Source: Collybiopsis luxurians FD-317 M1 (lineage: Eukaryota > Basidiomycota > Agaricomycetes > Agaricales > Omphalotaceae). Taken from it: a stretch of DNA of 64,000 bases. A model generated the notes under the pieces. The model did not search any database and was not told the DNA's origin. It saw only the letters and a list, made by a program, of their open reading frames with translations. Of this stretch, positions 1 through 64,000 are shown one piece after another. Where the stretch lies: contig KN834771.1 in NCBI GenBank assembly GCA_000827265.1, positions 25,585 to 89,584 of the forward strand, written 5' to 3'. The stretch's first letter is position 1, and each line of letters starts with the position of its first letter. Both the position numbers and the translations under genes were made by a program.

Positions 1-296
1 GCTCTGACTCGATACCTTTCGTAGCATCTTTTGCGCAAACCGTTTGAGGAGAGAGAGAAAAATGTTTTCTCTTTCTTCTCTCTTTCGACGACGTATGCGA
101 GAAACCTTCTTTTGTGAGTACTCTATTCATCGACTCCGCGATGCAACCAACTGGACTAGGGGTAAATCGTTCAGTCATTCTCAGTTCGTCACACAATTTG
201 TTCTCCAACCCCGATATCGTGGAAATTTGGCCGCGTCCTCATACCGCGGTATGGTCGGCCAGCCTAAAGCAGGAAAGACTTCAGCCAGTTAGACAG

Positions 297-506
297 GAAG
301 CAGAATAGCATCAGACACTACGCAGGTGGTCAAATTAGATTCTCGGATTCTCTCGAGATGAAGGACTTTCTTAGTTTAAAGCTAGACTTGTTTTACATAC
401 ATGAAGCGGAATAGCAGCAGACACTACGCATGTGGTCAAATGTGGATTCACGGATTTTCTTAAGGAAAGAACTTTTTCGATTTAAAGCTCGAATTGTTCG
501 AATATG
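297..506. repeat. Tandem ~105-bp direct repeat upstream of the aquaglyceroporin gene
   Basis: Two consecutive blocks (about 297-401 and 402-506) share the same order of words: gaagc(a/g)gaatagca, cagacactacgca, gtggtcaaat, ttaaagct. They differ by scattered substitutions and small indels, so this is an old tandem duplication. It lies immediately upstream of, and touches, the first candidate start codon, so it probably lies in the promoter or 5' leader. No transcription-factor site is claimed. Confidence 0.7.
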
Positions 507-2068
507 GATGCTCTATCTCTCTCGAGTTCTGTTTTCCTACCTTTCCACTTCGAAATGGCTACATCTTCGCTTGAAACCGCTCCCTCTCTACCTGTAAGTC
601 CGCCTGTCGACAAAGGGAAGTTTAGGCACGATGAAGTGCATGTATCGCAGCTAACAACCACCCCTACTGGACGGTTGGTGCGTCCGAACTGGTGGTGGAA
701 CTATCGGTAAGGAACTTTTCTTCAACGACTTTTCAGTCTTGTCTCACTATCTCCTTGGCGCTATTAGGCAAATCATTCGCGAGATAGCCGCTGAGTTCGC
801 CGGGGTGATGATCCTGGTCATCTTTGGCACAGGTGCGATTAGCCAGGTAGTGTTGTCGAGCGATACTTCCGTTGTATCTACTCCAAAGGGCGACTACCTG
901 TCTATCAGTTTTGGATTTGCTGTCGGTGAGGATTCTGACTCGGGCACTCTTTACACAACGTTACTGATACCGATTTCATTCTTGTGCATTCCCTAGGTGC
1001 CGGTCTGGGAGTCTGGGTTTCCGGAGGTATCTCTGGTGGTCATATTAACCCTGCTGTATGCTCGGTATCTTAATTCCAAGGTTCAGCATTTTGACCTCGC
1101 TGTCTGCCTGGCATAGGTTACTCTTGCGTTTGCGACCTGGAGGGGATTCCCTTGGAAGAAAGTTCCAGGTAAGCACGCAATCTTTTAGTCGTCTTAATCC
1201 CTTTTCTCAAACATGACGATGCATAGGATACATCTTTGGACAGCTTATGGGAGGCATTGTTGGTGCAGCCATTGTCTATGCCAATTACTTCCACGCCATC
1301 GACATATTCGAAGGGGGAAGAGGTATCAGGACCCTCAAGACTGCCGGCATATTCGGCACTTACGCTGTACGTCGTCGCTCTGGGTCCCAACCCCGTCGAC
1401 CTTATTGGCTGACTACTGCCAGCTTGATTACATGACGAACGTTTCATGCTTCTTCTCAGAATTCTTAGGCACCGCTATCCTCGTCCTCGTCCTGTTCGCT
1501 GCCCTTGACAAACCCAATGCTCCACCCCCCGGAATGCTCCCTTTGGTGATATTCATAGTATTCTTGGGCATTGCAGCTTGCTTGGGAATGGAAACAGGTA
1601 CGTCAAGAATCCTTGTGTATTTTGGGTAGCCGTTGACCGAGAGTGCCGAGCAAAGGTTTTGCGGTTAATCCCGCTCGAGATCTCGGACCTCGAATGCTGA
1701 CAGCCATGGTGGGGTACGGCAAGGAAGTATTTACGTTTAGAAAGTACGATATATTTCTCCTGTTCCGACTTTTCGCAACTTACCTGCATGGTGCATTCTT
1801 AACAGTCAATATTGGTTGTGGTGTCCAGTTATTGCTACAATACTTGGCGCTCAAGCTGGAGCCATGTTTTACGACGTGCTCTTATTCAACGGGAAGGAAA
1901 GTATAGTGAATAAACCGTGAGTGCTTTTTTTTGTCTTCATCATTTGCTGCAACTTCTGGGCTGATTCTGCATTTCTCTGCCCTTCTGTCTGTCTCATTGA
2001 TTATCGGGGTCTCTAGTGATGCTGAGGCTAGAAGAAGAGTTGCCGACGGAGATGAACCACTTGTGTGA
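504..2068 (+). CDS. Aquaglyceroporin (MIP family channel), 9 exons
   Basis: Plasma-membrane channel of the major intrinsic protein family, predicted to conduct glycerol and water. Exons: 504-706, 768-925, 997-1055, 1117-1168, 1227-1366, 1423-1597, 1656-1743, 1806-1916, 2017-2068, giving about 345 residues. The first NPA box appears as GGHINPAV, split by an intron after Ala. The second is NPARDLGPR, whose Asp after NPAR is the established aquaglyceroporin signature rather than that of a strict water channel. The N-terminal NWWWNYR joins to [10 protein letters not shown] only if the acceptor at 767 is used; the nearer acceptor at 736 breaks the frame. ATG 504 and in-frame ATG 555 are both possible starts. 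The family normally has six helices, and the hydrophobic blocks fit this. Glycerol specificity is inferred from the motif. Confidence 0.9.
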
Positions 2069-2665
2069 CCTCCTAGCTGTATTTGTTATCATTAACGAAA
2101 TTTGGAATGCCTTTCATGTCCTAGTTCATTTCCTTCAATAGTACGAAGTCTTCGACGAATAATGAATTTTTACTTTGGGTTATTTGTCCATGTGAGTTTC
2201 GATCTCCTTGTCGCAGACTCTTCTGGCTCGATTCCCGAGTCTAGTCGATTTGAGGGTGTAGTCGGCACGATATTTCCTTTGGGTTATTTCTGATTCTGAG
2301 TAAGGATAGAAATGGCCATTTAATCTGAAAGTTGCAAAAGCCGACGCAGAGCGAGGAATTGACGAAGGACCAGAAGTTCGTTTCGAATGATTATGGCCCA
2401 CGCGCAAAACGCGTCTGAGGCGTGGGAATTCTCCGGCCCATTTCCAACTCCATCACCTTTAGTGCAACGTTCACCCCATAGGCTAAGTATTAGTTGCGGA
2501 GTAGTGGCTCATAGGAGTTTTCCATCACCCTTCGTTGATTCACCATCATCAAAGCGGCCAGCTATCCGCTTCGAGTGCTCTGGACTGCTGGCGCTTAAAT
2601 TGCCGGAACTGCTAGCCCGAGCGGCTATAACCGCTCTAACATCACACCGCTACGACCATATCATT

Positions 2666-3673
2666 ATGGCCTCTACTACGCAGACTCTGACGCAGACTGA
2701 TACCATTCCAACCTCGATATTACAAGGTCTAAAAAGCGACGATCCTGACACGAGAACTCAATCTGCTGTTGAACTGCGGTGTTATGTATGTCCGTTTGTC
2801 TTCAATGCCTACCTTCCTTTCATCCTCATTCATTCACTTAAAAGGTTGCCTCGACTATGGCACAAGCGTCTCAGGTTGATTCCAAAGGAGGTGAAAACGC
2901 TGCAACGCTCGGCCACTTCTGGGATGCCATTAACAGACAAATATTCGACTTGATCCATAGTCGGGATATAACAGAGAATTTCGGTGGGCTGTTGGCTATT
3001 GGTAAGTTCCGACGAACTCTCCGTTGCGATTCCCTTGAATGATATTGGTATAGACCAGCTTCTACTCCTCGATCAATACCCTGAACTTTCACGAGGCACG
3101 CCAACCCTTATTCAAGTCCCCGACAATGACTCCGAGTCAAACTGTAGTGAAACCAATGAGAAGAGCAATACCCATCTCGGACTCCAGTCGAAACAAAACT
3201 TATCCAGGTTTTACAACTACGTCCTACATATCCTTCCCAAAGCCTATACCACTCAACCCGATTCTGATCCCAACCTCACATTACAACTATCCGCCTCCCA
3301 CACCCTGGGTCGGATTCTCCACATCCTCAGTTCGGACTCTAGTACCAGGAATTCTGAGTGGAATCCTGAACCGGCCGTTAAATGGTCCAGAATCGTCAAT
3401 TTCCAAATCGCATCAGCGATCCAACTCTTGCATCCCTCAAACACTCGATACGCAGGGGTCTTGATTCTCCAAGAATTTGCTAGACATTATCCTGCGTATT
3501 TTCGGTATGATTTGGAAATGTCCGCGTCTGGTACTAGTCCTAGTATTAACGTCAGTAATGTCAGCAGTGCAAGGGTAATCGGAAGCATTCTTATTTCTCT
3601 CCAGGAACACCGTCCTCTTGTGTGTGAAGCCATAGAGGAGTTTTTGGTTTGCTTGGCTTCTTGGCACCTATAG
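2666..3673 (+). pseudogene. Truncated N-terminal fragment of a TOR kinase (HEAT region only)
   Basis: Exons 2666-2785, 2845-3001 and 3054-3673 give an open frame of 298 residues. Its start (ILQGLKSDDPDTR), the block IFDLIHSRDITENFGGLLAI and the block RYAGVLILQEFARHYPAYF resemble the first HEAT repeats of TOR phosphatidylinositol-kinase-related kinases. TOR proteins are about 2,300-2,500 residues, with FAT, FRB and kinase domains. Here the frame stops shortly after the segment matching the ALRACL-like helix, and nothing kinase-like follows before the next gene. The frame and splice sites are intact, so a short HEAT protein could still be made. It is best read as a partial duplication of the genomic TOR gene; a retained dominant-negative or scaffold role is only a possibility. 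An in-frame ATG at 2387 would extend the N-terminus but looks non-coding. Confidence 0.7.
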
Positions 3674-4043
3674 ACTTACATTTTCATGTACTTACTGCAT
3701 GTTGTTGTCCAATGTCGTAGCTCTTACAGCATGTCTTGGTAGCGCTGTCAGTTTCCGATATTTCCTGTGCAGTTGCTTTTCTTGTGCATCGATTTAAGTA
3801 TGCTACATACTACGTGATGTTGGAAGAAACAACAGACCACATTTACCTGAATAATGCAATGTGGGATGTAGAATGAACTCAATATTCGCTTCAGGATTTT
3901 TGAATAGTAATGAGAAAAGCAAGTTTGAACTTCTAAAGCCAAATTACAATGACGATCTTTAACTTTATCATTCAATGCATAAAAAAAATGAGTGAAAGGG
4001 AAAATTACATGATTGGATGGTAATTTCAGTTTCATTTTGAGAA
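3674..4043. other. Intergenic, tail-to-tail, no gene seen
   Basis: AT-rich spacer between the 3' ends of the TOR fragment (plus strand) and the ankyrin gene (minus strand). It should hold both terminators. The short open frames in it show no coding character. Confidence 0.6.
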
Positions 4044-7000
4044 TTATTCCTGGGCTCCACAAGTCTTTAAATACTGTATAATACTGTACTTGTGATTAGC
4101 AACTGCAGCTTTGAGTGCTGATCCATATTTCCCTCCTGGTATGCTGACATCTGCACCAGCTGCTATCAGGAAGTTTACAATATTCAAGCTCATTGTAGCG
4201 GATGCTTGCAACGCTGTTCCATATTCTCCTCCTTGTAGATTAACATCAGCACCATTTGATACCAGGAATTTGACAATGACCATATCCCAGTGTTTACACT
4301 GTGCTGCTGCTTGCAATGCTGTTCCATATTTCCCTCCTTGTACATTGACATCTGCCCCATTTGATACCAAGAATTCCACAATGTCTAGATGTCCATGACA
4401 TGCTGCTGCTTGCAGTGCTGTTTGATATTCTCCTCCCTGTACATTGACATTGGCACCATTTGATACCAGGATTTTGCCAATATCCAAATGTCCATGACAT
4501 GCTGCTGCTTGCAATGCTGTTCCATATTCCCCTCCTTGTACATTGACATCAGCCCCATTGGATACCAGGGATTTCACAATGTCCAGATGTCCATGATATG
4601 CTGCTGCTTGCAGTGCTGTTCCATACAATTGTCCTCCTTGTGAATTGACATCTGCCCCATTTGATACCAGGAATTCCACAATGTCCAAATGTCCATGACA
4701 TGCTGCTGCTTGCAGTGCTGTTCTATATTCTCCTCCCTGTACATTGACATTGGCACCATTTGATACCAGGAATTCAACAATATCCAAATGTTTGTGACAT
4801 GCTGCTGCTTGCAGTGCTGTTTCATACTGTCCTCCTTGTACATTGATATCTGCTCCATTTGATATCAGGAATGTCACAATATCCAAATGTCCATGACATG
4901 CTGCTGCTTGCAGTGCTATTCCATATTCTCCTCCCTGTACATTCACACTGGCACCATTTGATACCAGGAATTTGACAATATCCAATTGTTCATGACATGC
5001 TGCTGCTTGCAGTGCTGTTTCATATTGTCCTCCTTGTACATTGACATCTGCTCCATTTGATACCAGGAATTTCACAATGTCCAGATGTTCATGACATGCT
5101 GCTGCTTGCAGCGCTGTTCCATATTCTCCTCCTTGTCCATTTACATTGGCACCATTTAGTACCAGGAATTTGACCATATCCAAGTGTTTGTACTTTGCTG
5201 CTGCTTGCAATGCTGTTCCATATTTCCCTCCTTGAACATTGACATCTGCCTCACTTGATACCAGGAATTTGACAATATCCAAATGTCCATGACATGCTGC
5301 TGCTTGCAGTGCTGTTCCATATTCACCTCCCTGTAAATTCACATTAGCACCATTTGATACCAGGAATTTGATGATATCCCAGTGTCTATATTGTGCTGCT
5401 GCTTGCAATACTGTTCCACATTGTCCTCCTTGTACATTGACATCTGCTCCATTTGATACCAGGAATTTCACAATGTCCAGATGTCCATGACATGCTGCTG
5501 CTTGCAGTGCTGTTCCATACTGTCCTCCTTGTACATTCACATTTGCACCATTTGATACCAGGAATTTCACAATATCCCAGTGTCTATACTGTGCTGCTGT
5601 GTGCAAGGCTGTTCCATATTTTCCTCCATGTACATTGACATCTGTTCCACCTGATACCAGGAATTTCACAATGTTCAAATGTCCATGATATGCTGCTGCT
5701 TGCAGTGCTGTTCCATATTCTCCCCCTTGTACATTGACAACTGCCCCATTTGATACCAGGAATTTGACAACATCTAGATATTCTCGCCACTGGCATGCTG
5801 CTGCTTGCAGTGTTGTTTCATATTTCCCTCCTTGAACATTGACATCAGCCCCATTTGATACCAGGAATTTGGCAATGTCCAAATGTCCATGACATGCTGC
5901 TGCTTGCAGTGCTGTTCCATATTCTCCCCCTTGTACATTCACATTGGCCCCATTAGATACCAGGAATTTGACAATATCCAGGTGTTCATAGTGTGCAGCT
6001 GCTTGCAATGCTGTTCCATACTGTCCTCCTTGTACATTGACATCAGCACCATTTGACACCAGGAGTTCCACAATGTCCAGATGTTCATGACATACAGCTG
6101 CTTGCAGTGCTGTTTCATATTCTCCTCCCTGTAGATTCACATTGGCACCATTTGATACTAGGAATTTGACAATATCCAAGTGTTTGTACTGTGCTGCTGC
6201 TTGCAATGCTGTTCCATATCGTCCTCCTTGAACATTGACATCTGCCCCTTTCAATACCAGGAATTTCACAATGTCCAGATGTTCTTGCCACTGGCATGCT
6301 GCTGCTTGCAGTGCTGTTCCATATTTTTCTCCTAGTACATTGACATCTGCCCCATTTGACACCAGGAGCTCCACAATGTCCAGACGTCCATGACATACTG
6401 CTGCTTGCAGTGCTGTTTCATATTCTCCTCCCTGTAGATTCACATTGGCACCATTTGATATTAGGAATTTGACAATATCCAAGTGTTTGTACTGTACTGC
6501 TGCTTGCAATGCTGTTCCATATCGTCCTCCTTGAACATTGACATCTGCCCCCTTCAATACCAGGAATTTCACAATGTCCAGATGTTCTTTCCACTGGCAT
6601 GCTGCTGCTTGCAGTGCTGTTCCATATTTTTTTCCTAGTACATTGACATCTGCCCCATTCAATACCAAGAATTGCACAATGTTCATGTGTCCACAACTTG
6701 CTGCTCCTTGCAGTGCTGTCCCCCTTCCTTCTCCCAGTACTAGATTAATATCTGCACCATTTACTACTAGAAACTGAACAGCTTTAAGGTCTCCCTTTTC
6801 AGATGCTTTTTCATAAAGTACTTTGGCACATTCCTCCCTCCAGTCAATTGCAGAGTTCACTGCAATGCTACTTAGGAACTGAAACAATTCTGAATTACCA
6901 GTCCTTGCTACATTCAACAATGCTTGCTGAAAATTCTTCACTTTTGCTCCAAAGTTTACCAGAATCCTACAAATATCTATATGGCCTGATCGGAAAGTTT

Positions 7001-8896
7001 TGAGCAAAGTTTCTGAATACCAATCAATTGTGGGAAACTGTCCTCTGAAGTCTCCTTCCAGCATCTCAATGAGCTTGTTCAATCCTATCACATTACCTCT
7101 TATTGCTGCTTGGGCTAGAGAGTTTTGAATCATCTGTGGATTGATTTTGGGCCAAACATCTCCATTTGCTACTTGGACCCACTTTGAAATAACTGCAGGC
7201 CAAATAGTAGCACTCTGGCCATTAGGGTCATCAATCTGGGCTAGAGCATTGCATACAGTTTGGAATAGTAAGTCTAAACTTTGGGATTGAAGTTTGGATT
7301 TATAGAACTTAAGTGCCCTTTTCATTGAAGTCTCTGCCCCTGCTGTAGACCTTGACACAGTCCGCTGGATGAAGCCACTGTGAAATGCAGAAGTTATGAA
7401 AGACTGCTGTGAAAGTAATCCATAGAGAGCCTGAGCAACCATTTCCTGAATGGAGGCATTGGACCGCAAACTACAAAGCCAGGCCAGGATATCTGCAGAA
7501 GTACCATCCAGTAATTTGATTTCAGCTTCAAGTTCAGAGCTATCAAATTTAAACAAAATATAGGATTCAAGCCAGTTTAACTCTGCTTCTTTCAGAGAAG
7601 TCATGATAGTTTGAGATTCAGCAAACAACAGCTTTCTTACTGCCCTTATTGGATGCATTAAATAATTTGCTGATTTGAATAGCAGTGGTATCCTATAAGG
7701 GCAATCTATCCAAATTGGTGTCAAAAAAATGCTGCCCAGGTACATACTAAATGCAAGAACAGTGATTGTAATCACAATCCAGCTCAAGGCATGGTGAAGC
7801 TCTGAAACATACAAAGAGAAGCCCACAAAGAAAATTGCCAGAGAGGCATGAAGAATAAGTGGCAAGGTTCCAATAATCTCTGGAACTTTCCATTTCTCAA
7901 GCCCTGAAAATCTGAACTGCCTAATGACAGCTCTCTCTTTGGCATTTCCAGATGATATTGAACTGTAAGCCTGAAGCCACTGCTTTACCAGCACTGATAA
8001 AAGGGCAGTAGCAAGTGAGAGAGATAGGCTTGCAAAGAAGAGACCATTAATCCACAGGTCATTTATACCTGGCAATGCACTGTCTAGATTGACAGGAGAA
8101 GATGGAACAGCATTAATTGCTGTCAGGTTCCCTGCTGCTCTAAGCAGTTTGACCTGTTCTGCAAGTAATGTGGCAGTGATTGAGGAGTAATCTGGCTGGA
8201 GTGAATCAACAGTTGCAATAATAAAAGTGGTCACCACTCCAGAAAAAAGTGCAGCCTACCAATTAAAAGAATCAGCAAAGGAGCAAATTTTAGAGATTTT
8301 CCAATTCATCACTCACAAAAATAAGAAGAGAATCAATGGTGTCTTTGAATCCTTTCAACATCTCATCATCATAGTTTTCAGCTTCATCTAAATACACCTT
8401 CCAAACTCGAGCATTTTCCTTTAATTCCTCTCCCAAAGGGTCTGGGGGATATTTTTCAGCATAGTTGTAAGATCGGGCTTCTGTTTTTATTTGGTTGGTG
8501 ATTTATACAGGTAATACCATAGAACAAACACCTACCACTATATGAGGGTCGATGGGGAGGAGTTCCAAAGAAACGAGATTCCTCATTATCCCTCTTCTGT
8601 TTGCTTGGGGACTCGGGCACCGTGTTTGGAATACTGGAAGCATTGGCAGCTTCTTCGCCCTTTCCAGGGTCCAGATGTTCAGCTTTTTGACGCGCTAGGT
8701 GATCCATGTCCACAGCAATGTGTTCCTCGCGTTGTGGCTCACTTGTACTGGCAATAGTCATCAGTGTGGGCGGAAGTTGGCCTTGGTCAGACATGATGGA
8801 AAAGATAAACGAGTCAACAGCCTCGCGGAGTCCTCGTGACTGGTCATGAAACGTTGTAATTTTGTGTGCCTTGTTTGTCATGAAAGCTTTCGCCAT
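4044..8896 (-). CDS. DUF6535 membrane protein with ~27 ankyrin repeats
   Basis: Exons (minus strand) 8896-8536, 8480-8317 and 8255-4044 give 1,578 residues. The N-terminal 120 residues are hydrophilic. Next comes a DUF6535 module (VWKVYLDEAENYDDEML, then LLIFAALFSGVVTTFII split by an intron, then LQPDY) with further membrane segments (DLWINGLFFASLSLSLATAL; IIGTLPLILHASLAIFFVGF). After a helical linker the C-terminal ~950 residues are about 27 ankyrin repeats of 33 residues (35 where QWKE, QWQE or QWRE is inserted), built on HLDIVKFLVSNGADVNVQGG plus YGTALQAAACHG. The repeats are almost identical at DNA level, which indicates recent amplification or gene conversion. DUF6535 is a basidiomycete-specific membrane module often fused to repeat domains; its function is unknown. 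A role as a membrane-anchored recognition protein is inference. Met at about residue 35 (MSDQGQL) is an alternative start. Confidence 0.85.
6120..6723 (-). repeat. 303-bp tandem duplication of three ankyrin repeats
   Basis: Within the ankyrin gene, blocks of about 6120-6420 and 6423-6723 match nearly base for base at a 303-bp offset. This is one higher-order unit of 35+33+33 codons (the QWKE/QWQE repeat, then GADVNVQGGRY, then GANVNLQGGEY). It shows that repeat number changes by multi-repeat blocks. Confidence 0.75.
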
Positions 8897-10134
8897 TAGC
8901 GCCCTCCTTATGTCTTTTTCCTCTTCTCCTCTTCCCTTCGCATCCCCTTCTTCCTACTAGTGTTATTTTGCTACATGATGTCCTATCACACAACTAACTG
9001 TCTTCACTTCCATTGTTTATCTTCCACTGCAAATGAGGCTCAAAGGCTCACGAGCCACATATGCTGTACTTAAAGCCAATTACGAAGATGAAGATACAAA
9101 TAAGACTTGGAAATTGACATCATTGTGTGGATGTAGCTACTTGCCTCTGAAGCTCAAATGAATTTGAATTTATTCTCCGGGCACATGCAAATTGGTATAT
9201 GCACTTTGTACTGCTTGAGGATGAGCTTTGCGGCATCATCCAACTGTTCCGGATTCATATTTGCCGCGCGATTCATCGCGGCGGTCCACACTCGCAAGTG
9301 TGAATGTGGATGTGGTGAAAGTGTCAGTTGCCTTGCGTTCACAAGTAAATAATCCCAATGACTGTAAGATGTTATCAAGCTAAGTGCCTTCCCCATCAGT
9401 GGAGGCTAGTAATTGGCCACATCGCATATCATGCTAAGGGCGCGCCTCTTTCAGCTGCAGCTACGGCTCACTGTTTCCTTAGTCTCAGCGCATCCTCAGG
9501 AGGGATCCATGTCGAAATCGCTCTCACGATTCAACTCTCATCCAGGGGTATCAATTCTCATAGCATTCGCTAAACATAATTCTGCGTATTCAAGTCTAGG
9601 TAATGATTCCGAATTGCATGCGTCGGGTACTAGGTAGCAGAAGTAACTTCAGCAATAGCAGTGGAAAGCGCATCGAGGACGCACTCGTTCCTACACCTAG
9701 ACGACAATCAGGTCACGGTCCTATTATGCGTGAAGCTATATCGGAGTCGTCGGCTTGCCTGCCTCCTCCGAGTCCGAACCGGCAGACGGCGGAGATCCTT
9801 ATATACTTGTATGCTGAATCAACTGAATATTAGCATTGGTCGAATGGTAGCATGGCTCGCCCCAAAGCGCGCCGGTCCACCAAAAAATACCTGACCATGA
9901 CTCTAAAGATTACGAAACAAAGGTATCACTAGAGGAAAAGAAGCTACACAAAAGGATAAAGATAGTTAAACAAACGAGAACCAGAAAACACAATATCAAT
10001 GCCGAGAGGAAGAGAAGTACTTATACGTCAAGGCATCCCGGAAAAAAGATAACAAGTAGCACCAAGAATAACAGACGGCGGCATCGACGAACCAGAAATG
10101 AAAAAATAAAAAATAAAAAATCAAGGTCCAAGAA
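8897..10134. other. Intergenic, no supported gene
   Basis: About 1.2 kb between the 5' end of the ankyrin gene and the 3' end of the next minus-strand gene. Short open frames occur on both strands without splice-consistent extension or recognisable domains. It includes the promoter of the ankyrin gene. Confidence 0.5.
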
Positions 10135-11173
10135 TCACAGTAACAAAAAGCAAAGAGGTAACGATAAGGAGAGGACGCCAAGAAATGGCAGGGATACAGT
10201 CCGTAGAGGTACTGCACCGCTTGAAACGACTGTCGTGCTCGAAGGCAATGCTGCACTGGTTTTGCTCGCTGTCGACGAGGCAGACGCGGAGGAGGCGGAG
10301 GAAGAGGATGTCGAAGTCGACGAGGAGGTAGGCGTGGTAGCTGAGAGTGTACTAAGGGATGTTAACGAGGTATCGACTGTCCCGACCGTGACGGTGGAGA
10401 GTGAGCTTGTTGCTTCGGACGCAGTAGCGCTCGTAAGCGAAGAAGGAACAGATATAGATGACGTGGCGGATGCGAGAGGAGTGGAGAAGGAGCCGGACAT
10501 ATTGTCCAAACTAAGACGGAAAAAATGAGCGGGTGTAAGGCGATGTCCCAAAAAAAACAACCTACTTGAAGTTAGGCGAGAACCCAATATAATTCGTGCC
10601 ATTTACTTCTAAATTTGTCGATGTAAAAGCGAGGTAACTGAAAATTTAAAAAAGTAAGTTGGCTGCTGCTTGAGGAATATAATTCGAGGACAGTCAAGCT
10701 CACTATGTGTTCGAATTAGGTCCGGCGCCTGGGATAGGCTAACGACAGAGATGAGAACGAGAAAGCGCGTTAAAAGGCGTCCTCCTCCTTACCGTAAAAG
10801 TCAACGACTGACTAGTGGATACATCGACTGCGGGGATCGATTGCACTAATTGCTGTGAGTGAAAGCGCATGGTTAGAGCGTGTTCGACTGGCAGGACTGG
10901 AAACTCACCATGACTCCCGTGTAAAGCCCAACAGTTGTGACGCCAATTTCCGAATTCAAAGGACTTGTACCATCGTCCAGCCATTGTACAGTACAAGGGC
11001 TACCTCCACTGCAGGTAGAGCCCGATGAAGGCTGTATAATCTGCACAAAAAAAAGTCAGTCAGAAAAGTTCTAGGGATAATCTACGAATATAGCGCACAA
11101 ATAACGAAGCTTGGACCGCAGTCAAAGCTCCCAGAGCTATAATCGCCAAAGCTAGAGCCTTGAATGAAAACAT
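10135..11173 (-). CDS. Ser/Thr-rich GPI-anchored protein with Kre9/Knh1-like N-terminal domain
   Basis: Exons (minus) 11173-11099, 11040-10909, 10852-10793, 10738-10704, 10637-10566 and 10510-10135 give 249 residues. A signal peptide (MFSFKALALAIIALGALTA, ending near VQA-S) precedes the Kre9/Knh1-like fold: IIQPSSGSTCSGGSPCTVQW, then LDDGTSPLNSEIGVTTVGLY, then QLVQSIPAVDVSTSQSLTF, then PIPGAGPNSNTYYLAF. After NGTNYIGFSPNF comes a low-complexity Ser/Thr/Ala stalk, and the C-terminus is hydrophobic (VSLPFLGVLSLSLPLCFLLL), as in GPI attachment signals. The family acts at the cell surface in wall beta-glucan assembly; that role is inferred here. Introns are about 50-65 nt. A paralogue lies at 36052-36933. 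Confidence 0.85.
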
Positions 11174-13327
11174 TCACCGAGTTGTTCGTGAAACGAGTGA
11201 CAAAATTGAAATGAGTGGGCTGGTTGATTTTTTTGGATATTTCTTGAGATTTTCGAGGTCAGCACTATGTGAGCGTCGGCATACGCAAAGCTCTGTTGAG
11301 AATATGAGAGAGATTGGAGCAAAGCGGGAAATCGTCAAGGTCGTTGTGATGGTCGTGAACCAATTTATGTACAATCAATGACGTTACAACGACTTCAACA
11401 CCAAACTTCCGTATTTGGCAGGTTAGTAACAGGGGCTTCCGCCCACCGGGCTAAATTGCTCAGAGCCCGGACGACATCGGTGAGCACCAATTCGACTCTC
11501 AAGCTCTCGGGCTTGACTGGCCTCTTTAGCTCTGAGTCGAACGCGGTGCATTAATAGATAGACTTGTGATTCCCCGTCGAGCTCTGTTCTCGGTTCCTGG
11601 ATCGATTGGACCTACTGTATATAGTTACTAACGCATTTTCGTTGAAACACGGAGGAAACCGAATTGAGACAGTAAAAGAGAATTCAGCCTCATCGAGAAC
11701 AGATTCAAAGCTACTGCACACGTGAGCCGATCTCAAACAGTGATACACTTACAAGCCTTGGCTAGCACGCAAACGGTCAAAACAAAGATAATCGATGGAA
11801 AGAGAGAAATGCCAAGTTTGACCAGTTACTGTACGATTTGGGATTAATACTGCGAAGGACGCGGTGTAAACGATCCGTCTCTATCCCAGAAGAACTCCAA
11901 ACGGGAATGGCGTTGAGAGGCATGACTGAATAGCGATTTAATCTTTTCATTTCGAACGTTTTCACCGTCAGATTTGAGAATTTGAATCATATCGTTGTTG
12001 ATACAAAGGGAATGTATGCGAGAAACGACTATGGCGATTCCAAGTCCTGTCAGGCGTTGCGCATGGAATCTGATTGCTCATGGCCTTAAAACCCGGCCTA
12101 TGAAGCGTACACGTTTAGCGGCAGCTTCGATTGCCATCAAGTCCGAGGTCCCCTGCAGGTATAATCACTTTGGTAACCAATATTCCCTTTACCAGAAACG
12201 TACTATGCGCAATGGATGCTCGTGTAAGGCTGTAACTCTGTGACGCATTTCTGCCGCAAGGTTGTCCGCTGGTATCGAGGGAGCAATAGACGTTGCCGCA
12301 GCCGATGTCTCTCCGAACCTATTGGCTTGAACAATGTGAAGCGTTGTGGTTTCAAGATTAATCAGTGTTTAATCTCGGTTCGTACGTACCAGACAGCAAG
12401 TCGACGAATGTCATATAGATAGATATTACGCAGCGTGGTCCCCATAATACTGAGCAGGCTCCTGGTTTGATACAAGGTGGAGTCGTGTTTCAGCGATAAT
12501 GATATTTGAGCCGAATAACAGGGGCTTTGCGGCAGTTTCTCGCTTTGTTACTTGACTCAGAGCCTTCGCAGGAAGGCCAACCCTTGTCTAAATCAGGATC
12601 TGAGCTCGATTGCGCATTCTGCCTGATCTAGAAATAATGCTTGATTCGGGAAGGGAAAGAGGAGAGGGAAGGTTAAAGTGTCTGTAAGCTGAACATTTTG
12701 AGCAGAAACGGCGAGAATGTGGGAGGAATTTTCCTGTCCATACCAAGCCCCCTTTCGCACCACTTTTTAGTATTACAGCTCAACTGTCACTGGAACTGCA
12801 TCATCGCTTCAGTTAAATCATTCATAAGTTGCTGTCAAGAGCATTGTCTATTCACATCATTTGTAGGGTCTGCACATTTGAACCAATATGATTCATGTTA
12901 AAGCATAGAATAATGAACTAAAAATAGCAGTCATGGGTAAAAATGATGACAGATACATAACCCAGTGTATCCATGGTCAGACTCAATGATCAGGGCAATG
13001 GCAGTCATGCTAAGGGTGTCGTCGACACAGAATAGTGATCTGATGTAAGCCTGGGCTTACCACAAGCAAAAGGGATTTGCATATATCATGACTGGTGCCT
13101 GCTCAAGTAATGTGAACAGTCATGTCCCTTTTGTAATGTATGGTCAGGCCCGATAGCCTGCTTACATCTGATAGTTTTGAACCTTTCCCCCCATTGAGCT
13201 CAGTGTGATTTGCAATCATGATCATCTTTGGGGTTGAGATGACACCCCCAAATACCGAATTAGGATATATAGGCACCAGCAATTACTAATATATGCAATA
13301 TATAAAGAGCATACTCTTGAGCCAGGC
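11174..13327. other. Intergenic, ~2.1 kb, no supported gene; carries a dispersed repeat
   Basis: No coding region with recognisable domain or consistent splicing was found on either strand. The stretch contains the first copy of a dispersed repeat (11545-11725), two related segments beginning taacaggggct (near 11427 and 12518), and a 13-bp inverted repeat (13038-13050 and 13160-13172). Its right end is the promoter of the seven-helix gene. Confidence 0.5.
11545..11725. repeat. Dispersed repeat, copy 1
   Basis: This segment, beginning aatagatagacttgtgatt, matches 16889-17085 over about 190 bp. Shared words include gtcgagctct, ctggatcgattgg, acgaaacac/gaaacacgg, accgaat and catcgaga. Both copies are in the same orientation, non-coding and moderately diverged. 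The element class is not recognisable. Confidence 0.65.
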
Positions 13328-14707
13328 ATGGATTTTGGTTACATCCAAACTTTCGAGATGACATCGATCGACCAAGAACTATTGTCCGCCTATGGTGAAA
13401 ATGTTTCCTTTTTGGTATGGCAAATCATCATATTTGCAACAGGATACGGTGAGACCCAGAAAATAAGCTCCCAAGAATGCTCTAAATGATCATAATTTAG
13501 GAATTTTTCTAGGAATGCTTGCACTTCTTTACTTTGCTTTGTAAGTGTAAAGTAGTGAAGCCACAAGCTTGACCTAATGCTTCACTCAATACTCAACCTT
13601 AAAGGAGGAGTTCTGGAAGGAAACTAAACAAAATAATGATTTCATGTTTGATCGGGATTTTCATTAGTTTCACTTGGACAAACTTTTGCAACAGTGGTAG
13701 TCTTTTAGACCCCCTGAATTATGCTGAGGGTGTTTTCATCCAAAATACCAGTAAGAATCTTGGCATACTAGAGAATATGGTGGAGAACAAGGGCTTGTTT
13801 TGGTATGACATGTCGATCTGGTCCGAAACAATAAATGTGGGTGCTGTGTTGAAAGTCATGAAGAATGTTCCCTCATTTCAGACTTTCAACAAATGCCTGT
13901 CAGATTATCCTCAGTGATTTCATAGTAGTCTGGAGGGCATGGGTATTGTTCCCGGACAAGGTAGTATTGAAGGCAGTTTTTATTGTTTTGATGGGTACAG
14001 ATACGGGTATGCAGTTTTTATCCAGTTCTTCATCATGGTCTGAAATTTCCTCTTTCCTGAAAATTCAGTCGTCTACATAGCTGACTGCATATACAATAAT
14101 GTCCTCAAAATTCATCAAGTCAACTCCATCAACTCCAATCTTCTGGATGCAATGTCGGTTGGGGTATCTTTGGCAATTAATATTTTTGCGACACTAATGA
14201 TTATGTTCAAAGCTCTGTTAGTACATTTGCTCATTCAGAATGAATAATATAGAGCTGACAACTGTGCAAAGAGCCTACTCTCATCTCCTCCGGCAAACTT
14301 CAAGTGTTTCATGGCAAAGAAGCCGGCCTTTGCAGCTATTGCTGCTTTTAATTGAATGCGGAGCAGTGTTTTGTGCATTCCAACTCCTCAGTGTTATCAC
14401 TTTTGGATTGAACATATTTCCTGAAACTTTTGGATCAGGAAGCATCGGATCTGTTACATTTTTTAATGTTGCAGAAAATCTCTTTTATCTGGTCTCAGTG
14501 TGTAACTTTTCATACCCATCACATTTTAACTTGACTTCTGATTTCTATTCAATGAACTGTGGTACCCTTTGACAGGCAATATACCCTGTTGCAGTGTTCA
14601 TCTTGATACATACCAATAACTCACCTGTGGACCAAACCTTCTATTCCACTCATTCCAGAGACTATGCAAACCCAATGAACAGTCATGCCATAGCTGTTGA
14701 AGTATGA
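13328..14707 (+). CDS. Orphan seven-helix integral membrane protein
   Basis: Seven exons (13328-13448, 13501-13540, 13605-13836, 13904-14006, 14069-14216, 14239-14497, 14576-14707) give 344 residues in one frame. Hydrophobic segments include VWQIIIFATGYGIFLGMLAL, IMISCLIGIFISFTW, DFIVVWRAWVLFPDKVVLKA, SLAINIFATLMIMFKAL, LLLLLIECGAVFCAFQLLSV and AIYPVAVFILIHT, consistent with a seven-helix topology and an outside N-terminus. The WSET then VVWRAWVL arrangement is common in a large family of uncharacterised Agaricomycete membrane proteins that resemble G-protein-coupled receptors. Ligand and function are unknown, and I do not assign a named family. An AT-rich promoter with several TATA-like words (e.g. 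13265-13310) precedes the start. Confidence 0.75.
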
Positions 14708-16033
14708 GCCGATGCCGGTTGTTTCGGTCTCGGCGCCTCATTTACTATACCCCGCGCTACATCTTTAAAGTACTGCCCAAATGTTCTTCCTATCTATTTG
14801 ATATCTGTCTCTATATATACATGGTACATAGAGCTGAAAAAAGAACAGTTTTGACACCCCCGAAATTCACTCAGTACGAAATCACTTACCTATCAACCTT
14901 CATTTCGACAATAGCATCCACCAATTGCATTACTGCGGCTCAAAATGATAAATAGTAATGGTCTTGGGCTATACTTACTTATATTGTAGAAATGTGGGGC
15001 AATGGTTTGATAAGAGTGGTGAGACTTGAATGTGGGATAAACTGATTGTCCTGTAATATGTACTGGTCTTGACATAGACCTTATATACTACACAACCCAG
15101 TATCTAGAAAGCTCTATGTACTTCAACTACCTGTCGAGGTATACGCTGTTCTATACTCCTAACGAACGTTCCACTTACCATATTTAGTACTTACTTAATA
15201 TGTTTCCGATCTTTAGTTACCGTTCAGTACTCAATCTGTTTCCCTCCTTTATTATCTTTTTACCCTCTTCTCTACTCTACGAGTACGTTACATGGCTACC
15301 ACCTTCGTTGTAAGTTCATCCTTACCTATAGCATATACCAGGCATCTAACTAACATACCTAGTATATATTCATTTGTCTATTCTAGGTACCTACTCACAT
15401 TCTTTACTGCCACACCTTCGTTTATATATTCATTTGTCTATTCTAGCTTCGTCCCCATGTTGCCATTAAGTCCTACCATAATCCTGCACTCAACACTACC
15501 AATATCTGAGTAACACTGTTCATATAATCCAACTTGGAACTACATGTGCTGATTGTATTACTAGTGTCAATCCAAGAAATACAACAACTTAGTCTATGGG
15601 GTTGGAAGGTTTCCAGTGAGAGACAATTGTTCTTGCTACTTCTCATTAGGTAATAGTCAGCGAAAAATTATCTGCCGTCCATGGAAGAGTAGAGACCGGC
15701 TATGGCCCCGGCAAAAAATGAGCTCCAGGCAGTTACAACTCTCGGTTAAGGGGTTTGTAAAGAGCAGAGAGCAAGGAGACCTAAATTCACTCTCTTTGGT
15801 TTTCTCTCATCTAACATCAAAATCAACACTGACCGGGAAAGGCTCGCAGACTTGATAAAGACTCAAGATCAGCGGTAGAGGTCCGGATCAACTGCAATGT
15901 AGTAGAAAAACATATTACCGAAACCTTTTTGGTTAATCGATGGCATCAGTACGGAGGAGGGAACAGGGGAAAGAGCGGAAAGGGCAACAATCATGCCCAG
16001 GTTGAAGAGGGAGATGGCGAGTAACTTTTCAAA
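14708..16033. other. Intergenic, AT-rich, no supported gene
   Basis: Contains two copies of atattcatttgtctattctag (15365-15385 and 15427-15447). Several Gly/Asn/His codons run in frame at about 15945-16000 and may be an upstream exon of the following gene. On the minus strand, 16037-15870 could encode a signal-peptide-like leader (MHFEKLLAISLFNLGMIVAL), probably a chance antisense reading. Confidence 0.4.
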
Positions 16034-16441
16034 ATGCATCTTGTCAAAACTGAAAAATTTGCAGAGGTTCGTAACAATGGCCATGGTCAAGGCAATAACG
16101 GCCACGGACAAGGTAAGTATGGCCACGGTCAGGAAAATAACGGCCACGGTCAAGGGAATAACACCCATGGTTTGTCTTGATACTTTTCTTCAATTACAAA
16201 TCGAGATGGCTCACTCTAATGCCTCAGGAAATGGTCATGGTCAGGGAAACAATGGCCATGATGAGTATCCTGCTATTCAAATTTCATACAAGAAAAGTGA
16301 TTGACTCACGCGACATAGGCAGACAGCCATGGTAACGGAAACAGTAAGTCCTTTTTTGCGGTATTTCTGCACTCGAAGAGGACATTGACCGGCGTGTCGC
16401 TTCTAGGCAAGGGTCAAGGTGGAAGAGGAGGCCACAACTAG
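16034..16441 (+). CDS. Small Gly/Asn/His-rich protein with NNGHGQG repeats
   Basis: Exons 16034-16169, 16228-16264, 16327-16343 and 16407-16441 join into 74 residues with an unbroken frame. The core repeats NNGHGQG four to five times (variants GKYGHGQE and GNNTHG), then GNGHGQGNNGH, DHGNGN and SKGQGGRGGHN before the stop. A run of His in a Gly/Asn matrix suggests metal binding or a structural wall or matrix peptide, but this is inference. The true 5' end is uncertain: the ATG at 16034 has no signal peptide, and a compositionally similar stretch (HQYGGGNRGKSGKGNNHAQ) sits in an open frame just upstream and may belong to an earlier exon. One exon is only 17 nt. Confidence 0.45.
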
Positions 16442-17835
16442 TTTGAGGTGATTCTGCATCGAGAGCAGCGATACCTACCTTTTATTCCTCTTTCAGAACC
16501 AAGTCTGTTTGTCTGAATGACATGTGTAATAACCGAATATGTACGGTAACTGCGAAACAATATGTTTCCGATTCTCGCGATCCCTCATCCGGGCTGTCAT
16601 GGTCAACACTCAGACCTTGGATGAGGGAATACTTACGAGTGGGTTTGATTGAATGGACCCAATGACTTTCGACCTGTGTGGTGAGTACCTCTGGAATAAA
16701 GAAAGGGGAATTATTGTGATCATCATCGGCCCTCGTCGTCGGACTTTTCAGCGGCAAATGCTAGTGACGATGTGGTGAGTTAGCCCGAGAAGTATCAAAG
16801 GCAAGAAAATAAGAAACTACTTTCACAGAATCACGTACTATCTCCGCCCTAGCTCGGATTAAGCTTTAGAGCCCGATGCAACGTATACATAAATAGATAG
16901 ACTTGTGATTTTCTGTCGAGCTCTACTTGCCCTCGGTCCCTGGATCGATTGGGCCCTGAGCCCGTAGATACTGATCCTAGATTTCTCCGACGCGCTTACC
17001 ACGAAACACTGCAATGTGAATGTTACCGAATCAAGACACGTAAAGAGCCAACTCTGCCCCATCGAGAGGAGCAGATTCAGTGTTGCTACCGATCTAAATC
17101 GTAGGTGAGAATTTGTACAGAGAAATGCGCAGGTGAACCGCCCATCCTCTTACATTTTTTGACAGAGAAAAGATTTTTGCAGGAGGGCCCAATCTTTGAG
17201 CAAGGATATCGAGAGCAACCTCTAATGGTATCTAAGCGCCCAAAGATAAGATAACAAGCGTTCAGCTTCAACAACGAATTCGATTTCGGACTCAACGTCT
17301 GCGAATCATTCAAAGTTCTGTCTGGATCATCTCTCATCACTGTTTCTGCGACGTCGAAGTACCTGGCCGGTACGCCACATCTTTACCCCGTCCAATTCCA
17401 ATGCAACCCGATTCATTGGGGTGAGACTTGTTGGGGCATGTTCTCATGATCCACAGCTATATTCAGTAAGGGTAATGCAGATCGAGCTTTACTTAGGTTC
17501 TACCCCCACTAACTCCGGTTCCAATGGCTACTCTGGTCGTCCGCGTTCCGCAGAAGACAAAGTGAACCCGTATAACAAGGTTCGAGGGTTCAAGGAAACC
17601 GCGCGCAAGTTTCTCCCACAGACAGAAAAATATAAGTTTTATTACCTTAGCTCGAAGGAAGGTTCAAGGGATGTCATTGAAGCTTGGAACTCGTTCGCTT
17701 TCTCCGGCTTTCACAAAATCATCCAGCACAAGACCTACATCATTTCCACATATTAACCAGCATCACCGAAATCGTGTTCATAATCCAAACTTCTTCCTTC
17801 GAATTGGTAGCACTCGAAGCCATTTTATTGCCATC
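16442..17835. other. Intergenic, ~1.4 kb, repeat and promoter
   Basis: No supported gene. The middle carries the second copy of the dispersed repeat (16889-17085). The right part is the leader of the molybdopterin-domain gene and contains an in-frame upstream ATG at 17671 with no stop before the proposed start. Confidence 0.5.
16889..17085. repeat. Dispersed repeat, copy 2
   Basis: Same-orientation counterpart of 11545-11725. It begins aatagatagacttgtgattt and ends near the gagcagattcag word. Confidence 0.65.
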
Positions 17836-19693
17836 ATGCCCAGTCCTATACCCGCGTCCCAGAGCTCAAGTCTCAGTCACTCCAATGCAGCCACGGAACG
17901 AGTCGCAGGAACGTCTAGTTCCTCGACGAGTCCGAATTACTCTACTACTACGGCAGCTAGTGGAGGTGTAGGGGGCGCAGCAGGCACGGCGAACGTCATT
18001 GGATCTGGGGATGGGAACGGGTCAGAGTCTCGTGTGACTTCATCTCAGACGAGAAGTAGCAGGAGTGGAGATGGCATGAAGAGGTTCCAGCTTTCGCCTG
18101 TTCCAACGAAGAATCCTTTGGGAGAGGAAGGACGCTGTATACGGACCGCCGCTGCTCTCGTTATTGGGTATGTGTCTCGGTTGTATTTTTCGGTTCGATG
18201 ATGACTTATCATTCGTGAATTGCAGAGATGAAATCCTGAACGGCAAAACGATGGACAAGAATTCCAACTACTTTGCGAAATTCTGCTTTGAGCGGGGTAT
18301 AGATCTGTGAGTTGCAAACCGATTCCAGGAGGGGAGAGTGACGCCATTGCTGACATTTTTTCTCGGTATTTAGGAAACGAATCGAAGTCATACCAGACGA
18401 CGAAGCTGAAATGTAAGTTGTACCCCGTTTCTTTCTGCTTTGAATTTTCGCGAGGCTATTGCTCACGTTCTTAGAACTTGTTCGCCATAATAAAATCTCC
18501 TCCATCACATACAGAATAGAAGCTAGTAGACGTATGGTTGACAAGTATGACTTTGTGATTACGACTGGTGGGATTGGGCCCACTCACGATGGTATGTACA
18601 CTGAGCTTGAGCTGGTTGCAATATCTCATTCGTGCACTGAATACAGATATCACCTACGCATCCCTCGCGCGGGCCTTCAACCAATCTCTCATACACGACT
18701 CCGAAACCCTCCGTAGACTCGACGAGATGAACCGACATCGCGCTTGGGTATCGACGCAGACACCTCAGCAGCGCGAGGCGACGAAGAGGATGGCGCTGTT
18801 TCCGGATAAGGCTGAGGTGCTTTTCGTTTGTGGAGATATCTGGGTGGTGGGTGTTGACCTTTCCGTTTCGCTGTCTTTTGACAAAACATTCCGACGATTC
18901 CGCTACTCGTAATAGCCCGTCGTTCGACTGGAAGGGAAACTATGTATATTTCCCGGTATACCAATGCTCTTCACCAAGATGTTGGACGGCTTGTCGCAGT
19001 ACCTCCCGCTTCCACCGGCGAGTGAGAGACCCCTGAGGGTGCAGATTTTTACCGAGTGCGTAGTAACCGAACCTGGGTCCACCTCAATATTAACCCTATC
19101 TGTTCAGACGCCCAGAATCAATGATTGCACCGTACCTGACATCCCTCCATGCCCGTCTAAAGAAGCAAAAAGCGGATATCCAGGTGGGATCGTATCCTGT
19201 TCTGGGAAAAGGGGTGTTTGTCAGTCTCATTGGACGGGATCGACATGTTGATGTGGCAGCGCCTGCTGGTACGAACCACAACGCCTCGTCGTCGGATTCA
19301 AATTCTGGAGGTGCTGGTGACCCGGGACGGATATGGCTCGCGCAGATTGCGTCGGAGGTGGAGAAGGAGATTGGGGGGAGGATTGTAAGTGACGAGGAAG
19401 TGAAGATGTTGAAGGAGGGTGCGGTGGGGGAGGTTAGGAGGAGGATGGAGGAGGGGGATAAGGCCGCCGAGGCAGCGGCGGCGATGGTGAGAGAGAGGGA
19501 GAGGGAAGGTGTAAAGGGACAGGTGGACGATGGGACGTCTTCGGCGTCCTTTGCTTCCTCTCGAGCCTCATCTCTTGGATCCGCGCCTGCGTCTGTGTCT
19601 GCGAGCGATTCTGCTTCGGTACTAGTGGAGGAGGTTGGTGTGCAGGTTGATAAGGCGAGGAAACCGAAATTGGGAGAGGCGGGGTGGAGTTGA
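17836..19693 (+). CDS. Molybdopterin-binding (MoCF/CinA-like) domain protein
   Basis: Exons 17836-18167, 18226-18306, 18374-18412, 18515-18591, 18647-18846, 18916-19055 and 19108-19693 give 484 residues. After a Ser/Thr/Gly-rich leader of about 100 residues the MoCF_biosynth (PF00994) fold is clear: TAAALVIGDEILNGKTMDKN, RGIDLKRIEVIPDDEAEI, then the hallmark VITTGGIGPTHDDITY, and later KLCIFPGIPMLF. Eukaryotic relatives include the N-terminal domain of FAD synthetase and yeast proteins carrying this domain alone. No FAD synthetase (PAPS-reductase-like) domain follows; instead a charged helical region rich in Glu/Lys/Ala and a Ser/Ala tail end the protein. Enzymatic activity is unknown, though pyrophosphatase/hydrolase activity is known for some homologues. 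An in-frame ATG at 17671 would add 55 residues without acidic residues. Confidence 0.85.
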
Positions 19694-20717
19694 GGGTATT
19701 CTTGGTCGATTGGGTTGCTCTATTAGATCCCCTTTAGTCTTTGCTCGTTCTCTTTTCCATTCTGTTGTACAAATATTTATCGTCTATCGTTTTTGTAAAT
19801 CTGTACATACGGCGCTGATGGTACTCTGATGGTTTTTGTTTCTTGTAGATCTTGAAGATACAGGCATGTACATGTAAAGCTTTTCCCCTTTACATTTGAC
19901 AGCTTTCGGAGGCTTTCCTTATCTGCATGGATTCTATCAGATTTCAATTCGGGGCTAGTCTTTTCAAGTGTCTGAGGTGACTGTCACCGAGCTTGACCGA
20001 AGGCGAGAAAGTTGAAAAAAGGATTCGGAGCAAACTCGGAAATTGAGAGTACATATACGTAGGTCAAATTCAGGATCATCCGTCCTTCTCATTTTCCAGG
20101 GGCCAGATTTTCATTTTGTTGGCCTCTTCGTTTACATAGTTCAAGGTAGATATGTTAGGCTTTTTTCTTTGGCAAATCTCGGAGGCTTTTTCTTTATGAA
20201 TTTCGAACCTGAAGGGTAATTGACAACTGTGTAAGTTTTCGACCACTCAATCTGACGTTAATTGTGCCACACCATCGCTTGAAATACGAATGACAAGTTC
20301 AAGGGCGACTTCATAAAGCCGATTTTCCTGGCATGTTCGTAGAAGAATACTAGCAGTCGATTGGCGGGTTCATTCAAGTTCAAATGCATAACGTTCACTC
20401 GTTTGCATTGTACAACTTTTTTTAGTGCGACAGGTCGGCGGCGGTTTCATTTCCGGGTGAGGTGATTGCGTGTCAAGCAGCAGTAAGCAGGGCTGGCTAG
20501 GGTTGGCTAGGGAAGGGCTGTATTCGTTGTTCAAAGCACGGGCATCCACGAGATCTAGGCGCGCCAGTGAGAGTATTCAGTTTTTTCAATGCATGCGAAT
20601 TCTTGGACGACAGGCCCATGGGTTCACTCTAAGCTCAGCTGCTACCGCTTGATTACCCACCTTCCCACTCTATGCCACCATGCCAGCCAGATGGCATATG
20701 CAAATAAACAGAGCTGA
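19694..20717. other. Intergenic, no supported gene
   Basis: About 1 kb between the molybdopterin-domain gene and the rhodopsin-domain array. It contains only short frames without recognisable features. Confidence 0.5.
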
Positions 20718-20728
20718 ATGAGGTAAAT
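20718..20728 (+). promoter_or_regulatory. Shared promoter motif, rhodopsin-domain copy 1
   Basis: The word atgaggtaaat lies 130 nt upstream of the start codon and is followed within about 25 nt by a TTAAAA-type box. The same arrangement precedes the other three paralogues. Confidence 0.45.
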
Positions 20729-20847
20729 GTCTTGCGTTAAAAATGGTTCATAAGCTAATGTCGAACGCGCGCTGGGCATCAAGAAACTGCTGCTCCCTCA
20801 CTGTCGTCTTTACGCTTCTGGCTAGTACTGTGCTGTAGGGGAAGATA

Positions 20848-22411
20848 ATGCTTTCGGATATACATATCAGCACCAAGGCGAGTCGAGGTGAGTTGTTACT
20901 TGTATTCAAATGAGACTATCGAGCTGAGAGTTTTTCGCTTGCTCGCCTGGTGTAGTGTTCAGCCTAGTGTTTTTGGGAACGGCCCAAATTACGACTGCAG
21001 CGAGGATATGCATACGTTATCGACATCAGCGGCTTTGGTGGGACGACAGCTGTGAGCCATAATCGTTGCTATCCGATTCCCAACCTCCACCATTCTCACA
21101 ACGTTTGGATCCCAGGGGCGTTTCTGACAATGCTACTAACGATACTGATTAATGTGGCGACCTTCCTGGCTGATAGCCAAGTTGGTGAGTCACTTTACCC
21201 ACTTAGCCTGCCGAGAACCAGGCTCTGAAAATTTGCTTCCATAGTTCTGACCCAATCAGATCACCATCGCCGACAAGTCCGAATCATACAGTACTGGTGA
21301 GAAGGAGCTTGAACGCGACCATTCTTTTGAGCTCAGTTTTGTGCCCAGGATAACTCTGGTGTCCTTTAATTTGGGGGCTTGGTGAGCGAATCCCTGTCGT
21401 TCATGGATCTTGACTGGATGTCCTCTCGCTTTAGGTGTGCCCGCTTCAGCTTGATCTTATCGACAGTCCGCCTCATCCCCACCTTATTCACCCTGCGAAG
21501 AATATCAGAATTCGCCTTCATCAGCTTCCTACTCATGTGTATGGGTATCCTCACTGCCAAACTGTACTTCTGCGCCTCCGATGTATCCTGGTACAAATCC
21601 CCCACCCCTGCCTGTCCATTCAATAACAATACCGAGCTCGCAGTGGCTGATCTCATACGTAGGTCATCCCGCCTTCCCCGTTCACACCTTTTGACCTCCT
21701 TGCTCCCATGTAGTGTATCTTGTGGCAGATGTGATACTCATAATCATTCCATTGCGATTAATGTACCGAATCACTCTCCCATGGGAAAAACGGAGGTGCG
21801 CGTGCATTTTCAAATTCCAGATGAATCCGTGAGCTGATGCAGATGGTCTTTTCTTTCAGAATGCTTCTACTTATGTTCGGTGCCAGCACAATCACCAGTA
21901 TCATCGCAGTTCTACGCGTGACATTTATAATCGATACCTCTTGGAGTTTTTTGTTTCTCATTGTCAGAGCTGAGGTTAGGGCGAGCGTTCATCCTCCCCT
22001 TGGGAACGTAGAATTTTTGACCCAATTTTTCAGGTGGGAACTGCACTCATTGTAGCCAATCTGGCTATCCTCACGCCCTACATATATCGATTGGCAACAT
22101 CTGAAGGAGACTTTGATAGCGAGCCAGACACATATTATCGAAGCTTCCAACCGGACGGAGGCATTGTTATGCGACGAGTATCAGATTTGGCACCCAGAAT
22201 ACCTCACGATAATACAACTCGGGGGTCTAGTGATGCTACTGCTACAGACGGTGTATCAACTACTGTCCATCTTCCCAATGCAGAACCAGAAGCGGATAGG
22301 AGTAAAGAGTGTGTGCAGGTGTGTGATACGATCTTTCTGTCGCTCGGATATTTCTATGCGGATGACGAACAACTGAACTCATCCTCTACAGGACCCGTGG
22401 TTATAATATAG
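20848..22411 (+). CDS. Rhodopsin-domain integral membrane protein, tandem copy 1
   Basis: Nine exons: 20848-20887, 20956-21051, 21116-21184, 21260-21296 (or from 21245), 21349-21381, 21435-21658, 21714-21795, 21860-21974, 22034-22411, giving about 357-362 residues. The sequence has the fungal rhodopsin-like pattern (PF20684 type): VFSLVFLGTAQITTAARI, RYRHQRLWWDDSWAFLTM, ARFSLILSTVRLIPTLFTLR, FCASDVSWYKSP, LVADVILIIIPLRLMYRITL, then LIVANLAILTPYIYRL. There are about seven hydrophobic helices and a cytosolic tail GDFDSEPDTYYRSFQPDGG. No retinal-binding Lys is claimed; the family is mostly uncharacterised. The last exon may carry one more intron (CAG/gtgtgt, near 22318). It is the first of four paralogues with equal internal exon lengths (96, 33, 224, 82 and 115 nt). 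Confidence 0.85.
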
Positions 22412-23545
22412 CAATAAGAAATGTCAAGGTATCTCCGGTGCTCCAACGCCACTACCGGCGGAAAAATCTTTCGGGAGAAAGAAGATTGACTGATGGATAC
22501 GGATCACCGCTATATTTATTGGGTACATGGGTGTGTCTAGGGAGTATTCAGCGATGCCTTAACACCTGAGACAGCAACGAAATCTTGACCGCAAACCAAT
22601 AGACGAAAATTCCGCCTCCTCGCGATGTATTCCTTTTTGGATGCTTTGAATCGAATGCAAGTATCGCTTCCTTCTCGATTTCGTGAGCTCCTGCTAATTT
22701 GTTCTTGTCCTTCCAATAGACAGTATAGGTGTCCGCCGACATTGTGAAATTTAGTTTGTACGACTGCTGGACTTGAGTCGACTCATGATGGAAGAAAGTG
22801 GGCGGGTTCACCCGAGACAAAGGACGGGGGAGCTTGAAGGAAGGCGCGGAGGAGGAGATGAGGAGGAGGACGAGGAAGCTAAGGCACGACACTGCAGGAG
22901 TAGCGTAGTGAATCAATTAATGGCAATTACTGCTACGGCGCCATCTTCCTTTAATTTCCTGCTCCTACCTCTGTATCCGCATGTATGCTTCGGAACCAGA
23001 TTCACTGGTAAACGGGGTGAAATTCGGCTCGGTCTTTTGCATTTCATTGAAAATCAGGGTGTGCTGCACCGCGTCAACGTGACAGAATACTTTTCAAGTT
23101 AGTGCATCGACCCCGCAAAATATGCATTCGAAACTGACAGTCTTCAGAGCTTCCCCTCACTATTCTTTCAATGAGCCTCACCTTTTACTCATGGCACGAC
23201 AAGCCTTCTGACATTCTGGCTGTCATTATCGCACATTCCAAATGGCGACAACAGCGGCGGTTCTCTTTCCTGAATTCAAAGCCTTGGAAACATAAACAGG
23301 ATTAATGGGATTAATCACTAGGTTCGTTCCTTGCATTCTGAGGGCGACGCCTGGATGTCGAGTCTGCTAAGACCTTATCTGCCCTTCAAAGGGGATGAGC
23401 CAGAGTTTCGCGGAACCAGCGTGGATTTGACTCTAACGCGGACTTTGAATAATCTTATAATCCTAAAATCCTGATCCCGCCCCTCTCACTCTGTATATGG
23501 ACATTCAATAATCTCATTGAACATGGTACTTAGTATGACTCCGAT
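22412..23545. other. Spacer between rhodopsin-domain copies 1 and 2
   Basis: A minus-strand open frame at 22916-22548 (122 codons) begins with a plausible signal peptide (MIHYATPAVSCLSFLVLLLI) and could encode a small secreted protein. No family is recognised and no paralogue is present in the other spacers, so I do not call it as a gene. Confidence 0.35.
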
Positions 23546-23556
23546 ATGAGGTACGT
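23546..23556 (+). promoter_or_regulatory. Shared promoter motif, rhodopsin-domain copy 2
   Basis: The word atgaggtacgt lies 106 nt before the start, followed by gtacttaaaagaa about 20 nt downstream, matching the layout at the other copies. Confidence 0.45.
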
Positions 23557-23651
23557 AACTAGGGAAGAAAGTACTTAAAAGAACCCCAGATATCCAATGC
23601 GCCCTTCACTTACAGCTGGAACTCCATACCCTGCGCTACAATTTCTGGGGA

Positions 23652-25233
23652 ATGCTTTCGGAAATTCACATCAGCGCAAAGGCGGATAAAGGTGAGTCCG
23701 TACCGCTATCAAATGAAGTTTTACGCCCTCAACGTTGCTCACCTATCAGTGTTCAGCCTTGTATTTTTGGTAACTGCCGACTGTATCACCGCAGCAAGAA
23801 TATTCATTCGCTATCGGAATCAGCGGCTATGGTGGGACGATGTCTGTGAGCGCTGGCCATCTTTGGACTCCATTGGACTACCTCCTTTAGTTACAACTTC
23901 TGAATGTTTGAATTCCAGGGGCGTTTCTGACGATGCTTCTGACTATTCTAGTAATAGCCGGTGTTTTTTTGGACGATCAAGCAGGTTTGCCTAAGCGGTC
24001 CAGAGTCAGGTCTCTAAATTTTTAATTCATCCATACTGTAGGTCCGCCAGCTGACAGCCGTGCACGTCAAATCCAAATCGCTCAATTCTGGTGAGAAGGA
24101 GATTGATTGTGACTGTATCATTCGGATTCAACTTCATTTTCAGGATGACTATGATATGTTATAGTTTGGGGGCATGGTGAGCGTTTCCCACCAAAATCCC
24201 ATCGTCCCAAACCATTGGCTAGACTGTTCCTCTAGGTTTGCCCGAATAAGCCTGATGTTATCGACCGTTCGCCTCATCCCAACCTCATTTGTCTTGCGGA
24301 GAATATCTGAATCCGCCTTTATCAGCCTCCTGCTTCTGTGCATCGGCATCCTCACAGCCAAGCTTTCTTTTTGCGCCTCAGATTTGTCCTGGTATAGGAA
24401 GCCGAACCCTTTCTGTCCAATCTTAGGCAATGCCAAGCTTGGAGTAGCCGAACTCACTAGTAGGGAATCCCCTCCTCCCCTTGAATTATCTGGTTTACCC
24501 GCTTCATTCAGCGGCCTTAGTGGCAGATGTAATAATTGTGGCCATACCACTTCGATTATTGTACCGAATTAGTCTCCAAAGGGAAAAACGAAGGTACGCG
24601 CCTTTAAGGATCCTTAGCGAATCGAAGCTGACTCCGCGGATATGCTGTGCCTCAGAATGCTCCTCCTTATGTTCAGTGCCAATATAATTACTGGGATTGT
24701 CTCAGTTTTACGCGTCGTATTTCTCATTGGCTCTTCTCCGGGTCTGCTAACGATTGCGGTCAAAGCCGAGGTGAGAGCGGTTCGTCAAGAGCGTTTTTAT
24801 TAAGGAGCCGGTCGTGTAACGTCCATCCCTCCACCCATCCTTCCTTGAGATGTATTGCAAGTTTTTACAAGTTTTTCAGATAGGGACCGCACTCATGGTG
24901 GCTGATATGGCCATTATAACGCCCTACATTTATCGACTGGTGAAACCGGAAGGAGACTTCGATAGTAAGCCAGACACATATTATCGAAGTGTTCAACCAG
25001 ATGGAGGTATTATTATGCGACGGGTAGCGGATTTAGTACCAGATACACACCTTGATAACACAACTCAAGACTCTACCGCTGCAATAAGCTGTGCTTCTCT
25101 CCCTGATCCAGAAACAGCAGCCAACATTTCTAGTATGGCGACGGAGAGCACAGGTAGTGAGGAGCTTGGTGTGCGCCATCAAAAGCCCTTCACTTCCTCT
25201 CTCTCAGATATCACATATGCGAAGTCCATGTAG
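23652..25233 (+). CDS. Rhodopsin-domain integral membrane protein, tandem copy 2
   Basis: Nine exons: 23652-23691, 23750-23845, 23919-23984, 24042-24090, 24144-24176, 24236-24459, 24512-24593, 24656-24770, 24880-25233, giving 352 residues. It starts MLSEIHISAKADKG like copies 1 and 4 and keeps the WWDDVWAFLTMLLTIL, ARISLMLSTVRLIPTSFVLR, FCASDLSWYRKP and AIPLRLLYRISL blocks. The C-terminal tail (GDFDSKPDTYYRSVQPDGG, IMRRVADLVPD) is strikingly conserved. It is a multi-pass membrane protein of unknown ligand. Confidence 0.85.
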
Positions 25234-26444
25234 CTCAAAGCACCGTACCCATGACGTTCCTGGTCAAAAATACATTTATACATTGAAATGGGTAGCAGGA
25301 ATGAGCTTCGAGTAATGTTCAGGCATTTCCAAGCGGGATAGCAGTTTTAGCATGTGCCGAAAGTAAATCTTTCAAACGGAAGGTCATTGTATGCGGCTTT
25401 CATTACTAGATAGGCTTCCTGTCAATGTAGAGCTTTACTCAGGAACGTTTGCTCACCGGTGGAATATTTCGCAATCCTACACGACAGACGAGCGAGACCA
25501 ATACTGGGTATCAGAAATACTCAGTTCGTACCGTGCCGAAGTCCATGAAGGTTGTTCAACTGCCATCTGGGTCCAACACTGCAGTGTAGGGCTTTACGGT
25601 GAACATATGGTAAACAGAATGGATTCTTCGATAATGACTGGTGCATGGTTCGTTGACTTCTGAGATCATTAAAAGACGTTTTGACGGAAAAGTTCGTGCG
25701 AGGTGAGCTGGTAGCGGTGATTCGGCAACAGTAGCTACCGCGACGGTGAGAGTATCATGAAAGAAAATCAAAAGGTCGGAGCTAGATGATGGAGCGCCTT
25801 CTACGTTCTGTCCGATTTCCTGTATCTCCAAATGGTCAGTGTATTTTGGTCTTGGAGGACGGAATTGTGTAATATGGGAATGTTTATGAGCCTAAATTGC
25901 CAGATGCTTAATTAAGAGCGTTCATTAGCATTTATATATGTGTATTCGACATCCGCGCCAATCGTAACTGGTAGGTGTTAAAATTATTCAAATTAGTAGG
26001 CAATATTTTATTCCTCACAAATGACCTTCAAAATAAGCACTGAAAGCTGATAACCTCTCCATCTCCCATTCATCCCTCTACCGGAAATACTTCGAACCAG
26101 AGTAGGCCTGTTGACAATCTTGGCTGTCACCTACTATTGTGAATGACGACACCAAGGGCTATTGCAGGTAATTGCTTTCCTGAACCCAGAGCCTTGGGAA
26201 CATAAATAGTCCGTACGGGATTCACAGCGATCATTCATCGCATTTTTAGTGCGACGGTTAGGGAGAAGTATCAGGATTCGCTTCCGTTGCACTGGATGTA
26301 TTCTGTTATACCGGATCTATTATTCAAGGTTCCTGTCAGTAAGAGATCAAGGTCCATCGATTGAACTTATTCAGTGCTTCAACGACTGGTCACGTATTTT
26401 TACACTACAGTGCACAATTAAATTTTTTGACTGAGCTCGGTGGA
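25234..26444. other. Spacer between rhodopsin-domain copies 2 and 3
   Basis: No supported gene. The sequence tggctgtcattatcgcac-like / tggctgtcacctac and related words recur in the spacers, probably traces of the duplicated unit. Confidence 0.4.
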
Positions 26445-26455
26445 ATGAGGTAAGT
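26445..26455 (+). promoter_or_regulatory. Shared promoter motif, rhodopsin-domain copy 3
   Basis: The word atgaggtaagt lies 102 nt before the start, with atgcttaaaagaag about 25 nt further on. Confidence 0.45.
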
Positions 26456-26546
26456 GAATGGCGTCGAAAAATGCTTAAAAGAAGCTGATGGACGAATTGT
26501 GCTCAATTAACCTTTCCTTCCTTCTTACATTTTTGACTAGTATTCT

Positions 26547-28095
26547 ATGCCCATTTCGCAAATTCACGTTAGTATAAAGGCGAATCAAGGTGAGCTTTTT
26601 ACCTTTGGAACGAACCATGCCCTACTGAATGTCGCTTCCTTGCAGTGTTCAGCCTTGTATTTCTGGGTACTGCCGAATGTATCACTGCAGCAAGGATATA
26701 TGTTCGTTACCGAAACCAGCGGTTGTGGTGGGACGACATGTGTGAGGAACTGGGTTCCATTGAACTACCTCCCTTCTCACCGACATTTTTAAATGCCTCG
26801 ATTCCAGGGGCATTTCTGACAATGGTTCTGACAACATTAGTAATTGTGGGGGCTCTTCTGCCCAGTCATCCGACAGGTGGCTGCCTTTATTCTCCTCCGA
26901 TAACAGACTCTCAAAGTATCTCCCATTCATCGTAACTCGCATGTGACCAGATCGACATAATCATCAAGTTCAAATCATACAATTCTGGTGAGGAGATCCA
27001 ATACAGCTAGTTTATCTTTTGAGCTCAAATCTTTTCCAGGATAATTATGACAAGCTACAGTGCTGGGGCTTGGTGAGTGTTCCCAGTCAATTGAGAGTTT
27101 CTACTCAGACGTCTGCCTTTAGGTTTGCCCGCATAAGTCTAATGTTATCGACAGTTCGCCTCATCCCAATAATTTTCAAACTACGGAGGATCTCTGAGTT
27201 GGCCTTTGTCAGCTTCCTTCTCATGTGTATGAGCGTCCTTATAGCCAAATTACATTTTTGCGCCTCTGACCTATCCTGGTACAAAATGCCGAGCCCTGTA
27301 TGTCCGCTTACGAGGAACACTAACCTTGCAGCGGGCGAACTTACTAGTAGGTAAATCGGCGTTCTTATCCGCTCCTCTGGCTTATTTGATTTGTCCAGCG
27401 TTCCTCCTGGCAGATATGATACTTGTGGCGATACCACTTCGATTGTTATACCGAATTAGTCTGCCAAGGGAAAAACGAAGGTATACGCTTTTTACCATTC
27501 CAAGCGAGTTCATGAATTTACTCCCACGCGAAATTCTGCACTTCAGGATGCTCATCCTTATGTTTAGCGCCAATATAATTACCAGCATTGTCTCAGTATT
27601 ACGCGTTGTATTTCTCATTGGCTCTTCTGGGGGCATGGTATCACTGGCCATCAAAGCCGAGGTGAGAACGGCTCACCAAACGAGATATATTTGTAAAATT
27701 TACTGATTTTCCAGGTGGGAACTGCACTCATAGTAGCCGATTTGGCTATACTGACACCCTACATCTATCGATTGGTGAAGCCGGAAGGAGACTTTGATAG
27801 TAAGCCAGATACACACTATCGAAGTGTTCAACCAGATGGAGGTATTGTCATGCGACGGGTATCAGATCTAGCACCAGACATGCGCCTTGATAACCTAAAT
27901 CGGGGCTCTACTGCTGCAATGGATCGTAGTTGTACCGCTATCCATCTTCCCGATCGGGAAACGGCAGTCAACATTTCCAGTGCGAGGCCTGAACGTAGAG
28001 CTAGTGTGGATCTATACCGTCAAAAATCCTTCGTTTCCTCTCGCTCTGATATTACCCAAGCGAAGACTACGCAGTTCGAGACCCCGTCTGCATGA
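26547..28095 (+). CDS. Rhodopsin-domain integral membrane protein, tandem copy 3
   Basis: Nine exons: 26547-26589, 26646-26741, 26808-26876, 26951-26987, 27040-27072, 27123-27346, 27399-27480, 27547-27661, 27715-28095, giving 359 residues. Conserved blocks are VFSLVFLGTAECITAARIYV, RLWWDDMWAFLTMVLTTL, ARISLMLSTVRLIPIIFKLR, FCASDLSWYKMPSP, AIPLRLLYRISLPREKRR and LILMFSANIITSIVSVLRVV. It is closest to copy 2 by eye, including the 3' tail GDFDSKPDTHYRSVQPDGG. The first exon is 43 nt rather than 40. Confidence 0.85.
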
Positions 28096-30598
28096 TGTTC
28101 CCGCCGCTGGTCAAAAAAATCCGTTTGTACATTAAGAACATAACAAGGATGAATTTCGACTGACCTTTAAGTACTTCCGAGAGTCTATCACAGGACAATT
28201 CTGCGAGGGGAAAGTCACTGCACGGGATTCCACTTAAGCCCGTGATAAGTAGTTTGTTTTCAAGGCTATGATATAGATCAACTGGCTTTCCTGCGCTTAC
28301 TAGGACGAGTGATTTTACGTTGTTCTTTGTGGAGGAAGTGTGCACGGTTTAGCGAGAAAAAAGGGCATAAAATGAGAAAGGCACTATAGTACAGCAAGGG
28401 TAAGATATTGTATTCAACACTGGCAGTACATCAGCTTTTTTTGATCTATATATAAATCTATCCGACACTGGCGCCGATTTCGTCTATTCGCACTACAATA
28501 CTCAAGCTTTAAGACCAGCAAATGACTTTCTCCATCTCCAACTAATTGTATTTCACTGATAGCTTTTCTTCAAAACGGTCGCGAGTAAGCCTTCTGACAT
28601 ATTCGCTGCTATCTATTGCGATTGGCTGGGACACCAAGGACAGTTCCAGGCATTGTTAATCTAAATTTGGAGGATAAACGAAGTAGAGATGGTGTGGATC
28701 TCGGTTAACTCCGTCTATCATTTATCAACCTTGGATCAACCTTTATTTCTTGCTTCATTTCTTGCTTCATTTCTTGCTTCATTTCTTCCTGTTCAGATAT
28801 CACCCACACGAGAGACCGGCAATATGCCATCCATTGTGATACCCACTGCATGATATTGCTGGTTGAAGTTTTTCTACATTGGAAGTAAAGAAAAGGCATC
28901 TGCAGTATGAAAACGCGTCAAAGAGAACTCCGTTTGTCACAGGGTAGAGGCACGTGACCGCATCGATTTCGCGGCACGTCCTCTAGGAACTTCCCATAAG
29001 ATTGATAGTCGCACAACTCTTCTCCAGGGTCAGATATCATCCCTCTTCACTTTCAAAGGAACGTCCAAGGAAATTTGCATTAGGAAGACAGTCCCTTTGA
29101 AAGAGGAATGTGGCAGTTCGATACATAGAAAAATTTTACTCAATATCGGCGGCATCTTGATGCCATGGTGTCCATAGAAGACGCAATCTGCAGATTACTT
29201 TTGCTCTAGATCCGTAGTGAAGGATTAATTTGAATTTCCTTGAGAGCGTGGCGGATGGAGCCTATTTGCCCATCTGTTCGTTGGCCATCCCTGCAAAAAT
29301 GAGTCTTTCGAGAAGACATATCTCCTCTCAACTCTCAAGATCTCAACTGCCAGCGTTCTACCTCATCCACACTGACGTGATGGGCCGATCCGTGTCATCG
29401 GTCTTTGTGCCATACCTTATGGGTTATTTCGTTGCGGAGCTTTTGCAGAAGATGACTCCGTCCCCATTAAGAGGACTAGGCGGAGGAGATCTACAAGATA
29501 AATCCAGGGTAGGTTGCGGACCTTTGATCGATCATCCTAATGTTTTTCATAGTTGAGGAAGACAGCGGCGCTGAAACATGAGTAATAATGTACCATGTTG
29601 CACGTTCGGGTGGGCGGGAGAAGGACTTCGCATGATCGCCTACTGGTTACTCGGAGTGTATAAGTCACTGACGGCATCTTCAGAACTGCTGCTTCTTTAG
29701 CTGCATTTTTGTCATCCAACAAGCAATGACTTTGCTTTTGTCGGGGTGGGGAGTTCTACAGCAGCCATGCTATGCGTCAGTCGCGAGCTTGTCTCCTCCT
29801 TCTGGGGCGGTCCCAGAGACGATGGTGCATGGGTCAGCACCGGGATAATCTCTGGAACCAGGTGTTCAGATTGTGGACCATGCCGTGTAATAGAACGAAC
29901 GTCCTTCCTTCCTCCGGCCATCCTCAGTGATCTAAACAAACGTAAATGTCAATTTCTGCCAGTCACCAGCAAGTAAGGGGGCAGGTTAACTTTAGATAGA
30001 TCCACATGTTTCCGGCTTCTTATCCCTTCCAGTTGCTTTCTAGGATGAAGCTTTGAAGTATAATATTGCCTTTTCCAGTGCCTTTGATTGAATATGAAAA
30101 GTCGAAGGAAGTGTGATACCCCCCGATAATGAGCCCTAGTTATGTAAAAGAGAACATCCATGTTAAGGTCATTTCCATTTGAAAGTACTTGATTGGCATC
30201 ACGGTTGTCTGCTGAACCGTAACAATGGGCTTTATCGTGAAATCTCAACAAAGTTACAAATACCTAGCCTGTCAGGTTATTGCACCCAACTTACACACCA
30301 TCACCAAGACCGACGCGAACATGCCAAATGCTGCTAAATGCGACAGCAAGACGATGGTAATCGCTTCGCAAGTTGGACGTATAGGTCAACGTATCGGTAA
30401 GGGAACTTTGTCAGATCCGAACAAGGGCAACAGGCGACAGGCAGAATCTGTATAGATCGGAATTCACACTCGAGTGGTGAGAGCCTAAAAAGTTTGACGG
30501 GAGTTCTTCGAGACATATTTACATGCCCTTCCTTGAATTGTCTTTCCTTTTTCCTTCCCTCCAACCTGATTAAATTAATTAATTGGCCCGACGCGGGC
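28096..30598. other. Spacer before rhodopsin-domain copy 4 (2.5 kb), no supported gene
   Basis: It contains a short tandem repeat tttcttgcttca (three copies, 28745-28780). Open frames here lack recognisable features on either strand. Confidence 0.45.
28743..28789. repeat. 12-bp tandem repeat (ttcttgcttcat)n
   Basis: Three full copies and a partial copy of a 12-bp unit, read directly. Confidence 0.85.
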
Positions 30599-30609
30599 AT
30601 GAGGTAAGC
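30599..30609 (+). promoter_or_regulatory. Shared promoter motif, rhodopsin-domain copy 4
   Basis: The word atgaggtaagc lies 126 nt before the start, followed by ctttataag about 20 nt downstream. Confidence 0.4.
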
Positions 30610-30724
30610 TTTCCCGTTCATGTTCCTTTATAAGTCCTGATCGCACGCAAAAAGAAAGTTAGAATCACTACAGACTCATGCATCTTACCATTCTTTATTT
30701 TACTACATGATAGTACAGCGAGGG

Positions 30725-32183
30725 ATGCTTTCAGAGGTACAGCTTGGTACGAAGGCAAATCTAGGTAAGTTTTTACGCTCTCTTCTCTTCGCAACTTTCA
30801 TAAACTCATTTTATTTTCTATCCACCTTCTCAGCGTTCAGTATCGTGCTTCTGATCATTGCTCCATGTTCGACGTTGGCAAGGATATGCATTCGTTGTCG
30901 AAATCGGCGGTTGTGGTGGGATGACAGCTGTGATTATAATTCATTCATCTCCCTCCAGCCGTATGTTTTCTGAATTTCTTTTAACCCTAGGGGCTCTCTT
31001 AGCGACGGTGTTCACAATAGTAATGAACGTAGGGGCTCTGTTGCTCGACGAGAATTTAGGTGCATCTCCCTTCATTGCTCGTTTTATGAGATTTTTGACT
31101 CTGGTTCTTCTACAGTGGCTCCTGCGAAAGATAATACTCGTCAGGTAAAAATCATACGATCCTGGTGAGGACATCATATATTGTTCTTTCGTATGCGCTC
31201 AGCCCTTTTGTCCAGGATTACCCTAGTGACCTACAGTTTCGGGGTTTGGTAAGTGTCAGCGGAGATAGAGTGGGGTAAAGTGTTGACATTTTTATCCAGG
31301 TGTGCTCGGATCACTCTGATTTTATCAATCGTTCGCGTTATTCCAACCTTTTTCACCCTGCGGAAAATATCTGAGGTCGCTGCGGTCTGCTTCTTCCTCA
31401 TGGGTATGAGCCTCTTCATACCTAGTATATATTTTTGCGTCTCCGATCGGTCATGGTATGATTGGCCGGAAGTGGTATGTCCGTTGAGTGGCAACCCCAA
31501 GCTCGCAATAAGTCAACTCATAAGTAAGTACGAACAGCTCGCCAACTCAACCTTTTACCGTGTTACTTATTCTTGCTTGATTGAGTGTCCCTCCTGGGTG
31601 AAGCTACGCTCGTAATCATACCACTTCGGTTGTTCTGTCAAATCGGTCTCGCAAGTGACAAGCGAAGGTACTGTACTGCGTGTTTTTGGAATGTTTCTGG
31701 ATTGCTCATTCCACGTTTGCTGAAGAATGCTTGCCATCATGTTCAGTGCAACTTTGATCACCATGGTCATTTCGATCTTACATGCTGTATTTCTCGTTGC
31801 ATCTGCCTGGAACTTGGCAGCCTTTGCCGTTGAGGTCCAGGTACGGGCAGATCCATGTTATTTTTAGAGAAAGTGTCGATGTCAATTTTTTATGCCTTGT
31901 CTTCCAGATGAGTACCGCCCTCATAGTTGCCAATTTGGCCATCTTAACACCTTACATCTATCGATTGGTCAAACATGAAGGAGACTTTGATAGTGAGCCT
32001 TGCACTCACTATCGAAGTTTCGAACCGGACGGAGTCTTTCGAATGCGACGTGTATCGGATCTGGCCCCTGACGTCCGTTTAACCGACACGACTCGTCTGT
32101 CTACACTGTCTACTGGTCACAATGCATCAGATCCTGCCATTTCCACGTGTGCAGTGGCGTTATCCAGAAGCAACGGCGAGTAA
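30725..32183 (+). CDS. Rhodopsin-domain integral membrane protein, tandem copy 4 (most diverged)
   Basis: Nine exons: 30725-30764, 30834-30929, 30991-31059, 31116-31164, 31216-31248, 31300-31523, 31586-31667, 31726-31840, 31908-32183, giving 327 residues. Blocks: FSIVLLIIAPCSTLARICI, RNRRLWWDDSWALLATVFTI, ARITLILSIVRVIPTFFTLR, FCVSDRSWYDWPEVVCPL, LVIIPLRLFCQIGL and LIVANLAILTPYIYRL. The tail reads GDFDSEPCTHYRSFEPDGVF, then MRRVSDLAPD. Internal exon lengths equal those of copies 1-3. The donor of exon 2 (gtgatt) is weak. It is the most diverged copy and lies after a longer spacer, suggesting it split earliest. An upstream ATG at 30707 is in frame, but homology favours 30725. Confidence 0.8.
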
Positions 32184-32832
32184 GGAATCGCAGTCTCGGG
32201 CAATCTGTATTCACTGACAGTACTCTACTATTTTCTTTCTTCCGCAACGGAATTGACATTAATGGACAAGTACATCAAATCTAATGTATATAACACTCGC
32301 TGTAATCAGTTGTAAAACATATCGAATTAGTATACATATAACAGTATCATCTTGACGTCTCCGTTGCTGGAGAATGTGTGCACTTCTTTATGCGACGGTC
32401 AAGCGCCCAATACGCTTATCAGGTGACCGCTCTCTCACGCGGAGGGACGTTGGAGAGACGCGTCGAACGACGTAGACGCGGACAAACATGAGAAAAGGAG
32501 CGTATGAATGCTCAAATTACGCAGCAGGTTTTGCTTCGTGCGTATCATTAAATGTATGTACCTTCACTTTTGTCGATTTTCTCGAGCAATGAATGCAGAA
32601 CGACACGCAGATACGCGTACTGTCAGGTGACCGCTCCTCTCACGGCTAAAACCCTATCTCCTCTCGGTTCCTCGGACCGTCCTCTCTCGGAAAATCCAAA
32701 GACGCTTAACGTCTATAAAGATCATCCGTTATCATTTCATCTCCCACACAGACTTGGGATAAATATTCTCATTCTAATCCCCAGTATCTCCAGTAAATCC
32801 CCCGGAATCCCCAAGTTTCATTTCCCCCAATC
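32184..32832. promoter_or_regulatory. Transaldolase promoter with duplicated TCAGGTGACCGCTC motif
   Basis: The word tcaggtgaccgctc followed by ctcacg occurs near 32419 and again near 32622, about 200 bp apart in the same orientation, each preceded by a ta(t/c)gcg-type word. A TATA-like ctataaag lies at about 32711. The paired motif may be a regulatory site. Confidence 0.45.
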
Positions 32833-34206
32833 ATGTCCCGCACACTCCTCGCACAGATCAGCGACATCGCTACGGTTGACATTGACTGTATGGATCCAGA
32901 CGTCGCACGAAGACACACTCCATCCACAGCTACCCCATTTTTCTGCGACATGACCTCGAATCAAGCAATTGTCAGTGGAGAAGCCGTGCGCCCTGAACGA
33001 GCGGCGTTGTTACGCGAGGCCATCGATCAAGTAAAAGCTAAGCAAAGTGTCGATTCGGATTCGTTCGCGCAGGATGTTTTGGATATTTTCGTACGTTGCG
33101 CCGCACTTTGTTTTGCGCAGAGGATGTGATGGAGTTGTTTTGTTTATTTATTTCATGTAGACTGTCCTCCTTGGTAAAGAGATATACCCATATCTCAGCG
33201 GTAATGTCCACGCACAGACTTCGCCTCCGGCTGCGTTCGACGTTCAGAAAACTATTACTCACGCGAAAACGTTAGTCAAGATATTCGAAGAAAGAGGGAT
33301 ACCAAAGTATGTACATGGTACCTGTTCCTTACTCACCCGTGCCATCGTCCGTGAATTCATGAACTCTCCATCTATTATCGTTCTTCTTTCCCCCACCCTC
33401 TAGGTCCCGTGTCTGCATCAAAATCCCCACCACGGCAGAAGGAATGGTAGCGTGTGCTCAGCTACAAAAAGAAGGCATCCAAACACTCGCGACGTGTTTG
33501 TTTAATGTCCCACAGGCATTGGCAGCGCATCAAGCCAAGTGTGTATATGTCGCGCCGTACTTTAATGGTATGTGGTTCACTCGGAATTCGGTTCCTGTCG
33601 ACTCTCTTTCATACTCGCCTACTCGTTTAATCGCGCAGAGCTTCGCGTTCATTTTGAACCTACCATCTGGCGGGAATATGCTGTCCCAGGCAAAGAACAC
33701 CCCATGTCCCAAGTCATATTTGACGTCAAAGCGATTTTTGAAAAGATCGGGTCCAAGACCAAGGTGATGCCTGCTAGTATCGTTACGCCGAGGGAGGTGA
33801 GTGGACTCGTCACTAGAACGGGGATTCTTCTACGAAAGAAATAGGTTATCTTCTGGGCTGATTATTATTTTGCTTTCCTCTCCGCCTCGTTTCCTCTATA
33901 TGATAAAAGGTAATCGGCCTCGTCTCCCTCCACCCAGACCACATCACCATCTCTGGTGGCATCCTCGACAAACTCGCCGCTCTGCCTGCTGTCCCACCCT
34001 CCGAGCTCGAACCCAAGCTCACATACACAGGTCTCAAAGAAGACATACTGTCTGCAGATTTTCTAGCTTCGAACGGCGAGCTGCTCAGGGAGGAGTTGGA
34101 AAAGGACGTGGAGGCGACGAGAAAGTTGGATGATGCGTTGAAGCTTTTTGATGAGTGTGAGAGGAGGACTAAGGAGGTTGTGTTGAAGGTTGCGAGGGGT
34201 GAGTGA
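32833..34206 (+). CDS. Transaldolase family protein
   Basis: Exons 32833-33090, 33161-33306, 33404-33567, 33639-33796 and 33910-34206 give 340 residues, the usual transaldolase length. The enzyme transfers a dihydroxyacetone unit between sugar phosphates in the cytosolic non-oxidative pentose phosphate pathway. The central motif SRVCIKIPTTAEGMVACAQL contains the Lys that forms the Schiff base in this class I aldolase fold, followed by GIQTLATCLFNVPQALAAHQ and VYVAPYFNELRVHF. The N-terminus (LLAQISDIATVDIDCMDPDV) resembles the divergent fungal transaldolase-like subgroup rather than classical TAL1, so substrate preference is uncertain. The stop follows directly after VLKVARGE. A short intron there (gtgagtg) cannot be excluded. 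Confidence 0.85.
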
Positions 34207-36051
34207 ATGTGAACTGGAAGGGGAGAGATTTCAGAGGGTTCGATGAGAGAAAGGGATCAGGACGTGTAGGAAATGGGAGAATGTAAGGATACGAGGTGTA
34301 AGTGACCGGTCTCCAATCGATATGTATTTGTGCAGAACCGAAAAAATGAATAATATCGAGTCGAGACATATTGACTCATAGATGGCACTCTAAGCTACCC
34401 TCTGTGCTTTCGTTCGTACTCGAGGGGTATACAACAACATCCGTACGCCACTTTCTTCATTGGTTTGTTTGCTTGTTTATATGCTTGTTTTCTTTCTTTC
34501 TTCTTTTCCTTTTCTCTCTAATCTTCTTCTCAAATCTTCTTCGTTCAATATATGCATATATCATTCCCCCTTCCACCCTCGATCTTTACCCCAGCTCAAG
34601 TCAGGTTTTCAGGCCCTCCATCATGGGATGCATCATACTTAAGTACGAGTATGAGAGTAATACGCGTATGACTACGAGTTTGAGTTTGGGTACCGCTGAT
34701 GGTAGGGAAGGACTCGGCGACGGGAGGGATGCCGTGTTACTATTAGTGGCTGGGATATCTGATGCAGATGCAGATGACTCGATGGACATTGAACGGGTCG
34801 CATAACTAGGATGGGCTCGAATGACGGGACGTCTAGTGGCTGGGATGACCTCTGAGACGATAGGGTTGGAATGAATGGTTTGGGATACGCCGAGCCTAGT
34901 GCCAGGATGGACAGTGAAACAGCGGATGGATGGATGGATGGATGGATAGATCATAGATGGATGGACCGTGACGGGATGAGGTTTTACACTTTTGACAGCA
35001 TCCTAAGGCTATAGCTAGGTACATAACCCTTAGGCTGACCTCACAGCCGATCACGGATAGGAACGAACGAATGAGTAAACGAGCGAAGTAATAGAGACTA
35101 CTTACATCTGTCACGCATCAGTGTATGGATCTATGCATCATGTTCCATGATCCATAATCCTTCATGCAAGTCAGCGGAACCGCAAGCCCGCTACTGCTGC
35201 ACCAGATGGCCCAAACGCTCAAACCGCTAACACCACCGGTTAGCACCGCCAGATACAGATTACCTGACGGGGAAGCGGATTTATCAAGAACTCCATCTTC
35301 CCATCCATGAAGGTGCATACGGGACACAGTAGTCCATTGAGCTTGGCGAAACGATGAGAATACGGGAAAACACCTTCGGTATCAACCAGTTTCATGATCT
35401 GATTCATGCATGATGATGGTCGATTCGACGCCTCTGGCCCAAACGCCCAATTTCAACATCAACTATGTGAGTTTATTTACTCGTCGAGTACGTACGCTGT
35501 GCGCCAACCCCCATACGAACAAATCTCAAGCAAATGCAAGTGCAGAAAAGAAAATTCTATCAAATATGTATAGAGAGCGAGAATAAGATATGTAGTTATA
35601 CAGCGATTACCGATGTACCGTAGTATCTCGTAGTATGTATGTATGCAGTACCAATACCTATACCTGTAAATCCATATCCTAACAAAAAAAAAAACCAAAA
35701 CCAAAACAGAAGGAGTAAAAAAAGAACAAACATCATCCAGACTCTCGTACTTGTCATTAAACCTGTTAATGGCTAAATTTAGCCTTCCCTGCTTGCGTAT
35801 GTCCCCCGAATAAAATGAATCGGCTCTCATCCTCCGAATAATGATACGACAGACCCAACGAACGAATAGAAACCAAGATGAAGCGACGATAATCACCAAG
35901 CGAACACTTGAAAAAAGGTTGAATTGAACCGGTGAGAAGATAAAAATTCCGTGCTACACGACAGTCAACATGAATAGGGACAGTAAGCGCCGGTAACATA
36001 TGTAGATCCCTACCACGTCGTATGTCCTAGGTAGTCGACGTCGCCGTGTAA
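34207..36051. other. Intergenic, ~1.8 kb, no supported gene
   Basis: It contains a pyrimidine-rich block (34460-34560), a (gatg)n microsatellite (34924-34970) and AT-rich DNA. Frames on both strands look non-coding. Confidence 0.45.
34924..34970. repeat. (GATG)n microsatellite
   Basis: A run of gatg units interrupted once by agatagatcat; read directly. Confidence 0.85.
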
Positions 36052-36933
36052 TTACAGCATCAAGGAAACCATCACAGCCCCTCCCAAAACGGCGCTAACC
36101 CATACATTAGCTACCGAACCCAAACCAACGGCACCATTGCTCTTGGCGCTCGAAGCGGCAGAAGCGGTGGTCGACGAGGCGCCCTTTGAGGTGGCAGTTG
36201 ACGAGCCGGTGGTAGAGGCAGCCTTGGTCGACGACGCTGCGGAGGAGCCAGTAGAAGAAGCAATAGAGCCCGTGGTGGATCCTCCGATGGGAGCAGTGGA
36301 CTGTCCGTCAATTTGGGCTTGAACGGAAGAGTTGAAGGTGCCTGTCATGGATGCCATTGTGAAGAGGGCGGAGAAGGACATTTCGGGGTACTGGGTGTTG
36401 TTGGCATCTTTGAGCGTCAGGGATTCTACGCGGATGAAGCTGGGAGGGAGGGAATGCTGTTAGTATATGGCTACATATAGGGGGAAGAGAGAGGGGTGAC
36501 GTACTATTCCTGTCCGTTAGGGCCAATCTTGGGGTCGGGAGTGAACTGAATGGAAGAAGTCGTCGCGACATTGACCGAGGCTGTGACCTGTTGCAACAAG
36601 GTCTTGAAAGAAAATGTCAGTACGAGCGGTAGTATGACGACCGGACGACCTGGTAAATTCTTACCTGTTGGTTGGCGTTACCAGTGTAGATGGACACTTT
36701 GGCGCTACCCCAATCTTGGAGAGAGGGAGAACCGTTGCTGTCGATCCATGAAATGGTAGCGGTCTGTCCACCATTGAAGGTGGAGGTAGCGGTGGGGGAG
36801 GTGATCTACGTATTAGGGGGAGGTCGTTAGTCAGAATTGCGTCGAGGAACGGGGAGGGAGAGAGATGACATACAAAGACGGTAGCAAAAGCAGAAGAGGC
36901 TAGGGCAGAAAGTAGGACGATTTTGGAGAACAT
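36052..36933 (-). CDS. Ser/Thr-rich GPI-anchored protein with Kre9/Knh1-like domain (second paralogue)
   Basis: Exons (minus) 36933-36874, 36805-36665, 36602-36505 and 36439-36052 give 228 residues. A signal peptide (MFSKIVLLSALASSAFA) precedes the domain: ITSPTATSTFNGGQTATISW, DSNGSPSLQDWGSAKVSIY, TLLQQVTASVNVATTSSIQF, PDPKIGPNGQEYFIRV. A Ser/Thr/Ala-rich stalk and a hydrophobic C-terminus (VWVSAVLGGAVMVSLML) fit GPI anchoring. Family members sit at the plasma membrane or wall and relate to yeast Kre9/Knh1 beta-glucan assembly factors; activity here is inferred. It shares domain order with the gene at 10135-11173 but has fewer introns. Confidence 0.88.
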
Positions 36934-38300
36934 GTTTAGGAAGGACGAAGAAACGAGTGGAAGTAGTTCAAGAGAGTGTGGGGTGCTGATTTGCAGACAA
37001 GTTGTCTTTTAAAGATTTAGATTTTTGCACAGAACGGCAAGGGAGTTTGATGGTCGTTGCGACGTTGGAGGGCAAAAGGATAGAGAAAAAAGGGAAATAG
37101 GCGAATATCAGGAGTATTTAAAGTAACCACGTGCGATTTCTAGGAACAGACAATTGTGGGATTTCACTTGATCGCCGGCCGAGACGGAAGTAAATTATTT
37201 ACTTTGACGCTCGTCCTACCTTCTCCTGCAGTACGTAGCAGCAAACCTCGCTTCAGTGCAGGGTGATATCTCGTCGGAGAAAGGTCTAAGAAGAGGCGGA
37301 GCCAGCCGAGTGACATCAATCAAAGATTCCGTTCATGCATGATAAGAAGTGTAAATGCATGGAGTACTACACGAAAATAGATTAAATCATTTATTTCACC
37401 TTCTCCTGCAGTACCCTCAAGCGCATCAGTATATATTTGATGAACGAACGACCTCCTAATAAGGCCGCAATCAGTTCAGGTAGGCAAGGGTAGGCGAACG
37501 TTATTGTGGTAATGAGAGTAGGATGTACTGACCTACTAACGAGATGACTGCACAGTAGGAAATAACTGAACCGATTAGAGGGAGTAAAGGGTCATCGCAA
37601 TAACACAGAGCCTATACTTATCTGATTTCAAGAGCGTGTAGATACACTCATCATCAGCGCTCTCTTCCTCAAGCGTGTCCCTCGCAGTTGATCATAGCCC
37701 ATATCATATTGAAACGATCTACACATCAATCTGTTCCTCTATGCGAAAATCCCCTATCCGTAAAGGGTGTAGAATACCGGGGTAGAACCTGCGGAGATGC
37801 CAAAAAGGATGCAACTTTACGATTGTGTCTTCTTATTCCTGATTCTACTGATATTCAATACAAGAACCTTTTTCGGCCATCAGTGCCCCCTCGCTTGTGA
37901 GATTGTGCACTGAACGTGGAACCGGAAGCAAACCTCTGCGGAATTGGACGCGTGGAAGTCGCTCGAGGAAGATAGCTACACACCCTGTCAGATGCTACGG
38001 GAAGGAGTAAAGGATTTAGGGTACAGCGAAACGGACTTGACAGACTTGAAAGGTGCAAAAGAGAAGATAGTATATATGGCTTCCATCTCCTTTGTTTCCT
38101 CTTCGTAATCGTAGCATTTTCTTTCTATCTATTTTCATTTCTATTCTTCAAACTATTCGATCACCGATCCTAATGATCTTTCCATATGGTACGATTAATC
38201 CTCCATCCACCACGCGAAATCATTTTCATTAATACCATTCGGCTCGCTCCGCCCCGTCGTAGACCCTTTTCAGATGAGATTTCGCTCTGAATTTCACGAG
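36934..38300. other. Intergenic DNA with fragments duplicated near gene B
   Basis: Segments at about 37273-37350 and 37660-37700 match 59799-59907 and 59718-59762 in the same orientation. About 37905-38025 matches 60100-60215 in inverted orientation. No gene is supported. Confidence 0.5.
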
Positions 38301-38305
38301 GATAA

Positions 38306-38596
38306 TTGCTATGGACAGAGAGCTGGAGTATAAAAATGACCCGCGGGACGGGATTGAACAATTGGGTAGGGAAACTGAGAAACGAGGCTATGGCGGAGTC
38401 TGCGAGAGAGGAGCAAGAAATTTCGTTAGAATTGCACACAGATTTCATGGGATGGAAAAATGACGAACCTTTGACCGAATTCACACTGTCCATCGAGCAA
38501 TCATATCAATGCATACAAAAGGCGCAGTCTCTATTACGTGAGCTCACAGTCGCGGCAGCACTTGTGAAGTTATTATCCTGGCTGGTTCGGACCTAG
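38306..38596 (+). pseudogene. Small ELH-motif gene fragment upstream of gene A
   Basis: The frame contains AREEQEISLELHTDF and DEPLTEFTLS. The preceding part (NDPRDGIEQLGRETEKR) is in another frame, so a frameshift or intron separates them. Related sequences occur at 53617-53890 (minus, ASEEDKEIWLELHDEF then EFTLST) and, decayed, at about 60250-60480 (plus). I recognise this as a small dispersed family but know no function. Confidence 0.45.
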
Positions 38597-38940
38597 TACA
38601 GTGGCCGCAACGACAAAAAAGCAGACTGATAGCCTAGAGCTGGGAAAAGACTTTATAGATAAATTTGGCAGACATTAGAATAGCAGCCGTAGGTACAGAG
38701 AGGTCCTGAGGTGACGCATCTAGAGCGACGGATGGAAGTGACGCTATACTCGAGTATGCACTATCGGCACTACGTAGACTCCGGGCCTAATCTGGGTCTA
38801 AAAATTGAAACGACACGGGGGCACAGATTGACAGGAATCATGAGGGCGATAGGAAGGCGTACCTGAGGTTGAAATGAGGCTACAATGAGGTTATAATGAA
38901 GGTGGGCACGTTGCAAAGATACTCGCTGCTTCTGACCACC

Positions 38941-41900
38941 ATGGTCGCTTGCCTCATCCCCCCCAACCCAGACATCTCTGGCATAGGTGTGCGGACTGCT
39001 ATCTACGCACAGAACATACTCTGCTTCTTGTCCGTGGTTCTCAACCTTTGGGACGGAGAAGTGACGGTGGATGAAATGAAGGGAATAAAGGATCAATCAA
39101 TCGGCATGCTTGCCATTGCTTTCGCCATCCTCATCTCTACTATTGTCGAAACCAAAACTAAGACTGCTATCACAGGACAGTCAATTGATAGGTTTCATGC
39201 TGCCATTGTCCTTGACTTGAGCTGGATGAACAATACTAGCACATGGATATGGTTTCTTCTTTATGTGCATCACCGAACCAAAACCAATCATAATCGTATT
39301 GCCCCAACCTGGAGAGATTGGTGGGAGAAGGGTCTTTGTTTGCCTCTCAGACAGGCTTTCTTGGGAAGAGTGCAGAAAGAAGAAAGGGGCAGAAGGTTTG
39401 ATCAAACTTGGGCATTTATCTCCTGCCTTTGGGATCTGGTATCAGCTGCACCTGTCCTTACTATTGGTTCCATTCATCTCTCCCTCATGGCCAGTGTTGG
39501 AATCTGGCTTTGGCATGATCCATCTGTATTTGGTTCAACCCTACCCAACCAATGTGGTCTCAATGATCTCAAACTTACAATTGTTGGGAAATCTGTCCCA
39601 TTCTCATCTCAACCACTACGCATCTGGTCATTGATGGTGTATGGCCTATTACTTGTCCCTGGTCTTAACCTCATCCCTCCCTTTGCCTTTTTCCTCACTT
39701 TTCACATCTTCTACAATTGGACTTGGGACCACCACAAGTCATTCTGGGATAAGGCACTTGGCTATATTAGAAATAATTCAGCGAGGAATGGATATTCACA
39801 AGCCAGGTCAGATCTGGAGCTTGGAAGCATCCAGGAAACACAATCTGGGACACGCCCCAATGCCCATTTCATCCAATCCACCAGCCATGTGGCCATCCTT
39901 CTTGCTGGCTTAGCAGCTCTCATTTTTGTCAATGTCCTGTTTATTGCAGATATTGAAAAGACTCTTACAGATAACCAGGGCAATGAATCTACAGAAGAGG
40001 ATGAATGGGGGTTTGGACAGGTTCTTGCTCTGCTACTCTTGGTGTTGCCCTTACGAGATGCTTGGAATGCCTTCCAGGATATTCAAGAAAAGATGCTTGG
40101 AGTCCAGGAGCAATTTGAGCAATTATTCCAAGACAAAGCTAGGGCTGACTCAGGCATTTCTATGTTTAAAGAACTGATGAACAGGCATGCAGATCCTAGG
40201 AAGGAAATGAGAAAAGAGGATGAAGACAGTGGATGCAAGACATTTCTTCAACTGGCAGCGTATTATGGGAAGCAAGAACTGGTTGAATTTCTTCTTGATA
40301 TACCTCAAATGCCTTTGAATATTAGTAGTAAGACTTGAAAATACTGTTGCAAAGTAATTCTGACAAGTTTTCAGGTGGAACCTGTGGGACTGCCCTCCAA
40401 GTTGCTTCTGCAGAGGGGCATATGGGTGTTGTGCAGATGTTGCTTGATAGAGGGTCAGATCCTAACATCAAGGGTATTAGTGAGAACAGAATGGTGCTGC
40501 ACGGTAATTCTGATAATGTTTCAGGCAGTGGAAATTATGGGACTCCAATTCAAGCTGCCTATGCAAAGGGGCACATGAACATTGTGCAAATTTTGCTCAA
40601 TAAAGGGTCGGATCCTAATATCAAGGGTAGTAGTAAGAATTAAAGATACCACTGTGCAAAGTAATCCTGATAAGCTTTTAGATGAAACTTATGGGACTGC
40701 ACTTCAAGCTGCCTCTGCAAAGGGGCAGATGGGTATTGTGCAAATGTTGCTTGATAAAGGGTCAAATCCCAACATCAAGGGTAGTGAGAATAAAAAATAG
40801 GGTTGCAAAGTAATTCTGATAAATTTTCAGGTGGACCTTATGGGACTCCGATTCAAGCTGCCTATGACAATGGGAATTTGAACATTGTGCAAATATTGCT
40901 CAATAAAGGGTCAAATCCCAACATAAAAGGTAGTACTAGGAGTCAAAAATATTGTTGCAAAGTGATTCTGACAAGCTTTCAGATGAAATTTATGGGACTG
41001 CACTGCAAGCTGCCTCACTGAGGGGGCAGATAGACATTGTACAAATGTTGCTTGATGGAGGTTCAGATCCAAACATTGAGGGTAGTAGTAAGAGTTAAGA
41101 ATGTTTTTATCAAGTACTTCTGATATGTTTTCAGGTGGAATTTATGGAACTGCACTTCAAGCTGCCACTGCAAAGGGGAAAATGAACATTGTTCAAATGT
41201 TGCTCGATAAGGGTTCAGATCCTGATATCCAGGGTAGGCAACCATAGTATAAGAAAAGAGTGCAACAACTAATGGAAAAGTAGGAGGGGAATATGGGACA
41301 GCACTGTGTGCAGCCATAGCAAATGGGAGGTTGGATATCATGAATCTACTTCTGGAAAGGAATGCAAAGGTGGATGTTCAAGGTAAGAAAATGGTCATTT
41401 GACATCAATACATAGTGGAGGAAACTTCAATGATTTGATATTAGGACCACTGTTCGGAGCCCCACTTCATGTTGCTGGGCTAATGTACACAACAGACAAA
41501 GTCAGGTATACTGAAATAATCTCACAGCTGCTGGAAAAGTGGGGGCCAAGGGCAGATCCAATATGTGAGATACCAAAGAGTGAGGCAAGTCAAAGCCACT
41601 AATTAATATCTTTATGAATTAGGGTATCAATTTGGGAGAACCATTGATGTTGCATTTCTCAGGAGAAATGAAGAATTGGAGAAAATTTGTAGGGAGAAAG
41701 GACTCAAAAAAGTAAGCAGAACTATCATATATAGATTCAGCCGCTGACTGTGTTTTTCAATTACAGTATGTAAGGAGCACTTTACCACTGTCCTGTATGG
41801 GTTGAAGCACTAATGGGTTTTTCTCTGTTTATTACAACAGTATGTGAGTGGTGCCATGCTAACCATTTATGTTCCACAAAGCTGATAATAAGCTTTTTTT

Positions 41901-43571
41901 TCTCAAGTTGGTAAGTTGTGTCATGCTGCTCATGTATGTCCAAAGCACCTCAGCTAACAATGGGTTTTCTGTTTCTTAATTTTCTAGGATGTAAGTGGTG
42001 TCATGCCACTAATGTACAGTCCCCAAGGCTGATAATGGGTTGCTTAATTCAATTGAATAGGATGTAAGTAGTGCCATGCTGTTGATGTCTCCCAAGGCTG
42101 ATATACTCAACTGTTCAACAGGATGTAAGTGGTGGCATGCCACTGATGTGTATCCTGCAAGCAGGCTAACAATGGCATTGCTTTTTTCTACATTCAATTC
42201 TAGGATGTAAGTGGTAACATGTTATTAATATATGACATGTATTCTTCAAGACCAATGTTGGGTTTTCTTTCTTTTTGTCCAATAGATTGTAAGTGGTGCT
42301 AGGGTACTCATGTACATTCCTCAAAACAGTTTTTTTCTGTGCTCAATCCAACAGAGAGTAAGTAGCCATTCATGTAGCATGTCTCCCAAGGCTGAGCATC
42401 GGTCTTCTTTTTCTTGATTCCATAGTATGTAAGTGGCAATATGCAACTCATGTTTATTTTCCAAGGCTGAAAATGGGTTTTTCTTTTCTCAACTCAATAG
42501 CTGGTAAGTGCTGCCATTTTGCCCTTTGCCCCTGAAGGCTGCTGATGAGTTTTTTTTTTTCCTCAATGCAATAGTATGTAAGTGTGGCCATGCCACTCAT
42601 ATATGTCCCGCAAGGCTGATGATAGATTTGCTCTTGTTCAATTCAATAGGTTGTAAGTGGTACCATGCCATGTCCCACACAGCAAATACTAATGGGTTTC
42701 TTTTTCTCCACCCAATCATCAATAGGAAGTAAGCAGTACTACCATGCTGCTCATATGTGACCCCAGGCTGATGATGCATTCTATTTTTTGAATTCACTAG
42801 CAAGTAAGTAATGCCCTGCCACTCCCAGTGCATATCTCCCAAGGTTAATGACAGCTTTTCTTCTTCTTGATTCAACAGTATGTAAGTAGTATCACACCAT
42901 ACATGGACCACAAGGCTGATGATGGCCTTTGTTCTCTCAATTTAATAGTGGGTAAGAACCTTGAGGTGCGGCATGTATATTGTCCAAGGCTAATGATGAA
43001 TTTGTTTATCAATGCAATAGCAAGTAAGTGGAGCCAAGCCATGTGAGTATGTTCCCCAAGGCTGATAATAGGTTCTCTTTTTCTGAATCCAACAGCAAGT
43101 AAGTGGAGCTGTGCCACTCATGTATGCTCCCCACAGCTCATGATGGGTTTTTTTTTGATTAATTTAATAGGAAGTAAGTAGTGCCAAGTCACTGGTGTAG
43201 CCTCACTTATGATAATGGGCTTTTCTTGTCTCTCAAATAGATAGTAAGCAGTACTAAGCCACTCCTGTTCTTTTCCTTTCCAATACTAAAAGTCTTTCTC
43301 AAACAACCAGGAAGTCAGTGATACCATCACCTATACCTCCACACTGCCAATACTGGTACTAATCAGTCATTTCTTTTTTCAAATTTCCTAGCGTGTAAGT
43401 CTTACTGCATTCATGTGACAAGCAACCTGTTGTTACTGTTTTCCTTTTTGCCTGCAAAATGAATAGCGTGTAAGTGACCACTGACCTTTTGACATATAAC
43501 ACATGCCTTTATACAAGTTGTTCTAGTTCCAACACCTTCAAGGCCTTGTGCAAAGAGACAGTGCACCCTAA
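38941..43571 (+). CDS. Gene A: multi-pass membrane ankyrin protein with 24 single-codon exons
   Basis: Model of 35 exons totalling 2,433 nt (810 residues). Exon 1 (38941-40327) encodes a Basidiomycota-type membrane region: PPNPDISGIGVRTAIYAQN, SIGMLAIAFAILISTIV, LDLSWMNNTSTWIWFLLYV, PVLTIGSIHLSLMASVGIW, LLLVPGLNLIPPFAFFLTF, VAILLAGLAALIFVNVLFI and LLLLVLPLRDAWNAF. Ankyrin exons, one repeat each and all starting and ending in phase 1: 40375-40473, 40525-40626, 40682-40780, 40831-40929, 40983-41081, 41135-41233, 41284-41382. Then 41421-41564 (GAPLHVAGLM) and 41623-41711 (ending EKGLKK). Next come 24 exons of exactly 3 nt (see the repeat entry) and a last exon 43527-43571 ending in TAA. The frame closes exactly if all microexons are included. 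Start Met 38941 is chosen because TTM is conserved in gene B; 38896 is an in-frame alternative. Function is unknown; receptor-like recognition is inference. Confidence 0.75.
41712..43526 (+). repeat. Array of 24 three-nucleotide exons in repeated introns (gene A)
   Basis: Single-codon exons, by first base: 41767 TAT, 41841 TAT, 41908 TTG, 41988 GAT, 42061 GAT, 42122 GAT, 42204 GAT, 42286 ATT, 42355 AGA, 42426 TAT, 42501 CTG, 42575 TAT, 42650 GTT, 42726 GAA, 42801 CAA, 42879 TAT, 42949 TGG, 43021 CAA, 43096 CAA, 43171 GAA, 43241 ATA, 43311 GAA, 43392 CGT, 43467 CGT. Eighteen of the 24 donors are exactly GTAAGT; the others are GTAAGG, GTGAGT, GTAAGC (twice), GTAAGA and GTCAGT. Acceptors are YAG except CTCAAG at 41907. 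Introns are 57-79 nt, homologous to each other, with a gtgccatgcc block, a caaggctgat or ggctaacaatgg block containing a CTRAY-type branch site, and a T-rich tract. None of the codons is a stop. Confidence 0.85.
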
Positions 43572-46500
43572 ACTCTATCAGGACCTATGGATAGTCAGTG
43601 TATATCTTAAAATGCTTACAAGAGGCTAATCAAGACTAGGCATTTATGGAACTGCTGCTGGAATCAATTCCCCTAATTGATTGCAGGAACAGCCGCAAGT
43701 GCACAGGAAAGGGTTTATGGAGGGTCAGGCAGTCTGCATTGGATATCTATTGTACATCTTGCTGGTTGGTTATAGCTAAGGCCATCTTCTATCTGTTTAC
43801 CTCTCAAACTACTTGAAAAATGCTGAGGAGTGCTTGAATAAGAATTATGACATGCTCTAGGTGTGGGCTTGACTGTATTTCCAAAATGGAAGTAAGTAGT
43901 TAAGTAGGACTTAAAGGTGGCTTCTACTATTTTCACAATTAACAACCCCTGGATTGTAAAAAGCATAGGTTCAAAATATGCTAGAGATTGACCAAAAGCA
44001 GCAGACTGTGGAAAGTTGGCTATAATAAGACCAGCTTTAAAATTTTCATTTGACAAAATTTCCTCCAAGTTTGACAACCCTTTGGAAAATTTAGACATCA
44101 TATGCTCCAACTTTACCTTCTTTTGACAGTGTTTGACAGTCATTTGACATAAATTAGACAAAGGTTTGGGCATAATTTTCATCTGTTATTCAGCTTCAAT
44201 TTACCCTGTAATGTCAACATTAAAGCCAGGCATGAGTCCCAGTCCATTCCAGGTACCCACTGGTGGGAGCCATGGGAGAACCTGCCAGTATTAGACCTGC
44301 GGCTCCTGGTACCACCTCAAGCCAGTTTTCTGCTCATAGGTCAAGCTTGGCAAAATTTACCTTGACCAGCCAGTTCTAGCCAACTTTAACTGCTCCACAC
44401 TTCATGCTCCTGGCTGTCAATGTAGATGAAACAATCAAGTGTTGGATGAATTTACTGCCATAGATGACAAATTACAATCTAGGTAGGTAAAAGTAAAACT
44501 ACTCAATGAAATCCAGTATATCTTCCTCCTCAACCCCATTAGAACAAATCAGTAACTGAGCCCTGGTGAGAATGCACAATTGCTTACAATTGTACAGAAT
44601 TGATGATTCCACAATCGGAATTGAACACATAGAGAGCTATGATGAGCCTAAGTTGATAGCTAACTCAGAGTATCTATGGAGTACTTGGTACAACTACTGT
44701 GGACAGTTGGCACAGTACCACTTATCATTGAGTGGCCAAGTACTGGTCCAATTTAATGGACAGCTGCTGGAACCTTGCCCCTAGCCCATCAATACCAGCA
44801 GACCCATCCAGTTTCTATGCAAGTGCTCAATTGAGCCTGTATGACTCTGATGTATCCAGGGATATTCAACAACAAGTGGTTCAACTTAGATAAACTTACT
44901 TTAGTGGCTCAAGGTGTCATGGATGAGTATCCATACACAGGCAATTAGTATCCAAGGTTGCAAAATGAGTCAGATGATAGCTGAACTTTTGCATCTGGTT
45001 GAGATTTGTTGGTTTTAGAAGTGGTGCCTAGTCTGTATGAATGGAGTAATACCAGCTTTGCCTTTTCCATTAAAGGAATTTGGGAAAGTAGTTATCAGCT
45101 AGAACAATATTATGTTAGAAGAAGAAGATGGACAACTAGAGGAGAAACACAGAAGTGGAAGATGAGTTGGCCAAATATTCTAGAACATGGAGTAGTGCCC
45201 TTTTCCCATTGGTACCATTTGTTCCCACAGATAAACCATCAGGATGAAACTCAAAGTTGGTTTGTTAGCTTGGGGCAAATTACTTGAACAGGAGAAAGGA
45301 CAATACTTTTGCAGGGATTTTGTTGGGTTGTGGTTTTCAATCTCCAGGTTTAGGGATATATACACCATTGGACAAAGATTTGGACAATTTGGTTGTATAA
45401 TTTCTCAGACATTGGATTTTGTATAAGTAGTGGAAGTAGCTACTGCACAACTCAGCTTATCACACCCCTCAGTTGGATGCTTTAATCTCACTCTTCTCTT
45501 GTCCAGTACTTTGGTCCATTTGTTGGACAGTATTGCAGACTACTTGTTGGTTGAGCCAGACTCTCTTCTTGTAGTACTGCTCATTGTTTGCTGGTTGGCA
45601 TGCCAGCCTCTGTGTGGCTCAAGTCAGCTCATTGTTTGTTGGCCAGAGGGCTGACCTTGTTGCAATATTTGTACACCCAACTTGTTGCTTGCTGGTTAGC
45701 CAGTAGTACACCAGCCTTGTAGTACAGTGACTCATTGTCTGTTGGCCTGTGTGCTGACTAGTACACCTACTTGTCAGTTAGTGTGCCAGCCTTGTGGTAC
45801 AACTCCTTCAGCACACCTTTTTGCTTTTCTACCAAGGACCAGGCAGTCCATCCAGTAGAGTCATATTTGTTAGATAGTTACTAGAAGTTGATATATTATA
45901 TATTCCCTGCAGAACCTTTGACAATGCACTCTTGCACAAGTACATGAACCACTGGTACAACTAGTGGTCTCTATCAAGGGACCACTTAGTAAAACCTAAC
46001 TTGTTACTGCATGAGGAAACAATTGTAGATAGTTTGTGAAAACATGGAACTAATCAAGTAGTTTAACATTTTTTTTTGTCAAATTCAACAGATGTCTGTT
46101 GAATCCTTCTGCACAAAGATACTGACCTCATGCATGCAGTCTGGTGTCATACTGTAACTTGAGTCAGAACAGACCACCAATGGACAAAAGGAAAATTGTA
46201 CCTTAAAACAATTGACAATGAGAGAAGATGTGGGATGAAGTGCAAAGGGAAGCTGTTCAAAAAAATGTCAAGTTTTCAAGGTGAAATATCTGAGGAATGA
46301 ACAGAAAGGCTAATCTAGTCTTCAGAGCTTAATGGGCCCATTGCCTTGTTGTGGTTAAGAAAAGACAGTTAAGTTTTTTCAGAAATGTTATATAACAGTG
46401 AGATGGGATCTAGATTTGTTCTGGGAAAAAGAAAACTGCATGAAATTGGCTATGAGGGAAAGGGATGCAGCAATTGGGAGGGAAAGGGGCAATGGCAATG

Positions 46501-46670
46501 ACCACAAGGAAACTAAGCTGTTCCTCAACTGCTCGGAGCTAAATCCGAAGCTCCAAAACTTGCAGGGTGGGCCATCACACTGCGCGCATGGCATGTATGA
46601 GTCCGGGTGTTCACAAAATGACGCGTAGTGATTCAAACAGTATGTAAGTAAGTGAAATAAACAGGCCCTA
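43572..46670. other. AT-rich region, ~3.1 kb, no confident gene
   Basis: A minus-strand frame of 155 codons at 44182-43715 (starting MKIMPKPLSNLCQM, Lys/His-rich then hydrophobic) could be a gene or a transposon remnant; I recognise no domain. The stretch 45530-45810 is internally repetitive (ttggcc, tgccagcc, ttgtggtac words). The rest shows only short frames and looks like decayed mobile DNA. Confidence 0.35.
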
Positions 46671-47345
46671 TCACACAAGCAATCCCTCATTCAAACAGTT
46701 GATTAGGTCCCTTTTCCATACATCATCTTCATCCAACCACTTGCAAACTTTGGAATCAAAACCCACAGCCAAAGTATGAGTAACGTTTACCTCCTCACAC
46801 ATTGATAGTACATATACAGCACCCTTCAGGCCTTTTTCTTGACAGTTCGCATTAGCACAAATGATACTATCCTGCAGATTGTCGCAGTAGGCAGCCGGAT
46901 AAGCAGTGGCAACCTCGTATACATTGGCATTGGTAACATAGAATGCGGTCTTGCAGTGGATGCAACCGTGGGGATAAAGTTGACGGCAGTCAGCAAGCTT
47001 GATGACCATGAATTCTTTGACAGCTTGTTGTGGACATGAGTGCAATGTGAAGGAACAGATTGTGCTTTGACCTATCATTGGGGTGTACATATTGATGAAC
47101 TTTGAGAGAGCATTTGAAACATCTAGATGCTCCGCACCCCACGTGGCCTTCTTCTCCCTGTTGCAATGACAAGACTCTTTGTGGGCAGGCCACGCTCTTT
47201 TTTGGCAGTCTTCACTCTGGACACAAAAGGTAAGTACAGGTCTTCGCAACAATAGCAACAACATACACAGTACTTTGCAAGAAAGCAGCCCGTACATCTT
47301 TTCAAAGGATTAGTCAGTGAATGAGAGGACCAGCACTGAGAGCAT
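46671..47345 (-). CDS. MYND-type zinc-finger protein (5' end unresolved)
   Basis: Exon 47216-46671 (minus) is joined by a 50-nt intron to an upstream exon ending at 47267. The joined reading contains a complete MYND finger: CSQC, then CTGC, YCSEDCQ and WPAHKESC, i.e. the expected Cys/His spacing. The following region (DVSNALSKFINMYTPMI, CPQQAVKEFMVIKLADC, ending CLNEGLLV) resembles C-terminal parts of Agaricomycete MYND proteins. MYND fingers mediate protein-protein contacts, often in chromatin or transcription factors. Upstream of the first CxxC the frame meets a TGA after about four codons and has no ATG, so a further 5' exon exists or the gene is truncated. Confidence 0.65.
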
Positions 47346-47746
47346 TGGTTTAGCTCTCAACAATGAAGTTGTTCTGGATCAGAATGGGGATTTCTGTGAT
47401 GTGGGGGAGGTGGAGGCTGCATTTCAGGGAGGACCTCAAGATGGGTTTAGTCCAGACAATGCAGGGTACGAGTACCTTCATCTTTTTATAGTACTTCTCT
47501 GACTACTACAATACAGAGTACATGATTATGAATTCACCTGGTGTTTCCTGAACTGGGACAGAACTCAGGCCTGGATGATGAGGATCCAAGTCAGAACTGG
47601 AGGATATGTAGGGAGTTGTCAACCACACTGTGCAAACTTACATCTACATTCCATGTTCATTTCATAACCACTACTTAAATTTTGACACACCTAGTCATTT
47701 GAGGATGCATACCATGTTCTATACAGAGATCCTTTCAAATCAGTGC

Positions 47747-48813
47747 TCAGTCTGCCATGGCAGAAAGTGTGTGCAATGATGGCAGACGGTGAGCGAGAGT
47801 GAAGCCACAATCAGACCACTTGCGAATAGCAGTAGCGACACAGGGAGAATGAGCGCTGCTGTGGTCAAGAGATAGATTCACACCGTCCCAGAAAGTGAGT
47901 TTAGGATAAAGGCTATATGCAGATTTGTGGGACAAAAAGTTCATAATGCATGCTGGAATAAAGACTTAGATGAAATAAATTAAAAGACAAAAATGGATGT
48001 TTACATACTAGAGTGGAACATTAGTATAGCAGCGAGGGGAGAACAAACAGTGGCTATGAGCTGAACAGGCCTGGTGCCATTAGGGCAAGAGAACAACCAG
48101 ACTTCAGCAATTTCAGAGGATTCATATGAATGGGAAGCCTGAGGATGAGTAGGCTCCTGAACAAGGGAGGAGGGTGGTGCAAGCAACAATTGGAGGGAGT
48201 CTGACAAGCAGCTCAGAGAGGTCAAAATGGCATATAATCAGCATAAAAGACAATATGCTGATTGGCGGTAGGACAGAAGATGAAACCATTATTGAGGAGC
48301 CATGAACTGACAGATTTGGAAAGACATAGAGAGCAAAATAGATCCAGATCAGATGGGTAGGTTTCACGAGTGAAGAACTTTGACACAATGGAACCCGCAA
48401 CAAGGGTGCCAGTGTAAGTCTGTAAAATTAAGAAAGATGAGGACATAAGAACAAAGAAAAGAAAAAGGAAAAAAAAACTGAGACAAAAATGACAGCATAG
48501 ACAAACCTGCAGATGTTGAAACATAGGAATCTGCGATGGAGAAAAGAATGGCAACAATACATTGTGAGGTCTGAAAGCCTGCATATGAAAGTCTGCAACT
48601 TGAACTCAGCAGACACTAGATACAAGGGCAAGGGAATGAAGATCTCAAAAGCTCAAATGGCACAAGAGAGGATTGAGTAAAATAACAGAACTGATTTAAG
48701 GAAAAAAGCTGCATTAGAACAATAAGAGAAGGGTGGAAGGAGAAATAATCATACAAGATACTTTCAAGATTAGGCACAATAACAGATGAAGGAGGCAGCT
48801 GAGGTGCAGACAT
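47747..48813 (-). CDS. Nucleotidyltransferase-like Agaricomycete orphan protein (possibly decayed)
   Basis: Minus-strand exons: an N-terminal part ending at 48507 (IPMFQHLQ), then from 48419 (TYTGTLVAGSIVSKFFTRET, YPSDLDLFCSL, VSSWLLNNGFIFCPTANQH), a segment ending at 48009 (EVWLFSCPNGTRPVQLIATV, ILMFHS) and a last exon 47952-47747 (MNFLSHKSAYSLYPKLTFWD to a TGA). GS-x(n)-SDLDLF and the NFLSHKSAYSLYPKLTF block are hallmarks of a large uncharacterised Agaricomycete family with a nucleotidyltransferase-like core, often encoded near F-box genes. Between PTANQH and the EVWLF block the frame changes, requiring either a small unmodelled intron or a frameshift. The start at 48813 (MSAPQLPPSS) is tentative. 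Confidence 0.5.
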
Positions 48814-49027
48814 AACTGCAATATCTGCAAGCAAAGTGCAAGAGAAGGGAAGGGAAAAAAAAGCAGATGCCGAACATGCCCATGAGAGTACAGCGAATGC
48901 AGGCACGATGAGGTAAAATATGAAAAAGAAGCTGAATAGACAAAGGGAGTGCTAAAGCAAAAAATAAGAGAAGAAAGAGCAATGAACATCAATGAATATA
49001 ACAGATCTAATAGGGATGAACGAGGGG

Positions 49028-49075
49028 AAAAAATAAAAATAAAAATAAAAATAAAAATAAAAATAAAAATAAAAA
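49028..49075. repeat. (AAAAAT)n hexanucleotide microsatellite
   Basis: About eight tandem copies of aaaaat, read directly. Confidence 0.95.
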
Positions 49076-49704
49076 TCTCGGGTCATGCAAAGAGTACTGA
49101 AGGGCAAAAGAATGACTACATCGCTATTAAGCATTGCAATAACAGATGGAAGGGGAATCATAAATCAACAGACAATCAGAAATGGGTGAAGACAAACTGG
49201 AGATTGAAGGAGACTAACCACTGTGAGACAGCGAGTAAAAACAAAGCAGACGAACTTACAGGATGGGCAGCGACATGGATGTACAGAAGGTCACACAAGT
49301 AACAGAGATCACAATAGAAGTGACAGGCCTATATATGGGGAAAAAAAGTGAGTATAAGAGGGACCATGGGAAATTTATAAAGTGGCAAAACCGGCCATAA
49401 GGATGATCCTCCATTTCATTCCGGACTTGTAACAGTTCCAGTTAGCTCTGGAGTTAATTTTGTGGGGGCGATATTTTTAGCAGACCAGAGCAGACCATAG
49501 TGAACCAATAGCAACACTAGCCAAGGCACTTATAGAGACCTAAGGCCGTCATCTTTGGGTAGGCTATACTCTCATGTCTTGGGACAGGGATATTTTATTG
49601 AATTCTTGGCATGTAGTTGATATTCCGTGGAAGGATTTTACCAAAATTTGTGGCATGAAAGATGGGTGGCAGAGGTAATAAGCCTCTTATAACAATGTTT
49701 TGCA

Positions 49705-49910
49705 TATTGTGATAAGTATCAGATATCAGTATCAGTATCAGTATCATGATTATAATCTTGATCTATGATTAATGGACAATCTCGTAGTTACCTGCACACA
49801 TGCACAGCTTTACTTACTGTATATAAGCTGTAGTTTTATGGATGCTTCCGTATACGATTGTCTCTTTCTACTCTCTCTTGTGTTTTACTCTATCTTGCAC
49901 ACAATGTAGA
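49705..49910. mobile_element. Possible solo LTR with (atcagt)n start
   Basis: The sequence opens tgtgataagtatcag with several atcagt copies, contains a tatataagc-type box (near 49820) and ends ttgcacaca, giving TG...CA ends typical of LTRs. I see no clear target-site duplication or internal retroelement frame nearby, so this is tentative. Confidence 0.3.
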
Positions 49911-51322
49911 GGACAAACAGAATTTATCTGTCATTATCTGTCATCATCTTTGTTTCTTCACTGAGTGACAAATTCCCCCATATTTTTATTTCCAATGCAA
50001 TGTTATTAGATTGACTGCTCCATCAGGGCTTCATATAAGTTGTTTGAAGGGAGTTTGCATGGTCCTTCCACTTACCAATTCTACTTCTATACAAAGGGTT
50101 GAGCTCAGCATAGCTGTATAGCTCAGTCACCTTACATCTTGGATCAGCTAAAATTCACACACTCAGAGTTTCCATCCTTTGGTGAGTTATTTTTGCTTCC
50201 AAGGTTGTTGTAGTTTCTCATGAATGAACATAGGTATGATAAGTCTTGTGTTATACCAAGTAGCTGTTCTGGCATTTCCTGTGAACTATTTGCCTCCTGT
50301 ACTTCATCACGGCAACATATGTTGTGTTTTTATCTTTCTCATACCAGCTGAAAAGTCTGGAGTTACAAGAAGCTAACAGTTCAGATCAAGCTAGATTGTT
50401 ATCCATTCTAGTCATTTGATCCTTTGAGAAAAGTCAAAATGAGACAAGAAACAATGCAACTCCTTGGGATTCCATCTATTCACCTAAGGCTCAAGATGGG
50501 TTGGTTAGGGATTTTATCCTTAATACAGTAGAATATTTTTACAAGACCAGGGGCTATGATCCTAAAATCCAGAAGTTGATCAAGTTTTGTTTCATGCTGG
50601 AATATGAGAGGGTAGTTGAGCAAGATAGGTCCTTTTCATCAATTTGGGCTCAGCCTGCCAACTTAGTATTTATCTTACTTCCCCAGAACTTGGTACTTGG
50701 AAGTTGGGAAGATAGCAAAAGTACCAAGTAGTACCCTTAAACACTTCAAGTCAAGGCTGCTTTCAGTGAAATACCCTTAGACCTGTGCATTTGCCATCGG
50801 AATGATTTAACAAAATAGTCAAGTTGGGTCAAATACTGCAGCCCCATTCAATCTTTGAGTCATATTTAGCTATATTGGGGCAGTATTTTGCCATATCAAT
50901 ACATCAAAATAGCACACATTTTCTTAATGACCGAGAGGTATGGCCGAACCGTTTAGTTTGAGCATGAATTCATCTAACAGTATTTCTGGTGTGTAATATA
51001 ACATATCATATTTTGTGAGTAGCGATTGTGATAACAGCTATACACAAACGTGCAAAAGGTATATGAGCTAAGCTATTTTGGATTTTGAGGAGGGTGCTCT
51101 CGAGTCTCCATCCTCATCTACATGGCTGTTGCAGTTCTGCCCTGAGTCTTTGACATTAACATAAATGGCTTTGCACTTTTGAACATGCATTGAGGGGCTG
51201 AGTGCAATTTCTGAGCTCCAATATGTCATGTCTGTATGCCTATTCCAAAGCATGAAACTACTACATGAAATCTTTCACTTGAATTAATTACAACTCAGGA
51301 GTGGGTTCTACTGTACTCATAT

Positions 51323-52617
51323 TTAGCAACTACCCCCTTGAACATTAACATCCTTTAGCCCTGCAATATCCTCATCCTTATACAACCTAATTCTCTCCTG
51401 CGGTACCCCCTCAAATGCAGCAGCAAACCTTGCATCGGTGTTGTTCGCTCCATCGACAACATGAATCCATATACATTTTATAAATGAACCCCCGTGGATG
51501 TTAAATCTAGGACCACAATGAGTGACAAGCTCAAGGGAAAGGTCATGGGAAGTAATGGTACTCACGACAACCCATAAACCTCCGGATCCTTCTCTGTTGA
51601 ATCCCCAATTGCCAAAAAACTCTTGTCTGGATACATCCCATTTATGTTGTTGATCTGTCCTACCTTGTAATCAATCTTTCCCTGCCCAGATCCACCGTCG
51701 CCGAAAGAGTTGAGGATCAATGTAGGATCTGTAACTGAGAAGTTTTGTAGGAGAAGTGGGCCTTGAGTGGAAGGTGGGAAGGTTGATTGGAGGAACGAGG
51801 TTAGGAAAGGGTAGAGTTGGATCGGGGAGCCAGAGAGGTAGATGAACTGTGGTGGAATTATACCACCCTCGTTGGGAGAAGAAGAAGACGTAATGGCAAG
51901 GGACTCGGCGAGCGCACCATAAAGCTCTGGCATCCCAGATACCGGAACAGGGTCGTTAAAGAGTGTGTTCTGTATAAGCAATGAAGTGTTCAGGACATCT
52001 GACACTTTGATTGTGTCGTCGATATCGGAAATGATGCCGAATCCAGATGGAAGGGAGGGGAATATCATTGTTGATGCATTGGTGGCTGGATTTGCTACGG
52101 ATGCAGATATTGACCGACTGCTAGCAGCGGCACACGACCCGATGGACACATTCGCAGAAACGACCCCGAGATCCTTCACCCCCGTCCTAGGCAGCTCTAC
52201 GGTTCCACCGCCGTTTCCTGTACACCCTGCAACATCAACATCCACATGTACCGCAGGCACTCCTACTGCGGCGAACAACTTCAATCTATCTACCGCTGTG
52301 GTGAGCTTATTCCCTACGTCACCCAGGCCGAGAGTATTCAGCGTATTATTGACCAATCCGGTTATAGGCGTTAGATTAGGCTGAGTGATGAAGTCGAAGG
52401 CTTCAAACGCGGCAATGGTGTTGGAGGAATTAGACGGGTCTTGAAAAGCGGGGGCATTGAGCAGGAGAGTGGTGGTTAACGAGCGACGGGAGGAAGCTGA
52501 CAAAGTCGAACGAGGGGTTAGGTACAGTGGGCGTGCAGGGAGAGCCAGGCCGGAGCTGGTGCCTGCCCACACTAGGATGAAGTTGGTGATACTAACGAGA
52601 GTGCTGGATATCTTCAT
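51323..52617 (-). CDS. Secreted APP1-like phosphatidate phosphatase domain protein
   Basis: Exons (minus) 52617-51566 and 51506-51323 give 411 residues. The catalytic domain of the APP1 family (PF09949, haloacid-dehalogenase-like) is evident. It has the DxDxT nucleophile motif in GFGIISDIDDTIKVSDVLNT, the motif II Ser in PQFIYLSGSPIQLYPFL, the Lys region KIDYKVGQINNINGMYPDK, and the motif III Asp in FLAIGDSTEKDPEVYG. The intron falls just after this, and the C-terminus (KCIWIHVVDGANNTDARF) completes the fold. Yeast App1 is a cytoplasmic actin-patch enzyme, but this protein begins with a hydrophobic signal-like segment (KISSTLVSITNFILVWAGT) followed by LALPARP. Secretion or entry to the lumen is therefore inferred. 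Confidence 0.85.
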
Positions 52618-55600
52618 GACTGAGGATTAAAAGGAATGTCGATATGGTTTATTCGAAAGGGGCGTTAAACGATGGACGTCGAATCCGGCAACGTCGATAT
52701 GAGCAGGGTGATCAAACGCAGGGTAATTCTCTCTAGTTCATTTCTTATATGTACCCAGTCTCCGTACTTCGAGTTTGTAGCATATGTAGGGGTGGCAGGA
52801 TCTACATGGACCCATGCGTTCGATGAAAACACATGAATATTACTCCCAGATCATAACCTTCGAATATCATTGGTGAACATTCAATATTCAATGTCAATTC
52901 GTATTCAAGACCAGCATCTCTACTACCATAAAGTCTGTGATTGTTGTGAGTATGCAACGATCAGTGATAGAGCCTGATAGGAAGGGCTTGAGCAGCAGCG
53001 AAGTGTTATTCACGGTAATGATTAATACGAACCGCATCCCCTCACCAGTCGCCAACCTCCCGCTAGGTGAAAACATTGTATGTCACAGAATAAGGTTGTA
53101 TAGGAGACAGAGTACGAAAAACGATGATTATAATTCCATTTTCCGGCTGACGCGTCCGTCTAGAGCTCTACAAAAGGTGAGGTACGGGTATCCAATACTC
53201 AATACTCGATCCTCGTACTCATGCGGTCCAAACTCCGGCGATGACTTCAGTGAGACCTAGAGAAAGGGTGAGGAAGAAGGATTGTAGTTAGGCCAAGTTT
53301 GAAGGACAGGATGAGAGCGACGCGCCGATATCATTCAGGTTAAACTGATACATCCCAACGTTGCTGTCCTTAGCGTCCATTTCGTAACTGGACCGAGAAT
53401 AGGCCATTTGCGTGTGTGCAGGTAGTCAACGATGGAGGAATCTAACTGGGGGCAGAGGGAAGGGAAAGGGAGAAGGAGGTTAGCTCCGGAGCAATAGGAC
53501 AGAAGGGAGACGAAGTAGGGCTACGGATGCGAGTAGATAGCAAACAGGATTCCGGGACGGCTGGCCCGGGTTCATATCAACAACCTTTTTCCTTTCAGCC
53601 ACCACTGCTGGGGGATCTACTCGTAACTCAAACTGCGGGACGGTGTACTTAAGGTAAATTCGTCGTCGTTGAATTCATCATGTAATTCTAACCATATTTC
53701 TTTGTCCTCTTCAGACGCAGTAGTAGCCTCGCTCAGCAGCTTATTTTCCACTCGCTGCCCTAGTTCTCCCAATGGCTCCTGCTCTATAGCGCGCCCTTTA
53801 TAGATTGAACCTCTCTGTGAAGTTTCCGGAATGGAGCTCACCTGATAGCAGCCGTAGAAGGGGAAGATTTACCATTCGGTATCTGTAGGATGAGTGTAGC
53901 TGAAATTAGACGAGCTCAACGTTGGAAGTGTCAATTGGTGGATTTGCGAAACGCAAGAAGGAATCCAACGTATGTCTGGTCTGCACAGTTCTTTGCTGGC
54001 TACAGTACTAACATGCTTTTGTTATTCAGGTCGATAGCTTTCTTTGGTTACGACTGCTCAGGTTCATTCCAAGACCGTTCTTCGGTGGATTGTGTGCTGA
54101 AGGTAGAGGTAGAATAGGACCTCAGAGCTAGAGGGAGCTAGGAATACAGGATTTGTGGTGCAATAATATGAGCTCGGCAGATTCAAGCGAAAGAAATGGT
54201 ATGTCTCGCTTCGATTTCTTTGTTTCTTTTCTTCCGTCTCTTTTTGTTTTCATTTTTTTCTCCAATGCTGATTGACAATCTGGGCTAACGTTCATCTTAT
54301 GCAGTACCAAGACATTTATCGCTTATTCACACTACTCAAGATTCATAATCGGAACTCCACAAGCGTCCTCCATCCAATACATAGTTTCATTTTATCAGGC
54401 TCCCTTCACTTCTTCCTAGACTCTCCTCCGACGATATTCCGCACTGAACGAGCTGAGTTGCTGCGAAGACAAACGGCACAGGCCGGAATTGACTGGAATT
54501 GACTGCGAGAGAGAAGCTCTAGGAAGAGAGCAGTCCTAACTATCACTGCTGCGGGAGGATGAGCGTATTATTACCCTCTCCAGCTCTAAACCACCCGCTC
54601 CTTGCAATCATCGCATCCCCGTTTCCTCCTGCCCTCTCCGCCATTCCTCCCGTTTGCCCGCATCGACGGTTTATATCCTCAAAAAGCTTCCAAAAATTAC
54701 GCTTTTACTTCCTCTTGCTGCGTGCCACATGCTCTCTCGACTCGAGAGCTACTTTACGTCTCCCGAGGCTAGATACGCGGAACCTAGCCCATCCATTTCG
54801 ACGGTCGTGTTCAATAGTCAGCTCTTTAACATCGATTCAACCATTTCCTATGACATCTCACCTCGCCCAATGGAAACGTTCGGACTGAATAGATCCTGGT
54901 TGATGGTCGGACCAGACTCTGAGCGGCGCAGCTTTTCGACATTTTTCAGTCTGTCTACCTTGCCTGTCTTCTGACCTTTCCTCCCTTCGAGCATCGCTTC
55001 GCCATCACACTCACCGTGTTTTCCGATCAATTTGATTACAGTCGATCAGCGGTAGCTTTCAATATCCTTTGAGCCCCACCATTGTGTTTCAATCGAATTG
55101 AATTGACATGTTGGAGGGAGAGACAAGCCAGAAGTGGAAAACTTGTGGAGTCGTGTGTTGCCCTCACGTCTAGTTGAAAATTTCCAAGTTGTTCTTGCTT
55201 TCGTTGAAAGTGGTCCGACTGGTTGGCGATGTCTACCAGGCTACTCTTGTACCCTACAGTTTGGACCATCGGAAACAGCTCTGAGTTGGCCCTTTGCCGC
55301 GTACGAGGTAGACATGGGGGCCATTCCGGTGAAGGTGTGCTATTGGGCAGGCGGATATACTCTGAAAAGAAACTATGCGCTTTGTTTGTGAAAAGGAAAG
55401 AGCTCAGTCGTTTTCCAAGTTTGTAGTCGAAGGACAAATCTTTACTTTTTCAATTCGCTTTTGTCATTCCATGGCGTCAATATATCGGTATTGTATATTA
55501 GATACTGTTCTGCCTATTATCGTCTGCTGTCCTCATATTCTGACTTTGATATTATTGCGATTCGTTGTGCTAGGTCAGATCAATGGTCGAAGTGTGCGGT

Positions 55601-56080
55601 ATCATTCAGGCTCAACGGACAGCATTTACTGTTAGTCGTCGCGTCCATACGTTTTGACTAGCGCGTATCGCGTCGCGTCGGTGGAAGAGTCCGGTCCGGA
55701 ATAACCGAAAATTCCGGTCTCCGTTACACGAGGCATCCAGCCTTTTTCTCTGCTACCATTACTATTAGACTGGCAAAGGTAACTCGTCTTACTCTCCGTC
55801 GACGAATTTGTCACTCCACACACTTGTATCGGAACCCCTTTGTCCCTTTCTAGACTCTTCTCCAACAAGATCGCGCGCTGAATCAGAATAACTGCGGCAA
55901 CAGAACGGGCTCTATGCGAGGATCGCGTTTGCGAAACATTGCTACTGTTAGTAACATCGAATTGCGTTTCAAATCTGTTCGCAACATCGATAAAAAATAG
56001 AATGGTATATTCGGCCTCTTTCAGCCCTTTCGACATTGACAAAGTTGAACAAACTACTTCTAGTCCTTGAAATGGATTGT
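52618..56080. other. Intergenic, ~3.4 kb, mainly non-coding
   Basis: Apart from the ELH-motif copy at 53617-53890 (minus), I see no supported gene. Short frames at 53890-54117 and 54559-54974 show no domain. Confidence 0.4.
53617..53890 (-). CDS. Small ELH-motif protein, intact-looking copy
   Basis: The minus-strand frame encodes SRGSIYKG-like start, then LGELGQRVENKLLSEATTA, SEEDKEIWLELHDEFNDDEF and TLSTPSRSLSYE before a stop. It is the most intact of three related copies in the window (others near 38306-38596 and 60250-60480). The start (MSSIPETS at 53841) may be preceded by another exon. Acidic, about 75 residues; function unknown. Confidence 0.4.
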
Positions 56081-56977
56081 TTCATGAAGCCTCAAAAGCT
56101 TAGAGGGCCATCCAAGCTGGCAAGCTCTATGGTGCTGCCAATGTAGGTGCGTGATTTCCACAATTTCTTACCGTTCATCATCCGATCCTTCCCCTCTTCT
56201 CCAGAGGTTCTAGAAACCAATAAAGAAGAACCAACTGACTCGCACAAAGTCTTCTTTGTCGATTCCTCTGACAAGGATCTCCGCTGTGGTATTCATTCTT
56301 CTTCCACCAAAACTACCCGACGTGCTTTCGCCAACGCTTCCAACTCCTCCATCCCCCAGTGTCCCGTAGACCCAGACAGCCCCGGTCGTAGGCGACAAAT
56401 CCAATTTCCAGCTTTCCCGCGTCTACGATGGCAACTTAACCAAATCGAACGACGTTCCAACTTTCGTGGATGCCGCTGGTAGAGTGGATTTGGCCATGAA
56501 GAGCAGCGTGACATTCGACTCGGTTGTCATCACTTACAACAAGTTCCTTTCTGCCATTTTTAATGGGCTACTGCTATGAAAAACTCAACGGTGAAAACGC
56601 TTTGAAGAAGAATGGTACGTGCATAAACTGGCGTTCATGCAAATGATTTAATGCATATTTCCGCAGAGTTACAACGAATACAAGACGGACGATGACTTTG
56701 CAAAGGACCTCTTCGAATCCCCACCCACCAACACCCTCTTCGCTGCCTTCATTGAATCTCATGCCTGTGAGCAGAGTGCTCGTCGCAACGCCGTGGATGA
56801 CCATCCAAGAATGCCGCCGATATGATGGATGATTTAATCACGCAGTATAACCGTGGTAGATGGGCAGCTATTGCTAACGAGCTGGTGGATACCGTTATCG
56901 GTATGTACTCTTCTGGATTTTCGGAATGTACTTACTGAATGTGTTCTATAGGTCTCAATGCTCTGCGACATTTCTGA
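56080..56977 (+). pseudogene. ATP3: Mitochondrial ATP synthase gamma-subunit pseudogene
   Basis: Recognisable blocks of the F1 gamma subunit occur in order: KA-stop-RAIQAGKLYGAAN, VLETNKEEPTDSHKVFFVD, SSDKDLRCGIHSSSTKTTRR, a region shifted to another frame (VYDGNLTKS, VDLAMKSSVTFDSVVITYNK), YNEYKTDDDFAKDL, SHACEQSARRNAVD, and after another frameshift NAADMMDDLITQYNRGRW with AAIANELVDTVIG. The N-terminal ~60 residues and mitochondrial presequence are missing. At least one in-frame TAG and two frame changes are present. Intron relics are retained (e.g. gtatgt...tatag near 56900-56950), so this arose by DNA duplication rather than retrotransposition. Confidence 0.8.
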
Positions 56978-59900
56978 ACCTATACGTCAATCTTTTCTCT
57001 GCTCTATCGTCATCTCTGCAGGCGACGCACTTCCCCATCCAGCACCCCCAAGCATGAATCCAGTTCGAGTCCACACTCCCATGCGGCCTTACATCGATAG
57101 ACGCAACGCTTTTGGATCTCGGAAGCCAATCCCGGGAATTCCCCACAGAATGGCCCACTAACGGGCCTCAAAGCACGTGGGTCCACATCCACGTCCAGTG
57201 CACCCAGCAATGGCTCTGGGTCAATTCTGCCTCCCAAACGAGCTCGATGAACCAGCGCTTGTGTTTGAGGTTGTACCTCTCGCGTATACCAGTTCAGCAA
57301 ATTTTCGGTTGAATCTAGTTTGAAGCCTTCTGGAGACGTTGCCTTTGCCACTCAGACGACGAAAGTTCGACAAGATGTGACGACTTGGCTCCTTCATTCA
57401 CTCACTCTGAAACCTGACGACTACACCGCTTGCTAGGCACCTCGGATTCCAGGTAGAGATGCAGACCACTTGCCCTTTGAACCTCGGCTTCTTCGAAGCT
57501 GAGGCGGTATGTTTGGCACACGAGAATTTAGCCTCTTAATTCGTGCCCACCACAGGGGCAGCTGCTTAACTGCAAATCATCTCTTTCTCTGTTGGACTCT
57601 GACAAACTGGAAGACTTTCGGTGGAATTGGAATATCGTTCCCTTTTGGGACACGTCACCACGTTGTTGCCCATCCCTTCGTCTTCGCGAGGGTGGATTGA
57701 GGCAGTCCTACACGCACATTGAGAGTAAGTCGGTCATTGCCAACTTCGCTATACACTTCTACAGCTAGCAACTCATTCCGTTCAGGTTTCTATAACGTGT
57801 GCCAGCAAGACTTCTAATACCGCGATCAAGCCCAGGAGCCGGCCAATGACCGCTGCATCGCCAGATTCGTAATCGATGGAGATACGGTCATCGACTGCAG
57901 CCGGTATTTTATCGAGGAACCTGAGCGTGTCGGCACCAGATCGGTAAGAATCTCTTTAAACTATCGTGTATGCATCCCAAACTTGTTTCCCCTCTGCAGG
58001 CGCTCCCGATTTCATAAACCGAACTCGACGGCCAAACAATCAAATATAATCACCTCGTTTCATTCTTTTCGCTTCGACTTCCACACCTTGGCAGTGAAGG
58101 ATTCACCCAAATACCCAGTGTTCCTCCAAAAGCTCCGCTTGGATGTCGCTGGGGATGTCAGTTTCGCTATCCTCACCATCACCAGCCCGGCTCACTTAAA
58201 GAAGAAGGATGAATATGGACGTTTTCTCGTGCAAGCTCTGCCGAGGGACTGGTGGTAATGCCTCGGAGAGTTGGGGAACGAATGGACTACGACAGTTCCA
58301 TCTTAAGGCTACTGTATAATAGCATTCATTCGTTATGATGAATAGCGAACTGGAGTTTGTTTTCCTTGAAAATCGTTCGTACACATTTCTTATAGTATAT
58401 CGTAATTTTTTCCTTTAAATATACTCATACGCATACCACACAACAGTACAAGCATGTACGTAGTGGTATTACACTAAACAAAAATGACAACGTACAGAAT
58501 AGCACTAACAAAAATAACACCGAAGATGAGCATGATTCCCGCAGGTGTGGCATACTGAGTAGAGAAAAGAGATCCTCTGTACCAGTCATCAACATGTTCA
58601 GTAATCAGAGCGTCAATCCTGCTTTAACTACGACAAGTCTGACCTAGTCAGAGTGTCAGCGATAATCTTATAGTCGTCGTTTCCTTTCTTCCGTTCAGAA
58701 GTACAGAGCAGAAGCAGCAGAACGTGGTCGGAGCTGCCAATACAGTACGGCACGCAGAATTGGATATTTTTCATGCCGTGCATGAGTCGTCAGAATCCAA
58801 CGAGCACAGTGCACAGTGAAAACACGTTTCACGATAATCAAAAGGCCGTGCGGTGTCAACGAGTCCAGTCGTCCAGTCAGCGGCACGAGGATCACGGATA
58901 CTGTTTGGGTAGAAGATATCGATGGTGACTAGTCGACTTGGAATCGCTAGCACTAGGAGAAGCGCATCTGATAGCTACGGTCTTGATGATATCTGGGCGG
59001 GGGGCGGCTGCTGCGAATCCGTAGCTTTCGATCAGTCTAGGGAGGACCGTATTCACCAATTCCTTCAGCTGCTTTTGCGTCGCGACCACCGTTATCAGCG
59101 GTAAAAGCTACCGGGCTGAGTGTTGCCTCTTTTCAGAACTGGTAGTTATCGGTGCGATGGAGGAGCAATAGTTAATTGCGATCTTGGCTTTTCCGCCGGA
59201 GCTGGTAATTGTCAGAGCGGTAACGCGAAGCCCATTTCGAGCGTCCCTCGTCTGGTTCTGTTCTAATAGCTGTAGGCAATTTCGACAACGTTGGCCTACG
59301 CTGGTGTACGCCGCTGGCCATCGCCGTCAGCAGGGCCAAAGCCAGAGATACAGTTCCAACTGGGGGTGGTAGAGATATCTTTCGAAACCCCTTTGTTCAC
59401 CACACTCAAAGTTTCGATGTTCAAATTACCACGGCGCAGAATACTCTTCTTCGAGACCTTGTCGAAGACGAGCGATGCAGACACTCTTGATACTCCCGAA
59501 GGCCCAGGGTTCTGGTAGAGATTCCCTGCGGTTGAAGAATGTTTTCAGGCTGTAAAAGAAGAATATTAGCGGAAGCTTTGAAGATTAGTAAAAGTTCATA
59601 CCTGTCCGTGGACGACCTTTGCCAGACGAACGTCCTCTATATCCAAAGTAAGCGTTAGATTGTCCCTTTGCGCAAACGTCGAAGAGACGGCCACAAGCGC
59701 CTGAAAGGATCGGGCATCCTCAAGCGTCTCCCTCGCAATTGACTGCAGCCAATGGGATATTGTTCACTGTAATTATCCCCGTTCTGCGTGAAAACTCGTC
59801 GGAAAAAGGTGTAGAAAGAGGCGGAGGAGGGTCGAGTGATATTAATCAAAATGGATCCTATATAGAAGGGAGGATGCCTGGGATTTTGTTCATGCATCCA

Positions 59901-61321
59901 AATAAGTAGCGCTTAACTTCGTCCTGCATGGGAAGATCATTAATACCGATAGTCGAATAGCGTGGAAGAACCATATGAAAGCAGATAGAATTGGAAGAAA
60001 AGGCTATGATTCGAAGAAGAAACTACACAAAAGAATGGAAGCCGGACATACCATCTTTAATCTGCTGAGCCCATACTATGTACCATGAATCCTATGCTCC
60101 TTCCCCCATAGCATCGGGCAAGGTGTGTGACTCCCTTCTCCGAGCGTCTTCCACGCGCCCAGTTCCGCAGAGGTCCAGTTCCGCTTTCACGTTCAGTGCA
60201 CAATCTCATTGATGAACAGTCTAAGAAGTGCAGGGGTCCCGATATAATTTTAACGAGACGAGATTGAAGAAGCGGATTGAAGTCTGAGAAGAGAGGCTAT
60301 GACTTTTGACCGTGTCTGTTCGGACCAAGAAATTTTGTTAGGATTGCACGCAGAGTGCATGGGATGGAATAATGACAAACTTGTACAATTCACACTGCCC
60401 ATAGAGCAAGGCATACAGAATGCCTAGTCTCTACTAGGTGGGGCGCACAGTCGCAGCGGCACAGGTGAGAGTTACCCTCCTGGCGGCTTTGGTCCTAGTT
60501 CAGTGCCCGAGGAAGAAGATGCAGGAGGATGGTCTGGAGCTGGAAAATGACGCTATAGATAGATGTGGCTGACATTGGAATAGTAGCTGTAGATACGGCC
60601 TAGGAAGGGGGTGGTTAGACGTGGGCGGCGTGACGAAAAAGATGTTGGTACTGGTAGTGGTGCCGAAGACGATGGCGATGACGACGACTGAAGGGGTAGA
60701 AAATGTGGAGCAGAATGAAGAAATTGATGTTGTTATTGAAAATGATGAAAACTCGAATGAAGAAGGGTGGGCGGTAGTCAGAGAACTGGATGCCGACGAA
60801 GGTGCCCCTTACGTGAAGAATAAAGACGTAAACACGTAGACATAGACGTAATGATAATGCCACTGACAGCCGTCGTGAGAATAGGATGAGACGCATGAGA
60901 AGGCGAAAGTGTTTGATAGGCTTCCTGTCAGAGCAATAAGCAGGCTCATGATCGCAGATTGAGAGCAGGAGCATTGATAACACTGAACGTGAGTACCGGG
61001 GAATAAAGAACGCATGGGTGGGGCGGTCCAGGAGGCCGGTCAAGCCGGTACGAAGTGTTTTCAAAGTACTAGTGTAGTTCGAAACCATGCCATGTCCCGA
61101 GACACATCTATAATTTCGACAATCTCGCTGTACCAGAAATATCAACAGATCCCTATAGAGCTGGCGTTGGACAAAGTAGGTGTATGTGACCTGGTATTCA
61201 ACTCCACATCGTGTACTTTATCGGCACTAAGTACGCCGTCACTCAACATGACTCGAGCCGAGGTTGAATCTTGACATTGGCATAATGTGGGAGATTTACT
61301 AGTACAATATACATATAAGAC
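56978..61321. other. Degenerate region upstream of gene B, ~4.3 kb
   Basis: 57000-58260 holds short coding-like pieces in several frames (e.g. FVIDGDTVIDCSRYFIEEPE near 57870-57930) that look like another decayed gene, which I cannot identify. 58690-59520 has minus-strand pieces (ATQKQLKELVNTVLPRLIES) also without a recognised family. 59700-60600 carries segments duplicated from 37.2-38.7 kb, one of them inverted. Confidence 0.4.
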
Positions 61322-61500
61322 TACATGAGGTCGGTCACTTGATGAACACACGGCTTATGGTTGGGAAGGTAGGCGTACATGAAGTTGGGCAACCGAACAG
61401 GTGCGACAGATAGGCGTACATGAGGCTGGTCACTTGATGAACACAGGACTTGGGTGCGTCAGGAAGGCATACATGAGGTTAGTCACTCAATAATAAGAAC
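61322..61500. repeat. Degenerate tandem repeat upstream of gene B
   Basis: Four diverged copies of a unit like ggcgtacatgaggctggtca followed by cttgatgaacaca begin near 61322, 61371, 61413 and 61466. A related word, aggcgtacctgaggttg, lies upstream of gene A at about 38856-38872, so the element may belong to the shared promoter. Confidence 0.6.
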
Positions 61501-61547
61501 GGGTCTTAAGGGACACATTGCTTGAGCACTCTTCGCTTCCGACCACC

Positions 61548-64000
61548 ATGACCACTAACTGCACCTCAACCACTAGCTGCATCCCCCCTAACCCAGACAT
61601 CTCTGGCATAGGTGTCCGAACGGCTATCTATGCACAGAACATATTTTGCTTCTTCCCGGTTGCTCTTAACCTTTGGGATAACAGAGTGACGGCTGAGGAG
61701 ATGAAAGGCATAAAGGATCAATCTATTGGCATGCTTGCCATTGCTTTTGCCATCCTTGTCTCTACTATTACCGAAGCCAAGACTAAATCCACTATAACAG
61801 GGCAGTCTATGGATGAATTTCATACAGCTATTATCCTTGACTTGAGCTGGATGAATAATACCAGTACTTGGATATGGTTTCTTCTCTATGTTCACCACCG
61901 AACTAGGGCTGAGACCAATAGTGAGCGCATTTGCCCAACCTGGAGTGATTGGTGGAAGAAAGGTCTTCGGTCACCGCTCAGTCAGGTTTTCAAAAGAATG
62001 CAGAAAGAGGAGAGGAAAAGAAGGAAACAAACTTGGGCCGGGGCATTGATCTCCTGCCTCTGGAATATTATATCAGCTGCACCTGTCCTTACCATTGGTT
62101 CCATCCATCTCTCCCTTATGGCCAGCATTGGGATCTGGCTTTGGCAAAAACCATCTGGATTTGGCCCACCCCCACCCCCAGACATCCCCTGTAATCTCAC
62201 ACTTACAATCCTTGGAAAATCCATCCCATTCTCATCTCAGCTGCTAAAGATCATTTCATTGATAATATATGCCCTTTTTCTTTTTCCTGGCCTTAACCTC
62301 ATTCTCCCCTTTGGCTTTTTCCTCACTTTTCACATCCTGTACAACTGGTCTCGAGTTCACCACAAGTCATTCTGGGACCCATGGGATTCATTCTGGAAAA
62401 AATGTCGACAGTGTGGTCTAGCATTTCGCCATATGATAAATCCACAGGGCCATCCAGATGCAGAGCAGGGAAGTGAGCAGGGAGGACAGCCCCACTCGGA
62501 AATAGAGGATGGAAGAATGCAAGAATCACAATCCAGTCAGAACCATACTAACCAATCTCCAGGCCATGTAGCCATTCTTTATGCCAGCTTAATTGCTCTT
62601 ATTTTTGTCAATGTTCAGTTTATTGCTGATATTGAACAGACACTCATACGTAATGAAGGTAATGGTTCTACAGAAGAGGATAAATGGGGTTTTGGGCAGG
62701 TTCTTCCTCTAATACTCTTGATCTTGCCACTACGAGATGCTTGGAATGCCTTTCAAGATATCCGACAGGGAGTACAGGGGCGATTTGAGCAGTTAATCCT
62801 AGCCAAGGCTAAAGATGACTCAGGCATTCCAGAACTTCAACAGCTGGTTAAACAACAAGCCAGGCTTGAAGTAGACATGACAAATAATAATGAGGGATGC
62901 AGCACATTGCTCCAGCTGGTTGCATACCATGGGAAACAAGAATTGGTTGCATTCCTTCTAGATAATGGTGTGCTCCCAAATGATACTGGTAGGATTTAAA
63001 AACACTCTTGTAAAGTATTTCTGATTATTTTTCAGGAGGTGGTTTTGGGACTGCACTTCAAGCTGCCTGTGCAAAGGGGCATATCAACATGGTGAAAATG
63101 CTGCTGGATGGAGGATCAGATCCCAACATCCAAGGTAGGCTATTATACTGACTGAAGGAATGCAACTGCTGATATGAGAGTAGGAGGGCACTATGGATCA
63201 GCACTGTGTGCAGCCATAGCAAATGGGAGGGAAGACATAATAAATTTGCTCCTGGAAAGGGATGCAAAGGTGAATATTCCAGGTGAGGAAGGGGACATTA
63301 GACATTGAGACATATAGGAGAGGATACACTGATATCATTCAAGGGGAAATGTTTGGAGCCCCCCTTCATGTTGCTGGGCTGATGCACATCATAGATGATG
63401 AGAAGTATGGTGCAATAATCAAGAAGCTGTTGGAAAAGGAGCCAGGAACAAATCCTCAATGTAAGGTGGCAGAGGGTCAAGCGAGTCAAGCCACTAACAG
63501 TATAAATCAGGGGATACATTTGGAGGAATTGCTGATATTGCAATTATCAGAAAGGATGAAAAATTAGTGGAGCTTTGTCAGGAAAAAGAACTCAAAAGAG
63601 TGAGTAGGACTGTCTTATATTTAAATATAGTTGCTCAGAGTGTGTTTTAAATGCTGATTGAACAGCATGTAAGAGTCATTATGCTGATACCACACAGATG
63701 GCTGGAATTACTAACAAGGTTGCTTGTTCTCAATTCAATAGCTTGTAAGTAGTGCCATGCCCCCCATGTATGTCCCCTAAGGCTGACAATTTTTCTCCAT
63801 TGAATAGAAAGTAAGTGGTGCCATGCCCATTATGTATGTCCCCCAAGGCTGACAGTGGGTGTTCTTTTTCTCAATTCAATAGCCAGTAAGTGGTGCCATG
63901 CCCCTCATGTATGTCCCCCAAGGCTGACAATGGGTTTTCTTTTTCTCAATTCAATAGCGAGTAAGTGGTGCCGTGCCCCTCATGTATGTCCCCCCAAGGC
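61548..64000 (+). CDS. Gene B: paralogue of gene A with single-codon exon array, runs off window
   Basis: Exon 1 (61548-62988) matches gene A over its whole length: SCIPPNPDISGIGVRTAIYA, SIGMLAIAFAILVSTITEAK, LDLSWMNNTSTWIWFLLYVH, PLRDAWNAFQDI, TLLQLVAYHGKQELVAFLLD. Ankyrin exons 63036-63134 and 63184-63282 (99 nt each, phase 1), then 63323-63460 (GAPLHVAGLM) and 63511-63599 (TFGGIADIAIIRK, ending EKELKR). Single-codon exons follow at 63666 CAT, 63742 CTT, 63808 AAA, 63883 CCA and 63958 CGA; the donor after the last opens an intron still running at 64000. Gene B has two whole-repeat ankyrin exons where gene A has seven. The 3' end lies outside the window. ATG 61518 is an in-frame alternative start. 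Confidence 0.75.
63600..64000 (+). repeat. Array of single-codon exons in near-identical introns (gene B, incomplete)
   Basis: Five 3-nt exons are visible. The last complete introns (63811-63882 and 63886-63957, 72 nt each) are nearly identical to each other and to the start of the next one (63961-64000). They share gtaagtggtgccatgccc, catgtatgtcccccaaggct, a gacaatggg branch region and ttctcaattcaatag. The exonic codons between them differ completely (AAA, CCA, CGA). Donors are GTAAGA then GTAAGT (four times); acceptors are AACAG or AATAG. The unit period is 75 bp. Confidence 0.85.

Follow-up and report, generated by a model that had tools for sequence, protein, structure and literature searches.

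The array gene and its neighbour

The window analysed here, a 64,000-nt stretch of the Collybiopsis luxurians genome, carries on its forward strand a gene that we modelled by hand as 35 exons and 824 codons. As the earlier note on this DNA had held, the 35-exon model closes on a stop without a frame slip: the 2475-nt coding sequence ends on TAA and contains no internal stop. Exon 1 (38896..40327) encodes an N-terminal part with hydrophobic stretches, putatively transmembrane; its donor is ambiguous in 3-nt steps, and the frame is unaffected by the choice. Those homologues of this N-terminal part that bear a species name, among the 120 matches listed of 280, are from agaric fungi. Exons 2–9 span 40375..41564, are joined across phase-1 introns and each encode about one ankyrin repeat (exons 2–5 at 40375-40479, 40525-40632, 40682-40783 and 40831-40929; exons 6–9 at 40983-41087, 41135-41233, 41284-41382 and 41445-41564). 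The whole protein matches Pfam Ank at E=1.3e-45, and a search of its 824 residues gave no Pfam match to NACHT at E<=0.001. Exon 10 (41623..41711), the final long exon ahead of the array, ends in phase 0. The last exon (43527..43571) encodes FQHLQGLVQRDSAP and then TAA.

Between these two exons lies the array (41712..43526, forward strand), in which 25 introns of 55–79 nt enclose 24 predicted three-nucleotide exons with the joint peptide YYLDDDDIRYLYVEQYWQQEIERR. The series opens with TAT (Y) at 41767..41769 and 41841..41843, TTG (L) at 41908..41910 behind an AAG acceptor, and GAT (D) at 41988..41990, 42061..42063, 42122..42124 and 42204..42206. It continues with ATT (I) at 42286..42288, AGA (R) at 42355..42357, TAT (Y) at 42426..42428, CTG (L) at 42501..42503, TAT (Y) at 42575..42577, GTT (V) at 42650..42652, GAA (E) at 42726..42728, CAA (Q) at 42801..42803, TAT (Y) at 42879..42881 and TGG (W) at 42949..42951. 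CAA (Q) follows at 43021..43023 and 43096..43098, GAA (E) at 43171..43173, ATA (I) at 43241..43243, GAA (E) at 43311..43313 with the donor GTCAGT, and CGT (R) at 43392..43394 and 43467..43469. A splice-chain search of 41712-43526 that allowed exon lengths of 0 to 40 nt and favoured none returned 24 of 24 islands at 3 nt, each where the earlier note had placed it within 41767-43469; a stricter run fused one unit into a 28-nt exon. The intron range proposed there, 57–79 nt, holds at its upper bound and is revised to 55 nt at its lower. With the whole of 41712-43526 skipped, the gene still reads in frame into the same last exon.

A second gene of the same family (61548..64000, forward strand, start placed by eye) has its last long exon end at 63599 and is cut by the end of the window, beyond which lies an assembly gap (Ns). 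The part of its array within the window (63666..63960, forward strand) holds CAT at 63666, CTT at 63742, AAA at 63808, CCA at 63883 and CGA at 63958.

Related arrays in two gene families

We examined 18 array loci including that of the window, a count that leaves aside further match places such as C23:248k, C23:329k, C28:438k, C61 and C94:69k. The N-terminal exon has 25 matches in the genome, in places several per gene, and together with the 18 loci these mark an expanded paralogous family. The visible upstream exons fall in two gene families, the ankyrin family of the window gene and a second, family B. BLASTP of one ankyrin-family against two family-B proteins gave no significant match (best E 0.15), and the array introns of the two families are about as alike as expected from composition (0.623 versus 0.612 with letters shuffled). 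The 250-aa family-B N-terminus has no Pfam match at E<=0.1, NACHT and ankyrin included. A protein search returned six family-B relatives, all from C. luxurians, and of the nearest annotated family-B proteins, six in all, not one seems to extend into an array. One array, L053, holds 58 three-nucleotide islands in the genomic sequence.

In L033, L035 and L041, paralogues of the window gene, the last exon has an identical frame and stop; across the ankyrin family, the four copies whose exon behind the array is readable all retain both. The claim that islands are never 2 or 4 nt long stands for the window array, but some related arrays hold islands of 0, 1, 5, 6 or 9 nt. L050 has GAT where L051/L052 have a 0-nt island, and L051/L052 have a 1-nt island followed by one of 5 nt; as read from the genome, these recent paralogues differ by frame-neutral events. 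They also vary in unit number, a block of L051/L052 being absent from L050. L053 contains one TAG island and shares with L054 a 1-nt island that downstream islands in L053 do not compensate; the TAG unit and the uncompensated unit must either be skipped or belong to decaying genes. A block duplication in L044, suspected by eye from SFSEIK/SFSEIR, was not borne out by the introns, whose mean similarity at lag 6 is about that at other lags.

Spacing, stops and divergence of the islands

We scanned the whole genome for GTRAGT-N40-70-YAG-N(k)-GTRAGT, with the reversed pattern as control. Junctions of intron, k nucleotides and intron numbered 54, 48, 380, 55, 46 and 54 for k=1 to 6, against 86, 84, 69, 96, 87 and 103 in the control, so that the spectrum exceeds control at k=3 alone. 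This length spectrum rules out chance splice sites as the origin of the islands.

Stop codons are scarce. Across 438 three-nucleotide islands in 21 array segments there is one stop, an ambiguous TAG, and neither TAA nor TGA; base composition predicts 31.7, and shuffling within arrays gives means of 15–28 with a minimum of 6, none of 5000 shuffles reaching the observed count. By choice of segment, these counts omit the sequence inserted into L045 and L046, the end of L045, L038 (a remnant), some first units and N-terminal exons. The islands themselves supply a control for sequence context: the third base after TA is T in 17 of 18 islands, although A or G follows AA, CA or GA in 64 of 155; TGG was counted 39 times, TGA not once. 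Control triplets behind an internal YAG in the same introns include 13 stops among 335.

In the C12 array the introns are no more alike than shuffled letters (0.639 versus 0.628), yet every one of the 39 islands in its curated segment measures 3 nt and none is a stop; a wider segment has 42 islands 3 nt long and 2 of zero length. The earlier note had argued for selection on the reading frame, and its case is strengthened by the genome-wide excess at 3 nt only, by the single ambiguous stop, by island length held in C12 and by the frame and stop kept behind the array in the four ankyrin-family copies.

These observations bear on whether the arrays are coding at all. They could be non-coding satellites, intronic or 3' repeats that merely bear splice consensus, with the 1.8 kb removed as one intron or left untranscribed. 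The in-frame protein that results from skipping the array would fit this, as would the nearest annotated family-B models, which seem to lack arrays, and the C46 array (L037), which has no N-terminal exon match nearby and lies behind sequence that looks unrelated by eye. A satellite would hardly, however, avoid stops to this degree relative to the control triplets, exceed control spacing at 3 nt only, behave alike in arrays with unrelated introns, or retain the chain of acceptor, 3-nt island and donor in C12, and we give this explanation little credence. Alternatively, the arrays may once have coded and now be broken in many copies, their regularity being inherited. The C119 copy (L041) has five stops in its N-terminal exon, L050 has lost some acceptors, L037 looks orphaned, and L045 and L046 are interrupted by long inserted sequence. 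The 8 three-nucleotide islands of the C119 copy are nevertheless free of stops, a combination from which it follows that one array alone says little. General decay is very improbable given a window gene intact across 35 exons, no build-up of stops in the arrays read bar the one ambiguous TAG, and an island length unchanged in C12 while introns diverged to the shuffled level.

In five young arrays, codon diversity (0.62–0.80) far exceeds intron diversity (0.08–0.13), and none of 343 three-column intron windows is as variable as the codons. Within their own arrays, the introns of L031, L033 and L035 reach likenesses of 0.913, 0.925 and 0.900, above the 0.761–0.892 measured against arrays elsewhere, a sign of local duplication. 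The array of the window lacks this pattern: its introns are not homogenised (diversity 0.43), with a likeness of 0.726 within the array versus 0.760–0.773 to other arrays. Adjacent identical codons number 40 in the first 19 segments versus 21.8 by shuffling (sd 4.3; highest value in 2000 shuffles 36), an excess of the kind that duplication of single units should leave. Introns flanking identical neighbours are more alike in 7 and less alike in 4 of the 11 segments that contain both kinds, mostly by <0.06; introns beside identical neighbouring codons are thus little or no more alike than other introns.

Between L053 and L054, codons (79.8% identical) change as fast as introns (79.1%), so this pair shows no sign of purifying selection at the amino-acid level. 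Their 33 codon pairs comprise 18 identical and 15 nonsynonymous (one the TAG) with no synonymous change, and the 22 pairs of L051/L052 comprise 16 identical, 5 nonsynonymous and 1 synonymous. Third-base C is nearly absent, which leaves few synonymous changes possible, and the ratio therefore does not prove positive selection. Eight further paralogue comparisons are weaker, with 4–16 units paired in each; among them L033/L041 stands out, with a likeness of 0.901 for its introns and, in 8 codon pairs, of 0.583 for its codons.

Mobile introns offer another route to young introns between old codons, if introner copies invaded a continuous coding stretch at one per codon. Such elements are known in fungi (PMC4457414), and invasion would account directly for introns 87–92% alike beside unrelated codons in the young arrays and for the codon split into 1+5 nt in L051/L052. 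Random insertion should, however, yield mixed exon lengths and phases; the nearly fixed length and phase, 3 nt almost throughout, rule it out as a simple model. Introns most alike within their own array in L031, L033 and L035, though not in the window, argue instead for local duplication, and unit number differs between L050 and L051/L052. No uninterrupted homologue was found in a search that did not extend to genomes of related fungi. At 0 or 1 mismatch, 29 of 30 matches to the window intron unit fall at array regions on C23, C46 and C57 and the remaining one at the C119 array. The search with this unit gave 122 matches in all, versus 57 with a control pattern. Among the matches listed, scattered ones begin at 2 mismatches, and near-identical copies of the window intron type scattered in unrelated genes, a feature of introner-like elements, were not seen. 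We regard invasion as rather unlikely.

Precedents and a proposed role for the arrays

Truffles of the genus Tuber are ascomycetes. The earlier note knew of no tandem array of 3-nt exons, a view overturned by three papers that credit the NACHT-ankyrin (nank) multigene family of Tuber melanosporum with tens of codon-sized, 3-bp microexons, describe them as a diversification mechanism and report alternative splicing (PMC3689799, PMC4986451, PMC10197012). Given this precedent we dropped the idea that the array is categorically new. As in nank, the genes here form a fungal multigene family with ankyrin repeats and tens of tandem 3-bp microexons, in our case read from genomic sequence alone. Unlike nank, the window protein has no Pfam match to NACHT and starts with a hydrophobic part, and family B, searched by its N-terminus, has no Pfam match. 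Codon-sized microexon arrays are already known in Tuber; what is new is their presence in a basidiomycete and in genes without Pfam NACHT.

Other systems share single features. Schistosoma micro-exon genes (MEGs) are defined by having most of their coding sequence in short symmetric exons, and the window gene falls outside that definition, with microexons contributing 72 of 2475 nt. In MEGs, too, short exons follow one another in series, most of them neutral to the frame, and they have been discussed as a way of varying the protein; the exons are mostly 15 bp (6–81 bp in the text of the paper, 3–81 bp in its abstract) and the introns 100 to almost 5000 bp (PMC10526429), whereas here each exon is one codon, the introns are short and related, and only part of the protein is involved. 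The bicycle/megacycle genes of aphids form fast-evolving families with many small exons, nearly all of one phase; their internal exons are phase 2 rather than phase 0 as in our arrays, and the text of PMC9168663 used here does not mention single-codon exons. In the HET/HNWD receptors of Podospora, concerted evolution keeps WD40 repeats alike while specific codons are under diversifying selection (PMC4986451), but that repeat is a protein module and ours is almost wholly intron plus a single codon. The spliced ultra-short exons reported elsewhere, of 1 nt in Arabidopsis APC11 (PMC4674806) and Fusarium CYP621A (PMC12940212), and of 3 bp in Drosophila hth (PMC7392893), are single exons, not arrays.

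At the level of genomic sequence, the exact 3-nt spacing, the near-absence of stops and the conserved frame and stop of the following exon are established. Since the spacing, the scarcity of stops and codon divergence above intron divergence are how translated codons behave, we consider it likely that the 24 islands are real one-codon coding exons, split by related introns of ~70 nt and forming a tail that diversifies rapidly. Each short intron would be recognised singly and removed one after another, because the two splice sites flanking a microexon, its acceptor and its donor, lie too near each other for simultaneous occupancy. The codons would then join into a charged, aromatic-rich tail behind the ankyrin repeats. 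With intron plus codon as the repeat unit, unequal exchange between similar introns could insert, remove or relocate single codons and leave the frame intact, and any subset of microexons could likewise be skipped with the frame kept. Serial single-codon exons would thus encode a fast-changing tail of variable length. Most likely their purpose is to diversify quickly the part of receptor-like proteins that serves recognition or interaction, through turnover of units in the DNA and probably through alternative splicing too, which is what has been reported for the truffle genes. On a more tentative reading, which we rate slightly short of even, a basidiomycete would have arrived, separately from the truffle, at a peptide-writing device made of intron-plus-codon repeats: homogenised introns in young arrays would keep recombining, selection would keep the codons different, and splicing may combine them variably, so that one gene could yield many receptor tails, in at least two unrelated families and ~700 exons (extrapolated).

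Stop avoidance across arrays provides a simple genomic test usable on any fungal genome, and the arrays are natural material for testing how the spliceosome copes with dozens of 3-nt exons in succession. The six family-B models that seem to stop short of an array suggest that standard annotation misses such microexons. Codon-sized microexon arrays, reported before from a single gene family of the truffle, now extend to a mushroom and to genes in which no NACHT domain is recognisable, and this wider occurrence suggests a recurrent fungal device for altering recognition proteins.

The window array and its gene

Using a splice-chain search with no preference among exon lengths of 0-40 nt, we recovered from the sequence the 24 consecutive 3-nt exons proposed in the earlier note: at 41712-43526 on the plus strand, 24/24 islands (the bases between an acceptor and the next donor) are exactly 3 nt, with introns of 55-79 nt. 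A stricter version of the search fused one unit into a 28-nt exon. The proposed 35-exon model also closes on a stop, giving 2475 nt and 824 codons with a terminal TAA. The predicted protein passes from a first reading frame (480 codons, with hydrophobic stretches) through ankyrin repeats to the array, where the spliced model gives the tail YYLDDDDIRYLYVEQYWQQEIERR and then FQHLQGLVQRDSAP. The window gene, L033, L035 and the copy on contig C119 each retain an in-frame post-array exon that closes at the same stop (FQHLQGLVQRDSAP, CQLLQQLVHRDSTL, FQYLQQLVQRDSTP and YQLLQQLVHRDSTL, respectively). Named homologues of the first frame came from Mycena, Collybiopsis, Tephrocybe and Gymnopilus, among 120 listed of 280 (8000 candidates scored). 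The title of one paper describes C. luxurians as a litter-decomposing mushroom.

A second gene of the same family begins close to the window end (window 61548-64000; L031 4586-10000), and its array enters a long N stretch directly past that end. By eye, the tandem repeat at 4203-6719 (99-nt unit, about 25 copies) resembles minus-strand ankyrin repeats.

Array loci and genome-wide census

We read 18 array loci, the window array included. The window's intron type occurs at six (the window array, C23:89k, C23:119k, C57, C46 and C119); the C57 array is broken by Ns and is possibly two arrays. Other intron types occur at 12 loci (C7, C12, C16, C19, six on C21, C69 and C94), and at the ten of these whose upstream part was read (all but C69 and C94) the upstream exons were assigned by eye to a second gene family, family B. 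Window-type and other introns resemble each other no more than shuffled letters do (likeness 0.623 vs 0.612). The C69 array holds 58 three-nt islands within 4.4 kb. Near the family-B N-terminal exons of L046, L049 and L050-L052, a seemingly conserved 2-nt exon (GC, GG or GT) completes a split codon.

Intron-N(k)-intron junctions were counted across the 64.3-Mb genome with one pattern for all k, each with a control. Junctions surpassed the control at k=3 only (380 vs 69), with 54 (control 86), 48 (84), 55 (96), 46 (87) and 54 (103) at k=1, 2, 4, 5 and 6. Because the pattern catches 203/438 curated islands, the genome total, extrapolated from this sensitivity, may be roughly 700 single-codon exons. 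Among the k=1 matches, opposite-strand sequence at C23:217461 and C23:246427 resembles family-B introns by eye, and therefore further arrays may lie on that contig.

Frame, stop codons and divergence

The sequence itself shows the array geometry, the reading frame and the avoidance of stop codons, the last being evidence that the islands are translated. Across 21 array segments, the splice-chain search gave 438 three-nt islands and 26 of other lengths (0 nt, 4; 1 nt, 6; 2 nt, 2; 5 nt, 3; 6 nt, 7; 9 nt, 2; 12 nt, 1; 13 nt, 1), some of the latter being visible misparses. The 438 islands include one stop, an ambiguous TAG in L053 (on C69), where AGTAG permits an alternative acceptor and a paralogue has TCA. 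Base composition predicts 31.7 stops, and within-array shuffling 21.9, 27.8 and 15.1 for codon positions 1, 2 and 3; the lowest count over 5000 shuffles each was 6. For TAA and TGA only, none was observed vs 14.0, 7.7 and 12.2 by shuffling, which never reached zero. Control triplets following internal YAG in these introns gave 13/335 stops, and the initial island set, fixed before L053 and L054 (on C94) were looked at, gave 0/338.

C is near absent as third base of the single-codon exons (1.5% of 338), perhaps through a donor-site constraint. L053 and L054 have in common a 1-nt island, G, which is probably a skipped unit; downstream islands in L053 do not compensate. Differences among the three recent C21 paralogues L050, L051 and L052 are frame-neutral: GAT in L050 faces a 0-nt island in L051/L052, another island is 6 vs 9 nt long, and L051/L052 carry a 1-nt and then a 5-nt island. 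In L050 the acceptors of two units are gone.

Mean pairwise difference in the young arrays L031 (3 units), L033 (6), L035 (9), L036 (7) and L049 (5) was 0.62-0.80 for codons and 0.08-0.13 for introns, and 0/343 three-column intron windows matched codon variability. This gap is narrower in the older arrays (the window array, L046, L044 and L045), with 1/70 windows as variable as codons in the window array. It is gone in C12 (37/54 windows), whose introns have diverged to shuffled-letter level and whose islands are 3 nt in 39/39 cases in the curated segment and 42/44 in a wider one. Introns of L031, L033 and L035 are more alike inside their own array than to other loci; those of the window array are not closer to one another than to other loci. 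Adjacent identical codons are in excess (40 vs 21.8, sd 4.3; first 19 segments). Variable codons in uniform introns suit local unit duplication with homogenised introns, together with selection keeping codons distinct. Positive selection on the codons is not proven, because in the L053/L054 pair codons and introns diverge equally quickly.

Relation to truffle microexons and possible function

The original account of truffle microexons is reportedly that of Iotti et al. in 2012. Three papers (PMC3689799, PMC4986451, PMC10197012) describe diversification via alternatively spliced, codon-sized 3-bp microexons in Tuber melanosporum, either of NLR sensor domains or of the NACHT-ankyrin (nank) genes. 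Both C. luxurians gene families resemble nank genes in their microexons, here predicted from genomic sequence, and one also in its ankyrin repeats. They differ in that Pfam gave no NACHT match in the window protein or the family-B N-terminus, where a 250-aa stretch of one copy had no match at all. The C. luxurians array genes are related in kind to nank genes but outside the nank family.

In the mechanism we propose, the short, intron-defined introns would be removed serially by splicing, the protein tail would be altered by whole codons, and subsets of microexons might be skipped. Given the ankyrin repeats and the resemblance to the truffle genes, the tail-bearing proteins may function in recognition.
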